Below, piece by piece: positions 1 through 64,000 of a stretch of 64,000 nucleotides of DNA. Positions within the stretch are counted from its first letter, which is position 1. Every line of letters begins with the position of its first letter. Position numbers and translations under genes: made by a program. The notes beneath the pieces are model-generated. The model saw only the letters and a program-made list of their open reading frames with translations. It made no database searches and had not been told where the DNA came from. Origin of the DNA: Mycobacterium branderi (GTDB lineage Bacteria > Actinomycetota > Actinomycetes > Mycobacteriales > Mycobacteriaceae); the NCBI RefSeq assembly GCF_010728725.1, contig NZ_AP022606.1, positions 1,240,001 to 1,304,000 on the forward strand, given 5' to 3'.

Positions 1-136
1 ATGCCCGAGACAGGTCGGCGAGCATCGCGCGGTTGAAGGCATTGCGTTTGTCTGGCCGGTTGAGACCGATCAGCAGCACGTGGCCGTCCCGCTCGAGGGT
101 CACGGTCTCCAGAACGGGCAGTGAGGTTTCGGTCAT
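1..136 (-). CDS. enoyl-CoA hydratase/isomerase, N-terminal part only
   Basis: The first 45 residues of a protein that runs off the left edge. It begins MTETSLPVLETV and then shows the crotonase N-terminal pattern, a short beta strand followed by LNRPDKRNAF, where the RP..RNA segment helps bind CoA. The family hydrates or isomerises enoyl-CoA esters, usually in fatty-acid or sterol breakdown. The active-site glutamates lie outside the window, so the exact reaction cannot be judged. It is divergent from the tetR unit to its right, so it is a possible target of that regulator. Confidence 0.8.
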   Translation of the reverse strand, partial: MTETSLPVLETVTLERDGHVLLIGLNRPDKRNAFNRAMLADLSRA

Positions 137-246
137 GGGCCGAGTCAACCGCAGGTCTAAGTAATATGCAATAGGACATAGACAGTGCGGCGTGCTAGCG
201 CGGCTTGCCCATATGAGGTGCAGTTGTCCCTTGTAGGGCTACCTAC

Positions 247-276
247 TTGTATAGAACCCCTAGCTTGTTCTATGCT
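247..276 (+). promoter_or_regulatory. promoter with an inverted-repeat operator in its spacer
   Basis: A -35-like TTGTAT (247-252) and a -10-like TATGCT (271-276) are 18 bp apart. A perfect inverted repeat, ATAGAAC-N9-GTTCTAT (251-273), fills the space between them and overlaps both boxes. It precedes a small ORF and a TetR gene, so autorepression by the TetR protein is the natural reading (inference). The surrounding 150-300 stretch is visibly A+T richer than its neighbours. Apart from this site and the small ORF at 326-472, I see nothing else in the 137-500 gap. Confidence 0.55.
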
Positions 277-325
277 GTCTTGCATAATCATGGGCCTCAC
301 CGGCGCATGAGGCAGGAGAAAGATC

Positions 326-472
326 ATGTGGGTCCTCGAGTTGAACATCGTCGGTTACCGCTTCACCCGTGAGGTTCCCGACCTGCCCCACACGTCCTTG
401 AAGTCGGTGCGGTTGCACCCGCGCAGCGTGCACTGGCGGATGCCGCAACTACGCCACTCGCACGCCGCTTGA
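326..472 (+). CDS. small ORF, 48 residues, unknown function
   Basis: An ATG ORF with a good ribosome-binding site (AGGAGA, six bases upstream). It follows the predicted promoter by about 45 nt and ends 28 nt before tetR. The product starts MWVLELNIVGYRF and is rich in Arg and His towards the C-terminus (HPRSVHWRMPQLRHSHAA). There is no membrane segment or cysteine. I do not recognise it. The binding site and position favour a real gene, possibly a leader peptide or small protein co-transcribed with tetR. Confidence 0.45.
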   Translation: MWVLELNIVGYRFTREVPDLPHTSLKSVRLHPRSVHWRMPQLRHSHAA

Positions 473-500
473 GAGTCGGGGTTCCCGGGGGGAGTTCGCC

Positions 501-1121
501 ATGTCGATAGCCACGCGCACCAGACGCGCCAAACGAGGCGGGACGCGCACCAAGATGCTGGTCAGCGCCGCGGAGGTGATGCGGGAACGCGGGGCCGCCG
601 GCGTCACCATCGACGAAGTGCTCAATCGCAGCGGCGCGCCGCGCGGCTCGGTCTACTACCACTTTCCCGAGGGCCGCAACCAAATCCTCACCGAAGCCCT
701 GCGGTATGCCGGTGATGCCATCACCGCCACCATCGATCAATCCGCCGAGCGTGGCGCGATGGTGCTGCTGCGCGAGTTCGTCGAATTGTGGGAAAAGCTG
801 CTGGCCGACAGCGACTTCGCAGCCGGCTGCCCCGTCGTGGCGGCGGCAATCGGCTCGGCCGACGAGGATCCGCCCTTGACCGCCGAGGCGGGGCAGATCC
901 TGGGCCGCTGGTGCGCGGCACTGGCCCGGGCATTCGTCGCCGACGGCTTCCCTGAATCGGATGCGGCATCGCTGGCGGTGACGTCGATCGCGGCGCTCGA
1001 GGGCGCCGTCGTGTTATGCCGTTCGACGCGTAGCACCGATCCGCTACGCGAGGTGCACAGCCAACTCGAATTCCTCATCAAGGCAAGGGAATTCGTCCGC
1101 CGTAACGGCGTGCCGAAGTAA
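501..1121 (+). CDS. TetR/AcrR-family transcriptional regulator
   Basis: A 206-residue one-component repressor. The N-terminal helix-turn-helix spans about residues 36-56 and ends in the typical GSVYYHF recognition-helix motif. The C-terminal region (AAGCPVVAAAIGS) resembles the LmrA/YxaF type of ligand-binding domain. The ATG has a strong GGGGGGAG ribosome-binding site seven bases upstream. It follows the 48-residue ORF and is divergent from the enoyl-CoA hydratase. The inverted repeat at 251-273 is the best candidate operator. The ligand is unknown; the neighbours suggest a lipid or CoA ester. Confidence 0.9.
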   Translation: MSIATRTRRAKRGGTRTKMLVSAAEVMRERGAAGVTIDEVLNRSGAPRGSVYYHFPEGRNQILTEALRYAGDAITATIDQSAERGAMVLLREFVELWEKLLADSDFAAGCPVVAAAIGSADEDPPLTAEAGQILGRWCAALARAFVADGFPESDAASLAVTSIAALEGAVVLCRSTRSTDPLREVHSQLEFLIKAREFVRRNGVPK

Positions 1122-1128
1122 CGCGCGG

Positions 1129-1425
1129 TTAGTCGCTGGCCGGCAAGGGCTTGGCCTCTTTGAGGCTCAGCGCGGTCTGACCGATTGCCAGCGTGCCGGC
1201 ACCGGCCTTGGTCACCAGCACCTCGGCGCCGTTCTCGTCCACGTAGCGCTTGCCCATCACGTTGCCGTCGGCGAACGCCGGATCCAGTTCCCCGGAACGC
1301 TCGGCGCCCAACGGCACCATCGGCGCCCCGCCGCAGCGCAAGTCGTCGAGGCTGTCGGCGCTGCGCACGACGATGACCTGCGTGTCGCACACCTGGCTGG
1401 CCAGGCGGGTTCCGTTCTTGATCAT
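1129..1425 (-). CDS. conserved small protein downstream of an acyl-CoA synthetase
   Basis: A 98-residue protein with no membrane segment. It begins MIKNGTRLASQVCDTQVIVV and has two cysteines (13 and 31) framing VRSADSLDDLRCGG, then a basic KRYVDENGAEVLVTKAG segment. Its ATG overlaps the stop of the acyl-CoA synthetase (ATGA), which implies translational coupling. I recall similar short proteins beside acyl-CoA synthetase genes in actinobacteria, but I know no function. The Cys pair could bind metal or form a disulfide; this is untested. Confidence 0.75.
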   Translation of the reverse strand: MIKNGTRLASQVCDTQVIVVRSADSLDDLRCGGAPMVPLGAERSGELDPAFADGNVMGKRYVDENGAEVLVTKAGAGTLAIGQTALSLKEAKPLPASD

Positions 1426-2915
1426 GATTTCGATCCTAGAGTTCTTAGGGATTCCACGATTTCGCGGCGAAGCACCTTGCCGGTGGCGTTGGTGGGCAGC
1501 TCGTCGCGAAAGACTACTCGGTCGGGAGTACGCGAACCGCGCAAGTGCTTGCGGACATACTCGCGCAGCTCGTCGGGGTCCGGTTCGACGTCGGGCACGG
1601 GCACCACCACCGCGACGATCGCCTGACCCCACTGCGGATCGTCGACGCCGACCACGGCGACGTCGCGCACATGCGGGTGCTCGATCAGCACATCCTCGAG
1701 CTCGGCCGGGGCAATGTTCTCACCGCCGCGGATGATCGTGTCGTCGCTGCGCCCGCCGATGAACAAGTAGCCGCCCTCGTCGAGCATCGCGATGTCGCGA
1801 GTGGCAAACCACCCGTCGGCGTCGAGCACCGAACCGATCCCCGTGTAGCGGCCCGACACCTGGTCGCCCCGGACGAACAGCTCGCCGGTCTGCCCCGGCC
1901 CCAGTACGGCACCGCTCTCGTCGCGGATCTGCACCTCGATTCCCGGCACGGGCTGACCAACCGATCCCAGCCGGCGGGCGACCGCCGGATCCGACGCCGC
2001 CTGCGCCTCGCGGTGGTCCTCCGGGGTGAGCACCGCGATCGTCGAACTGGTCTCGGTCAGGCCGTAGGCGTTGACGAAGCCGACGTTCGGCAACAGCTCC
2101 AGCGCACGGCGGACCAGCGGCAGACCGACCTTCGAGCCGCCGTAGGCGAGGTTGCGCAGCGACGGCAACTCGTGACGGCCGGTCTCCAGCACGGTGACGA
2201 TGCGGTCGAGCATCGTCGGTACCACGGTGGCGGTGGTGACGTGCTCGGCGTTGATCAGCCTCACCCATTCCTCGGGGTCGAAGATCGGCAGGTAGACCAT
2301 CTTGCGGCCGGCGTACAGGTTCGACAGCGCGGCCCCGACGCCCGCGATGTGATACGGCGGCACGCAGATCAGCGCGGCGTCGGCCGGCTCGGCCGACTCG
2401 AATTCCACTGTGCCGGTGACGTAACTGGTCAGGTTGTTGTGCGAGAGTTCGACGGCCTTGGGCTGCGACGTGGTCCCCGACGTGAACAAGACGATCGCCG
2501 TCGCGTCCGGGTCGGGGAACTCCGCGGCCGGCTCCGCGCTGCGGGCCTTCGCCAGAAACTCGTCGGAGTCCATCACCTGCTTGCCGACGACCATGTCGCG
2601 GTAGCGGTCGTCGACGATCACCAACGGTTCGGGCAACCGCGCGATCAGAGTCTGGATGCCCTCGGCGGAGAGCCGGTAGTTGATCGGCGTGAACGGCACA
2701 CCGGCGCGCGCCGAGGCGAAGATCAGCAGCGGCAGCACTGCCCCGCCGGTGCCGACGTAAGCCACATGGCGGCAGCCCGATCCAGCGATGACCCCGGCGC
2801 CGCCGTCGGCCAGGTCACTCAGCTCTTGCGTCGTCAGCCGGAGGTCGCCGGAGACGACGGCGGTCCGGTCGGGATTGCTCGAGACCGCCATCTCGAGGAG
2901 TAGCGAAATGCTCAA
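1422..2915 (-). CDS. acyl-CoA synthetase / AMP-dependent ligase (FadD-like)
   Basis: A 497-residue ANL-superfamily ligase that would activate a carboxylic acid to its acyl-AMP and then its CoA thioester. Visible motifs are the P-loop-like FTSGTTSQPKA, the adenine-binding AYGLTETSS and the C-terminal ATGK with the catalytic lysine at 480. The start is a TTG (MSISLLLEMAVSS); an ATG eight codons later is the alternative, and neither has a clear ribosome-binding site. It lies 66 bp after nat and overlaps the next gene by four bases, so it belongs to the leftward operon. The substrate cannot be told from sequence. Confidence 0.88.
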   Translation of the reverse strand: MSISLLLEMAVSSNPDRTAVVSGDLRLTTQELSDLADGGAGVIAGSGCRHVAYVGTGGAVLPLLIFASARAGVPFTPINYRLSAEGIQTLIARLPEPLVIVDDRYRDMVVGKQVMDSDEFLAKARSAEPAAEFPDPDATAIVLFTSGTTSQPKAVELSHNNLTSYVTGTVEFESAEPADAALICVPPYHIAGVGAALSNLYAGRKMVYLPIFDPEEWVRLINAEHVTTATVVPTMLDRIVTVLETGRHELPSLRNLAYGGSKVGLPLVRRALELLPNVGFVNAYGLTETSSTIAVLTPEDHREAQAASDPAVARRLGSVGQPVPGIEVQIRDESGAVLGPGQTGELFVRGDQVSGRYTGIGSVLDADGWFATRDIAMLDEGGYLFIGGRSDDTIIRGGENIAPAELEDVLIEHPHVRDVAVVGVDDPQWGQAIVAVVVPVPDVEPDPDELREYVRKHLRGSRTPDRVVFRDELPTNATGKVLRREIVESLRTLGSKS

Positions 2916-2981
2916 AGCTCGGACTTTCTGTGCCCGTTACAAACGCAGCCAAAAGTGTCATGCCGAGTTTAGACGATGCAA

Positions 2982-3821
2982 TTAGTTGTCGAGTACCTGG
3001 GCGATCCTGGCCTCGACGTCGCCGAGACCCGACACGTCGATCCCGAACCTGTCGACCAGCGCGTCGAGCACCTGCCCGGCGGCGTCGAATCGGATGCGCT
3101 CGGTTTCGCCCTTCGAATGGATGGCCAGATGGCGCCCGTTGAGGTTCCATCGCGCGTCGTCGGTCACCAGCGCGGCAGTGAGGCTGGTGACGAAGTGAGA
3201 CTCGGGATACGTTGACACATACCAACTTCCGACCAGCAGGTCGATCAGCGGGCGTGGCTCGGTGCTGAAGATGTACAGCGGCTGCCACGTCTTTCTGACC
3301 AGTGCTTCCAGTACGTAGCCGTCGCCATGGGTGCGCAGCCGATACGGCTCGTGGCGCGTCTGTTGGACCGGGCCGGGTGTCAGCCGGATGGGCGAGGACA
3401 GGGTTTGGCCGCCGAAACCGACATCGACAAGAAACGGGCCGTCCACGCCGGGGATGCGGACCGACAGCGCCTGGTGGGTCTGCGCCGGCGGCGGTCCGTC
3501 CAACCCTTGCGGGCTCATCCACACCACCCGGCCCGCCAGCGCGTCGACCCCAAAACCCAACTGCTCGAGCACATATCGCAACAGGTTGTTGTGCTCGTAG
3601 CAGTAGCCGCCGCGACGCCGGCGCACCAGCTTGTCCGTCAGCACCTGAGGGCTGAGGTCGGCCACCGGAACACCGAGCAGCGGGTCGAGGTTCTCGAACG
3701 GAATGTGACGTCCGTGCGCGGCCACCAGTCCGGCCAGCGTCTCCAGCGTCGGGTCGGCCGACCCCGAGTAGTTGATGCGGGCGAAATACGCCGAGAGGTT
3801 GATGCTCAGGTCCCGGTCCAC
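2982..3821 (-). CDS. nat: arylamine N-acetyltransferase
   Basis: A 279-residue NAT-fold enzyme that transfers an acyl group from CoA to arylamines or hydrazines. The full Cys-His-Asp triad is present: Cys74 in RGGYCYEHN, His116 in QTHQALS and Asp133 in LVDVGFGG. The segment PFENLDPLLGVPV is also typical of mycobacterial NAT. The start is a GTG that overlaps the end of echA1 by 16 bases. In M. tuberculosis nat sits in the cholesterol-ring operon. Here it lies between echA1 and a CoA ligase, so this may be a second or relocated copy with a different acyl donor. Confidence 0.9.
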   Translation of the reverse strand: MDRDLSINLSAYFARINYSGSADPTLETLAGLVAAHGRHIPFENLDPLLGVPVADLSPQVLTDKLVRRRRGGYCYEHNNLLRYVLEQLGFGVDALAGRVVWMSPQGLDGPPPAQTHQALSVRIPGVDGPFLVDVGFGGQTLSSPIRLTPGPVQQTRHEPYRLRTHGDGYVLEALVRKTWQPLYIFSTEPRPLIDLLVGSWYVSTYPESHFVTSLTAALVTDDARWNLNGRHLAIHSKGETERIRFDAAGQVLDALVDRFGIDVSGLGDVEARIAQVLDN

Positions 3822-4582
3822 TTGGGAGGCCGCTTCTCGGCGAACGCGATCGCGCCCTCCTTGGCGTCGTTGGAGGCGAACACCGGCATCAGGATCTTGG
3901 TCTGCTCGGCGAACATGTTCTCCGGGCTCCAGCCGCGCGACTCGACGATGATCCGCTTGGTGGCGGCGACAGCCAGCGGGCCGTTAGCGGTGATCTTCTC
4001 GGCCAGCTTGATCGCCTCGTCCAGTGCCTTGCCCGGCTCGGCCAGCACGTTGACCAGACCCAGGGCATGCGCCCGCTCGGCCGGCAGGTTGTCACCGGTC
4101 AGCGCCAGCTCCATCGCGACCGCATACGGGATGCGCTGTGGCAGCCGCAGCAGTCCCCCGCCCCCGGCGACCAGGCCGCGCTTGACTTCCGGGATGCCGA
4201 ACGCCGATTCCCTGGATGCCACGATCAGGTCGGTGGCCAGCGCCAACTCGGTGCCACCCGCCAACGCGTAGCCCTCGACGGCGGCGATCAGCGGCTTGGT
4301 CGGCGGACGTTCGGTGAAGCCCAGCCCGCGGCCTTCGACGACGACGTTCTCGCCGCGGGCGAACGCCTTGAGGTCCATGCCCGCGCAGAACGAGCCGCCG
4401 GCGCCGGTCAGGATCGCCACCGACAGGCCGGCGTCGCCGTCCAGCCGGTCCATCGCGTCGGCCAGGCCCTTGCTGACCGCGGCGTTGACGGCGTTTTTGG
4501 CCTCGGGCCGATTGATCGTGATGATCAGGATTCGGTCGCGCTGTTCGACGAGAACTGGCGGTGCTTCGGTTGCGGTGCTCAC
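3806..4582 (-). CDS. echA1: enoyl-CoA hydratase EchA1
   Basis: A 258-residue crotonase. Both catalytic glutamates are visible: Glu112 in AGGTELALATD and Glu132 in FGIPEVKRGL. The oxyanion-hole loops are SFCAGMDL and GYALAGG, so it should hydrate enoyl-CoA rather than be an inactive paralogue. The GTG start (MSTATEAPP) follows an AAGGAG site by 12 bases, which is rather long. It follows the flotillin gene by 16 bp and overlaps nat. Its assignment to Rv0222 rests on position, with Rv0221 and Rv0220 equivalents nearby. Confidence 0.88.
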   Translation of the reverse strand: MSTATEAPPVLVEQRDRILIITINRPEAKNAVNAAVSKGLADAMDRLDGDAGLSVAILTGAGGSFCAGMDLKAFARGENVVVEGRGLGFTERPPTKPLIAAVEGYALAGGTELALATDLIVASRESAFGIPEVKRGLVAGGGGLLRLPQRIPYAVAMELALTGDNLPAERAHALGLVNVLAEPGKALDEAIKLAEKITANGPLAVAATKRIIVESRGWSPENMFAEQTKILMPVFASNDAKEGAIAFAEKRPPKWTGT

Positions 4583-4598
4583 GACGCTGTGACACTCC

Positions 4599-5768
4599 TT
4601 AGTTTTCGGTGGCAGGTCCGACCGATGGTATCGACCGCTCAACCGGGTATGACGTCGGCTCACGTTGGCCGTCCTCGTCCGGCTTGCTGGCCGAGCCGAG
4701 GTTGTCCCGCAGGGTGCCCAGGATCGACAGACCCTGCGCGACGACGCCGGTAATCATCTCGTTGACGCCTTCCGGCCCGTTGAGGACGGTCAGCCTGGCG
4801 CCCGCGAGCCCCTTGGCCGCCTCCGACACCAGCAACGGCAGCTGCTCGATGAGTTGCTGATCCAACGCAATCTTGTTGTTGGAGGCCGCCGCCTCGGCCG
4901 CGATCTTGGTGCGATCGGCGTCGGCCTGCGCCAGGATGCGCACCCGCTCGGCTTCGGCCTCAGCAGGTTTGACGACCTCGGCCTGCAACTCCTGCTCACG
5001 CAGTTCGGCTCGCTTCTGGGCCAGCAGCCGCTGCTCAGCGAGAACCTCTTGCTGCGCGCGGGCCTCGGCCAGCGGAGCTGCTTGTGCGGCTTCGGCGTTG
5101 GCCCGGTCGACGTCCTTCTTGTACTGCGCCTGCAGGATCTCGGTCTCCCGTTGATATTTCGCTTGTTCGCGGGCCGACGCCTGCTCCGCCTCCGCGGCGG
5201 CCTGGCGGGCCTGCGCCTGGGCGATCTGGGCGTCACGCTGCACGGCCGCGTTGTGCGGCGCAGCCAGCGCGGCGATGTAACCCAGGTTGCCGTCGTCGAT
5301 GGACTGGATCTGAAACGAATCCACCAGCAGCCCAATGTTTCCCATCTCGATCTTGGACGCGGTCAACACCTCGTCAGCGAGCTTCTGGCGCTCCCGGATG
5401 ATCTCCTCAACTGTCATCGAGCCCACGATCGAACGCAGATGCCCCGAGAAGATCCGGCCGGTCAGCGTCGACATCTCCTGCTCCTGCTCGGACAAAAAGC
5501 GTTGCGCCGCATTGACAATCGAGGCGGTGTCGTTGGCCACCTTGAACGCGATCACCGCCCGCACGTCCAGCAGGATGCCCTGCCCGGTCACACAGCGTTC
5601 CTCGATCTCGGCCTCATACATCGCCAACGACAAAAAGCTGACCCGCCGGAAAAACGGCATCACCCACTTGCCGTGGCCGATGACGACCCGGAACGGTTCG
5701 TCGCCGCGCGAGCGGGCCCCGCTGATGAGCATCGCCTCGTCCGGTTCGGGAACGTGGTAACCAAGCAT
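4599..5768 (-). CDS. flotillin-like SPFH (band 7) protein
   Basis: A 389-residue SPFH protein. The N-terminal ~150 residues form the SPFH domain (FRVVIGHGKWVMPFFRRVSF), with no transmembrane helix or signal peptide. Residues ~180-300 are a long Ala/Glu/Gln coiled coil with repeated AEAEQAS and EAEAERVR units, as in flotillins. The C-terminus is a short polar tail. Flotillins scaffold ordered membrane domains. The ATG has an AAGGAGAG site nine bases upstream. It follows a small NfeD-like gene, the usual partner of SPFH proteins. Coupling to lipid-CoA enzymes in one operon suggests a membrane-lipid role (inference). Confidence 0.85.
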   Translation of the reverse strand: MLGYHVPEPDEAMLISGARSRGDEPFRVVIGHGKWVMPFFRRVSFLSLAMYEAEIEERCVTGQGILLDVRAVIAFKVANDTASIVNAAQRFLSEQEQEMSTLTGRIFSGHLRSIVGSMTVEEIIRERQKLADEVLTASKIEMGNIGLLVDSFQIQSIDDGNLGYIAALAAPHNAAVQRDAQIAQAQARQAAAEAEQASAREQAKYQRETEILQAQYKKDVDRANAEAAQAAPLAEARAQQEVLAEQRLLAQKRAELREQELQAEVVKPAEAEAERVRILAQADADRTKIAAEAAASNNKIALDQQLIEQLPLLVSEAAKGLAGARLTVLNGPEGVNEMITGVVAQGLSILGTLRDNLGSASKPDEDGQREPTSYPVERSIPSVGPATEN

Positions 5769-5781
5769 GGGTCGTCTCTCC

Positions 5782-6006
5782 TTATGTGGGCAGTGTCGGT
5801 TCGGCCGGCCAGGGCACCACGTCCACCTGCCGGCCCGGACGAACGGTGACGATCAAGACGGTCTCATGCTGGGCGATCGGCTCGTCGGCAAACGCGATGT
5901 AGGTTTCGGTGGCGCCCCGAACAGCAACCAAGATCTCGCCGGGCTGACCACCGCCACGAATCGGGCTCGTTGTCGTCGCTGTCAGGCCGAGTACGTCGTC
6001 CCGCAC
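5782..6006 (-). CDS. short NfeD-like OB-domain protein, flotillin partner
   Basis: A 74-residue protein. The pattern PIRGGGQPGEILVAVRG, then ETYIAFADEPIAQHETV and LIVTVRPGRQVDVVPW resembles the C-terminal OB fold of NfeD proteins, which assemble with SPFH/flotillin partners. The membrane and protease domains of full NfeD are missing. The start is a GTG with no ribosome-binding site, but a -10 box ends six bases before it, so a leaderless mRNA is likely. It heads the operon. The NfeD link is by pattern only. Confidence 0.6.
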   Translation of the reverse strand: MRDDVLGLTATTTSPIRGGGQPGEILVAVRGATETYIAFADEPIAQHETVLIVTVRPGRQVDVVPWPAEPTLPT

Positions 6007-6012
6007 GCTGCG

Positions 6013-6018
6013 ATACTA
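6013..6018 (-). promoter_or_regulatory. -10 box for a leaderless operon start
   Basis: TAGTAT on the minus strand matches the actinobacterial TANNNT -10 and ends six bases before the GTG of the NfeD-like gene. This predicts transcription starting at the start codon itself. No convincing -35 is seen. Confidence 0.5.
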
Positions 6019-6062
6019 GTGACTTGGGCTAACATCACAGCCACATTCAGCGCGGAATCATA

Positions 6063-6107
6063 GCGGCGATCGCAAGCGCGGCGAAGCCGAGCGCAGCGGG
6101 TCGCCGC
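6063..6107. repeat. intergenic stem-loop repeat, GCGGCGA family
   Basis: A G+C-rich imperfect palindrome. The outer arms GCGGCGA (6063-6069) and TCGCCGC (6101-6107) pair, and an inner GGC-GAA-GCC hairpin sits in the middle. Its outer segments recur in inverted orientation at 38588-38655. It lies in the leader region of the acyltransferase gene. Confidence 0.55.
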
Positions 6108-6127
6108 CATCAGATCAAGGGGGACTG

Positions 6128-6934
6128 TTGACTGCCATCGACCTCGAACCAACCGAAATCTCCAAGTGGGATCCCGGTCTCACCGAACGGGTGATCGGGT
6201 GGATCCGCCCGCTGATCAAGGGCTACCACCGTGCGGAGGTGCGCGGCCTGGAGTCGTTCCCGCCGGGCGGCGCGCTGGTGGTGTCCAACCATTCCGGCGG
6301 CCTGTTCCCGATGGACGTTCCGGTCTTTGCGACCGGCTTCTACGAGAAGTTCGGCTACGACCGTCCGGTCTACACCCTGAGCCATGACGTGCTGTTCACC
6401 GGCCCGATCGCGGACTTCTTCGTCCGGACCGGTTTCATACGCGCCAATCACGAGAACGCCGACGAGGCGCTGCGGTCCGGCGGCGTGGTGGTGGTTTTCC
6501 CGGGCGGCGACTACGACGTGTACCGGCCGACGCTGGCGGAGAACACCATCGACTTCGACGGGCGCACCGGCTATGTCCGGGCGGCGTTGAACGCCGGCGT
6601 CCCGATCGTGCCGGCGGTCGCCATCGGCGGGCAGGAAAGCCAGCTGTATCTGTCGCGCGGCACGTGGCTGGCGCACGCGCTGCGACTGGACAAGCTGATG
6701 CGGGTGAAGATCCTGCCGATCTCCGTGGGCTTCCCGTTCGGGCTGTCCGCGGTCCTGCCGGTCAACGTGCCGCTGCCGACCAAGATCGTCATGCAGGTGC
6801 TCGAGCCGATCGACGTCGCTGAGCAGTTCGGGGAGGACCCCGACATCGACGAGGTCGACGCCCACGTCCGCCACGTCATGCAAAAGGCGCTCGACGCATT
6901 GGCCAAAGAGCGGCGCCTGCCGATCGTCGGCTAG
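6128..6934 (+). CDS. lysophospholipid acyltransferase family protein
   Basis: A 268-residue PlsC-like protein. An acyltransferase block I-like motif, VVSNHSGGLFPMD, lies near residues 55-67, with a longer His-Asp spacing than the usual HX4D. A block III-like VFPGGDYDVYRP lies near residue 120. The family moves acyl groups from acyl-CoA to glycerophospholipids or related acceptors at the membrane. The start is TTG with AAGGGGGA upstream. The stop overlaps the GTG of the next acyl-CoA synthetase by one base, so the ligase may supply its acyl-CoA. The acceptor is unknown. Confidence 0.82.
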   Translation: MTAIDLEPTEISKWDPGLTERVIGWIRPLIKGYHRAEVRGLESFPPGGALVVSNHSGGLFPMDVPVFATGFYEKFGYDRPVYTLSHDVLFTGPIADFFVRTGFIRANHENADEALRSGGVVVVFPGGDYDVYRPTLAENTIDFDGRTGYVRAALNAGVPIVPAVAIGGQESQLYLSRGTWLAHALRLDKLMRVKILPISVGFPFGLSAVLPVNVPLPTKIVMQVLEPIDVAEQFGEDPDIDEVDAHVRHVMQKALDALAKERRLPIVG

Positions 6935-8532
6935 TGGCCGTCTTCGGCCTGCTGGCCACCATGGCCCGCGCAGGAATCATCGCACCGCTGCGGCCTGACC
7001 GATACCTGCGGATCGCCGCGGCCGCACGCCGCGAAGGTCTTTCCGTCACAAGCGGTTTCGCGATGTCGGCTGCGCGCTGCCCGGATAGGCCGGCACTGAT
7101 CGACGAGCTGGGGTCACTGACCTACCGCGAGCTCGACCAGCGCAGCGACGCACTGGCCGCGGCGTTGCAGGGGCTGCCCGGCGGCACACCGGCGGTGGTC
7201 GGGATCATGTGCCGCAACCACCGCGGTTTCGTCGAAGCCTTGGTGGCCGCCAACCGGATCGGCTCCGACGTGTTACTGCTCAACACCTCGTTCGCTGGGC
7301 CTGCACTGGCCGAGGTCGTCCACCGCGAGGGCGCGGACGCGGTGATCTACGACGAGGAGTTCACCGACTCGGTCGACCGCGCGCTGGCCGACAAGCCGGA
7401 TACTGTGCGCATCGTCGCGTGGACCGAACAGCCGCACGATCTCACGGTCGAGGGGCTCATCGCCGCGCACGCCGGTCAGCGTCCCGCGCGGACGGGCCGC
7501 AAAGGCAAACTGATCCTGCTGACGTCGGGAACAACCGGAAGTCCCAAGGGCGCCAAGCATTCCGGCGGCGGCGTGGGCGAGCTCAAGGCGATCCTGGACC
7601 GGGTGCCCTGGCACACCGAGGAGACGACGGTGGTGGTGGCGCCGATGTTTCACGCCTGGGGTTTTTCCCAGCTGGTGTTCGCCGCGTCGCTGGGCTGCAC
7701 GGTGGTGACCCGGCGCAAGTTCGACCCGGAAGCCACCCTCGATCTCGTCGACCGCTACCAGGCCACCGGCCTGTGCGTGGTGCCGGTGATGTTCGACCGG
7801 ATCATGGACCTCCCCGACGAGGTGCGCCGCCGTTATAGTTGCCGCTCGCTGCGGTTCGCCACCGCATCGGGCTCGCGGATGCGGCCCGACGTGGTGACCC
7901 GGTTCATGGACGAGTTCGGCGACGTGATCTACAACAACTACAACGCCACCGAGGCGGGCATGATCGCGACGGCGACACCCGAGGATCTGCGGGCCGCACC
8001 CGACACCGCCGGCAAGCCCGCGGTCGGCACCGAGATCCGCATCCTCGACAGCGAGTTCCGCGAGGTGCCGGTGGGCGAGGTCGGGCAGATTTTCGTGCGC
8101 AACTCCAACCGGTTCGACGGCTATACGTCGGGTAATACCAAGGATTTTCACGAGGGCTTCATGGCGTCCGGTGACGTCGGCCGGGTCGACGAGGCCGGGC
8201 GGCTCTATGTGGTCGGTCGTGACGACGAGATGATCGTGTCCGGCGGCGAGAACGTCTACCCGATCGAAGTGGAAAAGACTTTGGTGGCGCATCCCGACGT
8301 CGCCGAGGCGGCGGTGCTCGGGGTCGACGACGAACAGTACGGCCAGCGGCTGGCGGCGTTCGTGGTCCCGTCGCCCGGCTCGACGGTCACCGTCGACGCG
8401 CTGAAGCAGCACGTGCGCGACAACCTGGCCAACTACAAGGTGCCCCGCGAGATCGTCGTGCTGCCCGAACTGCCCCGCAGCAGCACCGGCAAAGTGGTGC
8501 GCGGCGAGTTGTTGGCACGCCTCAGCGGGTAG
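6934..8532 (+). CDS. fatty acyl-CoA/AMP ligase (FadD-like)
   Basis: A 532-residue ANL ligase with all core motifs: LLTSGTTGSPKGAKH at about 196-210, NNYNATEAG for adenine binding, GRDDEMIVSGGENVYP at the hinge and STGK with catalytic Lys520. It resembles the FadD12 group of mycobacterial ligases. An N-terminal hydrophobic stretch (FGLLATMARAGIIAPL) may associate with membrane. Translation is probably coupled to the upstream acyltransferase (TAGTG overlap). It ends convergently against the WS/DGAT gene, with a palindromic repeat between them. Confidence 0.88.
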   Translation: MAVFGLLATMARAGIIAPLRPDRYLRIAAAARREGLSVTSGFAMSAARCPDRPALIDELGSLTYRELDQRSDALAAALQGLPGGTPAVVGIMCRNHRGFVEALVAANRIGSDVLLLNTSFAGPALAEVVHREGADAVIYDEEFTDSVDRALADKPDTVRIVAWTEQPHDLTVEGLIAAHAGQRPARTGRKGKLILLTSGTTGSPKGAKHSGGGVGELKAILDRVPWHTEETTVVVAPMFHAWGFSQLVFAASLGCTVVTRRKFDPEATLDLVDRYQATGLCVVPVMFDRIMDLPDEVRRRYSCRSLRFATASGSRMRPDVVTRFMDEFGDVIYNNYNATEAGMIATATPEDLRAAPDTAGKPAVGTEIRILDSEFREVPVGEVGQIFVRNSNRFDGYTSGNTKDFHEGFMASGDVGRVDEAGRLYVVGRDDEMIVSGGENVYPIEVEKTLVAHPDVAEAAVLGVDDEQYGQRLAAFVVPSPGSTVTVDALKQHVRDNLANYKVPREIVVLPELPRSSTGKVVRGELLARLSG

Positions 8533-8533
8533 C

Positions 8534-8594
8534 CGCGAAAGTGCAACTGGCGACACGTTTCTCGAGTGCGACCGCCGATAGTTGCACTCTCGCG
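8534..8594. repeat. 61-bp intergenic palindrome (3'-end repeat family)
   Basis: The arms CGCGAAAGTGCAACT (8534-8548) and AGTTGCACTCTCGCG (8580-8594) pair over 14 of 15 positions around a 31-nt loop. It starts two bases after the ligase stop and lies between convergent genes, so it could end transcription from both sides. It has the same length as the copies at 19223, 54604 and 55566, and its ends match the copy at 22499. Confidence 0.75.
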
Positions 8595-8599
8595 GGCGA

Positions 8600-10015
8600 T
8601 CAGGCTTGCGCCATCGCGCTCTCGACCACGGTCAGCTTGTCGGAAAGCCCTGCGGCGCGGCGTAATTCGACGAAGTCGTCGAGGATGGCCTCGGTCACCT
8701 CGTGCGGGTCGTCGAGCGTGATGCCGTCGGAGAGCACCGACACGTTGAGCTGGTCGACATAGCTCCACACCGTGATGTTCAGGCCGCTGCCCGCGGTCAA
8801 CGGCCCCACCGAATAGATCTCGGTGACCAGCGCGCCGCCGACCCGGCCAGGCTCGCGAGGCCCCGGAACGTTGGAGATCGGCAGGTTGAGCACCTTGTTT
8901 TGGCCGTCACGGCTGGCCAGCCACCGAAACAGCGACTCGGCCGGCGCCGGCGGGAAGTAGGCCGACCATCGGCTCACCAGCTCGGGCCCGAGCAGCTGAT
9001 GGCTCTCCTTGGCCTCGGCTGCGTTGTCGTGGGCCAGGCGCACCCGTTCCAGCGGGTCCTCGATGTCGCACGGCAACGCCACCAGCATTCCGGTGAAGTA
9101 GTTCCCCGAGATGCGCTCCGGCGAGAAGTCGAAACTCACCGGCACGGAGGCCAAAAGCGGCTCGGCCTTGCCGTCATAGCGCAGCAGCAGTTTGCGCAAC
9201 GCCCCCGCCGACAGGGCCAGCACCACGTCGTTGATCGTGACGCCGAGCGCCTTGCCGGTCTCCTTGATGTCAGCCAACGCCAAAGTGGCGGTGGCGAATT
9301 TGCGCTCCGGCGTGAGCATGTGGTTGATGAACGTCGGCGGCGGAGTGAACGGCCGGGTCAACTGGGGCGAGAGCTTGCGGCTGCTGCGGCGCACCCTGCC
9401 CACGCCCTCCGCGGTATAGCGCACGGTGCGTGGAATTCTTCCGAGCTGGCGCAGGTGATCGCCGAACGCCGAACGGACCAGTTCTGCCTTGGACGGGGCC
9501 GGATCGGGCGCATACCGCTTTTTGCCCGTCGGCGGTTCGGGCGCCAGGTCCATGCCGCGCGCCAGCAGGTTGGCGGCCGCGACACCGTCGGCCAGCGCGT
9601 GGTGGATCTTGCCCACCACCGCAATCCTGTTGTTGGCCAAGCCCTCGACGAAATACATCTCCCACAGCGGGCGGCTACGATCCAGCGGCGTGCTGGCGAT
9701 CTGCCCGATCGCCTCGTCGAGTTCGCGGCGACCGCCCGGCGCGGGCAGCCGCCAGGGCCGGATGTGGTAGGTGAGGTCGACGTCGCAGTTCTCCCGCCAC
9801 ATCGGGTGGTGGAACTTCATCGGGATGTCGACCAGCTGGTAGCAGAACGGGTCCAACTTGTAGAGCCGGCTGTGGATGACGCGGCGAAACGCGTCGATAT
9901 CGAAATCACGGCGGTCGGGGTCCAACTCGATCACCGCGATTTTGAGGGTGTGCATATGCACGTTGGGAGTCTCGCTGTACAGCAGTACCGCGTCCCAGCC
10001 ACTGAGTCTTTTCAC
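8600..10015 (-). CDS. wax ester synthase / diacylglycerol acyltransferase (Rv0221-like)
   Basis: A 471-residue WS/DGAT. The catalytic HHxxxDG motif is intact: His138, His139, Asp143 and Gly144 in KIHHALADGVAAAN. The conserved PLDRSRPLWE (about 110-119) and the C-terminal NLPISNVPGPREP segment are also present. These enzymes esterify acyl-CoA to diacylglycerol or long-chain alcohols and so make storage triacylglycerol. The start MKRLSGWDAVLLY is typical of the family. It is transcribed leftward, 54 bp upstream of lipC's start region, so the pair is divided from the ligase by the repeat. Confidence 0.92.
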   Translation of the reverse strand: MKRLSGWDAVLLYSETPNVHMHTLKIAVIELDPDRRDFDIDAFRRVIHSRLYKLDPFCYQLVDIPMKFHHPMWRENCDVDLTYHIRPWRLPAPGGRRELDEAIGQIASTPLDRSRPLWEMYFVEGLANNRIAVVGKIHHALADGVAAANLLARGMDLAPEPPTGKKRYAPDPAPSKAELVRSAFGDHLRQLGRIPRTVRYTAEGVGRVRRSSRKLSPQLTRPFTPPPTFINHMLTPERKFATATLALADIKETGKALGVTINDVVLALSAGALRKLLLRYDGKAEPLLASVPVSFDFSPERISGNYFTGMLVALPCDIEDPLERVRLAHDNAAEAKESHQLLGPELVSRWSAYFPPAPAESLFRWLASRDGQNKVLNLPISNVPGPREPGRVGGALVTEIYSVGPLTAGSGLNITVWSYVDQLNVSVLSDGITLDDPHEVTEAILDDFVELRRAAGLSDKLTVVESAMAQA

Positions 10016-10069
10016 CGCTGCACACCCCTTTTTGGACCCTGTGGGACGGACCTTACAGTCGGGCGGCGC

Positions 10070-11287
10070 TCAAATAACCTCTTTGGCCATCAATGCGTGA
10101 TTGCGGTGAACCTGGTTGAGGAACAACCCGACTGCGGTCGCCATCGCGCCCGTGCGGGCCCCGTCGATCAGGTCGAAGCCGTGCCCGGCGCCGGGCAGTT
10201 CCATGTAGCTGACCGGCGAATGCGACACCGACCGTAGCCGCTCGACGAAGCTGCGCGCCTGCTCGACGGGAATCACCGTGTCGTTGCTGCCGTGAATCAC
10301 CAGGAACGGCGGCGCATCCGGGTGCACCCGGGCGATCGGTGAAGCGTTGCGGAATATGTCGGGGTGCCGGTCGATGCTGCGCTTGACCACCACCCGTTCC
10401 AAGAAGTCGACGAAGCGCACCCGCTCGGCGGTCGACCGGTCCTCCCAGTCGTAGCGGCCGTAGATCCCGACGACGGCGTCCACCGAGGTGTCCGAACCCT
10501 CGGGCAGTTCGGCCTGCAGCTCGCGGTCGTTGACGGTGAGCCCGGCCAGCGCGGCCAGATGCCCGCCGGCCGAAGACCCCGCCACCGCAACGAAATTGCG
10601 GTCGCCGCCGAACTTGTCGACATTGGCGCGCGCCCAGGCGATCGCGGTCTTGACGTCGGTGATGTGGCTCGGCCAGCGGTGGTGCGGCGCCACCCGGTAG
10701 TCGATCGACAGGCACACCCAGCCCAGCTCGGCCAGACGCGACAGCAGCGCGTAACCCTGCAGGGCACGGCTGCCGTGCACCCAGGCGCCGCCGGGCACGA
10801 ACAGCAGCACCGGCGCGGGCCGGGCCGGCAAGTCCTTCCGGCGCCACACGTCGAGCAGTTGGGCCGGGTGATCGCCGTAGCGGACGTCGGTGCGATGCAG
10901 GTAGCGGCGGTGCTTCAGCGCCCGCCATACCGGCGGCGTGCGCTCCGGCGCGGGCCATTCGATGTCGAGGTCCTTGGCCGAGACGATGCCGCGCAACGCG
11001 GCTTGCGAGACGGTGTGGGTCTGGTCGCGCTCGCGCTTGCGGACCTCGCCGATGCCCGGGGTCAGCCAGGACTTGGCCGTCGTGGACAGGAACTCGGGCA
11101 GCACCCGGCAGCCCCAAACGCCCATCGCCGTCGCGCCACCCAGCGGCTCCAGATGCCTGCCCACCACCGGCAGCGAAGCCGACGCGACGCTCAATGCCAG
11201 CATGTAGTCCGCCGGGCGGGCTCGCAGCAACCACCGGACCCTTGCGGCTGTGGTCGGTCCGGGGTAGCGGGTCGCGGGGCGCACCAT
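10070..11287 (-). CDS. lipC: esterase/lipase LipC
   Basis: A 405-residue alpha/beta hydrolase of the hormone-sensitive-lipase type. The oxyanion-hole segment is FVPGGAWVHGS, a PGG variant of HGG. The nucleophile is Ser239 in GSSAG, with Asp336 in GSNDTVIP and His369 in GAGHGF. The N-terminal ~130 residues form a hydrophobic cap or membrane-associated region (DYMLALSVASASLPVVG). M. tuberculosis LipC (Rv0220) has nearly the same length and the same neighbour. It hydrolyses short- to medium-chain esters; the native substrate is unknown. It is divergent from lipW, 67 bp away. Confidence 0.88.
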   Translation of the reverse strand: MVRPATRYPGPTTAARVRWLLRARPADYMLALSVASASLPVVGRHLEPLGGATAMGVWGCRVLPEFLSTTAKSWLTPGIGEVRKRERDQTHTVSQAALRGIVSAKDLDIEWPAPERTPPVWRALKHRRYLHRTDVRYGDHPAQLLDVWRRKDLPARPAPVLLFVPGGAWVHGSRALQGYALLSRLAELGWVCLSIDYRVAPHHRWPSHITDVKTAIAWARANVDKFGGDRNFVAVAGSSAGGHLAALAGLTVNDRELQAELPEGSDTSVDAVVGIYGRYDWEDRSTAERVRFVDFLERVVVKRSIDRHPDIFRNASPIARVHPDAPPFLVIHGSNDTVIPVEQARSFVERLRSVSHSPVSYMELPGAGHGFDLIDGARTGAMATAVGLFLNQVHRNHALMAKEVI

Positions 11288-11342
11288 TCCGGGAGCGTAC
11301 CCCGCCCGGTTGCCCGCAAACGGAGATCAGGCCGACACGCGC

Positions 11343-11348
11343 AATACT
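11343..11348 (+). promoter_or_regulatory. -10 box before a leaderless lipW start
   Basis: AATACT ends six bases before the lipW ATG, and no ribosome-binding site lies between them. Five of six bases match TATACT. The ilvD start in this window has the same arrangement with CATACT. Confidence 0.35.
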
Positions 11349-11354
11349 GGACCG

Positions 11355-12248
11355 ATGTCGAACACCGATGTTCACCCCGATCTGCGCCGAATCGCCCGCC
11401 TCGCGCCGCGAACCTTGGTCAGCCCGCGCACGTTACGACTGATGCGGGCCGCGACGCGGCTGCAGGGTCTGCGCAGCCCGGGCGACGTCGAAGTGCTCAC
11501 GTTGGACTCCGGCGCCGGGGTCCGGCTGTTCCGGCCCACCAGCACAGCCGAATCCACGCCCGCATTGCTGTGGATCCACGGTGGCGGGTACGTGCTGGGC
11601 AGGGCAAGCCAAGACGACAAGCTGTGTCGTCGCTTCAGCCGCGAGCTGGGCGCCACAGTGGCGTCGGTGGACTACCGGCTGGCCCCCGAACACCCCTACC
11701 CCGCGCCGCTCGAGGACTGCTATTCGGCGTTGACGTGGCTGGCCCGGCTGCCCGCGGTGGATCCGGCGCGGATCGCCATCGGCGGTGCCAGCGCGGGCGG
11801 CGGGCTGGCGGCCGCGCTGGCGCTGCTCGCCCGCGACCGCGGCGAGATCACGCCGGCTCTGCAGCTGCTGGCCTACCCGATGCTCGACGATCGCAGTGCG
11901 AACAATCCGAGCCTCCCGTCGTACCGGTTGTGGAGCCCCAGCAGTAACCGGTTCGGCTGGGCCGCTTATCTCGGTGACGCCGACCCGCAGGTCGCCGTAC
12001 CCGCGCGCCGCGACGACCTGAGCGGGCTGCCCCCGGCATGGATCGGGGTCGGCACCCACGACCTGTTCCACGACGAGGACCTCGCCTACGCCGAGCGGCT
12101 CACTCAGGCCGGGGTGCCGTGCCACGTCGAGGTGGTCCCCGGCGCGTTTCACGGGTTCGACCTGCTGGTGCCGAAAGCCAAAGTGTCCCAGGCGTTTTTC
12201 GCCAGTCAGTGCGCCAGCCTTCGGACGGCGCTGGCAGCGAAGGGCTGA
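11355..12248 (+). CDS. lipW: esterase LipW
   Basis: A 297-residue HSL-family esterase with every key motif: HGGG at 75-78, Ser146 in GASAG, Asp236 in VGTHDLF and His266 in GAFHGF. It is smaller than LipC and lacks its N-terminal extension. The ATG (MSNTDVHPD) lacks a ribosome-binding site but has a -10 box six bases upstream; an in-frame start 45 bases earlier is less likely. Only four bases separate it from the next acyl-CoA dehydrogenase, so an ester-cleaving step may feed beta-oxidation enzymes. Confidence 0.87.
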   Translation: MSNTDVHPDLRRIARLAPRTLVSPRTLRLMRAATRLQGLRSPGDVEVLTLDSGAGVRLFRPTSTAESTPALLWIHGGGYVLGRASQDDKLCRRFSRELGATVASVDYRLAPEHPYPAPLEDCYSALTWLARLPAVDPARIAIGGASAGGGLAAALALLARDRGEITPALQLLAYPMLDDRSANNPSLPSYRLWSPSSNRFGWAAYLGDADPQVAVPARRDDLSGLPPAWIGVGTHDLFHDEDLAYAERLTQAGVPCHVEVVPGAFHGFDLLVPKAKVSQAFFASQCASLRTALAAKG

Positions 12249-12252
12249 GGGC

Positions 12253-13365
12253 GTGCCGTTTTCTGTGACCGACGAGCAGCGGGCATTGCGCAGCACGGTC
12301 GCCGACTTGATGGCGAAACGCTCCCCGGAGTCCGCGGTGCGAGCGTTGATGGCCACCGACACCGGTTTCGACCCGGCCATGTGGCAGGAGATGGCCGCGA
12401 TGGGTCTGGTGGGGCTGCTGATCGGTGAGCAGTACGGCGGCGCCGGCGCGGGACCGGTCGAGCTGGGCATCGTGGCCGAGGAGATGGGCGCGGCACTGCT
12501 GGTCGGCCCGTATCTGTCGACGGCGGTGCTGGTGCCCAGCCTGCTCGCCGGGGTTTCCGACGCCGCAGAATCCGCGGCGGTGTTGCCGCGGATCGCGTCC
12601 GGTGAGCTGATCGCCAGCGTGGCCTTCGCCGAGGACGGCTCGGCGCGGATACCGTCGACCATCGCGACGTCGGCCCGCGCGGTCGGTGAGCGCTGGGAGG
12701 TGACCGGAAGCAAGCAGTTCGTGCTCGACGGCGCATTGGCCGAGTTGGTGTATGTGCTGGCCGTGGCCGACGCCGGGCCGGGGGTGTTCGCCGTCAAGAC
12801 CGATGCGCCGGGCGTAGAGGTGACGCCGTTGACCACCGTCGACCCGACCCGCAAACAGTGCCGGCTCCAATTATCCGGCGCCCCAGCACGTTTGGTCGGC
12901 CAGCTGGGTTCCGGCGTCGAGGTGTTCAATGCGGCGCTCGATTGCGCCGCGGTGGCGCTGGTCGGCGAGCAGGCCGGCGGGGCGCGCCGCGTCACGCACA
13001 TGGCCGCCGAGTACGCCAAGACCCGCTACCAGTTCGGCCGGGCGATCGGCAGCTTTCAGGCCGTCAAGCACATGTGCGCCGACATGTTGCTGGAAGCCGA
13101 GTCGGCGGTGTCGGCCGCACGGTTCGCCGCCGAGTCGGTTGCGCGGCAATCGCCGTCGCGGATCGCGGATCTGGCGCTGGCACAGGGCTATTGCTCGGAT
13201 GCCTTCGTGTTCGTCGCCGCGACCAACATTCAGGTGCACGGTGGCATCGGGTTCACCTGGGAACATCCGGCACATCTGTATCTGCGGCGGGCCCGCAGCG
13301 ACGCCCAGCTGCTGGGCAGCCCGTCCTGGCACCGCGAACGTTACCTGCAGGAGATCGGAGCCTGA
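12253..13365 (+). CDS. acyl-CoA dehydrogenase (FadE-like), first of an adjacent pair
   Basis: A 370-residue flavoprotein-type dehydrogenase. It has an N-terminal helical domain, a middle beta domain (VTGSKQFVLDGALAELVYVL) and a C-terminal QVHGGIGFTWEHPAHLYLRRA segment, typical of one subunit of the mycobacterial steroid-type enzymes. Those enzymes form alpha2-beta2 tetramers from adjacent genes. It lacks the GGGSDL signature and most FAD-contact motifs seen in the next gene. The start is a GTG four bases after lipW. Pairing with the next gene is an inference from adjacency. Confidence 0.85.
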   Translation: MPFSVTDEQRALRSTVADLMAKRSPESAVRALMATDTGFDPAMWQEMAAMGLVGLLIGEQYGGAGAGPVELGIVAEEMGAALLVGPYLSTAVLVPSLLAGVSDAAESAAVLPRIASGELIASVAFAEDGSARIPSTIATSARAVGERWEVTGSKQFVLDGALAELVYVLAVADAGPGVFAVKTDAPGVEVTPLTTVDPTRKQCRLQLSGAPARLVGQLGSGVEVFNAALDCAAVALVGEQAGGARRVTHMAAEYAKTRYQFGRAIGSFQAVKHMCADMLLEAESAVSAARFAAESVARQSPSRIADLALAQGYCSDAFVFVAATNIQVHGGIGFTWEHPAHLYLRRARSDAQLLGSPSWHRERYLQEIGA

Positions 13366-13418
13366 CGTGACTCGCGTCGGCGACGATGCAGAGCGAAGCG
13401 ATGAGGAGGAGCGACGCC
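13366..13418 (+). other. intergenic spacer carrying a repeat-like ribosome-binding segment
   Basis: Fifty-three bases between two acyl-CoA dehydrogenase genes. The part GAGCGAAGCGATGAGGAGGA supplies a very strong Shine-Dalgarno (GAGGAGGA) nine bases before the next ATG. I remember similar segments before many mycobacterial genes, which suggests a mobile or recombining spacer. No second full copy lies in this window. Confidence 0.35.
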
Positions 13419-14579
13419 ATGACTGACGAAGAAGTGCGCCGCGAGGTCCGAGACTGGCTGGCCGCCAATTGGTCTCCCGGCGTCGATCGCGCCGAGTGGG
13501 CGCACACCGTCGTCGACGCCGGCTGGGCCGTCCCCAGCTGGGAACCCGATTGGTATGGACGCGGTCTCACCGATACCCAATCCCGCATTGTCGCCGAGGA
13601 ATTCGCGGCGGTCGGGGCGCCGGGCTCCGGGCATGACCGGGCAAACCTGTTCGCCTGCACGCTGCACGACTGCGGCATCGACGAACAGAAGCGGCGGCTG
13701 ATCCCGCCGTCGATCCGCGGCGAGAGCAAGTGGTGTCTGCTGTACAGCGAGCCGGGCGCCGGGTCGGATCTGGCGGGCCTGCGCACCCGCGCCGACCGCG
13801 ACGGCGACGACTGGGTGATCAACGGCCAGAAGGTGTGGACGTCGTTCGCCAAGACCGCCGATTACGGCATGCTGGTGGCCCGGACCGACTGGGATGTGCC
13901 CAAGCACAAGGGAATCAGCTTCTTCATGTTCCCGATGCGACAACCCGGCGTCGAAATCCGCCCGATCCATCAGATCACCGGTGAAGCGGAGTTCAACGAG
14001 GTGTTCATCGAGAACGCCCGGGTGCCCGCCGACAACATGGTCGGCGAGCCGGGTGAAGGCTGGGCGGTGCTGCAGGTGGCGCTCGGCCACGAACGCCGGT
14101 TCATGGGTGACCTGGCCCGCACGTCCAAGGATGCCAAGCGGCCCAAATCCGAAAAGGGCGGTGGCTTGGTGCAATTGGCGCGGGAATTCGGCCGAATCGA
14201 CGACGCCGATGTCCGTCAGCAGATCGCCCGGGTCGACGCGCTGGTTACCGTGAACCGTTGGAACAGAGAGCGATCGAAGGCCGCTACTGACCGCGGCGAG
14301 GCGGCGACGCTGACGGCACTGGGCAAGATCGCGATGTCGCGGATCCTGCACGAAACCGCCCGGGTGGAGACCGAGATCGTCGGCGCCGAGGCGATGCTGG
14401 CCGGACCGGACAACCCGGTCGGTGACGCGGTGACATTCCGGACCCTCAACGCGTATTTCACCTCGATCGGCGGCGGCACCGACCAGATTCAGCGCAACAT
14501 CATCGGCGAACGCATACTCGGTCTGCCCAAAGAGCCGGAGCCCTACCGCAATACACCGTTCCGCGACCTACCGCACTAA
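13419..14579 (+). CDS. acyl-CoA dehydrogenase (FadE-like), second of the pair
   Basis: A 386-residue acyl-CoA dehydrogenase that forms the alpha,beta double bond of an acyl-CoA using FAD. Visible signatures are YSEPGAGSDLAGL near residue 110, the substrate and flavin segment NGQKVWTS, and the C-terminal TDQIQRNIIGERILGLP. It follows the first dehydrogenase with a 53-bp spacer. The ATG behind GAGGAGGA is preferred; an in-frame ATG lies 33 bases earlier. Together the two resemble alpha2-beta2 dehydrogenases of sterol side-chain breakdown; the substrate is not shown here. Confidence 0.87.
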   Translation: MTDEEVRREVRDWLAANWSPGVDRAEWAHTVVDAGWAVPSWEPDWYGRGLTDTQSRIVAEEFAAVGAPGSGHDRANLFACTLHDCGIDEQKRRLIPPSIRGESKWCLLYSEPGAGSDLAGLRTRADRDGDDWVINGQKVWTSFAKTADYGMLVARTDWDVPKHKGISFFMFPMRQPGVEIRPIHQITGEAEFNEVFIENARVPADNMVGEPGEGWAVLQVALGHERRFMGDLARTSKDAKRPKSEKGGGLVQLAREFGRIDDADVRQQIARVDALVTVNRWNRERSKAATDRGEAATLTALGKIAMSRILHETARVETEIVGAEAMLAGPDNPVGDAVTFRTLNAYFTSIGGGTDQIQRNIIGERILGLPKEPEPYRNTPFRDLPH

Positions 14580-14584
14580 CGAGG

Positions 14585-15889
14585 TCACCTTGCGGCGTAA
14601 ACGATTTCCCCGCCGATGATCGTGGCGGCCACCTGTTCTGCGTCCAGTTCGGCCAGGACGGCTTCCGGTGGGGCGCTCAGCACGCACAGGTCGCCGGGCT
14701 GGCCCGGTTCGACGGTGCGGACCCGGCTGGGGTGCTCGGCCCAGCCCAGGAACATCATCAACGCTCGCCGCTCCGGGACACATTCGTCGGGGCCCAGCAC
14801 CGCCCCGCTCGGGGTGATGCGATGGACCGCGGCGCGCATCGCCGCCCACGGGTCGCCGTGGCCGAACGGCATGTCGGTGGACAGTGCGACCGGAACCCCG
14901 GCAAGCAGCAGCGACGCCACCCGCCACAGTTGGTGGTGTTCGCCGGCCGGTATCTCGGCCAGATATTGATCACCGCGCTCGGCAACGAAATTGGGCTGGG
15001 TCACCACGGTCACCCCGAGGTCCACCAGGTCGTCGAGGCAGTCGGACGGTGTATCGGCCGCGTGCTCGATGCGGTCGCGTGGATGGGCGCCGGCCTGCTG
15101 CAGCGCCGCGATCGTCACGAGCAACTGAGCGGCCGTCACGCAGTGGATGGCGACCGGGCCACCGTCGCGGTGCCGTTCGGCAATCCAGCGTGCGAGTTCG
15201 TCGAGATCCAGATCGTCGTCACGCAGGATCCGCTTGCCGGGTGACAGGAAATGCAGCCGCTGGCGTAGTTCACCGTGGCGATGCAGCTCCGTCAACCTCA
15301 CGATGTCGCCGACCTCGAGATCCGGTGTGGCATCGGTGATCCCGGTGACGCCGTAGCTGCTCAGCCGACGGCTGACGTCGGCGAGACCGAGATCGCGGCG
15401 CTCCAACGCCTCCGACCAATCCGAGTCGGCGCTGCGCAGGCGCCCGTCGGGGTGGTCGGCCAGCCCGACCCGGGCCAGGCCGGCGGAGTTGAGGATCCAC
15501 AGCACACCGCTGCGGTGCTGGATGCGCACCGGCACTGCGGGTGCCAGCGCATCCAGCGCGGTCCGGTCCAACGGCCCGGCCACCGAGTCGTGATAGCCGA
15601 TTGCACGGATCCAGCCGTCGTCGCCGGTCTGGGCGGTGGCCAGCGCGCCGGCCAGCGCGTCGCGGTCGCGCACGTGGGGAGGCCCCACCTGGAGCGAAGT
15701 TTCGGCTGCGGCCGCGGAGTGCAGGTGGACGTGGTGGTCGTGCAGGCCGGGTATCACGGTGCCGCCTTCAGCGTCGAATACGTCCTCACCGGGCCGGGGT
15801 TGAAGGTTCGCGTCCACCTGGCCGATCTGCTCGCCGACCCGAATGTCGAGCACGGCACCGTCGAGCCTGGTCGCACGTCGAATCAACAT
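14585..15889 (-). CDS. amidohydrolase, TIM-barrel metal-dependent hydrolase
   Basis: A 434-residue YtcJ-like amidohydrolase. The metal site is readable: His53 and His55 in PGLHDHHVHLH, His249 in AIHCVTA, His276 in RIEHAAD and Asp339 in STDMPFG. The N-terminal strand domain and the C-terminal GQPGDLCVL return strand close the composite beta-sandwich. It hydrolyses an amide or similar bond, substrate unknown. Its ATG lies inside the last codons of the CoA-transferase gene (seven-base overlap), so the two are translated together. It ends five bases from the convergent dehydrogenase. Confidence 0.85.
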   Translation of the reverse strand: MLIRRATRLDGAVLDIRVGEQIGQVDANLQPRPGEDVFDAEGGTVIPGLHDHHVHLHSAAAAETSLQVGPPHVRDRDALAGALATAQTGDDGWIRAIGYHDSVAGPLDRTALDALAPAVPVRIQHRSGVLWILNSAGLARVGLADHPDGRLRSADSDWSEALERRDLGLADVSRRLSSYGVTGITDATPDLEVGDIVRLTELHRHGELRQRLHFLSPGKRILRDDDLDLDELARWIAERHRDGGPVAIHCVTAAQLLVTIAALQQAGAHPRDRIEHAADTPSDCLDDLVDLGVTVVTQPNFVAERGDQYLAEIPAGEHHQLWRVASLLLAGVPVALSTDMPFGHGDPWAAMRAAVHRITPSGAVLGPDECVPERRALMMFLGWAEHPSRVRTVEPGQPGDLCVLSAPPEAVLAELDAEQVAATIIGGEIVYAAR

Positions 15890-17061
15890 GGCGCACCGAG
15901 CTTTTCGGCGACGATGTGCTTTACCGCGGCATTGTCGGCCCCCAGCGGCGGCGCCGACGGGCTCGGTGGCGGGGGTTGCGGCGCGGCGACGGGCATGTCG
16001 CAAGCCGGCGATGTCGGCAGCGCGGCGTAGCCCGCGGCCACCTGTGCCATCGACACCTCGATCAGTTCGCCGCCGCCACGGCGCAGCGACTGCGCCACCG
16101 CCCGCGCCGCCTCCAGTCCGGCGAGCGGGTCGGCGACGGCGTCGCCGCAGAACACCGGGCCGGCGCCGACGAGCCCGCCCGCGACCGCGGCGTCGTCGCC
16201 GAACGCCGCCCGGTCCGGCTGACCGGCGTGGCCGCAGATCCGCAGCCATACCCGCCCGGCCCGGGCCGGGACGTCGTCGACGCTCAGCCGGCGTCGGCGT
16301 AGCGCGGCGGGGCGGGATCCCTCGATGACGACGTCGGCGGCGCTCAGCAAGTCCCGTAATGCCCCGTCGTCGAAATCCACGCAGTAGGAAAGCTTTCCGA
16401 AGTTCATCCAATCGAAGAACGCCGGCTCCCCGCGACGGGTCCCGTCCGGGCGGGCCGGGCTTTCCACCTTGACGACGACAGCGCCCGCGCGGGCCAGCAG
16501 GTGGGTACACAGCGGACCGGCCCACAGCGACGACAGGTCGGCCACCAGCAGCCCGTCGAGGTCGCGCGGCTCGGCGGTGTCACCGATTCGGCGCACCACG
16601 GGCGTCGCCGGGACCGCTTCGCCGAGCGCCGCCGCCGCGACGTCCAGCAGCTGGGCGCGGGTGACTACTTCGTACGCGGAACATGTTGCTGTCCAACGCG
16701 TTAGCTCGCACCAGGGATCCTCCGGAGTGGTGTTTGTTTCCAGCAGGGCGGCCAGTGCCTCGATGTCTTCGGGGCGTGGCAGCGCGATCGCGCACCAGCC
16801 GTCGACGGTGGGCAGCAACCGGGTAGCGCCACCCGCAGATATCGAGCCCAGCCGGGTCAGGCCGCGCAGCGCCGCGCGGCCCGCCAATACCATCGCCGCG
16901 TCAACCTCGACGCCGGTCAGCTCGGCGATCTCGGCGGTCACGCGGCGCGCCTGGGTCAGCACGGCAGCGCGGGAGAAATCGGGCGGCCCATCCGGTGGGC
17001 CGGTCAGATAGGCCAGGCCGCTGCCGGCCCAGTCTGCTGCGGCCGCATCCACGCCCACCAT
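15883..17061 (-). CDS. family III CoA-transferase with unusual domain order
   Basis: A 392-residue CaiB/Frc-like protein. The segment that normally opens the family, LDGLLVADLSSLWAGP then GAVVVKVESPARPDG, lies near residues 170-210 instead of 1-40. It is preceded by a block that resembles the usual C-terminal half (DGWCAIALPRPEDIE, AVPATPVV). The GDAVADPLAGL segment around the expected catalytic Asp is present. It therefore looks permuted, or cut from a tandem two-domain transferase. The ATG (MVGVDAAAADWAG) is 10 bases past the hydratase stop; earlier in-frame starts read through that gene. Function is probably CoA transfer but uncertain. Confidence 0.7.
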   Translation of the reverse strand: MVGVDAAAADWAGSGLAYLTGPPDGPPDFSRAAVLTQARRVTAEIAELTGVEVDAAMVLAGRAALRGLTRLGSISAGGATRLLPTVDGWCAIALPRPEDIEALAALLETNTTPEDPWCELTRWTATCSAYEVVTRAQLLDVAAAALGEAVPATPVVRRIGDTAEPRDLDGLLVADLSSLWAGPLCTHLLARAGAVVVKVESPARPDGTRRGEPAFFDWMNFGKLSYCVDFDDGALRDLLSAADVVIEGSRPAALRRRRLSVDDVPARAGRVWLRICGHAGQPDRAAFGDDAAVAGGLVGAGPVFCGDAVADPLAGLEAARAVAQSLRRGGGELIEVSMAQVAAGYAALPTSPACDMPVAAPQPPPPSPSAPPLGADNAAVKHIVAEKLGAPC

Positions 17062-17071
17062 TGTGCGCGCG

Positions 17072-18049
17072 TCAGAACTGCAGCGCGGTGAACCGCCAGT
17101 CCAGCACCTGGCGGTCCGGCTCGCCCACCGCATAGACCAACGATCGCAGCGTCAGCACGCCGCCCTGGTCGGTCGGCTGCGCGGACTCGACGTGCAGCGC
17201 GCTGTAGAGCGTGTCACCCTCGTGCACCGGACCCGTGTGGTCGCAGGACTCCCAGCCCAGCACCGTCGCCAAGTTGGGCAACAACCGGGTGGCTTGCGCC
17301 AGCGCCAACCCGATGGTGTGGCCGCCGTAAACCAGCCGGCGTCCGCCAACCCGCGAATCATGGTGTACCGCAGCGATATTCAGCGTGAGCCGGGCCAGCT
17401 CCGGTGCGCTGCTGACGATGTCGCCGCTGCTATGCAAGACCGAGCCGGCCATGCCGGGGTGGAAATGCGGCCCCGGAATGCGCTGGCGGAACACGGCGCC
17501 GCTCCACTGCTCGGTGGCCGAGGGCGGCGGCACCAGGTCGGTACCGACCGTCGAGAGGTCGTCGGCGTGCTCGGCGGCGTCCGGCGCGGCGCCGGGACTC
17601 AACGGCAGCATCGCGCAGCGGTAGAAGTCGAGCACCAATCGATCGGCCTGGTCGATGGTGGTCATCCGCAGGGCCACCAGGCCGGTGGGCGCGCGCCCGG
17701 GTTTGGCCGAGTTCTTCTTCAGGCCCACCACCTCGGTGCGGGTGAACAGGCTGTCGCCGATCGCCGGAAAGCGGTAGAAGACCAGCCCGCGGTAGAACAG
17801 GTTGGCCTTGACGTGTTGGGTCACCAGCGTCGACTGCCCGATCGCGACGTCGCACACCAGGCCGGGGTGGGCCAGCGGCGTCGTCGACCCGGTGACTGCG
17901 TGGGACAGTTCGGCGTCCAGCGGCAGCCGCAGCCGGTCGCCGAGGATGCTCTGGTGCACGGCGGCCACTCCCGGGGACAGCGTCATCGACGGGGCGGCGG
18001 GAAAAACCTGTCCGACGTGCAGGTCGTCGAAGTACGGGCCGCCGGTCAT
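17072..18049 (-). CDS. double-hotdog hydratase, Rv0216-like (MaoC family)
   Basis: A 325-residue protein of two hotdog folds. The first is about residues 1-150 (GPYFDDLHVGQVF) and the second 180-325. The second contains LNIAAVHHDSRVGGRRLVYGGH, a variant of the R-hydratase 2 motif in which the usual Asp-x-Asn-Pro is altered. M. tuberculosis Rv0216 has the same design and lies next to fadE3, as here. It is expected to bind an acyl-CoA or enoyl-CoA, though hydratase activity of this branch is doubtful. It is divergent from fadE3 with only 14 bp between start codons. Confidence 0.85.
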   Translation of the reverse strand: MTGGPYFDDLHVGQVFPAAPSMTLSPGVAAVHQSILGDRLRLPLDAELSHAVTGSTTPLAHPGLVCDVAIGQSTLVTQHVKANLFYRGLVFYRFPAIGDSLFTRTEVVGLKKNSAKPGRAPTGLVALRMTTIDQADRLVLDFYRCAMLPLSPGAAPDAAEHADDLSTVGTDLVPPPSATEQWSGAVFRQRIPGPHFHPGMAGSVLHSSGDIVSSAPELARLTLNIAAVHHDSRVGGRRLVYGGHTIGLALAQATRLLPNLATVLGWESCDHTGPVHEGDTLYSALHVESAQPTDQGGVLTLRSLVYAVGEPDRQVLDWRFTALQF

Positions 18050-18063
18050 GTCAGCATGGCCTC

Positions 18064-19206
18064 ATGACCCCCGAAGAGACGATGCTGGTCGAGACCGTGC
18101 GTGAGTTTGTCGACAAAGACGTCAGGCCGACGGTGCGCGAAGTCGAGCATGCCAACGAGTATCCGCAAGTGTGGATCGAGCAGATGAAGCGGATCGGCAT
18201 TTACGGCCTCGCCATTCCCGAAGAGTACGGCGGGTCGCCGGTGTCGATGCCGTGCTACGTGCTGGTCACCCAGGAGCTGGCCCGCGGCTGGATGAGCCTG
18301 GCCGGTGCGATGGGCGGGCACACCGTGGTGGCCAAGCTACTCACGCTGTTCGGCACCGAGGAGCAGAAGCGTCGCTACCTGCCGCCGATGGCCACCGGTG
18401 AGCTGCGGGCCACCATGGCGCTCACCGAGCCCGGCGGCGGCAGCGATCTGCAGAACATGTCGACCACCGCGCTGGCCGACGGCGACGAGCTGGTGATCAA
18501 CGGGTCGAAGACCTGGATCAGCAATGCGCGGCGTTCCGGGCTGATTGCGTTGCTGTGCAAGACCGATCCGCGCGCGACGCCACGCCACACCGGCATCTCG
18601 GTGGTGCTGGTGGAACCCGGCCCGGGGCTGACGATTTCGCGGGACCTGCCCAAGCTGGGCTACAAGGGCGTCGAATCGTGTGAGCTGTCGTTCGACGGCT
18701 ACCGGGTTCCCGGGTCGGCTGTTCTCGGCGGCGTACCGGGCAAGGGCTTCGCGCAGATGATGAAAGGCCTTGAGACAGGCCGCATTCAGGTGGCGTCACG
18801 GGCGCTGGGAGTGGCGACGGCGGCGCTCGACGATGCGCTGGCCTACGCACAACAGCGGGAAAGTTTCGGCAAACCGATCTGGAAGCACCAGGCCGTCGGC
18901 AACTACCTGGCCGACATGGCGACCAAGCTCACCGCCGCGCGCCAGCTCACCCGCTATGCGGCGGAACGCTACGACAGCGGCGAACGCTGCGACATGGAGG
19001 CCGGCATGGCCAAACTGTTCGCCTCCGAGGTGGCGATGGAGATCGCGTTGAACGCGGTCCGCATTCACGGCGGGTACGGCTATTCGACCGAATACGACGT
19101 TGAGCGGTACTTTCGCGACGCCCCGCTGATGATCGTCGGCGAGGGCACCAACGAAATCCAGCGCAACGTGATCGCCGGGCAACTGGTGGCCCGCGGCGGC
19201 CTCTGA
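18064..19206 (+). CDS. fadE3: acyl-CoA dehydrogenase FadE3
   Basis: A 380-residue acyl-CoA dehydrogenase of the homotetrameric type. It has ALTEPGGGSDLQN near 120-132 for flavin and substrate binding, NGSKTWISNAR, and VGEGTNEIQRNVIAG at the C-terminus with the expected active-site Glu region. FAD-dependent oxidation of acyl-CoA in beta-oxidation is the expected role. The very short divergent gap to the Rv0216-like gene implies overlapping promoters within coding sequence and probable co-regulation. A palindromic repeat begins 17 bases after the stop. Confidence 0.9.
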   Translation: MTPEETMLVETVREFVDKDVRPTVREVEHANEYPQVWIEQMKRIGIYGLAIPEEYGGSPVSMPCYVLVTQELARGWMSLAGAMGGHTVVAKLLTLFGTEEQKRRYLPPMATGELRATMALTEPGGGSDLQNMSTTALADGDELVINGSKTWISNARRSGLIALLCKTDPRATPRHTGISVVLVEPGPGLTISRDLPKLGYKGVESCELSFDGYRVPGSAVLGGVPGKGFAQMMKGLETGRIQVASRALGVATAALDDALAYAQQRESFGKPIWKHQAVGNYLADMATKLTAARQLTRYAAERYDSGERCDMEAGMAKLFASEVAMEIALNAVRIHGGYGYSTEYDVERYFRDAPLMIVGEGTNEIQRNVIAGQLVARGGL

Positions 19207-19222
19207 TGACCTCCACCTCCGC

Positions 19223-19283
19223 GCCGAGTGTGCGGTTATGCCACGCTTTTTCGCTCCGACCGTGCATTAAGTCCACACTCGGC
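19223..19283. repeat. 61-bp intergenic palindrome (3'-end repeat family)
   Basis: Arms GCCGAGTGTG and CACACTCGGC pair at the outer ends, with an imperfect inner stem. The 5' part ends TTATGCCACG, as in the copy at 54604. Read on the minus strand it encodes AECGLNARSERKSVA and a stop, a close match to the tail of the DUF559 protein at 54617. It lies between fadE3 and the hydrolase gene. Confidence 0.75.
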
Positions 19284-19294
19284 AGCGTTCGCAC

Positions 19295-20053
19295 ATGCTG
19301 ACATCACTGCAGCGGCGGTTGATCTACTTCCCGTCGCCCGGGCCGGTACCGCCCGCCGCAGCCGTCCTGCCCGGCGGCGAGGACGTCGTCCTGCACACCG
19401 ACGACGGGCTGCGGCTGAGTGCGTGGTTCTTCCCCGCCGCGGGCGGCGGACCGGCGGTGTTGGTCTGCAACGGAAATGGCGGCGACCGCACGTTGCGCGC
19501 GCCGCTGGCAGCCGCTTTGCGCGACGCCGGTGTGTCGGTACTGCTCTTCGACTACCGGGGTTACGGCGGAAACCCCGGCCGGCCAACCGAAGACGGCCTG
19601 GCCGCGGACGCCCGAGCCGCCCGGGCGTTCCTGGCGGCTCGCCCGGAAATCGATCGGATTGTCTACTTCGGCGAGTCGCTGGGCGCGGCGGTGGCGGTTC
19701 GGCTGGCGCTCGAGTCGCCGCCGGCCGCGATGGTGCTGCGCTCGCCGTTCACATCGCTGACCGATGTCGGCCGGTTGCACTACCCGTTCCTGCCGGTCGG
19801 CCCACTGCTGGCCGATCGGTACCCGTCGATCAACCGGATCGCGCGCGTGGGGGCACCGCTTTTGGTGGTCGCCGGCGATCGCGACACCCTGGTGCCTGCG
19901 AAGCTGAGCCGACGCCTGTATGACGCTGCGCGCGAGCCGAAGCGGTTCCTTCTGGTGCCCGGCGCGGACCACAACAGCATGGACTTGCTCGACGGCCCGT
20001 TGATGATCGATGCGATCGTGCGATTCCTCCGCGAGTACGACGTGCTGGCCTAG
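19295..20053 (+). CDS. alpha/beta hydrolase, Bem46/S33-like
   Basis: A 252-residue serine hydrolase. Ser128 sits in GESLG, Asp197 in VAGDRDTLV and His226 in PGADHNSM, a complete triad. The N-terminal MLTSLQRRLIYFPSP matches Bem46/YfhR-type hydrolases, whose first helix often anchors to membrane. The substrate is unknown. The ATG is 11 bases after the palindrome. Its stop TAG overlaps the stop of the convergent echA gene, the two sharing CTAG on opposite strands. Confidence 0.82.
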   Translation: MLTSLQRRLIYFPSPGPVPPAAAVLPGGEDVVLHTDDGLRLSAWFFPAAGGGPAVLVCNGNGGDRTLRAPLAAALRDAGVSVLLFDYRGYGGNPGRPTEDGLAADARAARAFLAARPEIDRIVYFGESLGAAVAVRLALESPPAAMVLRSPFTSLTDVGRLHYPFLPVGPLLADRYPSINRIARVGAPLLVVAGDRDTLVPAKLSRRLYDAAREPKRFLLVPGADHNSMDLLDGPLMIDAIVRFLREYDVLA

Positions 20054-20934
20054 CCGACCGCGTCCACCAGCCCCCATGCCAGCGCCGTCGCCGGGTCGAT
20101 GGTGTGACCGGAAAGCACCAGATACGCTGTGCGCCAACGGCCGATGCGCCGGGTGACGCTGACGGTGCCACCGGCGCCCGGGATCAGACCGAGGCTCAGC
20201 TCGGGAAGCCCGAACACCGAATCGGGCGCAGCCGCAACATGTCCGCAGAACGCCGCCATCTCCAGTCCGCTGCCCAGCACTTGCCCGTGCACCTCCGCGC
20301 GGCAGGCCGGCCCGAACCGTGCGGTCAGCGCGTCGAGCACCAGGGCGGGGCTGTAGCGGGTGCGGGCCAGATGCGCGGTGGCGGGATCGCGCAAGGTGCC
20401 GAACTCGGCGAGGTCGCCGCCGCTGCAGAACGACGGCCCATTGCCGGACAGCACCACCTCGTCGACCGACGTGTCGTAGCGCGCGACGTCGAGCGCTTCC
20501 AGCAGTGCGGCGCGAGCGTCGGTGGAAAATGCGTTGTGCCGCGACGGCCGGTTGAATTTGATCCGCAGCGTGTTGCCGTCGCGTTCGGCCACTACCGGAT
20601 CGGGGATCTCCGGCATACGGGCCGGGCCGCGTTCGGCAAGCCAGCGGGCGAATTCCTGGCCGGATTGCAGCGTCGAATAGGCCAGAGACTCGGTGATCAC
20701 CCCGGCGCGCGTCGGGCCACCAGGATCCACCGCGCGCAGCACGTCGTCGCACACGGCTGCCGCCTGCGGCCAATGCTTCAGTCGCTCATGGAGTTCGGCG
20801 AGGGCGGCATCGACCGATGGCACGGTGACCACCCGCCGGTCGTCGCTGGGATCCTCGCTTAGCGTGAAAGTTGCTTGTTCACTGGCATTTTCAGTGCTGA
20901 CGAAGATTCCCGCTGGCAGCTCGACAACGCTCAC
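20050..20934 (-). CDS. enoyl-CoA hydratase/isomerase with N-terminal extension
   Basis: A 294-residue crotonase-fold protein. The fold begins near residue 112 (PVVAERDGNTLRIKFNRP), after an unusual ~105-residue helical extension. Both catalytic glutamates are present: Glu225 in GSGLEMAAF and Glu245 in FGLPELSLGLIPGAGG. The oxyanion loop is SFCSGGDL. The extension resembles that of the dihydroxyphenylacetyl-CoA group of crotonases, so a substrate other than plain enoyl-CoA is possible. The GTG start overlaps the fadD4 stop (GTGA), so the two are translationally coupled. Confidence 0.8.
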   Translation of the reverse strand: MSVVELPAGIFVSTENASEQATFTLSEDPSDDRRVVTVPSVDAALAELHERLKHWPQAAAVCDDVLRAVDPGGPTRAGVITESLAYSTLQSGQEFARWLAERGPARMPEIPDPVVAERDGNTLRIKFNRPSRHNAFSTDARAALLEALDVARYDTSVDEVVLSGNGPSFCSGGDLAEFGTLRDPATAHLARTRYSPALVLDALTARFGPACRAEVHGQVLGSGLEMAAFCGHVAAAPDSVFGLPELSLGLIPGAGGTVSVTRRIGRWRTAYLVLSGHTIDPATALAWGLVDAVG

Positions 20935-22445
20935 GAATACTTCTTGACCAACTCGCCTTTGAACATCTTGCCGGTCTCGGTGCGCGGCAGCTCGGCTTCG
21001 AACGAGATCGAGCGTGGACATTTGTAGTGGGCGAGGCGGTCCCGCAGCCATGCCAACAGCTCGGCGGCGAACTCGTCGGTGGCGTCGGCCGGGTCGAGCG
21101 TCTGCACCACCGCCTTGACGCTTTGGCCCATCTCGTCGTCGGGAATGCCGAACACCGCCGCGTCCAACACTTTTGGATGCGTGACCAGCATGTTCTCTGC
21201 CTCTTGGGGGTAGATGTTCACCCCGCCGGAGATGATCATGTGGTGGCGGCGGTCGGTCAGGTACAGGTAGCCCTCGTCGTCGACGTAGCCGACATCGCCG
21301 ACCGTCACCCAGCCGTGCTTGTCGCGCGATGCCGCGGTTTTCGCTGCGTCGTTGAGGTATTCGAACGCATAGCCGCCCTCGAAGTAGATCTCGCCGGCCT
21401 GCCCGGGCGGCAGCTCGTCGCCGTTCTCGTCGAGGATGTGTATCTGGCAGGCCATTGGTTTGCCGACCGAGCCCGGATGGGCCAGCCACTCCTCGGCGGT
21501 GATCAACGTCGACCCGATCGCCTCCGAGGATGCGTAGTACTCGTCGATGATCGGGCCCCACCAGTCGATCATCTGCTTCTTGATCTCCACCGGGCACGGC
21601 GCTGCCGCATGGATCACCCGCTGCAGACTCGACAAGTCATATGAATTACGCACCGACTCCGGCAGTTTCAGCATGCGGGTGAACATCGCCGGTACGAACT
21701 GGCCGTGGGTTACCCCGTAGCGCTGGATCGCGTCGAGGCAGCCCTCGGGGTCGAACTTCTCGAGGACCACTGTGGTGATGCCGGCGGCCTGCACGCTCAT
21801 CGACCACACCGACGGCGCCGTGTGATACAGCGGCGCCGGGCTCATGTAAATCGAGTCCGGCGTCATCCAGAATCCGACTAGCGCCGACATCATGCCGGGG
21901 GCCTCGGCCGGAGGGACGTGTGGCAGTTCGCGTTTGATGCCCTTGGGCCGGCCCGTGGTGCCCGACGAGTACTGCAAAAGGTCGCCCTCGCGCTCGTCGG
22001 GGATCGGCGTAACCGGTTGATCCGCAACACATTCCGGGTAACGCTGCCAGCCGGACAGGTCGTCGTCGGCGATCATGAGCAGCTCGGGCAATCCGCCCGG
22101 CAAATGCTCCGCCAAGTTCTCGCAGGTTTTCCGCAGCGCGGCCGAGCCGATGATCGCCTTGGCGGCGCTGTTGTCGACGATGTAGGCAGCTTCGGGCGCG
22201 GTCAGGTGGGTGTTGATCGGCACGTAGTACAGGCCGCTGCGCCGCGCGGCCCACATCACGGCGTGGATGTGCTCGTTGTTCTCCATGAGGATCGCGACCG
22301 CGTCGCCTTCGGCCAGCCCAGCCCGGCGAAAGTAATGCGCCAGCCGATTGGCCCGGGCTTCCAGCTCGTCGAAGGTGATGACCGTGCCGGACGGATGGAG
22401 GACGACCGCCGGCTTACCGGTGCCGACATGCTCGCGAATCTGCAT
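20931..22445 (-). CDS. fadD4: acyl-CoA synthetase FadD4
   Basis: A 504-residue ANL ligase. It has YSSGTTGRPKGIK near residue 160, DRRHHMIISGGVNIYPQEA at the hinge and TETGK with catalytic Lys493. The ATG (MQIREHVGT) has no ribosome-binding site. A -10 box lies seven bases upstream, supporting a leaderless start. The longer frame starting MTAVKFGGG would begin inside the operator palindrome and is rejected. It is followed by the coupled enoyl-CoA hydratase gene. Assignment to FadD4 rests on synteny with pckA and fadE3. Confidence 0.85.
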   Translation of the reverse strand: MQIREHVGTGKPAVVLHPSGTVITFDELEARANRLAHYFRRAGLAEGDAVAILMENNEHIHAVMWAARRSGLYYVPINTHLTAPEAAYIVDNSAAKAIIGSAALRKTCENLAEHLPGGLPELLMIADDDLSGWQRYPECVADQPVTPIPDEREGDLLQYSSGTTGRPKGIKRELPHVPPAEAPGMMSALVGFWMTPDSIYMSPAPLYHTAPSVWSMSVQAAGITTVVLEKFDPEGCLDAIQRYGVTHGQFVPAMFTRMLKLPESVRNSYDLSSLQRVIHAAAPCPVEIKKQMIDWWGPIIDEYYASSEAIGSTLITAEEWLAHPGSVGKPMACQIHILDENGDELPPGQAGEIYFEGGYAFEYLNDAAKTAASRDKHGWVTVGDVGYVDDEGYLYLTDRRHHMIISGGVNIYPQEAENMLVTHPKVLDAAVFGIPDDEMGQSVKAVVQTLDPADATDEFAAELLAWLRDRLAHYKCPRSISFEAELPRTETGKMFKGELVKKYS

Positions 22446-22452
22446 GGGGCAG

Positions 22453-22486
22453 ACTGTACCGCCACCAAACTTGACAGCTGTCAAGT
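22453..22486 (-). promoter_or_regulatory. fadD4 promoter with an 18-bp perfect palindrome
   Basis: ACTTGACAGCTGTCAAGT (22469-22486) is a perfect 18-bp palindrome. It contains TTGACA on both strands and sits at the -35 side of a TACAGT -10 box (22453-22458) that ends seven bases before the fadD4 ATG. A dimeric repressor here would block the promoter. No regulator gene is adjacent. Confidence 0.6.
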
Positions 22487-22498
22487 GGTCGACTCACC

Positions 22499-22560
22499 CG
22501 CGAAGGTGCGTAGTTGTACGTGAAAGCCGGTCGAAACCTGTACAACTGCGCACGCTCGCG
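22499..22560. repeat. 62-bp intergenic palindrome (3'-end repeat family)
   Basis: Arms CGCGAAGGTGCGTAGTTGTAC and GTACAACTGCGCACGCTCGCG pair at 18 of 21 positions around a 20-nt loop. The outer ends match those of the copy at 8534. It lies 11 bases beyond the pckA stop, and so is a likely pckA terminator or 3'-end stabiliser, and just upstream of the fadD4 operator. Confidence 0.7.
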
Positions 22561-22571
22561 CAGGAAGGTGA

Positions 22572-24392
22572 CTAGCCCAGCCGCTGCTTGAGCGCCTCGA
22601 ACTCGTCCTTGACGCCGGTGGGCAGCTTTTCGCCGACGAACTCGAACCACTCCTCGATCATCGGCAGTTCCTGGCGCCATTCGTCGGCCTTGACCTCCAA
22701 CGCGCGCTGCACGTCTGCGGCGTCCACGTCCAGCCCATCCAAGTCGAGGTCGTCGGCGGTGGGCACGATGCCGATCGGGGTCTCCTGACCGCCCGCCCGG
22801 TGTTCGATGCGGTCGACGATCCACTTGAGCACCCGGCTGTTCTCGCCGAAGCCCGGCCACAGGAACTTGCCGTCGTCGCCACGGCGGAACCAGTTGACGA
22901 AGAACACCTTCGGCAGCTTGGACTCATCGGAGTTTTTACCGATATCGATCCAGTGCTGGAAGTAGTCGCCCACGTGATAGCCCAGGAACGGCAGCATCGC
23001 CATCGGGTCGCGCCGCACGGTGCCGACCTTGCCCTCGGCGGCGGCGGTCTGCTCGCTGCCCATCGTGGCGCCCATGAACACGCCGTGTTGCCAGTCGCGG
23101 GCCTCGGTCACCAGCGGCACCGTCGTCTTGCGGCGGGCACCGAACAGGATGCCGGAGATCGGCACGCCCTGCGGGTCGTCCCACTCAGGCGCCAGGATCG
23201 GGCACTGCGACATCGGCGTGCAGTACCGCGAGTTCGGGTGCGCGGCTTTGGTTTCCGTCTCGCGGATAACCCAGTCGTTGCCCTTCCAGTCGATCAGGTG
23301 GTCCGGCTCGCCCTCCAGGCCCTCCCACCACACGTCGCCGTCGTCGGTGAGCGCAACGTTGGTGAACACGGTGTTGCCGGCGGCGATGGTGCGCATCGCG
23401 TTGGGGTTGGACTTCCAGTTGGTGCCCGGCGCGACACCGAAGAAGCCGGCCTCCGGGTTGACGGCGTAGAGCCGGCCGTCCTTGCCGAACCGCATCCAGG
23501 CGATGTCGTCGCCGAGGGTTTCGGCGCGCCAGCCCGGGATGGTCGGCTGGATCATCGCCAGGTTGGTCTTGCCGCACGCCGACGGGAAGGCCGCGGCGAA
23601 GTAGTACGCCTTGTTCTCCGGCGAGATCAGCTTGAGGATCAGCATGTGCTCGGCGAGCCAGCCCTCGTCGTGGGCCATCGCCGAGGCGATCCGCAACGAA
23701 TAGCACTTCTTACCCAGCAGCGCGTTGCCGCCGTAACCCGAGCCGTAGCTCCAGATTTCACGGGTCTCAGGGAAGTGGGTGATGTATTTGGTCTCGTTGC
23801 ACGGCCACGGCACGTCTTTTTGGCCGGGCTCCAGCGGCGCTCCCACCGAATGCAGCGCCTTGACGAAGAAGCCGTCGTCGCCCATCTTCTCCAGGGCGGC
23901 CTTGCCCATCCGGGTCATCACCTTCATCGAGACGACGACGTATTCCGAGTCGGTGATCTCCACGCCCAGCTTGGGGTCGTCGGCGCCGAGCGGGCCCATG
24001 CAGAACGGCACCACCCACATCGTGCGCCCGCGCATGCAGCCGCGGTACAGCTCGGTCATGATCGACCGCATCTTGGCCGGCTCCATCCAGTTGTTGGTCG
24101 GACCGGCGCCGCTCTCCTGCTCGGTGCAGATGAACGTGCGGGACTCGACGCGCGCCACGTCAGACGGGTCGGAAAGAGCCAGGTAGGAGTTCGGACGCTT
24201 CTTTTCGTTCAGCTTCTTGAAAGTGCCCGCCTCGACCAGCTGCTGGCAAAGCCGCTCCCATTCTTCGTCGGAGCCGTCCGCGAACACCACCCGGTCCGGC
24301 TGGGTGAGCTCGGCCACCTCCGCCACCCAGGACAACAGGCCCTGGTGGTTCGTCGGCGCGGTATCCAGACCGGGGATGGTCGCTGAGGTCAT
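22572..24392 (-). CDS. pckA: phosphoenolpyruvate carboxykinase (GTP)
   Basis: A 606-residue enzyme converting oxaloacetate and GTP to phosphoenolpyruvate, GDP and CO2, the entry step of gluconeogenesis when growing on fats. The P-loop is [12 protein letters not shown], with Cys273 and Lys275. GDDIAWMRF and [14 protein letters not shown] are the other metal and nucleotide signatures of the GTP-dependent family. Length equals that of M. tuberculosis PckA. The ATG has AGGAG seven bases upstream. It stands alone between the GTPase-like pair and fadD4 and fits the lipid-catabolic setting. Confidence 0.97.
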
Positions 24393-24531
24393 CGAAATCT
24401 CCTGAACTCTCACTCGTGCGTGTCACAGCTGCGAAGGTTTGCAAAACGTCTTTGCGATCCTTAACACAGGTTATCGCGGGCCGTATACCCAAAATGGCTC
24501 GGGCGTGTATCAGCTCACTCACAAGAACGAT

Positions 24532-26010
24532 TCAGATCGCCTTATCGGCCCCAATTGTCGGCGCCGACGTCGCCGTCTCCGCGTGGGCGCACTCCCCCAA
24601 CTGCGCGCGCACGGCGTCGAGCGCAGCCCGCAGCGTCGGCATCTCCCGGTCACGCAACGCCGCGGCCCGAGCCGCCGCGACGGCATGCTCACGCAGCTCG
24701 GTGTCGATGACGCTCACTTGGTCGGCCACATGTGCGCTTTCGGCTTCGTCGTGCTCGCCGAGCGCAGCGCTGAGCGCCGACTCGGCGGCCAGAACCCGGG
24801 TGGCCACCAGCTGCTCGACCGCCGAGCGCAGCGATCCGGTTGCCTCGCCGACCCAGCGGTCGAGCACCGCGCGGTCGGCCAGCAGGCCGCGAGTGCCGAC
24901 CACCCAGACGGTGACCGCCAGACCGATCGCCACGCAGGCGACGATCCCGGCCGCGGTCAGCCCGGGCGCCAAGTCGAGCAGCAGCCGGCTCAGCGTCAGC
25001 GCCACGCCCAGCCCGAAACCGGCGCCCAGCAGCATCATCAGCCTGGTCTCCAGCCGCCTCGACTTCAGCGGCGGCGCACCGATCTCCACCCGCGGCAGCT
25101 CGGCTGCCGGCGGCTCCACCGCCAGCCCCAGCGCCTGCGCGACATCGGTCAGGTGCGCGGTGGTGCCCTCGTCGACCTCGGTCACCACCTCCTCGACGCG
25201 GCCGCGGGCGTAGGCCTCGAAGCCGGGCAGCTTGCGCCGACTCAGACCGGCCGCATCCTCCTGCAACTCTGAACGCACTGAGGCGCAGCGGTTCCGGGCG
25301 AAGTAAGACAACTGCACGCGCGCCTGCTGGACCTGGCTGCGCAGCGCGATCGTGCGCTCGGATTTGGACAGCCGCCGCTGGCGCAGCACGGCGTTGCGTT
25401 GCTCCCGCAGCGCCTCGACCCGCGCACGGCGGCCCGCGCCCTCGGCGTCGCGGTCATACCGGCATGCGACGGTCTGCAGCCGGGACTCCCAGGCCCGCAA
25501 CCGGTTTCGCCGCGCAAGGTCGGGGTCGGCCAGTTGCTCCCCGACCGCGGCAATCAGGTCGTCGACGCGCGGCTCGCCGCGTTCGGGCGCCGCGGCCGCC
25601 CCCACCCAGCGCACCCCGCCGTAGCGCGGCGCGTGCTCGGCCAGCGTCTCGCGGTCGGCGGCCAGCACGTCGCGCCAGTTGCGGTGGACGTCGATCTTGG
25701 ACACCACGCCGATAACCGGGTCGGTGTCGGTGGCCGCTGCGTCGAGCAGCGCGGCGTCGGATCCGGTCAGCACCGCGGCCGCGGAGACCACGAACACCAC
25801 GGCGCTCGGCGCCTCGCCGGGCGCCAGGTCCGCCGCCTCGACGAAGGTGTGCTGGGGCAGCCGTTCGCGCAGCACGGCAGCAACGCCGCTGACTCCGGCG
25901 AGCCACGGGCCGGTCACCAGCACAGCGTCGCGGCGCGCAATCACGGGCGCACTGAGCCGCGGGCCGATCGCGCCGACCAGTGCGTCGACGTCGGCGACCG
26001 GGTCGGTCAT
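24532..26010 (-). CDS. membrane-associated GTPase-like protein, Rv0210-like
   Basis: A 492-residue protein. The N-terminal ~160 residues look like a decayed P-loop GTPase: VLVTGPWLAGVSG replaces a true GxxxxGKS, while GVVSKIDVHRNW resembles the NKxD guanine-specificity motif. A coiled region follows (LREQRNAVLRQRRLSK). A pair of hydrophobic segments near residues 330-385 would form a membrane hairpin. Another helical region ends the protein. This layout recalls dynamin-like proteins. The ATG overlaps the stop of its partner (ATGA). No known function. Confidence 0.72.
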   Translation of the reverse strand: MTDPVADVDALVGAIGPRLSAPVIARRDAVLVTGPWLAGVSGVAAVLRERLPQHTFVEAADLAPGEAPSAVVFVVSAAAVLTGSDAALLDAAATDTDPVIGVVSKIDVHRNWRDVLAADRETLAEHAPRYGGVRWVGAAAAPERGEPRVDDLIAAVGEQLADPDLARRNRLRAWESRLQTVACRYDRDAEGAGRRARVEALREQRNAVLRQRRLSKSERTIALRSQVQQARVQLSYFARNRCASVRSELQEDAAGLSRRKLPGFEAYARGRVEEVVTEVDEGTTAHLTDVAQALGLAVEPPAAELPRVEIGAPPLKSRRLETRLMMLLGAGFGLGVALTLSRLLLDLAPGLTAAGIVACVAIGLAVTVWVVGTRGLLADRAVLDRWVGEATGSLRSAVEQLVATRVLAAESALSAALGEHDEAESAHVADQVSVIDTELREHAVAAARAAALRDREMPTLRAALDAVRAQLGECAHAETATSAPTIGADKAI

Positions 26011-26933
26011 GACGATCCCCCGGCGTGCGACCAGAGCCGCAGCGATCCCCTGGCGATGTCGGCGCCACAGGCGCGGTGGGTGGCGCTGACCGGTCCGCGG
26101 CCGTAGCGCTGCCAGCGCACTGCCCGCCGCAGGTGTGCCGCGGGGCTGTCGCAGCGGTCGACGTCCAGCCCGGTGGCCTCGACGACGTCGATCGCGGCGG
26201 CCATCCGCGCGATCACCGTGGCGTCGCGGGACAAGAACTCGGCGGCCCGCGGGTCGGTGACAGCGAGCGCCTCCAGCTCGGCGACGGCGTCGAGCATCCG
26301 CCGGTAGTGCACCTCGGCGCCGACGGCCGCCAGCTCGGCCAGCACGGCGTCGATGCGGCTCAGCCTGCGCAGCCGAGCCCGGACCTGGGCCTTCGACGCC
26401 CCCCGGCGGATCCCGGCGACCGCCGCAGCGACGCCGAACAGGTCGAGGGTGTCGACCAGGCGCCGGCGGACCTCAACCGGCAGCGGGTGTGCGCAGGCGA
26501 CGAAGCTGTCCGGCGAGCTCAGGTCGGCGGGCCGGGCCGCAAGCACCCGCAGCGCGCCCCACAGGGTGTCGTCCAGTACCGCCACAGCCAGCAATCCCAC
26601 CATCGGCGCGACCGGCACGCCGAGCCCGGCCACCGGCCCGCCGGCCACGTCGGCCTTGTTCTGTACCACCAGCAGCGGCCGTTGCGCCGCCGCGATCGCG
26701 GCCCGATCCTCGGGTTTGACCACCTCGGCGATCACGTGGACCTGCAGATCGGCGTCCGGCGTCACCGGGACCCCGGCCTGGGCAAGAGCGTGCGCGACGG
26801 TACGACGGCCCACTCCACGGCGCCCGGACACGGCGACCCGCAGCGGCGCACGCAGGGGCTCGGCGATCACGTCCCAGCGGGCGTCGGCGGCATATCGCGC
26901 CAGCTCGTCGAGGAAACCCCGCTGTCCGCTCAT
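26007..26933 (-). CDS. GTPase-like partner protein, Rv0209-like
   Basis: A 308-residue protein. VSGRRGVGRRTVA near residue 36 resembles a Walker A motif, but the lysine is replaced by arginine. LLVVQNKADVAGG is a good NKxD guanine-specificity motif. The rest is Ala/Arg/Leu-rich helix. With the coupled downstream gene it looks like a two-protein dynamin-type module whose nucleotide hydrolysis may be altered. I use the ATG of MSGQRGFLDE; an in-frame ATG 54 bases upstream is possible. It is divergent from trmB. Confidence 0.7.
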   Translation of the reverse strand: MSGQRGFLDELARYAADARWDVIAEPLRAPLRVAVSGRRGVGRRTVAHALAQAGVPVTPDADLQVHVIAEVVKPEDRAAIAAAQRPLLVVQNKADVAGGPVAGLGVPVAPMVGLLAVAVLDDTLWGALRVLAARPADLSSPDSFVACAHPLPVEVRRRLVDTLDLFGVAAAVAGIRRGASKAQVRARLRRLSRIDAVLAELAAVGAEVHYRRMLDAVAELEALAVTDPRAAEFLSRDATVIARMAAAIDVVEATGLDVDRCDSPAAHLRRAVRWQRYGRGPVSATHRACGADIARGSLRLWSHAGGSS

Positions 26934-27086
26934 GTCCCGCCCATTGTCCCTGAACTGGCCCGCTGAACCGGCGAGCGCCGCTCCCATCGCATCGTGACAT
27001 CCGCCGCGCCGTGGCGCGAGCCAGTACCAGCCGAAGGCAACTGTTGGGTATCAATCTGTACCGCGATGCGGCTACACCATGGGTAT

Positions 27087-27857
27087 ATGGGTAACGATGG
27101 ACCAATGCACGCACAATCCGGGGTCCAGGCGCGCCCGGACACCGGCGTGCCCGCCCCGCGTTCTGGCTATCCCCGGACCACCAGCTTCCGGACCCGGCGC
27201 TCGGCCCTCTCGGCCGCCCAGCAGCGGACCTGGGACCGATTGTGGCCGCAACTCGGCATCCTGGCCCGCAGCGCCGACGGGCCGGCCGATCCACCCGACA
27301 TCCGGGCCTGGTTCGGCAGGGAGGCGCCGGTGGTTCTCGAGATCGGTTGCGGCACAGGGACTTCCACCCTCGCGATGGCACAGTCCGAGCCGGATGTCGA
27401 CGTGATCGCGGTCGAGGTCTACCGGCGCGGGCTGGCGCAACTGCTGAGCGCCATCGACCGGGAGAACGTCGGCAACATCCGCCTGGTCCGCGGAGATGCG
27501 CTCGACGTCCTCGAGCACCTCATCCCGTCGGGCACGTTGACGGGAGTGCGGGTGTTCTTCCCCGACCCCTGGCCCAAGGCCCGCCACCACAAGCGGCGGT
27601 TGCTGCAGCCGCGCACCGTGGCGCTGATCGCCGACCGGTTGCGGCCCGGCGGGGTACTGCACGCCGCCACCGACCACGCCGGATACGCCGAGCAGATCGC
27701 CGAGGTCGGCGACGCCGAGCCGCGGTTGCGCCGGGCCGATCCCGACGACCCGACTCTGCCGATCTCGGTCGTCCGCCCCATCACCAAGTACGAGACCAAG
27801 GCACAAGACGCCGGCAGTGCCGTTACCGAATTGCTCTGGGAAAGAACCAGTCCATGA
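27087..27857 (+). CDS. trmB: tRNA (guanine-N7-)-methyltransferase
   Basis: A 256-residue SAM-dependent enzyme that methylates G46 in the tRNA variable loop. VLEIGCGTGTST is the SAM-binding motif, and FFPDPWPKARHHKRRLLQP is the TrmB signature that binds tRNA and carries the catalytic Asp. There is a ~50-residue N-terminal extension rich in Arg and Pro. The start is uncertain: MGNDGPMHAQ is chosen, with a second Met six codons later and frames upstream also open. Its TGA overlaps the ATG of the NYN-domain gene, which leads on towards mmpL3. Confidence 0.92.
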   Translation: MGNDGPMHAQSGVQARPDTGVPAPRSGYPRTTSFRTRRSALSAAQQRTWDRLWPQLGILARSADGPADPPDIRAWFGREAPVVLEIGCGTGTSTLAMAQSEPDVDVIAVEVYRRGLAQLLSAIDRENVGNIRLVRGDALDVLEHLIPSGTLTGVRVFFPDPWPKARHHKRRLLQPRTVALIADRLRPGGVLHAATDHAGYAEQIAEVGDAEPRLRRADPDDPTLPISVVRPITKYETKAQDAGSAVTELLWERTSP

Positions 27858-28552
27858 GCCTGACCGAAGAAACGGGCGCACTGATGCCCGCGCTGGCCGA
27901 ACCATCCGGCGACGACACGGCCGGCCCGGGCGGCCGACGCGTGCTGTTGGTCTGGGATGCGCCCAACCTGGACATGGGTCTCGGCTCCATCCTGGGCCGG
28001 CGGCCGACGGCGCTGGAACGCCCGCGCTTCGACGCGCTGGGCCGCTGGCTTTTGACCCGCACCGCCGAGGTGGCCGCCGACCGGCACGACGTGTCGAGCG
28101 AACCCGAGGCCACCGTGTTCACCAACATCGCGCCGGGCAGCGCCGACGTGGTTCGACCGTGGGTGGATGCCTTGCGTAACGTGGGGTTTGCCGTCTTCGC
28201 CAAGCCGAAAATCGACGAGGACAGCGACGTCGACGGCGACATGCTGCAGCACATCGCGTTGCGCTGCCAGGAGGGTCTGGCGGCGCTGGTGGTGGCCTCC
28301 GCCGACGGCCAGGCATTCCGCGAACCGCTGGAGGAAATCTCGCGCGGCGGGGTTCCCGTCCAGGTGCTCGGATTTCGCGAACATGCGAGTTGGGCGTTAG
28401 CGTCGGATACCTTGGAGTTCGTCGACCTGGAGGACATCGACGGTGTGTTCCGGGAACCGCTGCCCCGGATCGGACTGGATTCGCTGCCTGAGCAGGGGGC
28501 GTGGCTGCAGCCGTTCCGGCCGCTGTCGTCGCTACTGACCTCGCGTGTGTGA
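27854..28552 (+). CDS. NYN (PIN-like) domain protein, Rv0207c-like
   Basis: A 232-residue protein. RRVLLVWDAPNLDMGLG near residues 29-45 carries the Asp and Asn of an NYN nuclease domain. KPKIDEDSDVDGDMLQH and LAALVVASADGQAFREPL supply the further acidic residues and the closing strand. NYN domains are predicted metal-dependent RNases. It is coupled to trmB by ATGA, which hints at a role in RNA turnover. The product ends with a hydrophobic WLQPFRPLSSLLTS tail. It lies 61 bp before mmpL3, so transcription may continue into it. Confidence 0.82.
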   Translation: MSLTEETGALMPALAEPSGDDTAGPGGRRVLLVWDAPNLDMGLGSILGRRPTALERPRFDALGRWLLTRTAEVAADRHDVSSEPEATVFTNIAPGSADVVRPWVDALRNVGFAVFAKPKIDEDSDVDGDMLQHIALRCQEGLAALVVASADGQAFREPLEEISRGGVPVQVLGFREHASWALASDTLEFVDLEDIDGVFREPLPRIGLDSLPEQGAWLQPFRPLSSLLTSRV

Positions 28553-28613
28553 CAACTGGATAAATAGGCAGCGGGTCACGGAGATTTTTCAGTAGATCCA
28601 GTAAGGAGCTTAC

Positions 28614-31496
28614 GTGTTCGCCTGGTGGGGCCGAACTGTATACCGCTACCGGTACATCGTGATCGGGGTCATGGTGGCGCTGTGCCTTGGCGGCGGCATC
28701 TTCGGGATGAGCCTCGGCAAACACGTCACCCAGAGCGGGTTCTACGACGACGGCAGCCAGTCGGTGAAGGCGTCGGTGCTGGGCGACCAGGTGTACGGCC
28801 GCGACCGAACCAGTCACGTCGTCGCTGTTTTCACCGCGCCCAAAGGTAAGACGGTCGACGACAAGCCGTGGTTCGACGGCATCAAAGACGGGCTCAACAA
28901 CGTCAAGCGCGACCACCCTGACCAGGTGCTCAGCTGGGTGGGCTACTTCACCAACCCCGACGTGCTGAGCAACATGGCCGACGCCGACAAACAACACGCC
29001 TTCGCGTCCATCCAGCTCAAGGGCGACGACGACGACACCATCCTGAAGAACTACCAGGCCGTCGAGCCCAGCCTGCAAAAGCTCGACGGCGGCACGGTCA
29101 AACTGGCCGGCCTGCAGCCGATCGCCAACGCGCTGACCGGCACCATCGCCACCGACCAGAGGCGCATGGAGGTCCTTGCACTGCCGCTGGTGGCGGTGGT
29201 GCTGTTCTTCGTGTTCGGTGGGGTCATCGCCGCCGGGCTGCCGGTCATGGTCGGCGGCTTGAGCATCGCCGGCGCGACCGGCATCCTGCGGTTTGCCACT
29301 CTCTTCGGGCCGGTGAACTTCTTCGCCCAGCCGGTGATCTCGCTGATCGGTTTGGGTCTTGCCATCGACTACGGGCTGTTCGTGGTGAGCCGCTTCCGCG
29401 AGGAGATCGCCGAAGGCTACGACACCGAGGCCGCGGTGCGCCGCAGCGTGATGACGGCCGGTCGCACCGTGGTGTTCTCGGCGGTGCTGATCATCGTCTC
29501 GGGCGCCGCCCTGCTGGTGATGCCGCAGGGCTTCGTGAAAGGGCTGACCTACGCCATCTTCGCGGCGGTGGGGCTGGCGGCGCTGCTGTCGATCACGCTG
29601 CTGCCGGCCTGCCTGGGCGTGCTGGGCCACCACGTCGACGCGCTCGGGGTGCGGACGCTGTTGCGGGTGCCGTTCTTCCGTAACTGGAAGCCGATGAACT
29701 GGTGGCTGAACTTCCTGGCCGACAAGACCCAGAAGACCAAGACCCGCGAGGAAGTCGAGGGCGAGTTCTGGGGCAAGCTGGTCAACGTCGTGATGAAGCG
29801 GCCGCTGGCGTTCGCTGTCCCGATAGTGATCGCGATGATCCTGTTGATCATCCCGTTGGGGAAGTTGTCCTTCGGCGGGATGAGCGAGAAGTACCTGCCG
29901 CCGGACAATCCCAGCCGTCAGGCCCAGGAGCAGTTCGACAAGATCTTCCCCGGGTTCCGCACCGAGAAGCTGACGCTGGTCATCCAATCCGACAACCACA
30001 AGCCCGTCACCGACCAGCAGGTCGCCGACATCCGCAACAAGGCGATGTCCATCAACGGGTTCGTCAAGCCGGACAACAACGCGGCCGACATGTGGAAGGA
30101 ACGCCCCGTGCTGCCGGGCGCGTCGAAGGACAAGTCGGTGCGGGTGATCGAGAACGGTTTGGTCAACCGCAACGACGCGGCGCAGAAGATCAAGGAACTG
30201 CGGGCGATCCCCCCGCCCAAGGGGCTGGAGTTGATGGTCGGCGGGACGCCGGCGCTCGAGCAGGACAGCATCCACGCCTTGTCGGCCCAGGGGCCGCTGA
30301 TGTTGGTGATCCTGCTGACCACCACCACTTTGTTGATGTTCCTGGCGTTCGGGTCGGTGGTGCTGCCGATCAAGGCCGCGGTGATGAGCGCGTTGACGCT
30401 CGGTTCGACAATGGGAATCCTGACCTGGATCTTTGTCGACGGACACGGCGCGGGGTTGCTGAACTTCACCCCGACGCCGTTGATGGTGGTCGTGATCGCC
30501 CTGGTGGTCGCAGTGGGCTGGGGCCTGGCCACCGACTACGAAGTGTTCCTGGTCTCCCGGATGGTGGAGGCGCGGGAATCCGGGATGTCCACGTCGGAGG
30601 CAATCCGGATCGGGACCGCGACCACCGGTCGCCTGATCACCGCTGCCGCGCTGATCCTGGCCGTTGTCGCCGGCTCGTTCGTGTTCTCCGACCTGGTGAT
30701 GATGAAATACCTGGCGTTCGGCTTGATGGCGGCGCTGCTGCTGGACGCGACGGTGGTGCGGATGTTCCTGGTGCCGTCGGTGATGAAGCTGCTCGGCGAC
30801 GACTGTTGGTGGGCGCCGCGGTGGATGAAGCGGCTGCAGACCCGGCTCGGCCTCGGCGAGATCCACCTGCCGCCCGAGCGCAAGCGGCCCGCGCAGCGTC
30901 GGCCCGAGCGGGTGGCCGTCGCGCCGCGTGGTCCGGTTGCCACCAAACCGCGACCGCCACACGATCCCACCCACCCGTCGGCGGAAGGCGCCGCCCGCCC
31001 CCGCCCGCAGTACCGGCCGCCGCGTCAGGACACCCCGTCGGCGGCGGGCACCACCCGGATGCGGGCCCCGACGTCGCCGGGGTCTGCGGATGAACCGGAG
31101 ACCACCCGCTTCGCCGCGCCGAAGAACGCCGCACCGGAACCCCGCGGCGGCGAACGCCGGCCCAAGCCGTCGGGCACCCCGCCGCAAGACCGCGAAATCG
31201 AGTCCTGGCTCAGCGAACTGCGCGGGCCCAAACCCGCTGAGCGGCAAGGTGATTCACGCACCACGGGGAACCCCGACCAGACGCGGTCGGTACCGGTACC
31301 CCCACAACAGTCCGACGACGAGGAAGAAGCCACCACGGCCATCCCCACGGCGCCGGCGGACGACGACGATTCCGACATGGCCACCGAGAAACTGAACTCC
31401 CGGGCGCACAACGCCCCAGAAGCCGAGCGGACGCGCCAGCGTCGCAGCGGGGGTCTGAGCGCGCAGGACCTGCTGCGCCGCGAAGGCCGCTTCTAA
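28614..31496 (+). CDS. mmpL3: trehalose monomycolate exporter MmpL3
   Basis: A 960-residue RND transporter of the inner membrane, essential for flipping trehalose monomycolate. It has twelve membrane segments in two halves, two periplasmic porter domains and a disordered C-terminus (about 740-960, rich in Arg, Pro and Glu). The proton-relay Asp-Tyr pairs are visible at 252-253 (GLAIDYGLF) and 641-642 (LATDYEVF). The start is GTG behind AAGGAG. It follows trmB and the NYN gene. Its stop shares bases with the stop of the convergent Rv0205-like gene. Confidence 0.97.
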
Positions 31497-32641
31497 CTAC
31501 TGGGTTCTGCGGCAGCTTCGGCGTCGACGTCGTCCGGTTCTGCCGCCATGACGGACTCGCCTTCCTCGGTCAGCGCTTCAGCCGTCGCGGACGGTTCAGG
31601 CGCCAACAGCACCTTGAATGCGTTGTTGAGGAAAGCCACCGTGGGGACGGCCAGCAGCGCGCCGACGATACCGGCGAGCACCCCGCCGGTCGAGATCGCC
31701 AACACGACCGCCAGCGGGTGGATCGACACCGCGCGGCCCATCACCAGCGGCTGCAGGATGTGCGCCTCCAGCTGGTTGACCCCGATCAGCACCCCGAGCG
31801 TGATCAGCGCGTAGACGAAGCCCTTCGCCAGCAGCGCGACCACGATCGCCAGAATGCCGCTGATCACGGCACCGACCAGCGGGATGAACGCACCCAGGAA
31901 CACCAGCGAGGCCAGCGGCAACGCCAGCGGCACGCCCATGATCGCCAGGCCGGTTCCGACCCCGGCGGCGTCGACCAGCGCGACTAAAAAGGTGGCACGG
32001 ATATAGCCGATCAGAGAGCCGTAACCGGCCCGGCCCGCGGCGCGGACCCGCTCCCGGGCGTTGACGGGGAAGATCTTGGTGACGTACTGCCAGATGTTGC
32101 GCCCGCCGTAGAGGAAGAAGATCAGCGTGAACAGCATCATCAGCGCGGCGGTGAGGATCTCGGTGATGGTCGCCGCGGTGGACAACGCGCCGCTGGTCAG
32201 CTTCGCCTGATTGTTGCGCAGCGCCTGGATCGCGGCGTTACCGGCATTGTCGATCTGCTGGCGGCTCAGATGCATCGGCCCTTCGATCAGCCACTTGCGG
32301 GTGGAGTCGATGCTGTGCGTCACCTGGTCGACCAAATCCGGCAGCCCGATTACGAATTCACTGATGACGAACGACAGGATGCCGCCGAGGATCGCGAAGC
32401 CGGCCAGCAGCACCAGGGTCACCGCCGCGCCGCGCGGCACGCCGCGGCGGTCCAGCCAGTCCACCATGGGCACCAGCAACGCGCTGAGCATCAACGCCAC
32501 CAGCACCGGGACGACGATGATCTCCAGCTTCTTGACCACCCAGAGAAACGCCACGACGGCGGCCAGGATGACCAACAACCGCCACGCCCAAGCGGCGGTC
32601 TTGCGGACAAGAGGTTCGACCGAGTCGTCGATCGACGGCAT
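31493..32641 (-). CDS. AI-2E/PerM-family membrane protein, Rv0205-like
   Basis: A 382-residue protein with about eight membrane segments. A first pair is near residues 25-65 ([15 protein letters not shown]), then a long extramembrane part, then paired helices with [21 protein letters not shown] and GLLAIV-type segments typical of the PerM/AI-2E exporter family. The C-terminus is acidic. Its role in mycobacteria is not settled. The ATG (MPSIDDSVE) lacks a ribosome-binding site but has TACGCT seven bases upstream, so a leaderless start is preferred over a GTG 33 bases earlier. It is divergent from the Rv0204c-like gene. Confidence 0.87.
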
Positions 32642-32648
32642 GCGGTCA

Positions 32649-32721
32649 AGCGTAATCGGCGCAAACACCGACACGGCGCGACGCGAAGCAACGATCCTTG
32701 CGCGACCTGCGCGGCTACCCT
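32649..32721. promoter_or_regulatory. back-to-back leaderless promoters
   Basis: The minus-strand box TACGCT (32649-32654) ends seven bases before the Rv0205-like ATG. The plus-strand box TACCCT (32716-32721) ends seven bases before the Rv0204c-like GTG. Neither gene has a ribosome-binding site. Both would be transcribed from about their start codons. Confidence 0.5.
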
Positions 32722-32728
32722 AAACCAC

Positions 32729-33886
32729 GTGTCGCACGACGCGCTGCCACACAACGTCGACGGTCAGCACGAAGCGCCCGTCCACGGCAAATACTGGTGG
32801 CTCCGCTGGGTGATCCTGGGCATCGTCGCCGTCGTGCTCGCGGTCGAGGTGGCGTTGGTCTGGGACCAGCTGGCCGCGGCGGCCAACAGCCTGTACTCGG
32901 CCAAGTGGTACTGGCTGCTGGCCGCAGCGCTGGCGGCCGCCGCGTCGATGCACAGCTTCGCCCAGATCCAGCGGACCTTGCTGAGGTCCGCCGGCGTCGA
33001 GGTCAAGCAGTGGCGGTCGGAGGCCGCCTTCTACGCCGCCAACTCGCTGAGTACCACGCTGCCCGGCGGGCCGGTGCTGTCGGCCACGTTTCTTCTTCGG
33101 CAGCAACGGATTTGGGGCGCGTCGACCGTGGTGGCGTCGTGGCAGCTGGTGATGTCGGGTGTGCTGCAGGCGGTGGGGCTGGCGCTGCTCGGCCTGGGCG
33201 GCGCGTTCTTTCTCGGCGCGAAGAACAACCCGTTTTCTCTGCTGTTCACGCTGGGCGGCTTTGTCGCGCTGTTGTTGCTGGCCCAAGCGGTGGCGTCACG
33301 ACCGGAGCTGATCGACGGCATCGGTCTGCGGGTGCTGTCGTGGGTCAACTCCGTGCGCGGCAGGCCGGCCACTACCGGCATCGACAGGTGGCGGCAAACC
33401 CTCGACCAGCTGGAGTCGGTCAGCCTGGGCCGTCGTGACCTGTCGGTGGCGTTCGGCTGGTCGCTGTTCAACTGGATCGCCGACGTGGCGTGCCTCGGCT
33501 TCGCCGCCTACGCCGCCGGCGGAAACGCGTCGGTCGCCGGGCTGACGGTGGCCTACGCGGCGGCGCGCGCGGTCGGCACGATCCCGCTGATGCCGGGCGG
33601 GCTGCTGGTCGTGGAGGCGGTGCTGGTCCCCGGTCTGGTCTCCAGCGGCATGTCGTTGCCCGACGCCATCTCGGCGATGCTGATCTACCGGGTGATCAGC
33701 TGGTTGTTGATCGCCGCGGTCGGCTGGGTGGTGTTCTTCTTCATGTTCCGGACCGAAAACGAGGTCGAGCCCGACAGCGAGGCGAACTCGCAGGACCAGC
33801 TCCCGCCGGCCGATCCGGGCGACGGGGCGCTGCAAGGCCCGCTGCCGCCACCGGACCCCGAAACCGGGGGCCGGGCCGCTACCTGA
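32729..33886 (+). CDS. UPF0104 / lysylphosphatidylglycerol-synthase-like membrane protein, Rv0204c-like
   Basis: A 385-residue protein with about eight membrane segments of the LPG-synthase transmembrane type. The family signatures AANSLSTTLPGGPVLSATFL and IPLMPGGLLVVEAVLVPGL are present. The tail is Pro/Asp-rich. Such proteins flip or move lipids; the cargo is unknown. The start is a GTG seven bases after a TACCCT box, which rules out the much longer open frame upstream. It sits between MmpL3 and the hemophore gene and overlaps that gene's 3' end by eight bases. Confidence 0.85.
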   Translation: MSHDALPHNVDGQHEAPVHGKYWWLRWVILGIVAVVLAVEVALVWDQLAAAANSLYSAKWYWLLAAALAAAASMHSFAQIQRTLLRSAGVEVKQWRSEAAFYAANSLSTTLPGGPVLSATFLLRQQRIWGASTVVASWQLVMSGVLQAVGLALLGLGGAFFLGAKNNPFSLLFTLGGFVALLLLAQAVASRPELIDGIGLRVLSWVNSVRGRPATTGIDRWRQTLDQLESVSLGRRDLSVAFGWSLFNWIADVACLGFAAYAAGGNASVAGLTVAYAAARAVGTIPLMPGGLLVVEAVLVPGLVSSGMSLPDAISAMLIYRVISWLLIAAVGWVVFFFMFRTENEVEPDSEANSQDQLPPADPGDGALQGPLPPPDPETGGRAAT

Positions 33887-34400
33887 CGACGACCGGTGCC
33901 TGCGCTGGCGCTGGACCCGCCGGTGCCGCCGGGGCGCCCCCGGCCGGAGCGCCGCCCACCGGACCGGCCACCGGCGACGCCGGAGCCCCACCACCGGGCA
34001 GCCCGTTCTGCGCTCCCTGCATCATTCCCAGCATCTGCGGAAGGCTGATCGGCAGCTTGCACTTGGTCGACAGCGAGGTCAGCGGCGCCGAGATGGTCTG
34101 CAGATCACTGGCGACCTTGGGGTTGGCGTCGAAGTACGACTTCAGCGAGTTGACCGATTGGGGTCCGGCAGGCTGCTGCATGACGTTGGTCATCGCCTGG
34201 TTGGTCTCCGGGTGCGAGTCCAGGTAGTCGCCGGCCGACTTGGCCACCGAGCCGACCGTGCGCGCCATCTCGCTCGCGGCGCAGGGATCGGACGCACCGA
34301 CCGCCGACGGCATAGCCGACGCCACGCTGGCAGCGCCGCCCAGCGCGGTAGCGGCCAGTACGCCAAAAAGCCTGTGGCGCAACGTCGCACTCGTCGTCAT
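33879..34400 (-). CDS. secreted heme-binding protein (hemophore), Rv0203-like
   Basis: A 173-residue protein with a signal peptide (LFGVLAATALGGAASVASA, about 11-29). The mature helical core holds Cys40 (DPCAASE) and Cys113 (STKCKLP), a likely disulfide. Tyr59 and His63 in GDYLDSHPE match the heme-binding positions I recall for Rv0203. The residue at 89, His in my memory of Rv0203, is Tyr here. The C-terminal ~40 residues are a Pro/Ala/Gly tail. The ATG has AAGGAG upstream. It lies between mmpL3 and mmpL11, whose products take heme from it in M. tuberculosis. Confidence 0.87.
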   Translation of the reverse strand: MTTSATLRHRLFGVLAATALGGAASVASAMPSAVGASDPCAASEMARTVGSVAKSAGDYLDSHPETNQAMTNVMQQPAGPQSVNSLKSYFDANPKVASDLQTISAPLTSLSTKCKLPISLPQMLGMMQGAQNGLPGGGAPASPVAGPVGGAPAGGAPAAPAGPAPAQAPVVVR

Positions 34401-34677
34401 GAATACTCCTTAAGGCTGGCGGACGTCCGGTCGCGCCACGTTGCAATGGGATTGATCCCCGACCCGGAAAACGCCCACCGGTCATCCTGCCATCCGCTGC
34501 TGCGCCTCCGCCAATCCTGGCGGGCACGAAATGCTCACACGCCCCGGCGCCGGTAACGGTCGCCGATGCCGAGTCGTTGCAGCTCAGCGACCCGAAGCCG
34601 AGATACTTTACAGCACGCTGCGGTAGGCTCGCCTGCACGAAACGCGGAAAGCGGGGAGGGCGGCCATCCAGCAGTTC

Positions 34678-37632
34678 ATGATGCGCCTCAGCAGCAACCT
34701 GCGTCGCTTCCGCTGGCTGGTCTTCACGGGTTGGTTGCTCGCGCTGATCCCTGCGATCTATTTGACGGTGACCCAGTCGGGGCACCTGACCGGCGGCGGC
34801 TTCGAGGTGGCCGGGTCGCAGTCGCTGCGCGTGCACGACGAACTCGAGGCGCATTACCCCGATCAGGGCGCTTCGCCGCTGGCGCTGGTGGCGGCACCGC
34901 GCGCCGACGCCAGCTTCGAAGACATGAACGACGCCGTGGCCATGCTCAAGCGGGTCGCCGGCGAGGTTCCCGATGTGGTGATGGTGCCCAACCCGACCCA
35001 GCGGGCGCCGCAGCCCGACCGGCCCTATGTGGTGTCCCTGCGGCTCGACAGCAACAACAGCAGCGCCAGCGACGCCGCCAAGAAGCTGCGCACCAAGATC
35101 GGGGTACACGGCGATAAACCCGGGCAGATCGAAAACGGCCGGGTGCGGCTGTATGTCATCGGCCAGGGCGCGCTGTCCACGGCGGCGGCCGCCAACACCA
35201 AACACGACATCGCCGCGGCCGAAAAATGGAATCTGCCGATCATCCTGATCGTGTTGCTGGCGGTGTTCGGTTCGCTGGCCGCCGCCGCGATCCCGCTGGC
35301 ACTCGGCATCTGCACCGTCGCGATCACGATGGGCCTGGTCTATCTGCTGTCGGCCTACACCACGATGTCGGTGTTCGTCACGTCGACCGTGTCGATGTTC
35401 GGTATCGCGCTGGCCGTCGACTACTCGCTGTTCATCTTGATGCGTTTCCGCGAGGAGCTGCGCGCCGGACGTCAGCCCGCCGAGGCCGTCGACGCCGCCA
35501 TGGCCACGTCCGGGCTGGCGGTGGCGCTGTCCGGGATGACCGTCGTCGCCTCGCTGACCGGCATCTACCTGATCGACACCCCGGCGCTGGCGTCGATGGC
35601 CACCGGGGCGATCCTGGCGGTGGCGGTGGCCATGCTGACCTCCACCACGATGACGCCGGCGGTGCTGGCGACCTTCGGACGGGCGGCGGCCAAGAGGTCG
35701 GCGGCGCTGCACTGGTCGCGGCGCCCCGAGACCACCCAGTCGCGGTTCTGGACGCACTGGATCAGCTGGGTGATGCACCGGCCGTGGGCGTGGGCGTTGG
35801 CGGCCTCGGCGGTTCTGCTGGCGATGGCGGCGCCGGCCTTGTCGATGGTGCTGGGCAACAGCCTGCTGCGCCAGTTCGATTCCTCCCACGAGATCCGCGC
35901 CGGGGTGGCCGGCGCGGCCGAGGCGCTCGGGCCCGGCGCGCTGGGCCCGGTACAGGTGCTGATCACCTTCCCGGGCGGCGACGCCTCCTCCCGCGGGCAC
36001 AGCCAGGCACTCGGGGCATTGGCACACGAGATCGCGCAAGCGCCCGACATCGTCACCGTCGCACCGCCGGTGTTCGCCGACGACAACAGCAGCGCCATGC
36101 TCTCCGCGGTGCTTGCCGTGGATCCCGAGGATCTGGGTGCGCGCCACACCGTGGACTGGCTTCGGGCCCATCTGCCCGGCCTGCCCGAGGTCGGTTCGGC
36201 GCAGGTGGCCATCGGCGGTCCCACCGCGCTGATCAAAGACTTCGACGACCAGGTGTCGCGGACCGAGCCGTGGGTGTTGGTGTTCGTCGCGCTGATCGCG
36301 TTCGTCATGTTGCTGGTTTCGATCCAGTCGGTATTCCTGGCGTTCAAGGGCGTGCTGATGACGGTGTTGTCGGTGGCGGCGGCCTACGGCAGCTTGGTGA
36401 TGGTCTTCCAGTGGGGCTGGCTGGAGAAACTGGGGTTCGAACCGATCACCTCGATCGATTCCACGGTTCCGCCGCTGGTGCTGGCGATGACGTTCGGCCT
36501 GTCGATGGACTACGAGATCTTCTTGCTGACCCGCATCCGGGAACGGTTCTTACAGACCGGCCACACCCGCGACGCCGTCGCCTACGGGGTCAGCACCAGT
36601 GCCCGCACGATCACCAGCGCGGCGCTGATCATGATCGCGGTGTTCATCGGTTTCGCGTTCGCCGGCATGCCGCTGGTTGCCGAGATCGGGGTGGCCTGTG
36701 CGGTGGCGATCGCGGTGGACGCCACCGTGGTGCGGCTGGTGATGGTGCCCGCGCTGATGGCGATGTTCGACCAGTGGAACTGGTGGCTGCCGGCCTGGCT
36801 GCACCGCATCCTGCCGTCGGTGGACTTCGAAAAACCGCTGCCCGTGGCCGATCTCGGCGACGTCGTGATGATTCCCGACGACATCTCCGCCCCGGTGGTG
36901 CCGGGCGCCGACCTGCGGATGGTGCTCAAGTCGGCGGCCAAGCTCAAACACCTTGTCCCGGATGCGATTTGCGTGGCCGACCCGCTGGCCTTCACCGGAT
37001 GCGGGCGTAACGGCGATCTGCGGGGACGGGTCAAGGGCAGCGACGACGCCGCCACCCACCGCGTCGCCATGGCCGCTGCCGGCAACGGGTCGGTGACCCG
37101 CAAGCTCGTCGGGGGCCTGCCGTACCGCAACGGCACCGGGCGCTCGGTGCGGCCGGTGCACCCCGTGACGCTGTGGCGGGGTCGGCTTTCCGTCGCGCTC
37201 GATGCGCTGGAAAGCCAACGGAGAGCCGACAAGCCACGGTTCGAGCGGCGCAGCCCGGTGGAAACCACCCACGTGCAGTTGCCCACCGGCGATCGCCTGC
37301 AAATCCCCACCGGCGCCGAAACACTACGTCTCAAGGGATTCCTGATCATGTCGCGCAACAGCAGCCGCGACTACGCGGAATTTGCTGAGCTGGTCGACAC
37401 GATGGAGCCTGAAACCGCCGCGGTCGTGCTGGCGGGCATGGACAAGTACTACTGTTGTCCATCATCTAAGCGACAATGGATCGCTACCCAGTTGGTTCGT
37501 CGGCTCGCGGATCCACACCCGTCCGATGTCGAGGACGATCAGTGGCCCGAACCGGATGGGAAGGCAGACTGGGAGGAGGTCAGGCAGCGCTGCCTGTCGG
37601 TGGCGGTGGCGATGCTGGAGGAGGCGAGGTGA
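34678..37632 (+). CDS. mmpL11: lipid/heme transporter MmpL11
   Basis: A 984-residue RND transporter of the inner membrane, linked to export of mycolate wax esters and to heme uptake with Rv0203. It has twelve membrane helices, two porter domains and a long cytoplasmic C-terminus (about 720-984). The proton-relay Asp-Tyr pairs are at 248-249 (LAVDYSLF) and 611-612 (SMDYEIF). The start MMRLSSNLRRFRWLVF agrees with the known protein; the GGGAGG upstream is about 20 bases away, so the start signal is weak. The 277-bp divergent gap from the hemophore gene shows no clear operator. The next gene overlaps by GTGA. Confidence 0.95.
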   Translation: MMRLSSNLRRFRWLVFTGWLLALIPAIYLTVTQSGHLTGGGFEVAGSQSLRVHDELEAHYPDQGASPLALVAAPRADASFEDMNDAVAMLKRVAGEVPDVVMVPNPTQRAPQPDRPYVVSLRLDSNNSSASDAAKKLRTKIGVHGDKPGQIENGRVRLYVIGQGALSTAAAANTKHDIAAAEKWNLPIILIVLLAVFGSLAAAAIPLALGICTVAITMGLVYLLSAYTTMSVFVTSTVSMFGIALAVDYSLFILMRFREELRAGRQPAEAVDAAMATSGLAVALSGMTVVASLTGIYLIDTPALASMATGAILAVAVAMLTSTTMTPAVLATFGRAAAKRSAALHWSRRPETTQSRFWTHWISWVMHRPWAWALAASAVLLAMAAPALSMVLGNSLLRQFDSSHEIRAGVAGAAEALGPGALGPVQVLITFPGGDASSRGHSQALGALAHEIAQAPDIVTVAPPVFADDNSSAMLSAVLAVDPEDLGARHTVDWLRAHLPGLPEVGSAQVAIGGPTALIKDFDDQVSRTEPWVLVFVALIAFVMLLVSIQSVFLAFKGVLMTVLSVAAAYGSLVMVFQWGWLEKLGFEPITSIDSTVPPLVLAMTFGLSMDYEIFLLTRIRERFLQTGHTRDAVAYGVSTSARTITSAALIMIAVFIGFAFAGMPLVAEIGVACAVAIAVDATVVRLVMVPALMAMFDQWNWWLPAWLHRILPSVDFEKPLPVADLGDVVMIPDDISAPVVPGADLRMVLKSAAKLKHLVPDAICVADPLAFTGCGRNGDLRGRVKGSDDAATHRVAMAAAGNGSVTRKLVGGLPYRNGTGRSVRPVHPVTLWRGRLSVALDALESQRRADKPRFERRSPVETTHVQLPTGDRLQIPTGAETLRLKGFLIMSRNSSRDYAEFAELVDTMEPETAAVVLAGMDKYYCCPSSKRQWIATQLVRRLADPHPSDVEDDQWPEPDGKADWEEVRQRCLSVAVAMLEEAR

Positions 37633-38168
37633 CGTTGGCATCGGACCGACGCCCCGGACCGGCGCCGTATCGGTCCCCCGCCGCCCCGCGTCCGCGCCCG
37701 GCGCCGCAGCGGCCGCCTCGCCCTGCCTACGCCGACCAGCCCGTCGAGTTCTGGCCCACCTCGGCGATCCGTGCCGCGCTGGACAGCGGCGACATCGCGA
37801 CATGGAAGCAGATCGCGGTCGCGATCAAGCGAGACCCGTACGGCCGCACCGCGCGTCAGGTCGAAGAGGTTCTCGAGCGGGCCCGCCCCTACGGCATCTC
37901 CAAAGCACTCGCCGAGGTGCTCGATCGCGCCCGCGCGCACCTGGAGGCCAACGAGCGCGAAGAAGTCGCCCGCCACGTGCGCCTGCTGATGGACCGATCC
38001 GGGCTGGGCCCACGGGAATTCGCGTCGCGCATCGGGGTCCCCGTCGAGGAACTGGCCGACTATCTCGAGGCGAGGGTCAGCCCGTCGGCGTCGCTGATGA
38101 TCCGGATGCGACGGCTGTCCGACCGGTTCGCCAAGTCGCGGTCGCGGCGCGCGCCGGACAACGGATGA
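37629..38168 (+). CDS. helix-turn-helix protein, Rv0201c-like
   Basis: A 179-residue protein. It begins with a Pro/Arg-rich disordered stretch (to about residue 38), then a helical part (YGRTARQVEEVLERARPYGIS), and ends in an XRE-like helix-turn-helix (MDRSGLGPREFASRIG, then VEELADYLEARVSPSASL). It could be a DNA-binding regulator. The GTG overlaps the mmpL11 stop (GTGA) and its own stop overlaps the next ATG (ATGA), so the three genes form a tight unit. Target unknown. Confidence 0.78.
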   Translation: MTLASDRRPGPAPYRSPAAPRPRPAPQRPPRPAYADQPVEFWPTSAIRAALDSGDIATWKQIAVAIKRDPYGRTARQVEEVLERARPYGISKALAEVLDRARAHLEANEREEVARHVRLLMDRSGLGPREFASRIGVPVEELADYLEARVSPSASLMIRMRRLSDRFAKSRSRRAPDNG

Positions 38169-38584
38169 CGGCTTCGCCCGACGACGCCGCGCTGCGGCGA
38201 ATCCTGGCCGAGACCCGCACGATCGCGGTGGTCGGCGCCTCGGCCAAACACACCCGGCCGAGCTACGAGATCTATTCGTATCTTGTTTCGACCGGCCAGT
38301 ATCAGGTGTTCCCGGTCAACCCGACGATCACGGAAATCGACGGCGCCCGAGTGTATCCGCGGCTGGCGGATCTGCCGGTGATTCCTGACATGGTCGACGT
38401 CTTCCGCCGGTTCGACGAGTTGCCGGCCGTGCTGGGCGACACGCTCGCGCTGCAACCGCACCCGAAAACCCTTTGGCTGCAGCAAGGTCTGTGGCACGAA
38501 CAGGTGGGCCGCGACGCCGCGGCCGCCGGGCTGCACGTGGTGATGGACCGTTGCCTGATGGTCGAGCACGCGCGGCTGTCATAA
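38165..38584 (+). CDS. CoA-binding Rossmann-fold protein (YccU-like)
   Basis: A 139-residue single-domain protein. TIAVVGASAKHTRPSYEI is the CoA/nucleotide-binding turn of the CoA-binding family. The strand VFPVNPTITEIDGARVYP and the C-terminal HVVMDRCLMVEHARL, with its conserved Cys, complete the signature. Members bind CoA; no enzymatic role is established. It is coupled to the helix-turn-helix gene by ATGA. I do not recall it at this place in M. tuberculosis. It ends convergently with omamB across a stem-loop repeat. Confidence 0.85.
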   Translation: MTASPDDAALRRILAETRTIAVVGASAKHTRPSYEIYSYLVSTGQYQVFPVNPTITEIDGARVYPRLADLPVIPDMVDVFRRFDELPAVLGDTLALQPHPKTLWLQQGLWHEQVGRDAAAAGLHVVMDRCLMVEHARLS

Positions 38585-38587
38585 ATT

Positions 38588-38655
38588 GCGGCGACCCGTC
38601 CCCCGCAAGCGGGCGGTACCCCCAGCGCCCCCTGCGTCGCGCTTGCGATCGCCGC
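38588..38655. repeat. intergenic stem-loop repeat, GCGGCGA family (inverted copy)
   Basis: GCGGCGACCCG (38588-38598) and GCGCTTGCGATCGCCGC (38639-38655) frame a C-rich centre. Read on the other strand, the ends match the element at 6063-6107. It touches the first base of the omamB stop and separates two convergent genes, so it may end transcription. Confidence 0.6.
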
Positions 38656-39344
38656 TACCGTGAATTGATCGGCGACCAGTTCTGCACCAGCCAGCTTCCG
38701 CTGTCCTTGCTCAGCACCACCCGCACCGCCGGGCTGGCGTGCTCGGGCGGCTGACCCGGCACATCCTGGGTGACCCGCAGGATCACCGCCACGACGGCCG
38801 CCGACGGTCCGATCGCTTCGACACCGGCCGCCAGCGTCTGGGCCTGGGCGTTGACGTGGCGACGGGCCAGGTCGGCGCTGGACTTGGCGTATTGCTCCTT
38901 CAACGGCCCGGCCTTGTCGGGCGCCATCATCGCCGCCGCCCGATCGATCGACGCGCTCGGGGCGCCCGGCGAGAACGACGCCGCCGCCTCCGCCATCCCG
39001 GTCGCGATCCGGACCACTTCGGCCGAGTCGCGTTTGAGCTCGCGGTCCGGCGTCGTCCAGCGGTAATACCCGGTCAGCACCGCGGCCACCAGCGCCACCG
39101 CGCACAGCGCCGCGACAACCAGCCGCAGCTGCGGGGCGTCGTCGTCGGTGCCCACGGTCACCGAATCCCGTCGCAGCAGCCAGAAATTGACCAGCACGCC
39201 CTCGACGATCAGCAGGATCAGCGCCGAACACGCCGCCACCCACCACAGCGGCCAGGCCAGCACCACCCCGATCGCCAGCAGCGCCGCGATCGCCGCCAGC
39301 GGCGCCGCCACGTCGAACGCCGCCACCCGCCACGCGTTTCTCAT
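38655..39344 (-). CDS. omamB: orphan Mce-associated membrane protein OmamB
   Basis: A 229-residue membrane protein. Hydrophobic segments lie near 18-35 (AIAALLAIGVVLAWPLWW), 38-55 and 75-92. A periplasmic Mas-like domain follows (about 95-229), ending RVVLSKDSGSWLVQNWSP, the common close of Mce-associated proteins. With OmamA it is thought to stabilise Mce lipid importers (Mce1, Mce4). The ATG overlaps the omamA stop (ATGA). The tri-helix N-terminus is longer than in typical Mas proteins. Confidence 0.82.
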   Translation of the reverse strand: MRNAWRVAAFDVAAPLAAIAALLAIGVVLAWPLWWVAACSALILLIVEGVLVNFWLLRRDSVTVGTDDDAPQLRLVVAALCAVALVAAVLTGYYRWTTPDRELKRDSAEVVRIATGMAEAAASFSPGAPSASIDRAAAMMAPDKAGPLKEQYAKSSADLARRHVNAQAQTLAAGVEAIGPSAAVVAVILRVTQDVPGQPPEHASPAVRVVLSKDSGSWLVQNWSPINSR

Positions 39345-39937
39345 CGGATCGACCCCAGCTGCGAGATCAGCAGCCTGCCGTCGACGTCGGACACCGCCAG
39401 CCGCAGGTTCCAGTGCACGATCTGCGGCTTGCCGCCGACGTTCTCGCTGACCGACGTGGCAACCACCATGACGGTGTCGGTGCGCCGGGCGATTCCCGCC
39501 GGCAGCGGGTCGGCCGGCCGCCGGCCCGGCTGGGCGTCCGGCTCGTGATGCACGCTTTCGATCGCGACGGCCTCGATCTGGCCGGTGCTGCGGGCCTGTA
39601 GCCGCTGGACGACCTGGCGGTAGGGCTGCATGGCGGAGTCGAAGTCGGCGTTGAGTTCTCCCACGGTGCCGTCGTGGAGCCGCTGCAGGTTGGCGTCGAC
39701 GTTGTCGGTGTTCATGTTGATCAGCACGCCGGTCCACTCGGCGGCGGTCTGCATGACGCGGCTTTGGTAGTGCCGCTCGTCGACGTCGCCGCGGTGCGTC
39801 GTCCAGATGAGCACGCCCAGCGCGATGGCCGCGACCGACAGCACACCCAGCACGGTCGAGCCGATGCCGTAGACGGAGAAGATCGGGCCGCCGGGCGCTT
39901 CTTCGGCGGCCGGCTCGCTCTGCTCGGCGTCGGGCAT
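39341..39937 (-). CDS. omamA: orphan Mce-associated membrane protein OmamA
   Basis: A 198-residue bitopic membrane protein. A polar N-terminus is followed by one helix (STVLGVLSVAAIALGVLIW, about 27-45), and the remaining part is a periplasmic Mas domain that includes TVMVVATSVSENVGG and WNLRLAVSDVDGRLLISQL. OmamA (Rv0199) stabilises Mce1 and Mce4 and is needed for fatty-acid and cholesterol uptake in M. tuberculosis. Only 41 bp separate its start from that of zmp1, which is divergent, so promoters overlap there. Confidence 0.85.
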   Translation of the reverse strand: MPDAEQSEPAAEEAPGGPIFSVYGIGSTVLGVLSVAAIALGVLIWTTHRGDVDERHYQSRVMQTAAEWTGVLINMNTDNVDANLQRLHDGTVGELNADFDSAMQPYRQVVQRLQARSTGQIEAVAIESVHHEPDAQPGRRPADPLPAGIARRTDTVMVVATSVSENVGGKPQIVHWNLRLAVSDVDGRLLISQLGSIR

Positions 39938-39978
39938 GGCCGTGAGGCTACCTGCCGATCGATGGTAAGGATGGCAGG

Positions 39979-41964
39979 GTGACGGTAGAAGCAATCCGCT
40001 CGGGCATCGACCTGAGCCAAGTCGACGCTGGTGTCCGCCCGCAAGACGACCTGTTCGGTCACGTCAACGGCCGCTGGCTGGCCGAGTATCAGATCCCGCC
40101 CGACCGCGCGACCGACGGCGCCTTCCGCTGCCTGTTCGACCGGGCAGAAGAGCAGGTCCGCGACCTGATCACCGAACTCAGCGAGCGCTCCGCCGCGGCC
40201 GGCACCGACGAACAACGCATCGGCGACCTCTACGCCAGCTTCCTCGACGAGGAGGCCGTCGAACGGCGCGGCCTGCGGCCGCTGTTGGACGAGCTGGCGC
40301 TGATCGACGACGCTGCCGACGCCGACGAGCTGGCCGCGGTGGTGGGTGCGCTGCAGCGCACCGGCGTGCGAGGCGGGGTCGGCGTGTACGTCGACACCGA
40401 CGAGAAGAACTCCGCCCGTTACCTTGTGCATGTCAACCAGTCGGGGCTGGGGCTGCCCGACGAGTCCTACTACCGCGACGACCAGCACGCCGAGCTGCTG
40501 GCCGCCTATCCCGGTCATATCGCGCGGATGTTCACGTTGGTGTACGGCGGTGACGCGGCGGACCATGCCGAAACGGCCGGCCGCATCGTGGCATTGGAGA
40601 CCAAACTGGCTGCCGCGCACTGGGATGTGGTCAAGCGCCGCGACGCCGACCTCACGTACAACCTGCGTACGTTCGCCGACCTTTCCACCGAGGCACCGGG
40701 TTTCGACTGGACCGGTTGGGTGAGCGCGCTGGGCAGCACACCGGACGCGGTGGCGGAACTTGTTGTGCGCCAACCGGATTACCTCACCGAGTTCGCGGCG
40801 CTGTGGCACGGCGAGGACCTCGACGACTGGAAGCGTTGGGCGCGTTGGCGGTTGATCCACGCCCGCGCCGGGCTGTTGACCGATGCGCTGGTTCGCGAAG
40901 ACTTCGCGTTCTACGGCCGCGCGCTGACCGGGGCCGAAGAGATCCGCGAGCGCTGGAAGCGCGGCGTGTCGATGGTGGAGGGACTGCTGGGCGACGCCGT
41001 CGGAAAGCTGTACGTGCAAAGACATTTCCCGCCGGAGGCCAAGGCCCGCATGGACGCGCTGGTGGACAACCTGCGCGAGGCATACCGGATCAGCATCGAG
41101 GGCCTGGACTGGATGACGCCGCAGACCCGGCAACGTGCGCTGGCCAAGCTGGACAAGTTCACCGCCAAGATCGGCTATCCCGCCAAGTGGCGCGACTATT
41201 CGGCGCTGGTGATCGACCGCAATGATCTCTACGGCAACTACCAACGCGGCTACGCGGTCAACCACGACCGCGAGCTTGCCAAGCTCGGCGGTCCCGTCGA
41301 CCGCGACGAGTGGTTCATGACCCCGCAGACCGTCAACGCCTACTACAACCCCGGGATGAACGAAATCGTCTTCCCCGCAGGCATTTTGCAGCCGCCGTTC
41401 TTCGATCCCCAGGCCGACGACGCCGCCAACTACGGCGGCATCGGCGCGGTGATCGGACACGAGATCGGGCACGGGTTCGACGACCAGGGCGCCAAATACG
41501 ACGGCGACGGCAACCTGGTCGACTGGTGGACCGACGACGACCGCGCCGAGTTCGGTGCCCGCACCAAGGCGTTGATCGAGCAATACGACGGCTACACGCC
41601 GCGAGCACTCGACAACGGTCACCGTGTCAACGGGGCGTTCACCGTCGGCGAGAACATCGGCGATCTGGGCGGGCTCTCAATAGCCCTGCTCGCGTATCAG
41701 CTGTCGCTGAACGGCCGTCCCGCCCCGGTGATCGACGGGCTCACCGGCGTGCAGCGGGTGTTCTTCGGCTGGGCGCAGGTGTGGCGGACCAAATCCCGTG
41801 ACGCCGAGGCGATTCGGCGTCTGGCGGTCGATCCGCATTCGCCGCCGGAGTTCCGTTGCAACGGCGTCATCCGCAACATCGACGCCTTCTATGACGCGTT
41901 CGACGTCGCCGAGAACGATGCGTTGTACTTGGAGCCGGCCCGTCGGGTGCGCATCTGGAATTAG
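39979..41964 (+). CDS. zmp1: zinc metallopeptidase Zmp1 (M13, neprilysin type)
   Basis: A 661-residue M13 peptidase. The zinc site is intact: His494 and His498 in VIGHEIGHGFDD with catalytic Glu495, and Glu558 in VGENIGDLGG as third ligand. NAYYNPGMNEIVFPAGIL upstream is the substrate-binding strand. The C-terminus VRIWN is the usual M13 end. There is no signal peptide, although Zmp1 is found outside the cell in M. tuberculosis, where it interferes with inflammasome activation. The GTG has AAGGA upstream. The M. tuberculosis genes Rv0193c-Rv0197 are missing downstream. Confidence 0.96.
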   Translation: MTVEAIRSGIDLSQVDAGVRPQDDLFGHVNGRWLAEYQIPPDRATDGAFRCLFDRAEEQVRDLITELSERSAAAGTDEQRIGDLYASFLDEEAVERRGLRPLLDELALIDDAADADELAAVVGALQRTGVRGGVGVYVDTDEKNSARYLVHVNQSGLGLPDESYYRDDQHAELLAAYPGHIARMFTLVYGGDAADHAETAGRIVALETKLAAAHWDVVKRRDADLTYNLRTFADLSTEAPGFDWTGWVSALGSTPDAVAELVVRQPDYLTEFAALWHGEDLDDWKRWARWRLIHARAGLLTDALVREDFAFYGRALTGAEEIRERWKRGVSMVEGLLGDAVGKLYVQRHFPPEAKARMDALVDNLREAYRISIEGLDWMTPQTRQRALAKLDKFTAKIGYPAKWRDYSALVIDRNDLYGNYQRGYAVNHDRELAKLGGPVDRDEWFMTPQTVNAYYNPGMNEIVFPAGILQPPFFDPQADDAANYGGIGAVIGHEIGHGFDDQGAKYDGDGNLVDWWTDDDRAEFGARTKALIEQYDGYTPRALDNGHRVNGAFTVGENIGDLGGLSIALLAYQLSLNGRPAPVIDGLTGVQRVFFGWAQVWRTKSRDAEAIRRLAVDPHSPPEFRCNGVIRNIDAFYDAFDVAENDALYLEPARRVRIWN

Positions 41965-41999
41965 GCAGCGCGAGCTGGGCCCACACCACAGGTGGGGGA

Positions 42000-42043
42000 A
42001 CGCAGAATCGCACTCCGCGAAGCGGATTCGTGCGATTCTGCGT
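42000..42043. repeat. perfect nested hairpin between convergent genes
   Basis: Arms ACGCAGAATCGCAC and GTGCGATTCTGCGT (14 bp, no mismatch) enclose a second hairpin, TCCGC-GAA-GCGGA. It lies between zmp1 and the L,D-transpeptidase gene and has no T-run, so it could be a bidirectional terminator or a dispersed repeat. Confidence 0.75.
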
Positions 42044-42055
42044 CTGGTGGCCGGG

Positions 42056-43078
42056 CTAGAGCTGCCAGTCGTTGGAGCCGTCGTTCTTGCTGTAGGTGCC
42101 GACGGAGTTCTTCACGACGATGGGATCGCCGGTGCCGAAGTTGTCGAAGAACCACTTGGCGTTGGCCGGGCTGATGTTGATGCAGCCGTGGCTGACGTTG
42201 CGCTTGCCCTGATCGGCCACCGACCACGGCGCGCTGTGCACGAAGTCGCCGCTGTTGTCGAACATCACGGCGTTTTCGACGTTCACCTTGTAGCCGTACG
42301 TCGAGTCGACCGGCACGCCGTAGGTGGTGGAATCCATCACCACCTTGGCCTTTTTGTCCAGCACGTAGTAGGTGCCGTTGGCGGTCTGGTGGCCGCCTGC
42401 CGCCATACCCATCGACATCGGGATGGTCTTCTCTACGGTCCCGTTGCGGGTGACGGTCATCGTGTGCGTCGCGTCGTCGGCGGTTGCCACCAGCGCGTCG
42501 CCGGTGTGGAAGTCCGACGTGGTGCCCGCCGCGTCGATGTGCACGTTGGTGTGGGCCGGCCAGAAGTTGATCGGGCGCCACCGCACCTGGGTGGGGGTCA
42601 TCCAGTAGAACTTGCCCGGCACCGGCGGGGTCGACGAAATGTGGATCGCCTGCTCGGCCATCGGCTTGTCGGCAATCGGCCGCTGGAAGTTGATGATGAT
42701 CGGCTGGGCGACGCCGACCATCGAGCCGCTGACCGGAGTGAACGTCGGCGGCAGGAACGGCGGCTGGCCCGTGAAGGGCTCGGGGTTCTGGCCCGCCGCC
42801 GGCCCCGTGGCGGTCGCAGGCTGAGTCGCCGGTGCCGCCGGTGCAACCGGTGCTGCCGGCGGCCCGGCCAGTGGGTCAGCCGGGGGCGGAGCGATCGGGT
42901 CGGCCGGGGGCGGCGGCGCCAACGGGTCCGCGGGTGCGGGCTCTGCCACGCCAGGGTCGCCGGGTGGCGGCGGCTGGTCCGGATCGCCCAGCGCCGAACC
43001 GGTGCCCAGCGTCAGCACAGCGGTCAATCCGGCTGTGCTGAGCGCGGCGACGAGAGCTCCCCTCGTCCATCGCGACAT
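42056..43078 (-). CDS. L,D-transpeptidase, Rv0192/LdtMt4-like
   Basis: A 340-residue enzyme that makes or edits 3-3 cross-links in peptidoglycan. It has an N-terminal secretion signal ([19 protein letters not shown]), a Pro/Ala/Asp-rich linker (32-100), an Ig-like domain ([17 protein letters not shown]) and a YkuD catalytic domain. His281, Ser296, His297 and the nucleophile Cys299 are in the [10 protein letters not shown] region. There is no lipobox. The chosen ATG (MSRWTRG) has GGAGGT six bases upstream, which decides against the ATGs just before it. Confidence 0.92.
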
Positions 43079-43212
43079 ATGCATACCTCCAGTCACAGTC
43101 CCACCCAGTGTGGCATAGCGCGGACAGCGGCCCGGCAGTCAGCGGCTGCCCGGTATCCCCCTTAATCGCGCTGACCTGCGCTAATGCGTCATCGGGCAGA
43201 AGGCCGGAACCG

Positions 43213-44439
43213 TTACTCGTGGCCGGCGGGCACGTCGAAGATGTGCCGGCTCGCGGTCATTCCCGCCAGCGCGACGCCCATCAGAACCGCCGATGCGGAC
43301 AGCATCATCGGCACGCTGTGTTCGTAGAGCAGGCCGCCAGCCAGCGAACCGGCCATGATGCCCACCTGGAACGCCGTGACGTACAGCGACGACGCCCCGT
43401 CGGGGTCACCCGCGGCGTTGCGCATCGCCGTCGACTGCAGCATCGGCGACACCGCGGTCGCCATCGCCCCCCACAGCACGATCGCACCGGTCCCCACCAG
43501 CGCCGTCGCCGCAGTGGCCCGACCACCGAACGCCAGCGCGGTCAACAGGACAAACGCCGCCGTCAGGCCGGCCATGCACACGATCACCGCACGTTTGGGC
43601 CGGCGGTCCAGCGGGCGGGCCACCACCGGGACGGCCACCAGCCCGGCGATCCCGTAGACGGCCAACACCCAGGCCAGGTTGGGTCCCCGCACCCCCACGA
43701 CGTCGCGGATGACCACCACGATGAAGGTGTACGACACGAAATGCCCGGTGACGGCCACCATCGTGAGCAAGCTCACCGCCCACAGCCGGCCGTTGCGGTG
43801 GTGGCGGGCCCGCGGCCCGACCCGCTCGAGCTGCGCTGCCGAGAGCACCATCTCCGGCAGCACCAGCCACGCGGCCAGGGTGACGATGCCCGCGGCGATG
43901 GTCACGCACACCACGGCCCAGCGCCAGCCCCACATCAGGCTCATCGCCGCGGTCAGCGGGCTGCCGACCACCAGGGCCAGGCTGGTGCCCACATAGATCG
44001 CCGTCGTCGCGCGTCCGGCGTGGCTGGGCGGCACCAACCGGGTCGCAATCGGCGCGATCACCGACCACATCAGGCCGTGGGTAACCGCACACAGCACTCG
44101 TCCGCCGGCCAGCACCCCGAAATTGGGAGCCAGCGCCGACACCAGCTGCGACATGGTCAGGCAGGCCAGCGTCAGCAGCAGCGTCCGCCGCCGCGGCCAG
44201 TGCGCCGTCCAGCGCACCAGCGGAATCGTCGTCAACGCCGCCACCAGCGCGTACCAGGACAACAAGGTGCCGACCAATGCCAGGCTGACATGCAGATCGC
44301 GCGCAATGGCGGGCAGCGCGCCCACCGGCACGATTTCGGCCGTGACATAGATGAATGCCGCGGCGGCCAGCACCGACAACTGCACCGCGATCCGCGGCGT
44401 CCACGGTCCGCTGCGAAGGGTTTCGGTTTCGGCGGTCAT
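43213..44439 (-). CDS. MFS transporter, Rv0191-like
   Basis: A 408-residue major-facilitator protein with twelve hydrophobic segments in two halves. Family motifs include VRWTAHWPRRRTLLL in the first loop, typical of the sugar-efflux/arabinose-efflux (DHA1) branch. A drug or metabolite exporter is likely; cargo is unknown. It lies downstream of ricR on the same strand, 71 bp away, so part of its transcription may follow ricR. The start is uncertain, with in-frame alternatives 33 bases and more upstream and no ribosome-binding site at any. Confidence 0.87.
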   Translation of the reverse strand: MTAETETLRSGPWTPRIAVQLSVLAAAAFIYVTAEIVPVGALPAIARDLHVSLALVGTLLSWYALVAALTTIPLVRWTAHWPRRRTLLLTLACLTMSQLVSALAPNFGVLAGGRVLCAVTHGLMWSVIAPIATRLVPPSHAGRATTAIYVGTSLALVVGSPLTAAMSLMWGWRWAVVCVTIAAGIVTLAAWLVLPEMVLSAAQLERVGPRARHHRNGRLWAVSLLTMVAVTGHFVSYTFIVVVIRDVVGVRGPNLAWVLAVYGIAGLVAVPVVARPLDRRPKRAVIVCMAGLTAAFVLLTALAFGGRATAATALVGTGAIVLWGAMATAVSPMLQSTAMRNAAGDPDGASSLYVTAFQVGIMAGSLAGGLLYEHSVPMMLSASAVLMGVALAGMTASRHIFDVPAGHE

Positions 44440-44510
44440 CAGGGCTGCACTTACCGTACGCACTTCGCCCATGACCAGCACTCAATCATGGGTATTCGGG
44501 CGTGTGCGCG

Positions 44511-44801
44511 TCAGGAACGCACGAGTCGCGCGATCGCGGCGGACGCCTCGGCGAGTTTCACGTCGGCCTCGTCGCCGCCGTCGGCCACCGCGCGGCTCAC
44601 GCAGTGTCCGAGGTGCTCGTTGAGCAGGTTCAACGCCACGGACCGCAGCGCGCTGTTGACCGCGCTGATCTGGGTGAGGACGTCGATGCAGTACTTGTCC
44701 TCGTCGATCATCTTGGCGATGCCCCGCACCTGTCCCTCGATGCGGCGCAGCCGCTTGGCGTAGTTGTCCTTCTGCGGCGAGTAGCCGTGTGCGGCTGTCA
44801 T
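44511..44801 (-). CDS. ricR: copper-sensing repressor RicR (CsoR family)
   Basis: A 96-residue all-helical CsoR-family repressor. The Cu(I) ligands are Cys38 (DKYCIDVL), His63 and Cys67 (NEHLGHCVS), the C-H-C arrangement of copper-binding members. [15 protein letters not shown] is the conserved DNA-binding face. RicR represses its own gene and mymT until Cu(I) binds. A perfect operator overlaps its promoter here. The length equals Rv0190. The ATG has no ribosome-binding site, and the -10 box TACCCT ends six bases before it, so the mRNA is probably leaderless. Confidence 0.95.
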
Positions 44802-44807
44802 GCTTAC

Positions 44808-44826
44808 AGGGTACCCCTGCGGGGTA
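44808..44826 (-). promoter_or_regulatory. RicR operator overlapping the ricR -10 box
   Basis: TACCCC-TGC-GGGGTA (44812-44826) is a perfect CsoR/RicR-type palindrome. The minus-strand -10 TACCCT (44808-44813) shares its end, so bound RicR would block transcription directly. The ilvD promoter starts about 35 bp away on the other strand. Confidence 0.85.
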
Positions 44827-44872
44827 TGGAAATAGATTTGGGAGGTGCTCTCGGCCCGCGCATACTTGGGCC

Positions 44873-46582
44873 ATGCCCCAAACCAAGGCACGTACCCCTG
44901 ATATCAAACCCCGCAGTCGCGACGTCACCGACGGTCTGGAAAAGGCCGCCGCCCGCGGAATGCTGCGCGCGGTCGGCATGGACGACGACGACTTCGCCAA
45001 GCCCCAGATCGGTGTGGCGTCGTCGTGGAACGAGATCACGCCGTGCAACCTGTCGTTGGACCGCCTCGCCAAGGCGGTGAAGGAAGGGGTTTTCGCCGCG
45101 GGGGGCTATCCGCTTGAGTTCGGCACGATCTCGGTGTCCGACGGCATCTCGATGGGCCACGAGGGCATGCACTTCTCGCTGGTGTCGCGCGAGGTGATCG
45201 CCGACAGCGTGGAAACCGTGATGCAGGCCGAGCGGCTCGACGGCTCGGTGCTGTTGGCCGGCTGCGACAAGTCGCTGCCCGGAATGCTGATGGCCGCCGC
45301 GCGATTGGACCTGGCCGCAGTGTTCCTCTACGCGGGCTCGATCCTGCCCGGGCGGGCCAAGCTGTCCGACGGGACCGAGCGCGAGGTGACGATCATCGAC
45401 GCGTTCGAGGCGGTCGGCGCGTGTGCGCGCGGGCTGATGCCACGCGAGGACGTCGACGCGATCGAGCGGGCCATCTGCCCCGGCGAGGGCGCCTGTGGGG
45501 GCATGTACACCGCCAACACGATGGCCAGCGCCGCTGAGGCACTGGGCATGTCGCTGCCCGGCAGCGCGGCACCTCCGGCGGCGGATCGCCGCCGCGACGT
45601 GTTCGCCCGCCACAGCGGCGAGGCCGTGATCGAACTGCTGCGCCGCGGAATCACCGCCCGCGACATCCTCACCAGGGAGGCCTTCGAGAACGCGATCGCG
45701 GTGGTGATGGCGTTCGGCGGCTCGACCAACGCTGTGCTGCACCTGTTGGCGATCGCGTACGAGGCCAACGTCAAGTTGTCGCTGGAGGATTTCAGCCGCA
45801 TAGGTTCGCGGGTGCCGCACCTGGCCGACGTCAAGCCGTTCGGCCGGCATGTGATGCTCGACGTCGACCGCGTCGGCGGTGTCCCGGTCGTGATGAAAGC
45901 ACTGCTGGATGCCGGTCTGCTGCATGGTGATTGCCTGACCGTGACAGGACAGACCGTCGCCGAAAACCTCGCGCACGTCGCCCCGCCCGATCCCGACGGC
46001 AAGGTGCTGCGAGCGCTGCAAAATCCTATCCACCCGACCGGCGGGATCACGATCCTGCACGGATCGCTGGCACCGGAGGGCGCGGTGGTCAAGTCGGCGG
46101 GCTTCGACTCCGACGTGTTCGAAGGCACTGCAAGGGTTTTCGACCGGGAACGAGCCGCGCTTGATGCTTTGGAAGACGGCACGATCACCGCGGGCGACGC
46201 GGTGGTGATCCGCTACGAGGGCCCCAAGGGCGGGCCCGGGATGCGCGAAATGCTTGCCATCACAGGCGCCATCAAGGGCGCCGGGCTGGGTAAGGACGTG
46301 CTGTTATTGACCGACGGCCGCTTCTCCGGCGGCACCACCGGACTCTGTGTCGGCCATATCGCCCCGGAGGCGGTCGACGGCGGACCGATCGCGTTCCTGC
46401 GCGACGGCGACCGCATCCGCCTCGACGTCGCCAACGGAACACTGGACGTGCTCGTCGACACCGGCGAGTTTGCTTCCCGGCGTGCGGGTTTCACCCCGCT
46501 GCCACCGCGCTACACCAGCGGAGTGCTGGCCAAGTACACCAAGCTGGTGGGGTCCGCGGCAATCGGGGCGGTCTGCACATAA
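44873..46582 (+). CDS. ilvD: dihydroxy-acid dehydratase
   Basis: A 569-residue Fe-S enzyme of valine, leucine and isoleucine biosynthesis, dehydrating 2,3-dihydroxy acids to 2-keto acids. The likely [2Fe-2S] ligands are Cys58 (ITPCNLS), Cys131 ([10 protein letters not shown]) and Cys208 ([13 protein letters not shown]). The C-terminal [11 protein letters not shown] closes the active site. The ATG ([10 protein letters not shown]) follows CATACT by six bases and lacks a ribosome-binding site. The promoter lies beside the ricR operator, and copper is known to damage Fe-S dehydratases, so copper-linked control is conceivable. Confidence 0.95.
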
Positions 46583-46584
46583 CC

Positions 46585-46788
46585 TTGGCAGCGACGGATT
46601 GGCTGGCGTGGGATCACAACGCCTACTACCAACGCCTGCTGATGGGGCAGCTGCCAAAGGGTGTCGATCCACCGCTGACAACCCGCCGGGCCCGGCAAGT
46701 GGCAACCGCAACGCTGCCCGGCGCGCAGGTGCGACGCCTGGTGTTCTGGCGTTACCTTCTAGTCTGGCGCCGACCTGTCGAAACATGA
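46585..46788 (+). pseudogene. SAM-methyltransferase remnant with its core deleted
   Basis: A 67-codon frame with a TTG start two bases after ilvD. The first ~25 residues, WLAWDHNAYYQRLLMGQLPKG, match the opening of a class I SAM methyltransferase family common in mycobacteria. The rest, LTTRRARQVATATLPGAQV then RRLVFWRYLLVWRRP, matches the end of the same family. The SAM-binding core (usually a VLDVGCG motif and about 150 residues) is missing, although the reading frame is kept. This looks like one internal deletion. It could still be translated, but it cannot be a methyltransferase. Confidence 0.65.
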
Positions 46789-46800
46789 TGGCGCACAAGG

Positions 46801-46833
46801 CCTGTCCCGGCCGGTTCGCCCGGCCGGGTCAGG
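46801..46833. terminator. strong G+C-rich hairpin terminator
   Basis: CCTG-T-CCCGGCCGG, loop TTCGC, CCGGCCGGG-T-CAGG: thirteen pairs with one T-T mismatch. It lies between the methyltransferase remnant and the convergent SPW gene. There is no T-run, as is common for mycobacterial terminators. It can work in both directions. Confidence 0.7.
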
Positions 46834-46854
46834 GAGAATCGGCGCCCGGTCTGG

Positions 46855-47298
46855 CTATGCGTGCTTTGCTTCGTCGCTGCGCGCCCGCATACCGAAGTAC
46901 ATCGCGTTCAAGCCCAGCACCGTCAGCACCGCACCTGCAATCACATTCGACCAGATCATGCCGCCGTGCGGCGAGACGTGGTAGATGACCCACGGCGAAA
47001 CGATGAACCACACCCCCAACACCGGCAGCGTCCAGGTCATGCCGTGAGTGCGGTCCAGTGCGGCCGCGAACCCATACGCCAGCGCCGCGCACACAAGACC
47101 GACGATCAGGTCGTTGACAGCCAGCGGCCTGGTCATCTGGAAGCCGACGATCCACGGCGAGACAGCCGCATAGACCGCCGTCAGCAAAGTCAGACCGAAG
47201 GTGCCTTGCGCGGACATCGACTCGGCGGCCCGCTCATACCGGGCCCGCAGAGCCAACAAATCCGGGTGGTGATCGATTGATGAATGGACTGTGCTCAT
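46855..47298 (-). CDS. SPW-repeat membrane protein, Rv0188-like
   Basis: A 147-residue membrane protein of two SPW repeats, YAAVSPWIVGF (about 43-53) and WFIVSPWVIYH (about 97-107). Each is set in a pair of hydrophobic helices, giving four in all. The polar N-terminus (MSTVHSSIDHHPDLLALRAR) is probably cytoplasmic. The function of the family is unknown. It has AAGG nine bases before the ATG. It is convergent with ilvD and lies on the side of the copper block, but no RicR palindrome is seen upstream. Confidence 0.8.
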   Translation of the reverse strand: MSTVHSSIDHHPDLLALRARYERAAESMSAQGTFGLTLLTAVYAAVSPWIVGFQMTRPLAVNDLIVGLVCAALAYGFAAALDRTHGMTWTLPVLGVWFIVSPWVIYHVSPHGGMIWSNVIAGAVLTVLGLNAMYFGMRARSDEAKHA

Positions 47299-47423
47299 TT
47301 TGTGACCTTTCTGTTATGCAGCAAGCCTTTTGGGCCTTCTGCAACCCATCCACCTGCTCCAAGATTACGCTCGCCGCTCGTCTGCCAGCAACGAAAATGA
47401 GCGGCACTCGACCAGCGGTGAAC

Positions 47424-47429
47424 TAGCGT
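47424..47429 (+). promoter_or_regulatory. -10 box before a leaderless start
   Basis: TAGCGT ends eight bases before the ATG of the nitronate monooxygenase-like gene, with no ribosome-binding site. The same hexamer stands before the O-methyltransferase on the other strand. Confidence 0.4.
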
Positions 47430-47437
47430 CGAGTCTC

Positions 47438-48421
47438 ATGGAGATCGCAGACCGACTCCGGCTCGACGTCCCGGTCGCCCAGGCCGGCATGGGCGGCGGA
47501 CTGGCGGGCGCGCGACTGGCCGCAGCGGTCGCCCAGGCAGGCGGACTGGGCACGCTCGGGCTGGTGTCACCGGGCCGATTGCGGTCGGCAATCGAACAGG
47601 TGCGCGCGCAGGCCCCCGGTCGCGCCGTCGCGGTCAACCTGTTGATGCCCTTCGCGCGGCGCAGCCACGTCGAGGTGTGCATCGAGCATCGGGTCGACGT
47701 CGCGGTGGTGGCCTTCGGCGGCGATCGCCACCTGGTGCAGCGTCTCCGCGACGCCGGGATCTTCGTATTAGTGATGGTGGGCACCGAACCGCAAGCCGGC
47801 GACGCAATCGATTGGGGCGCCGACGGTTTGATCGCCCAGGGCCGCGAGGCCGGCGGACATCTCGTCGGAACCGTACCCGCGCTCGAGTTCCTGCCTCGAG
47901 CACGGGCGGTCGCCGGCCGGCGGCCCGTATTCGTCGCCGGCGGAGTCGCCACCGGCGCCGACACGCGCGCGGCACTGGACGCCGGAGCCGCCGGCGTCGT
48001 CGCCGGAACGAGATTCCTGATGACCCATGAGGCCAGCGCGCACCCGGAGTACCAACGGCGAATCATCAACGCCGACAGGACCGTCGAAACCACGCTGTTC
48101 GGACTGAGTTGGCCGCTTCGCCACCGGGTCGTCCCCAACGCCGCCACCCGGCGGTGGTGCCGCGACGACGGGTCCGCCAAGGCACTGCCGACCGCTCTCA
48201 ACGCCGCCAGCCGGTGGCTGGGCGTGCTGGGTTACTTCGACGCCGGTGCACTGATCCGTCTGCAGTCCCCTGCTTTGCCGGTGTTTTCGCCGCTGGCGCC
48301 GCTGGACGGCATGCCCGAGTCGTCGGTGGACTGCGGCGCCCTCTACGCCGGCGAAACGGCGTTGCGCATCAACGAGGTGACCTCGGCCCGGCGGGCCGTC
48401 GAGGACTTGACGCCTACTTGA
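47438..48421 (+). CDS. nitronate monooxygenase-like flavoprotein
   Basis: A 327-residue TIM-barrel protein of the 2-nitropropane dioxygenase/NMO family. VPVAQAGMGGGLAGARLA is the N-terminal FMN-binding strand, QGREAGGHLVGTV holds the catalytic-His region, and VFVAGGVATGADTRAALDAG plus GVVAGTRFLMTHEA bind the FMN phosphate. It oxidises alkyl nitronates such as propionate 3-nitronate. I do not recall it in the M. tuberculosis copper region. It ends convergently with the O-methyltransferase, with an eight-base overlap. Confidence 0.82.
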   Translation: MEIADRLRLDVPVAQAGMGGGLAGARLAAAVAQAGGLGTLGLVSPGRLRSAIEQVRAQAPGRAVAVNLLMPFARRSHVEVCIEHRVDVAVVAFGGDRHLVQRLRDAGIFVLVMVGTEPQAGDAIDWGADGLIAQGREAGGHLVGTVPALEFLPRARAVAGRRPVFVAGGVATGADTRAALDAGAAGVVAGTRFLMTHEASAHPEYQRRIINADRTVETTLFGLSWPLRHRVVPNAATRRWCRDDGSAKALPTALNAASRWLGVLGYFDAGALIRLQSPALPVFSPLAPLDGMPESSVDCGALYAGETALRINEVTSARRAVEDLTPT

Positions 48422-49070
48422 CCAACGCCATCGCGAAGCCATCCCACTCTTTGGCTCCGACTGTTTGTACCACCGCCGTGTCCAGGCGCGGGTGCGCGCC
48501 CATCAGCTCCAGGGTTCGCCGCGACGCCTTGACTGCCTCGTCGCCGGAGTCCGCTGCCAGGATCCGTCCTTCCCGAATAACGTTGTCCACCACGATGACT
48601 GAGCCCGGACGGGAGAGCCGGACCGCCCACTCCAGGTAGCCGACATTGTTTTCTTTGTCGGCATCGATGAACACCAAGTCGAAGGGCCCGGTCACCGTCG
48701 GCAACGTTTCCAACGCGGGTCCCACCAGCACCTCCACCCGGTCGGCGACGCCGGCGCGGGCGAGGTTTGCGCGCGCGACCTCGGCGTGCTTGTGCTCGTA
48801 TTCCAGCGTGACCACCCGCCCCTCGGGTCCGGCGCCCCTGGCCAGCCAGATGGTGCTGAACCCGCCCAGGGTGCCGATTTCCAGGATGCGACGGGCCCCG
48901 ATCGCGCCGGCCAGCAGGCACAGGAACTTGCCCTGTTGGGCCGACACGGCGATGCGCGGCAACCCGGCCGCGTCGCTGGCCTCGAGTGCGGCCGTCAAAT
49001 CCGGATCGTCGCCCACCACCGTCGCGTCCAGAAATGCGTCGACTTCCTTCGGGTTCGGCTGCGCAGTCAT
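48414..49070 (-). CDS. SAM-dependent O-methyltransferase, Rv0187-like
   Basis: A 218-residue class I methyltransferase of the catechol/caffeoyl-CoA type. [16 protein letters not shown] binds [18 protein letters not shown] and [11 protein letters not shown] carry the divalent-metal ligands of this family. It methylates hydroxyl groups of small phenolic compounds; the acceptor is unknown. The ATG has no ribosome-binding site, and TAGCGT (49078-49083 on the minus strand) ends seven bases before it, suggesting a leaderless mRNA. It is divergent from mymT. Confidence 0.87.
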
Positions 49071-49077
49071 GACGCCC

Positions 49078-49083
49078 ACGCTA
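49078..49083 (-). promoter_or_regulatory. -10 box before the leaderless O-methyltransferase
   Basis: TAGCGT on the minus strand matches TANNNT and ends seven bases before the ATG. The RicR box at 49120 lies about 37 bp further upstream and could also affect this promoter. Confidence 0.45.
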
Positions 49084-49119
49084 GCCGATCAGCGGAATCC
49101 GTATGACAGCCTTTACTCC

Positions 49120-49141
49120 ATACCCCTATGGGGTATATGCT
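49120..49141 (+). promoter_or_regulatory. RicR operator and -10 box of mymT
   Basis: ATACCCCTATGGGGTAT (49120-49136) is a perfect 17-bp palindrome of the same form as the ricR operator. The -10 box TATGCT (49136-49141) begins on its last base. Repression relieved by Cu(I) is expected. The transcript would start near 49148. Confidence 0.85.
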
Positions 49142-49155
49142 GCGAGCGGGCAAGC

Positions 49156-49175
49156 ATCCCGGAATCCTCCGGGAT
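49156..49175 (+). promoter_or_regulatory. hairpin in the mymT 5' untranslated region
   Basis: ATCCCGGA and TCCGGGAT form a perfect 8-bp stem with an ATCC loop, beginning about eight bases after the predicted transcription start. The mymT ATG follows 25 bases later behind a weak ACAGGG site. The stem may stabilise the mRNA or affect translation. Confidence 0.5.
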
Positions 49176-49200
49176 CCCAACTAGAGACAGGGTTGACTTC

Positions 49201-49347
49201 ATGAGCAATTACGAGGCTGGGACCTTGCTCACCTGCGGCCACGAGGGATGCGGATGCCGCGTTCGTATCGAGGTCGAATGCCACTGCGCGGGTTCGGGCG
49301 AGGCATACCGCTGCACGTGCGGCGACGAGCTGGTCGCCGTCAGCTAG
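49201..49347 (+). CDS. mymT: copper metallothionein MymT
   Basis: A 48-residue cytoplasmic copper-binding protein, missed by most gene finders because of its length. Seven cysteines (12, 17, 19, 27, 29, 38 and 40) lie in [17 protein letters not shown] and YRCTCGDEL, the layout of M. tuberculosis MymT, which binds several Cu(I) ions and protects against copper. His14 and His28 may also take part. It stands alone behind a RicR operator and a 5' hairpin. M. tuberculosis MymT is a few residues longer at the N-terminus. Confidence 0.95.
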
Positions 49348-49368
49348 CGGAGTCGCCGGGCTGACCGG

Positions 49369-51465
49369 TCAGCGTCCGAAGACGCGGCCGGTTAGCTCGG
49401 CTTCGCCCTTAAGCGCCAGGGCCACCGCCGACGAGCCCACGGCGACCGCATAACGGCCGGCGGCGACGCACCACCTGCCGTCGCGATAGCGGGCCAAGAG
49501 GCGCGGATCCGCCTCGATCGTGACTCGGCGCGACTCTCCCGCGTCGAGTTGCACCCGCTCGAACCCCAACAGCCGCAACCGCTCTCCGTCCGGGGCCGCA
49601 ATCAGATAGAGCTGGGGTACGTCGGCGCCGCGACGATTGCCGGTGTTCACCACGGTGAGGCTGGCGGTGACGGTGTCGCCGCCGACGAGCGCGAGGTCGC
49701 GATGCTCGAAGCTGGTGTAGGACAGGCCGTGTCCGAACGCGAACATCGGCTCGAGGCCCCGGTGGGCGAACCAGCGATAGCCGACCTCGGCGCCTTCGGT
49801 GTAGCGGATGGTGGTCGCGGTTCCCCACGGTGCGCCCAGCCCGGGCAAGTCGGGCCGTGGCGTCTGGCCGAGGTCGACCGGGAATGTGACCGGCAGTCGG
49901 CCGGTCGGGTTGACTTGTCCGGCAAGGATTTCGGCGATTGCCTGCGCACCGGCCTGGCCCGGGTACCAGGCTTGCATGATCGCGTTGACCTTATCGCGCC
50001 AGGGCATTGCGACAGGGTTGCCGGTCTCGAGCACCACGACGGTGTTCGGGTTGGCGTCGGCGACCGCGGCGATCACCTCGTCCTGACCCCACGGCAGCGA
50101 CAGGTCGGCGCTGTCGAGGCCTTCGCCTTCCACGCGGATGGCGAACACGACGGCCACATCGGCCCGCCGCGCCGCCAGCACCGCCTCGGCTGGAGTGAGA
50201 CCCGGATCGAATTCGACGCTGGCGTTCGGCAGCTGCCGTCGCAGCTCGGCGACCGGCGACGGCGGCACCAGGTACAGGTTGCGCAGGCCGCCCGGCCAGC
50301 CGAGCGGGAACACGTCGGCGAAGCCGCCCGGCGGGACCACGGTGCTCGACCCGCAGCCCGCGGGCACACCGAGTTGGGCGCAACCGCCGATGACCGCGAT
50401 ACGCGCATCGGGCGAAAGCGGCAGCAGACCATCGTTTTTCAGCAGCACGATGCCCTGTCGCGCGATCTCGAGCGCGATCTCGTGGTGGGCTGTCATGTCC
50501 GCCGGGGGCGTCGCGTCCCACTGGTCGACACCCACCGCGAAGATCGACCGTAGGATTCGTCGCACCATGTCCGACAGGCGTTCTGCGGACAGTTTCCCGT
50601 CGGCGTAGGCGGCCTTGAGCGGGTCACCGAACGCCTCGCCCGCCCACAGCATGGCGTCGACCTGCGCCCCTGATTCCTGGTCGAGGCCGTTGACCGCGAA
50701 CTCCCAACTCGGTGTCGCGCCCCAGTCGGACATCACCCAACCCCGGTATCCCCAGGCGCCTTTCAGCACGCCGTCGATCAGGTCGTCGTTGCCGCCGGCA
50801 TACTCGCCGTTGACTTTGTTGTATGCGGTCATCACCGCGCCGGGAGATGCCCGCTCGATGGCGATTTCTAAGGCCAGAAGGTCGGATTCGCGGTGTGCGT
50901 CGGGATCGATCACGGCGTCCAGCCAGTGCCGGTTGGTTTCGTTGCAGTTCAGCGAGTAGTGCTTGAGGGTCGAGATGACGCCCTGCTGCTGGATGCCGGT
51001 GACCGACTCTGCGGCCATCACCGCGCTCAAAAGTGGGTCCTCGGAGAGGTATTCGAAGTTGCGCCCGTTGCGCGGGTCGCGGGCGAGATTGATCCCGCCG
51101 GCCAGTAGCACGTTGAACCCGCGGCTGCGGGCTTCGCGGGCGATCGCCTCACCGGCGGCGCGGGCGAGGGCCGGGTTGAAGCTTGCCGCCAGCACGAGGC
51201 CGGCGGGCAGCGCGGTGGCGCTATCGCCGGGCCGGTAGCCCGGATTGGTGACGCCCAGGCTGGCGTCGCTCATCAGCAGCGCGGGCACCCCGAGGCGCGG
51301 GACACCGGGCACGTAGCCGGCGCTCATCGGAACGTCCGGCGGGATACGCTCATCGCGGATCGGCAACAGGTCGCTGGCGCCCATCACGCTGCACAGCAAC
51401 GAAAACCGCTCGTAGTCAGTCATTTGCGCTTCGACTTCGCAGGCGCGCACGTCGGGATCGGTCAC
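49369..51465 (-). CDS. bglS: family 3 beta-glucosidase BglS
   Basis: A 698-residue GH3 glycoside hydrolase. The (beta/alpha)8 domain carries the substrate-binding STLKHYSLN (Lys168, His169) and MTAYNKVNG. The nucleophile is Asp247 in GWVMSDWGATPSWE. The C-terminal alpha/beta and fibronectin-III-like domains follow (VVNTGNRRGADVPQLY). There is no signal peptide. It cleaves beta-linked glucose from small glycosides. The GTG (MTDPDVRACE) overlaps the stop of the Rv0185-like gene, so it is the last gene of a three-gene leftward unit. Confidence 0.92.
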   Translation of the reverse strand: MTDPDVRACEVEAQMTDYERFSLLCSVMGASDLLPIRDERIPPDVPMSAGYVPGVPRLGVPALLMSDASLGVTNPGYRPGDSATALPAGLVLAASFNPALARAAGEAIAREARSRGFNVLLAGGINLARDPRNGRNFEYLSEDPLLSAVMAAESVTGIQQQGVISTLKHYSLNCNETNRHWLDAVIDPDAHRESDLLALEIAIERASPGAVMTAYNKVNGEYAGGNDDLIDGVLKGAWGYRGWVMSDWGATPSWEFAVNGLDQESGAQVDAMLWAGEAFGDPLKAAYADGKLSAERLSDMVRRILRSIFAVGVDQWDATPPADMTAHHEIALEIARQGIVLLKNDGLLPLSPDARIAVIGGCAQLGVPAGCGSSTVVPPGGFADVFPLGWPGGLRNLYLVPPSPVAELRRQLPNASVEFDPGLTPAEAVLAARRADVAVVFAIRVEGEGLDSADLSLPWGQDEVIAAVADANPNTVVVLETGNPVAMPWRDKVNAIMQAWYPGQAGAQAIAEILAGQVNPTGRLPVTFPVDLGQTPRPDLPGLGAPWGTATTIRYTEGAEVGYRWFAHRGLEPMFAFGHGLSYTSFEHRDLALVGGDTVTASLTVVNTGNRRGADVPQLYLIAAPDGERLRLLGFERVQLDAGESRRVTIEADPRLLARYRDGRWCVAAGRYAVAVGSSAVALALKGEAELTGRVFGR

Positions 51466-51965
51466 CGCACACCTTCTTTCGCGTACACGACCCGCAGCAC
51501 GTACCCGAGTTCGGGTCCCATCACCAGCTCGGCCAATGCACACACGGTCGCGACGAACTGCGGTCCGTGCGGGGGCGACTGGTCGCACAGATGGTGGGCG
51601 ATCTCGTGCAGCACGACCAGTTCACGCATTGCCCAGTCGGCGGTATCGCGATCGGGTACCGCGATAACGCCTGTGCCCGTGCCGCTTTCGTAGTGCGCGG
51701 CGGTGGCGGCCCGCCGGGCCCGCACCCGCAGCGGCGGCGTGCCCGGCCACTGCTCCCGCACCGCCGGTAGGGACAGCACGTCGTCGACGTAGCGCTGTAC
51801 CGCGGCCACCGAGCCGAACCGCGCTTCCGGCGGCAGTGTCAGCTGCGCGCCGAAGAACTCGACGCTGCGTGAAGCGTGCTCGGCGGCACGGTCGAACAGT
51901 GTGCGAACGAATTCCTCGGCGGCGTAGACCCTCGAGCGCTGCGTGTCGCGGTCGGCAATGCCCAT
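51462..51965 (-). CDS. putative zinc metallohydrolase, Rv0185-like
   Basis: A 167-residue protein with an HExxH site in LVVLHEIAHHLCDQ near residue 119, followed by HGPQFVATV, whose His could be the third ligand. It fits the small TIGR04338-type metallohydrolases found beside DUF2786 genes, as here. No signal peptide is seen, so it acts in the cytoplasm; substrate unknown. ATG is used; a GTG one codon earlier overlaps the previous stop. It also overlaps bglS by four bases. Confidence 0.82.
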   Translation of the reverse strand: MGIADRDTQRSRVYAAEEFVRTLFDRAAEHASRSVEFFGAQLTLPPEARFGSVAAVQRYVDDVLSLPAVREQWPGTPPLRVRARRAATAAHYESGTGTGVIAVPDRDTADWAMRELVVLHEIAHHLCDQSPPHGPQFVATVCALAELVMGPELGYVLRVVYAKEGVR

Positions 51966-52711
51966 CACTCCAGCGCGGCCCGCGCTCCCGACAGCTCCGC
52001 GCTGTTGCCGAGCCGAGCCCTCCGGCCGGCCCGGTCACCCGCACGGCGTGCCGCCGACGAGTACCCCGCCGAGGCGTTGCTGGCCCGCCAGGTGCCGCGG
52101 GCCTTCGACGCGCCGCGATAGTAGTCGCGCAACTCGATTTCCTTGTTGCGCAGTGCGATTGCGGTTCCCGGTGGTCTGCCGCGGTCCTTCTTGGCGTCTT
52201 GTTGGGCCTGTTCCCGGGCCTCAGCCAGCCGCTGCCCTATCCGGGCGCCGAACGCCAGCTGGAAATTCAGCCGCGCGGTGATTGTCGGCGTGGGCCGGTG
52301 TGCACCGGAGGCGATGTAGGCATCCGACGCGCGGACCATTTGAACCACGAGGCTTGCGTACAGCGCATGGGTGGCGTCGATGTCCTCGGCGAACCCGTAC
52401 GCATAGACGAATGTCGAGTTCGACGCCACGTCGCAGCGCACGTCGTTGGCGTGGGCGATGACCACGAACAGCTGCACGTAGGTCCGCAAGCCCTTGGTGC
52501 CGGCCTCACCGATGGTGATGGTGCGCTGTATCGGTGACTGGGCGGGCGTGCGTTTGGCCGCATGCGCTCGGGCGACCGCCAAGTCGATGGAGGTCGCGGT
52601 GGCCAGTCGCTGCGCGGCCGCCATGAACGCCTCAGCCTCGTGGACGTTGTCGGTGCCTTCGGCCTGACGCAGCAGCGCCGCGATCCGCGCGAGCATCTTG
52701 TCGTCAGTCAT
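51965..52711 (-). CDS. DUF2786 protein, Rv0184-like
   Basis: A 248-residue protein that opens with a DUF2786 helical domain (MLARIAALLRQAEGTDNVHEA, about 5-25). A longer alpha/beta region follows, and the tail is basic (KARGTWRASNASAGYSSAARR). Function unknown; it regularly pairs with the HExxH gene downstream, whose start it overlaps. The ATG (MTDDKML) lacks a ribosome-binding site. TAGTTT (minus strand, 52719-52724) ends seven bases before it, favouring this start over one nine bases upstream. Confidence 0.8.
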   Translation of the reverse strand: MTDDKMLARIAALLRQAEGTDNVHEAEAFMAAAQRLATATSIDLAVARAHAAKRTPAQSPIQRTITIGEAGTKGLRTYVQLFVVIAHANDVRCDVASNSTFVYAYGFAEDIDATHALYASLVVQMVRASDAYIASGAHRPTPTITARLNFQLAFGARIGQRLAEAREQAQQDAKKDRGRPPGTAIALRNKEIELRDYYRGASKARGTWRASNASAGYSSAARRAGDRAGRRARLGNSAELSGARAALE

Positions 52712-52718
52712 AAGCGCC

Positions 52719-52724
52719 AAACTA
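52719..52724 (-). promoter_or_regulatory. -10 box before the leaderless Rv0184-like gene
   Basis: TAGTTT ends seven bases before the ATG and heads the Rv0184-Rv0185-bglS unit. Confidence 0.4.
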
Positions 52725-52755
52725 GCTCACCTGTATGACAATTCGGTGCAGCCAT

Positions 52756-54601
<1,846 letters not shown>

Positions 54602-54603
54602 CT

Positions 54604-54664
54604 GCCGAGTGTGGACTTATGCCACGTATCGGCGCCGGAAACGTTCCTCAAGTCCACAATCGGC
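54604..54664. repeat. 61-bp palindrome that encodes the end of the DUF559 gene
   Basis: Arms GCCGAGTGTGGACTT (54604-54618) and AAGTCCACAATCGGC (54650-54664) pair at 14 of 15 positions. It starts three bases after the sigG stop. On the minus strand it encodes ADCGLEERFRRRYVA and the TAA stop of the DUF559 gene, so the repeat is partly coding. Confidence 0.8.
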
Positions 54665-55531
54665 GAGCCAGGTGCAGCCAGCGGCCTGCAGAGCATCACA
54701 TGTGCGAACCACCACGACATCGGACCGATACCGCAGCATGTCACCGCTGACATGCACCAGCCGCCAGCCGAGCGCGGCAAGCTCGGCCTGCCGATCGACG
54801 TCGGCGGTCCGTATCGCCGGATCGGTCCAGTGTTGCGGACCGTCGAACTCCACGCCGACCTTCCACTCGTCGTATCCCATGTCGATGCGGGCGAACGGAA
54901 TACCGTAACGATCGCGTACGACGATCTGCGTCTTTGGTTTTGGCAGTCCAGCACGGACGAGCACGAGCCGCGTCCGCGTTTCCTGTGGCGATTCCGCGCC
55001 GCCGTCCATCAGCTCCAGAACTCGCCGCAATTGGATGAGCCCACGCGCGCCGCGATGATTTTGGCCGACGGATTCAATACTGACTGGATTGACGCCGGTT
55101 GCGTTGGCGAGCGCATCCAGTCGAATCACCGCCGTAGTCACGCCTTTCCGGCGAGCTAGGTCGAAGGCTGTGCGCGCCGGTGTGGTCACTGGCATCCCAC
55201 GGACCAGACAGCTCTCGTCATCCCGAAGTTTCTCGCGATGGATGACAATGCCGTCGACATTGCACGCCTCAGTCCGATTCAACTCCGCAGGGAGCCGGGG
55301 ATCGATCCAGTTTGAACCATGCAGCGCGGCGGCCGACAGGCCAGCGACCGTGGCAGCTCGTCCGGACCACAGCCAGGCCGCGATCCCTTTCGTGACGGCG
55401 GTCAACTCGTGACCCCTCGGCACGTAGACATTGCGATAGATCATCTCATGTCGGCTGCGTAAGGTGCGCTTGGTAACTCGTCCTTCCGCCAATGCTTCGG
55501 TGCCGACAAACGGCCAACCATGCTCCCCCAT
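54617..55531 (-). CDS. DUF559 (Vsr-like nuclease) protein with AbiEi-type N-terminus
   Basis: A 304-residue protein. The N-terminal part resembles the AbiEi winged-helix/antitoxin domain (RVTKRTLRSRHEMIYRNVYV, then GLSAAALHG). The C-terminal part is a DUF559 fold of the Vsr/PD-(D/E)XK nuclease group: Asp in FARIDMGY, Glu and Asp in VGVEFDGPQHW, and DVDRQAELAALGWRLVHV. No toxin gene is adjacent. AAGG lies seven bases before the ATG. The last 15 codons and stop come from a 61-bp palindromic repeat, and a second copy lies upstream. This suggests a mobile or recombining unit. Confidence 0.75.
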   Translation of the reverse strand: MGEHGWPFVGTEALAEGRVTKRTLRSRHEMIYRNVYVPRGHELTAVTKGIAAWLWSGRAATVAGLSAAALHGSNWIDPRLPAELNRTEACNVDGIVIHREKLRDDESCLVRGMPVTTPARTAFDLARRKGVTTAVIRLDALANATGVNPVSIESVGQNHRGARGLIQLRRVLELMDGGAESPQETRTRLVLVRAGLPKPKTQIVVRDRYGIPFARIDMGYDEWKVGVEFDGPQHWTDPAIRTADVDRQAELAALGWRLVHVSGDMLRYRSDVVVVRTCDALQAAGCTWLADCGLEERFRRRYVA

Positions 55532-55565
55532 GCGCTGACCTTGTCAGCACCGGCCGACAGCGCAA

Positions 55566-55626
55566 GTCGAATGTGGGCTTCTGCAACGTCGCTTGTGGAA
55601 AAGCGTTGATTAAGTCCACATTCGGC
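55566..55626. repeat. 61-bp palindrome upstream of the DUF559 gene
   Basis: Arms GTCGAATGTGGGCTT and AAGTCCACATTCGGC pair at 13 of 15 positions. It begins three bases past the dehydrogenase stop and ends 34 bases before the DUF559 start. Its minus strand would read AECGLNQRF, like the DUF559 tail, but has no stop at that place. Confidence 0.75.
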
Positions 55627-55628
55627 GC

Positions 55629-56762
55629 CTAGCAACGACGCGAATCCGGCGACGGGCCGGGCACCGCCCGGACCAGACCAGCGCCCGTGATCAGTGGCAG
55701 GTCCAGCGCGGAGAGCAGGCCGGGCCGCGCCTCGCACACCGCCGGAATGGCGTTGACCATTCGCGACGCGCCGGCCATCCGCGCGCCCAGGTCGTGGTCG
55801 TGGTCGTCGGCCATCTCGAACTCGCAGCGCATGCTCGGCGAGCCTTCGATCTCGACCCGGTATGCGCCGCGCCCCGAGGCCGCCCCGTAGCCGAAGTCGC
55901 GCGGCTCAATCGAGATGTGCGGCTGCGGCCAATCCGGCGCCATGCCGTCGTGCATGCGGGTGACATGGTCGACGACGAAAGTTGCTCTGCCGTCGACGTA
56001 TCCGGTCAATGTCGACCGCATCGCGCCGATCGTGCCGGCGGCGATATGCCCGGTCGGTGTGTCGAACGACTCGGACGCCGCGACCCGCTCGACGTTCTCC
56101 TCGATGTGGTCGATTTTCACGCCCACCCCGGCGGCGAGCTGGTGCAGCACCGGGCCCCAGCCGAACGTGAACATTCCCGGCTGCGCCGCGAAGGCAGGGA
56201 ACTCCGGCGGCTTGCCGAATCCGAGGATCTCGTAGACCGCCGCCTTGTCCGGATAGGTCGCGTAGTTGAACATCTCGGTCACCCGCACACTTTCGATGAC
56301 CCGCGACACTCCCGAAAGCGCCAGTGGCAGAACATCGTTGGCAAATCCGGTGTCGATGCCGGTGGTGAAGAACGACACACCTCCGGCCAGCGCGGCTTCC
56401 CGCAACGGATCGGTGAACGCGGCGTCGACGCCGTCGGGAAAGACCAGCGGCACCACCGAGCAGGACACCACGTTCTTGCCGCCCCGCAGAATCGACACCA
56501 TGTCCGCGATCGCCTCGGCCGGACGCAGATTCGCCGCCGCGGCGTAGACCACCGCGTCGGCGTCACCGGCCAGCAGAGAAGCGGGGTCTTGTGTCGCCAC
56601 CACACCCACCGGGGCGATCCCGCACAGTTCCCCCGCGTCCCGGCCCGCCTTGGCGTCGCTGTGCACGACGAGATCCACCAACTCCAGCGCAGGGTGGTCG
56701 ATCACTCCGCGCAACGCGATCAGCCCCATCGAACCCGGACCCCACACCGCGACCTTGAACAC
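55629..56762 (-). CDS. NAD(P)-binding dehydrogenase, dihydrodipicolinate-reductase-like
   Basis: A 377-residue oxidoreductase. KVAVWGPGSMGLIALRG (about 3-19) is the Rossmann dinucleotide-binding turn; ADAVVYAAAANLRPAEA and FTTGIDTGFANDVLPLAL are typical of mycobacterial proteins annotated as dihydrodipicolinate reductase or 2,4-diaminopentanoate dehydrogenase-like. It probably reduces or oxidises a small substrate other than dihydrodipicolinate. The GTG has AGGAG upstream. It is divergent from the iclR gene, with a perfect palindrome between them, so joint control is likely. Confidence 0.8.
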   Translation of the reverse strand: MFKVAVWGPGSMGLIALRGVIDHPALELVDLVVHSDAKAGRDAGELCGIAPVGVVATQDPASLLAGDADAVVYAAAANLRPAEAIADMVSILRGGKNVVSCSVVPLVFPDGVDAAFTDPLREAALAGGVSFFTTGIDTGFANDVLPLALSGVSRVIESVRVTEMFNYATYPDKAAVYEILGFGKPPEFPAFAAQPGMFTFGWGPVLHQLAAGVGVKIDHIEENVERVAASESFDTPTGHIAAGTIGAMRSTLTGYVDGRATFVVDHVTRMHDGMAPDWPQPHISIEPRDFGYGAASGRGAYRVEIEGSPSMRCEFEMADDHDHDLGARMAGASRMVNAIPAVCEARPGLLSALDLPLITGAGLVRAVPGPSPDSRRC

Positions 56763-56769
56763 CGTGATC

Positions 56770-56799
56770 TCCTAATATTAGGACACCGGAAACTATATT
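56770..56799. promoter_or_regulatory. palindromic operator and iclR -10 box
   Basis: TCCTAATATTAGGA (56770-56783) is a perfect 14-bp palindrome at the -35 position of a TATATT -10 box (56794-56799) for iclR. It also lies just before the ribosome-binding site of the divergent dehydrogenase. It is a likely IclR-protein site. Confidence 0.55.
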
Positions 56800-56824
56800 C
56801 TGGACGGATCGTAGGGAGGTGGCT

Positions 56825-57682
56825 GTGGCTTCGTCAACGGTCAAATCGCCGCCCACCGCTCGTGTCATGGATGTCCTTGCCGCACTGACGGATTCACCCG
56901 ACGGGCGCACATCGGCCGAGCTGGCGAAGTGCTGCGGTATCAGCACGTCGACGTGCGCGCTGGTGCTGGCCGAATTAGAGCAACGCAGCTGGGTGGCCCG
57001 CCGCGACGACCGCCGCTACGTGCTGGGCAGCGGACTGTTCGGCCTGGTCCACGGGCTGCGCAAACAATTCCCGTTGCTTGACCGCGGCCGCGACGCACTC
57101 ACCTTCTTGCACGAGACGCTGAGCGCTGGCTGCTCGATGTCGAAAATCAGCGAGCGGCAGCTGATTACCGTCGACACGGTGGGCCACGGGACCGACAGCG
57201 AACACGCTGTCGGCCAACGCTTTCCGATCGACCCGCCGTTCGGTCTGGTGGCTATGGCCTGGCGCGACGACGACGCCGTCGACGCGTGGCTGCGTCGCGT
57301 CCAGCCCCGGTTGACCCCCGCCGATATCGCCGCGCATCGACGGGTGCTCGCCGACATCCGCCACCGCGGCTATGGCGCCTGGCGCTTCGACGACGCCCAC
57401 GCCTCGCTGCACGATCGACTCACGGCCGTTTTGGCGTCCCTGGAGCCGACTGCGCAAGTGACTCGTCAGCTCAGCACACTGATGACGATGGTCACCCTGC
57501 ACTCGGTGACCGATAAGCTCGAAACGGAGCTGGCCTCAACGGAATTCGTCGTCTTGCCGATCTACGATAGCGACGGCCAACCGGCATACCAGATCGAGAT
57601 CCACCTGGGCCGGCCCGAACAGCTGACGCTCGCCGAACTCGACAAGGCGCTCAAGCATGCCCAAACGCTGCTGTTAGCGTGA
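56825..57682 (+). CDS. IclR-family transcriptional regulator
   Basis: A 285-residue regulator. The N-terminal winged helix spans about 10-70 (RVMDVLAALTDSPDGRTSAE and ISTSTCALVLAELEQRSWV). The C-terminal IclR effector domain follows. The GTG behind GGGAGG is chosen (MASSTVKSPP); a GTG six bases earlier overlaps that site. It is divergent from the dehydrogenase and six bases before an SDR gene on the same strand, so it probably controls both. Ligand unknown. Confidence 0.87.
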   Translation: MASSTVKSPPTARVMDVLAALTDSPDGRTSAELAKCCGISTSTCALVLAELEQRSWVARRDDRRYVLGSGLFGLVHGLRKQFPLLDRGRDALTFLHETLSAGCSMSKISERQLITVDTVGHGTDSEHAVGQRFPIDPPFGLVAMAWRDDDAVDAWLRRVQPRLTPADIAAHRRVLADIRHRGYGAWRFDDAHASLHDRLTAVLASLEPTAQVTRQLSTLMTMVTLHSVTDKLETELASTEFVVLPIYDSDGQPAYQIEIHLGRPEQLTLAELDKALKHAQTLLLA

Positions 57683-57688
57683 CCCGCC

Positions 57689-58429
57689 ATGGGACGCGTA
57701 GACGGAAAAGTTGCACTGATCAGCGGCGGCGCACGCGGTATGGGCGCCGCGCACGCACGGGCATTGATCGCCGAAGGAGCCAAGGTCGTCGTCGGCGACA
57801 TCCTCGACGACGACGGCACCGCACTGGCCAAAGAACTAGGCGACGCGGCCCGCTTCGTCCACCTCGACGTCACCCAGCCCGATCAGTGGAAGGCGGCCGT
57901 ACAGACCGCCGTCACGCAGTTCGGGAGGCTCGACGTGCTGGTCAACAACGCCGGCATCGTCAACGGCAACACGCTGCAGAACTTCCCGCTCACCGACTGG
58001 CAGCAGATCATCGACATCAACCTCACCGGCACGTTCCTGGGCATGCAGGCCGCGGTGGAACCGATGATCGCGGCCGGCGGCGGTTCGATCATCAACATCT
58101 CCTCGGTCGAAGGTCTGCGCGGCAGCCCCGGGCTCTACGGCTACGTCGCATCCAAGTTCGGCGTGCGGGGACTGGCCAAGGCGGCCGCGCTGGAGCTGGC
58201 GCCGCACAACATCCGGGTCAACTCCATCCACCCCGGGCTGATTCGCACCCCGATGACAGCCGGCATTCCGGAGGACTTCCTGCAGATCCCGCTGGGACGC
58301 GGCGCCGAGCCGGGCGAGGTGTCGGCCTGCGTCGTCTACCTGTCCTCCGACGAATCGTCGTACTCCACCGGCGGGGAATTCGTCGTGGACGGCGGCCTGA
58401 CGGTGGGCGTACCACACAAGAGCGCATAG
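57689..58429 (+). CDS. short-chain dehydrogenase/reductase (FabG3-like)
   Basis: A 246-residue classical SDR. The cofactor turn is GGARGMG (13-19); NNAG is at 86-89; the catalytic Ser139, Tyr152 and Lys156 are in INISSVEGLRGS and YGYVASKFG. Asp37 after the second strand (VVVGDILDDD) suggests NAD over NADP. It resembles mycobacterial 20-beta/3-alpha-hydroxysteroid dehydrogenase (FabG3). It is six bases behind iclR, so co-transcribed. The substrate could be a steroid or another secondary alcohol. Confidence 0.9.
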   Translation: MGRVDGKVALISGGARGMGAAHARALIAEGAKVVVGDILDDDGTALAKELGDAARFVHLDVTQPDQWKAAVQTAVTQFGRLDVLVNNAGIVNGNTLQNFPLTDWQQIIDINLTGTFLGMQAAVEPMIAAGGGSIINISSVEGLRGSPGLYGYVASKFGVRGLAKAAALELAPHNIRVNSIHPGLIRTPMTAGIPEDFLQIPLGRGAEPGEVSACVVYLSSDESSYSTGGEFVVDGGLTVGVPHKSA

Positions 58430-58442
58430 CGCCGTATCAATG

Positions 58443-58472
58443 CAGGTCAAAGCATCAACAGTGACCTGTTTT
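58443..58472. terminator. inverted repeat with a short T-run after the SDR gene
   Basis: CAGGTCA (58443-58449) and TGACCTG (58462-58468) pair around 12 bases, followed by TTTTG. This could be the SDR terminator or an operator for the alcohol dehydrogenase, whose likely -10 (TAAGAT, 58496-58501) lies just downstream. Confidence 0.4.
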
Positions 58473-58509
58473 GTAACGCGTTCTGGTCGGGTGGTTAAGA
58501 TCGCGAGGC

Positions 58510-59634
58510 ATGAAGACCAAGGGCGCTCTGCTGTGGGAGCTCAACTCGCCGTTCAAAGTCGACGAGATCGAGGTGGGCGATCCCGTCGCTGACGAAGTCC
58601 AGATCCAACTGCATGCCGCCGGCATGTGCCACTCCGACTACCACCTGACCACGGGAGCCACCCCGATCGGGCTGCCGGCACTGGGCGGCCACGAGGGTGC
58701 GGGCGTCGTCACCAAGGTCGGCAAGGGCGTCAGCGGCCTGCAAGAGGGTGATCACGTCATCCTGGCGTTCATCCCGGCCTGCGGCCAGTGCCCACCGTGT
58801 CTGAAGGGCTTCCGGTCGCTATGCGACCGCGGCGCGGTGCTGCTCGGCGGTAAGGCCATCGCCGACGGAACCCACCGGGTGCGCGCCGGGTCGCACGACG
58901 TGTCGCCGATGAACCTGCTCGGCACGTTCGCCCCCTACATGACCGTCCACAAGGACTCCGTCGTCAAGATCGACCCCGACGTGCCGTTCGAGGCTGCTGC
59001 GATCATGGGCTGCGCGGTGCCCACCGGATTCGGCTCGGCCACCAACGTCGCCGAGGTCCAACCCGGCGACACCGTGGCGATCGTAGGTGTCGGCGGCATC
59101 GGGATGAGCGCGCTGCAGGGCGCGGTGCTCTCCGGCGCCAAGCACGTCATCGCGATCGACCCGGTGGAGTACAAGCGCGACCAGGCCGTCAAATTCGGCG
59201 CCACCCACGTCTACCCGACCATGGCCGAGGCCATCGCGCCAATGATCGACCTCACCTACGGCCTGATGGCCGACAAGACCATCATCGCGGTCGGCGAGAT
59301 CCGCGGCGAGATGATCGAAGAAGCGATGACGCTGACCGCCAAGACCGGCACCTGTGTGGTGACCGGCATGGGCGCGATGACCGACGTCGACGTCAAGCTC
59401 AACCTCTTCCTGTTCACAATGTTGCAGAAGACGTTGAAGGGCAACATCTTCGGCGGCGGCAGCTCGCACGTCGAGACGCCGCGGCTGGTGGGGCTGTACA
59501 AGTCCGGACTGCTCAAGGTCGACGAGATGGTGACTAGCACCTACCGGCTCGAAGACATCAACGACGGCTACCAGGACATGCTCGACGGCAAGAACATCCG
59601 CGGCGTCATCAAATACACCGACGCCGACTGGTAA
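58510..59634 (+). CDS. NDMA-dependent-type zinc alcohol dehydrogenase
   Basis: A 374-residue medium-chain zinc dehydrogenase. The catalytic zinc site is Cys40, His61, Glu62 and Cys168 (MCHSDYH, GGHEGAG, MGCAVPTG). The structural zinc is Cys91, Cys94, Cys97 and Cys105. VGVGGIGM (193-200) binds NAD. MKTKGALLWELNSPF and SPMNLLGTFAPYMTVH are typical of the mycobacterial NDMA-dependent group, which keeps its cofactor bound. It oxidises alcohols; the physiological electron acceptor may be mycofactocin, whose genes are not in this window. A TAAGAT box eight bases before the ATG suggests a leaderless start. Confidence 0.9.
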   Translation: MKTKGALLWELNSPFKVDEIEVGDPVADEVQIQLHAAGMCHSDYHLTTGATPIGLPALGGHEGAGVVTKVGKGVSGLQEGDHVILAFIPACGQCPPCLKGFRSLCDRGAVLLGGKAIADGTHRVRAGSHDVSPMNLLGTFAPYMTVHKDSVVKIDPDVPFEAAAIMGCAVPTGFGSATNVAEVQPGDTVAIVGVGGIGMSALQGAVLSGAKHVIAIDPVEYKRDQAVKFGATHVYPTMAEAIAPMIDLTYGLMADKTIIAVGEIRGEMIEEAMTLTAKTGTCVVTGMGAMTDVDVKLNLFLFTMLQKTLKGNIFGGGSSHVETPRLVGLYKSGLLKVDEMVTSTYRLEDINDGYQDMLDGKNIRGVIKYTDADW

Positions 59635-59666
59635 CCAGCGCTGATTCGTTTCCGGCGTAGCCAACC

Positions 59667-59696
59667 TTGACAGGCAAGCAGCTGCTTGCATAACGT
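59667..59696 (+). promoter_or_regulatory. arsR-family promoter with the operator filling its spacer
   Basis: A consensus -35 TTGACA (59667-59672) and a -10 TAACGT (59691-59696) are 18 bp apart. The perfect 16-bp palindrome GCAAGCAGCTGCTTGC (59674-59689) fills that spacer. The -10 ends six bases before the GTG of the regulator, so the mRNA is leaderless. Direct autorepression is expected. Confidence 0.7.
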
Positions 59697-59702
59697 CGGA
59701 GA

Positions 59703-60017
59703 GTGGGTGACGTCTTCAAGGCCTTGGCCGATCCCACACGCCGCGCAATTCTCGACGAATTGGCTGATCGAAATGGGCAGACGCTCTTTGAGATCTGCGC
59801 GCGGCTGGCAACCAAGCACGGGCTTGGTTCGTCGCGGCAGGCGATCTCACAGCACATTGATGTCCTTGCGGCGGCGGGGCTGGTCGAGACTCGGCGCGAA
59901 GGCAGGTACAAGTTCCACTACATCAACACCACGCCGCTCGTACCGATCGTTCAGCGGTGGCTCAAAGCCGATCCCGGTCGTCATCGTGACACGGGTGCCA
60001 GGGAAGGATCACCATGA
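59703..60017 (+). CDS. ArsR-family transcriptional regulator
   Basis: A 104-residue winged-helix repressor. DVFKALADPTRRAILDELA is the classic opening. The recognition region is SRQAISQHIDVLAAAGLVETR, with the wing REGRYKFHY. There is no Cys pair of the metal-sensing kind (a single Cys lies in FEICARL), so it probably senses something other than metals. Its stop overlaps the start of the VOC gene (ATGA). The operator is described at 59667. Confidence 0.9.
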   Translation: MGDVFKALADPTRRAILDELADRNGQTLFEICARLATKHGLGSSRQAISQHIDVLAAAGLVETRREGRYKFHYINTTPLVPIVQRWLKADPGRHRDTGAREGSP

Positions 60018-60406
60018 GAATCAATCTGACCAGCGTGCTCGTTGACGACCAAGACAAGGCACTGCGGTTCTACACCCAGGTCCTCGGTTTCAAACAGAAG
60101 ACTGACGTTCCACTGGGCGAGCACCGGTGGATCACCGTGGTGTCCCCGGAGGACCCTAACGGGACCGAACTCATCCTCGAACCCGACGAGCACCCCGCTG
60201 TTAAGCCGTTCAAGAAGGCCCTGGTCACCGACGGCATCCCGTTTACTTCCTTCGCCGTCGAGGACGTCGGGGCGGAGTACGAGCGGCTGCGCGGCCTCGG
60301 GGTGCGCTTCACCCAGGAGCCCACCAATATGGGGTCGGTGACCACAGCAGTGCTTGACGACACCTGCGGCAACCTGATCCAAATCGCCCACCAGGCGCTG
60401 GCTTAG
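60014..60406 (+). CDS. VOC-family glyoxalase/bleomycin-resistance-like protein
   Basis: A 130-residue protein of two beta-alpha-beta-beta-beta modules. It begins MRINLTSVLVDDQDKALRFY; Glu in TELILEPDEHP and DDTCGNLIQIAHQAL are typical of the VOC fold, and a Glu in the last strand is replaced by Gln. Such proteins degrade or bind small electrophiles or drugs. It is coupled to the ArsR regulator, which suggests that the regulator's ligand is its substrate. Confidence 0.85.
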   Translation: MRINLTSVLVDDQDKALRFYTQVLGFKQKTDVPLGEHRWITVVSPEDPNGTELILEPDEHPAVKPFKKALVTDGIPFTSFAVEDVGAEYERLRGLGVRFTQEPTNMGSVTTAVLDDTCGNLIQIAHQALA

Positions 60407-60435
60407 GCTCGAACCAAGACCGCAGCGCGAATGGC

Positions 60436-60441
60436 TACCCT
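60436..60441 (+). promoter_or_regulatory. -10 box before leaderless pirin
   Basis: TACCCT ends six bases before the pirin GTG with no ribosome-binding site between. It is the same hexamer as at the ricR and Rv0204c-like starts. Confidence 0.45.
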
Positions 60442-60447
60442 GAAGTC

Positions 60448-61164
60448 GTGAGTGCCACAGCGGAGTTTCGACGTGCACAAGACCGGGCCGTCACCACGAC
60501 GTCGTGGCTAAAGTCCAGGCATTCGTTCTCGTTCGGCGACCACTACGACCCCGACAACACCCATCACGGCGTGCTGCTGGTCAACAACGACGACATCGTC
60601 GCGCCCGCTTCGGGTTTCGACACTCACCCGCACCGAGATATGGAGATCGTGACGTGGGTGCTGGACGGCTCACTGACGCACCGTGATTCGGCCGGCAACA
60701 GCGGCGTGATCTATCCCGGCCTGGCGCAACGGATGTCGGCCGGCAGCGGGATCATGCACTCCGAAAAGAACGACTCACCCACGGAGCCGGTGCATTTCGT
60801 GCAGATGTGGGTGGTGCCCGACGAGACCGGGATCGACCCCAGCTACCAGCAACACGAGATCGGCGACATGCGAGGGCTGGTACCCGTCGCGTCGGGCCGG
60901 CCCGGGCAGGACGCCGCGATCACCATCCACAACCGCTCCGCGGCGCTCTATGCCGCGCGGCTCGAGCCGGGTGCGGCCGTGGAATTGCCGGCCGCGCCCT
61001 ATCTGCACCTCTTCGCCGCACGCGGCCGGCTGACCGTCGAGGGCATCGGCGATCTGGCCGAGGGAGATGCCGTGCGCTTCACCGGGTCGGACGGCCAGCG
61101 GGTCACCGCGGCTGCGCCGTCAGAGATCCTGGTCTGGGAGATGCATACCGCACTCGGCCGCTAG
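60448..61164 (+). CDS. pirin-family protein, Rv0181c-like
   Basis: A 238-residue bicupin. The metal ligands are His60 and His62 in DTHPHRDMEIVTW and His104 and Glu106 in GSGIMHSEKND, all conserved, so it should bind one iron. The second cupin lacks ligands, as in the family. Some pirins act as quercetinases, and others are redox cofactors of transcription. A GTG start six bases after TACCCT suggests a leaderless mRNA. It ends eight bases from the convergent membrane-protein gene. Confidence 0.9.
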   Translation: MSATAEFRRAQDRAVTTTSWLKSRHSFSFGDHYDPDNTHHGVLLVNNDDIVAPASGFDTHPHRDMEIVTWVLDGSLTHRDSAGNSGVIYPGLAQRMSAGSGIMHSEKNDSPTEPVHFVQMWVVPDETGIDPSYQQHEIGDMRGLVPVASGRPGQDAAITIHNRSAALYAARLEPGAAVELPAAPYLHLFAARGRLTVEGIGDLAEGDAVRFTGSDGQRVTAAAPSEILVWEMHTALGR

Positions 61165-61172
61165 ACCCCCGG

Positions 61173-61451
61173 TTAGCGAGGAATCTGACCACGCCGCCCG
61201 GTCAGTCCCAGATAGATCGCGATCAAGACGACGGCGACGACGATGCCGACCAGAAACGGGATTACCGCCCAGCCGCCGTTGGCGTTTTTATAACCGACGC
61301 TGTATGTCAACCACGATCCGAGAAATGAACCGAGCGCGCCCAGCACGATCGTCATAATGATGCCGATGTTCTGCTTCCCGGGCATCACCAGTCGCGCAAG
61401 TGCGCCCACGATCAGTCCGACGATCAGGGCGCTGAAAATGGTTCCGATCAT
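61173..61451 (-). CDS. GlsB/YeaQ/YmgE-family stress membrane protein
   Basis: A 92-residue membrane protein with three hydrophobic helices. GTIFSALIVGLIVGALARLVMP is close to the transglycosylase-associated/YeaQ signature; GIIMTIVLGALGSFLGSWL and the final VIPFLVGIVVAVVLIAIYLG complete it. The family is linked to stress response with no known activity. AGGAG lies seven bases before the ATG. Confidence 0.87.
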   Translation of the reverse strand: MIGTIFSALIVGLIVGALARLVMPGKQNIGIIMTIVLGALGSFLGSWLTYSVGYKNANGGWAVIPFLVGIVVAVVLIAIYLGLTGRRGQIPR

Positions 61452-61566
61452 TGTTTCTCCTGTGTTCGGAGGCGCCCGCTCGGCGCCGTCACGCGTCAGA
61501 GTGCCCGCTGATGCGTCGCTCCTAACTTTTTCGCGGTTAGGGTGAGCCCGACGAACTGGAGCCCGC

Positions 61567-62868
61567 ATGTCTGATTCCCAACCACGGCGCGCAGCACCCG
61601 ACCCCGCGGCTGGTGTCAAAGCCACCCGGACGGTGCGCTTCTGGCTGGTACCGATCGTCGTCACGGTGGCGGTGCTGTCGGCGCTTGCGGCTTTCTACCT
61701 CGGCGGCATCGTGAACCCGATGACCAATCTGCGGCATTTTCCTGTCGCGGTGGTCAACGAGGATGCCGGGCCGACGGGCGACCAGCTCGTCAACGGTCTG
61801 ACGTCCGGCTTGGACAACAACAAGTTCGACGTGCGCGTGCTCTCCCGTCAAGATGCCATGAGCCAATTGGACACGGCACGCGTCTACGGGGCGGTGGTGA
61901 TCCCTCCCACGTTTTCGTCGAAGTTGCAGGACCTCGCCCGCGGCGCAGTCACTTCGGGACCCATCGATCGGCCTGCCGTCCGCGTCACGACGAATCCGCG
62001 CGCCGGCACGTTAGGCGCCAGCATTGCCGGCCAGACGCTGTCCCAAGCGATGGCAGTGGCGAATCAGCGCCTGGGCGAACGACTTTCCCAAGAAGTAGCC
62101 GCACAAGCGCAGGGCGCACCGATGGCCGGCGCCGTAACGGCGATTCTCGGCAGCCCCATTGACATCAAAAGCGAGGTATACAAAGCCCTGCCGAACGGCA
62201 CCGGCAACGGCCTGTCGGCGTTCTACTACGCCCTGTTGCTGTTGTTGGCGGGATTCACCGGCAGCATTGTGGTCAGCACCCTGGTGGACTCGATGCTCGG
62301 ATACGTGCCAGCGGAATTCGGCCCGGTCTACCGGTTCGCCGAGCAGGTGAAGATCTCGAGATTTCGCACGCTGCTGATCAAATGGGCGTTGATGGCGCTC
62401 CTGGCGCTGTTGACGTCGGCGGTCTACATGGCGATAGCCAGCGGGCTCGGCATGCCCATCGACCGCAGTTGGCCGCTGTGGCTCTACGGGGTGTTCGCCA
62501 TTGCGGCGGTGGGGGTCACGTCGACGTCGCTGATCGCGGTGCTGGGCACGCTGGGCCTGCTGGTCAGCATGTTCGTCTTCGTGATCCTTGGATTGCCCTC
62601 GGCGGGCGCCACCGTTCCCTTGGAGGCGACGCCGCCGCTGTTCGGCTGGCTGGCGAAATTCGAGCCGATGCACCAGGTTTATCTGGGCGCGCGGGCCCTG
62701 CTCTACCTCGACGGGCGGGCCGATGCCGGGCTGTCGCACGCGCTAGTGTTGACGGCCATCGGGCTGGTGATCGGCCTGCTGCTCGGCGGCATTGTCACCC
62801 GCATCTACGACCGCCGCGGCTATCACCGCATCCCGGCTGCGTCCGCGCCAGAACGCGAAGAACTGTAA
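61567..62868 (+). CDS. multi-pass membrane protein, Rv0180c-like (YhgE/Pip type)
   Basis: A 433-residue protein. One helix lies near residues 23-48 (FWLVPIVVTVAVLSALAAFY). A ~150-residue extracytoplasmic domain beginning FPVAVVNEDAGPTGDQL follows, and then five helices in an ABC-2-like block (FYYALLLLLAGFTGSIVVS onwards). The layout matches the YhgE/Pip and DUF3533 group, which sits in the envelope and moves or senses an unknown molecule. The ATG is used. It is followed by the phosphodiester glycosidase-like gene. Confidence 0.85.
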   Translation: MSDSQPRRAAPDPAAGVKATRTVRFWLVPIVVTVAVLSALAAFYLGGIVNPMTNLRHFPVAVVNEDAGPTGDQLVNGLTSGLDNNKFDVRVLSRQDAMSQLDTARVYGAVVIPPTFSSKLQDLARGAVTSGPIDRPAVRVTTNPRAGTLGASIAGQTLSQAMAVANQRLGERLSQEVAAQAQGAPMAGAVTAILGSPIDIKSEVYKALPNGTGNGLSAFYYALLLLLAGFTGSIVVSTLVDSMLGYVPAEFGPVYRFAEQVKISRFRTLLIKWALMALLALLTSAVYMAIASGLGMPIDRSWPLWLYGVFAIAAVGVTSTSLIAVLGTLGLLVSMFVFVILGLPSAGATVPLEATPPLFGWLAKFEPMHQVYLGARALLYLDGRADAGLSHALVLTAIGLVIGLLLGGIVTRIYDRRGYHRIPAASAPEREEL

Positions 62869-62927
62869 TCGCAAGCGGCTGAACGTAATTCCGCCGCAGC
62901 CAAAGCGTCACCCGACTGTTATGTAAG

Positions 62928-62955
62928 TTGACTGTGTTACTGGCGTGGCTAATGT
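62928..62955 (+). promoter_or_regulatory. promoter of the glycosidase-like gene
   Basis: A -35 TTGACT (62928-62933) and a -10 TAATGT (62950-62955) are 16 bp apart. The start codon lies about 40 bases downstream of the -10 and is preceded by a GAAAGG ribosome-binding site. Confidence 0.5.
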
Positions 62956-62994
62956 TGTGCTTGTTGTATCGACTTCCGCGCCGAAAGGTCCCCC

Positions 62995-64000
62995 GTGTCG
63001 ACTCTGGCTGTCGCCTTCCGGCGCGTGACAGCCTGCTGCGCCGTGCTGGCGTCGTGTGTCACGCTGGCGACCGGCATCGGACAGCCGGTTGCGCGCGCCG
63101 CCGAGGCTCGCGAGCTGCTGGCCAATGCCATTGCCAACACCCGCGGTTCCTACCTGGTGTACAACTTCGGCGCCGGCCATCCCGCGCCGATGCTCAATGC
63201 GGGCGGCAGCTGGTACGACGGCACCAGCGGCGGCCATCTGATGATCATCAAGGCTGCCTCACAACGGCTTTCCCCACATCTGCTGGTGGACAGCCACCGT
63301 GGTTACCAGGCACGGTGTGAACGCAACCCAGGGGCGCGCACGGGCGACGGGCTCCTGCAGGCGTCAGAAACCTATGCCCCGGTGCAAGCCTGGCAAGTGA
63401 TGGGCCAGCCAACCATCGCCATCAACGCCAACTTCTTCGATGTCCGCGGACAGAAGGGTGGCTCGTGGAGGTCGACGGGCTGCAGTTCACCCCTGGGCGC
63501 CTACGTCGACAACACCCGCGGACAGGGCCGGGCGAACCAGGCGGTCACCGGCACCATTCCCTACGCCGGCAAGCAGGGTCTCTCGGGCGGGAACGAACAC
63601 TGGAGCGCGTTGGCGACGATGATTCTGCCGACCCACGGAGCGCCGTATGTGTTGTGGCCCAACGGCGGTCGCGACGGCAACGACTACGACGCCGCCACCC
63701 GGGTCGTTACGGGCTTGGTGGACAAGGGTGAGCAGTTCGTCGCGGTGAGCGGGTTGGGGTTGTTGTCTCCCGGGAGCACTGGTCAGCTCAACGACGGCGG
63801 GCCCAGCGCTGCCCGGACTGCCCTGGCCTATTCCAAGACCCGCGACGAGATGTATGTGTTCCAGGGCGGCAGCTACACACCGGACAACATCCAGGACCTG
63901 TTCCGTGGATTGGGCAGCGACACAGCCATTTTGCTCGACGGCGGCGGGTCGTCGGCGATCGTGCTTCGCCGCGATACCGGCGGCATGTGGGCCGGCGCCG
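62995..64000 (+). CDS. secreted phosphodiester glycosidase-like (NAGPA domain) protein, 3' end outside the window
   Basis: The first 335 residues of a protein that runs off the right edge. The GTG start (MSTLAVAFRR) leads into a signal peptide (ACCAVLASCVTLATGIG, cleaved near ARA-AEA). The mature part shows the NAGPA signatures INANFFDVRG near residue 145 and LLDGGGSSAIVLRR near residue 315. The human founder of the family cleaves GlcNAc phosphodiesters; bacterial members are envelope proteins of mostly unknown target. It has its own promoter. Confidence 0.82.
   Translation, partial: MSTLAVAFRRVTACCAVLASCVTLATGIGQPVARAAEARELLANAIANTRGSYLVYNFGAGHPAPMLNAGGSWYDGTSGGHLMIIKAASQRLSPHLLVDSHRGYQARCERNPGARTGDGLLQASETYAPVQAWQVMGQPTIAINANFFDVRGQKGGSWRSTGCSSPLGAYVDNTRGQGRANQAVTGTIPYAGKQGLSGGNEHWSALATMILPTHGAPYVLWPNGGRDGNDYDAATRVVTGLVDKGEQFVAVSGLGLLSPGSTGQLNDGGPSAARTALAYSKTRDEMYVFQGGSYTPDNIQDLFRGLGSDTAILLDGGGSSAIVLRRDTGGMWAGA

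Follow-up and report, generated by a model that had tools for sequence, protein, structure and literature searches.

Why should a nuclease-like gene of Mycobacterium branderi lie between two long palindromes, one of which supplies its last codons? A sequence-only reading of the window (the whole stretch of 64,000 nucleotides analyzed here) had placed a 61-bp palindrome on either side of this gene and a third copy elsewhere, and all of these positions were confirmed (Table 1). The last 15 codons of the ORF (ADCGLEERFRRRYVA) and its stop lie inside palindrome A, as had been claimed, and the minus strand of palindrome C still reads AECGLNARSERKSVA followed by a stop. A and B are imperfect, with best arms of 27 nt at 78% and 21 nt at 81% complementarity. 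Four copies in the window were detected, with E-values of 2e-5 or better, by R1, a covariance model built from such palindromes; A, B and C were in its training set and the fourth was absent from it. This fourth copy is of the AGTGCAACTGGCGAC family, a type not seen at any of the genome's six nuclease loci. The gene showed a dN/dS of 0.13 against its orthologue in relative G071, and the adjoining ORFs, read by eye, are a sigma factor and an unrelated enzyme.

Table 1. Positions of the nuclease gene, its two halves and the palindromes in the window.
Feature	Position	Strand	Remark
Nuclease gene, AbiEi-EDxHD/Vsr-like	54617..55531	-	304 aa, intact ORF
AbiEi-type DNA-binding half (modeled)	55004..55531	-	residues 1-176, AF2 model
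EDxHD/Vsr-type nuclease half (modeled)	54674..55000	-	residues 178-286, AF2 model
Palindrome A	54604..54664	.	57-bp core 54606-54662; downstream of nuclease gene
Palindrome B	55566..55626	.	core 55568-55624; upstream of nuclease gene
Solo palindrome C, family of A/B	19223..19283	.	core 19225-19281; shortly behind gene end
Solo palindrome (L210), AGTGCAACTGGCGAC type, other family than A/B/C	8536..8592	.	R1 match, E 9.1e-11

The protein had been labeled DUF559. This family was among its Pfam matches, but the name is a loose one: MTES_1575 REase (PF18741) scored best (30.7 bits versus a cut-off of 38.2), AbiEi_1 and DUF559 were weaker, and all three remained under their own cut-offs. NCBIfam gave no usable name. 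Because PF04480 alone matched nothing in this genome, searches were based on the protein and on alignments. The AF2 model (pLDDT 92.1, pTM 0.88) matched AbiEi and I-Bth0305I/Vsr in its two halves, which together covered nearly the whole protein, with weak Foldseek E-values (best, 7.5e-3). Its catalytic half was nearest to the homing endonuclease I-Bth0305I (top match, tied with 3hrl) and to an endonuclease-like protein. In this model an AbiEi-type DNA-binding half is joined to a nuclease of EDxHD/Vsr type; with the motif assigned by eye, D217, H234 and D244 were invariant among 42 sequences and E184 was present in at least 90% of them. Neither the model nor the Pfam matches, which were only the three named above, pointed to an HUH/Y1 tyrosine transposase. 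Chains of the mitoribosome, FASTKD4 and nucleotidyltransferases also came up as structural relatives and were set aside as shared folds.

The arrangement of the window locus could be compared with 113 nuclease loci, of which 80 were nearly all from Mycobacteriaceae (one Williamsia, one Rhodococcus) and 33 came from further genomes, including the six of this genome. Two duplicates (L088 and L150) reduced these to 111 distinct loci, and L029 and L043 were excluded (contig ends); the duplicates are still inside the 113-locus palindrome counts and the counts of orientation and stop position. Upstream and downstream flanks of the same locus aligned with a median score of 33 versus 17 for mismatched loci. 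A score of at least 30 was reached by 78 of 111 distinct loci, compared with 4.6% of mismatched pairs and 17 of 324 pairs of distal windows, and a score of at least 25 by 93 of 111 loci versus 58 of 324. Palindromes scoring at least 12 were found in 62/113 upstream and 75/113 downstream flanks, and in 0/110 and 1/113 of the respective distal control windows, so that the bracketing is not due to chance. Among the distinct loci, 88 of 111 had at least one such palindrome, and 47 had one at either end. The pairs were mostly direct repeats (35 direct, 7 inverted and 2 tied at the 44 loci with both palindromes called). Whether other nuclease genes end in the element, a check proposed earlier, could be read from the 66 intact genes for which a downstream palindrome was called: 63 stop inside it (36) or at most 10 bp before it (27), and the others stop 143 bp before it (one) or beyond it (two). 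Bracketing of these genes by cognate palindromes is real and general.

The 5.98-Mb genome contains six nuclease loci and six palindrome types, each type flanking its own locus on both sides; of the twelve flanking copies, three were shortened, decayed or displaced. Besides the window locus (type TGTGGACTT), these loci are L009 (GACTGCGGTTTCGTACG; upstream copy about 440 bp off), L010 (CGAGCGTGAACTTAGG; downstream copy shortened), L011 (GTTGAGATTGC), L012 (CGACACTTAAAC) and L013/L014 (CGAGTGTGAAATC; upstream copy decayed). In two of the six paralogs, L011 and L013/L014, the frame is broken by a stop or frameshift and the palindromes remain. At L010:1395-1450 and the orthologous sites L246, L253 and L256, the 57-bp dyad consists of two halves that are short palindromes in their own right (e.g., GTGCGGCcAGCCGCAC), which gives this lineage four-fold symmetry; other families show milder traces.

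Palindromes were also abundant away from the gene. With the best 150 of 1889 candidates scored, R1 gave 122 strand matches in this genome (G000) at an E-value of 0.1, representing at least 43 distinct sites, two of which are A and B and at least 41 of which are away from nuclease loci. The solo sample consisted of 39 of the other 41 listed R1 sites, plus the 2380-kb site. By eye, the 39 solos comprised about 12 of the GTGGCCA type, 7 of AACGTGAAACTG, 6 of AGTGCAACT, 6 of GTGTGAATC, 5 of TGTGG, 2 of AACGTCGACTTG and 1 other, and about 27 of them, again by eye, belonged to types for which no nuclease was seen in this genome. Thirty-six of 39 lay at most 60 bp behind a gene end (38% of random window positions did so) and 21 of 39 between two gene ends (4%), and by a crude open-frame test 18 of the 39 fell inside an open frame, compared with 90% of random positions. 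Since the solos are full-length dyads of 55–57 bp from several families, the earlier suggestion that they are 3'-end relics of lost genes is disfavored as a general rule. Single solos may be such relics, because one site can hold a module in one species and a solo in another. In G405, another genome of the class, five 69-bp palindromes with an identical score of 40.2 bits were located on different contigs, and 30 R1 strand matches were found versus only 2 nuclease matches, which looks like a recent burst of solos.

Sites in relatives were inspected with tblastn for the nuclease and by eye, within 260 bp, for palindromes. At the window site, the 10 relatives included two with a module of the same type (G071 and G318), one with a GTGGCCA-type module (G379) and seven with neither module nor palindrome. 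At the L012 site, 3 of 12 relatives had modules (one of the same type, two of another), one (G071) had a solo of the L011 type, and eight had neither, one of these being on a contig that ends after 164 bases. The empty sites that the sequence-only reading had proposed to look for were thus found. At the L011 site, five of seven relatives had modules of two types and two had solos of other families, and at the L010 site all 12 relatives had a module, the palindromes diverging in step. By tblastn, the G379 nuclease was 69% identical to that of the window over 267 aa (in 304 aligned codons, 62.5%, with a dS of 1.27) and the G318 nuclease 88% identical over 284, whereas the flanks of both were 89% identical to the window flank. 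Because the G379 flank is as distant as that of G318 and its nuclease far more diverged, this module was most likely exchanged and not merely diverged. Solo sites behaved similarly by eye: in 30 comparisons at 14 sites (2 of 16 gave no locus), 11 had the same family, 6 a changed but related one, 3 an unrelated family and 10 none or a remnant. In these comparisons, palindrome family and nuclease type are replaced at fixed sites between close relatives. No insertion junction or target duplication was readable at empty and solo sites in three attempts because the intergenic DNA had diverged. Two single sites may be mentioned. In L308 (G071), compared with L204 of this genome at the same site, the left arm GTGGCCACTT had become GTGTGGACTT and the right arm matched neither, which looks half-converted, and L307 (G318), orthologous to the L201 solo site, retained only the two palindrome ends, suggesting an internal deletion.

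The gene itself appeared to stay in place. Among the 111 distinct loci, few per genome, both flanks were shared in all 17 nuclease pairs with at least 85% identity, and near-identical modules at different sites were found in none of them. For pairs of 80–85% identity, both flanks were shared in 36 of 43 and neither in 1, and for pairs of 75–80% in 46 of 74 and neither in 10. The 17 close pairs indicate that the gene is sedentary; it is the solo palindromes that are numerous. The REP/RAYT-like partnership proposed in the sequence-only reading therefore held strongly as an association (6/6 loci of this genome, 78/111 overall and 19/39 outside the genus), but its suggestion that nuclease and repeat spread together was not supported.

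We conclude that the gene and its palindromes probably constitute a REP-like partnership of nuclease and repeat with one sedentary enzyme per palindrome type, in which the enzyme would bind and cut the palindrome and the palindrome would move. A pair of proteins may read both arms of the double-stranded palindrome through their AbiEi halves, and the nuclease halves would then nick or cut at the bound palindrome. Repair of the break could copy, rewrite or remove palindromes, and sometimes the whole module, at existing sites, and in this way a sedentary enzyme, one per palindrome type, would sustain a non-autonomous palindrome population. The upstream copy may double as an operator for self-repression. 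A further-reaching version, for which we see equal grounds for belief and doubt, is that this is a second, independently evolved REP/RAYT-type system, in which an AbiEi-addressed EDxHD nuclease reads double-stranded dyads of about 57 bp, break and repair maintain and rewrite palindromes genome-wide at fixed intergenic sites, and specificity and sequence turn over together across actinobacteria.

The direct orientation of the pairs and the reuse of sites would also allow a homing-type cycle in which solo and module alternate. In such a selfish element, the nuclease would cut the cognate solo, repair from the module via the flanking palindromes would copy the gene in, and a cut module would return to a solo by recombination between direct repeats. 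This is possible, although we think it rather unlikely. The modeled similarity of the catalytic half to I-Bth0305I and an endonuclease-like protein, the 35 of 44 direct pairs, the occurrence of module, solo or empty site at one position in different relatives and the exchange of a whole module at the window site in G379 are all consistent with it. However, an occupied allele has two intact palindromes and would stay cleavable, near-identical modules at different sites were absent (17 of 17 pairs of at least 85% identity shared both flanks), and cutting of cognate sites alone leaves the replacement of one family by an unrelated one without explanation.

The proposed partnership of nuclease and repeat also draws on the architecture of the palindromes, part of which would fit a role in the host as well. 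The dyads are imperfect and about 57 bp long, with 22-bp arms and a 13-bp centre. Palindromes scoring at least 9.8 were trimmed by a rule that requires CG...CG ends, favors A/T third bases and prefers lengths near 57 within 53–59, so that the rule itself produces the invariant CGA/TCG as well as part of the peak at 57 bp (82/126); one of the 55 listed (L149) is not a true palindrome. The two arms covaried, with 215 both-side changes versus a shuffled mean of 85 (0/500 shuffles); four of five measures exceeded all 500 shuffles, and the fifth was weak (19 pairs with a both-side change versus 17.0; 39/500). Mismatches of GT and AC type numbered 118 and 114, with no sign of a preferred strand, as for a symmetric double-stranded DNA site, although transcription from both sides would give the same parity. 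An RNA hairpin of one strand was rejected by this parity, and Rfam gave nothing at gathering scores. In alignment A2, made from 38 palindromes chosen by hand (A, B and C among them), neither GTAG nor CGTC was conserved within the 57 aligned columns, the bases outside the core being unaligned. Across 72 loci (71 of them distinct), palindrome distance correlated with protein distance for residues 61–175 (rho 0.53; partial 0.48 given the nuclease half) and less for the nuclease half (rho 0.25; partial 0.02 given residues 61–175). In these comparisons palindrome divergence tracks the AbiEi half and not the nuclease half. The AbiEi-family protein Rv2827c is reported to bind inverted repeats of 23 bp that are paired across a 13-bp gap (PMC7319586), and I-Bth0305I to dimerize on a target nearly 60 bp long (PMC3943268).

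If the palindromes served the host only, the upstream copy would be an AbiEi-type autoregulatory operator, copies elsewhere would be bidirectional terminators at gene ends, and nothing would move. The AbiEi-type geometry and upstream position, the location of solos behind gene ends and the GT/AC parity all agree with this. Yet neither role needs a downstream copy that matches the upstream one, nor families common to many unlinked solos, a preferred length of about 57 bp or the replacement of one family by another at a fixed site, and we regard this explanation as improbable.

The nuclease occurred in all 41 sampled mycobacterial genomes, with 2–19 matches each, and its profile matched 86 of 108 genomes of the class. 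At an E-value of 1e-4 with strict filters, R1 palindromes were found in 16 of the 86 nuclease-positive and in none of the 22 nuclease-negative class genomes (one-sided p 0.019, uncorrected for relatedness; 5 of the 16 belong to the training genus). The link would have looked accidental with the element equally common where the nuclease is lacking, and this was not observed. R1 was trained almost wholly on mycobacterial dyads, and it matched only these 16 of 86. When 39 loci outside the genus were inspected directly, palindromes scoring at least 12 were present upstream in 24, downstream in 26 and on both sides in 19, versus 3 of 39 in a control window of the same size inside the gene; 20 of 39 had no clear pair at the sensitivity used. 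Upstream and downstream flanks of these distant loci matched with a median of 48.5, versus a high 26 for the mismatched control. Examples of their palindrome types are TTGATCTTGGAGTAA (L171 and L172), GTTGATCATGG (L177 and L179) and GTTGAGTGTGACG (L168). Viral contigs, searched with two peptide patterns, and phage records contained no nuclease relative, and distant relatives came up in only 8 plasmid records; cargo of phages or plasmids was rejected on these grounds.

A gene with matching ends and many short copies having those ends is also what a conventional transposon, with its terminal inverted repeats and MITE-like derivatives, would give. Such a transposon is very unlikely here: the ends are mostly direct, near-identical modules at different sites were absent among the 111 loci, and the viral, phage and plasmid records just described offer no close relative. 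Chance or a tool artefact is practically negligible, for although GC-rich DNA gives some matches (the 58 of 324 distal pairs reaching a score of 25), the distal palindrome controls were nearly empty, no shuffle equaled the covariation on four of five measures, and the pattern recurs in other genera.

With the nuclease in 41/41 mycobacterial and 86/108 class genomes, an unexplained actinobacterial family gains a likely substrate. If the partnership is true, unrelated enzymes have on at least two occasions given rise to populations of palindromic repeats run by a dedicated nuclease, and a selfish system, not mere termination of transcription, would account for dozens of the palindromes between mycobacterial genes. 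One protein and one 57-bp site provide a direct biochemical test, and the natural series of protein and site pairs could be used to read the recognition code.

Among the matches listed in open-access literature, which hardly covers subscription journals and preprints, nothing in the parts seen linked this nuclease family to palindromes. Several known systems share some of its features. The AbiEi antitoxins (S. agalactiae AbiEi and M. tuberculosis Rv2827c) have the two-domain fold predicted for residues 1–176, and the repeats of Rv2827c are likewise upstream of the gene. In contrast to these type IV toxin-antitoxin systems, a nuclease is fused on in the model, palindromes are also downstream and solo, and no toxin gene was recognized beside the window gene, whose neighbors were read by eye. 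I-Bth0305I has the same EDxHD/Vsr-like catalytic fold, as judged from the model, and a dimer target of similar length, whereas the DNA-binding half here is predicted to be AbiEi-type and the gene is free-standing: it does not interrupt its putative recognition site and lies between two whole target-like palindromes. In TIRYT/TIRtron systems, as described in PMC3733652, a transposase-type gene is similarly placed between long terminal repeats, which are found on their own as well, but those enzymes are tyrosine transposases. The closest likeness is to REPtrons (REP/REPIN with RAYT/TnpA-REP), which are described as having a sedentary gene and many palindromes (PMC3116915, PMC8266576, PMC3733652). 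Both have a sedentary gene flanked by cognate palindromes (here 78/111 loci versus 17/324 distal pairs), numerous extragenic solos and several diverged families per genome. They differ in the enzyme, HUH/Y1 in REPtrons and AbiEi plus EDxHD/Vsr-type in our model, and in the elements, which are 20–40 bp for REP and dyads of about 57 bp here, with no strand preference seen and no GTAG tag conserved within the aligned core. The system looks like an undescribed counterpart of REP/RAYT built on an unrelated enzyme.
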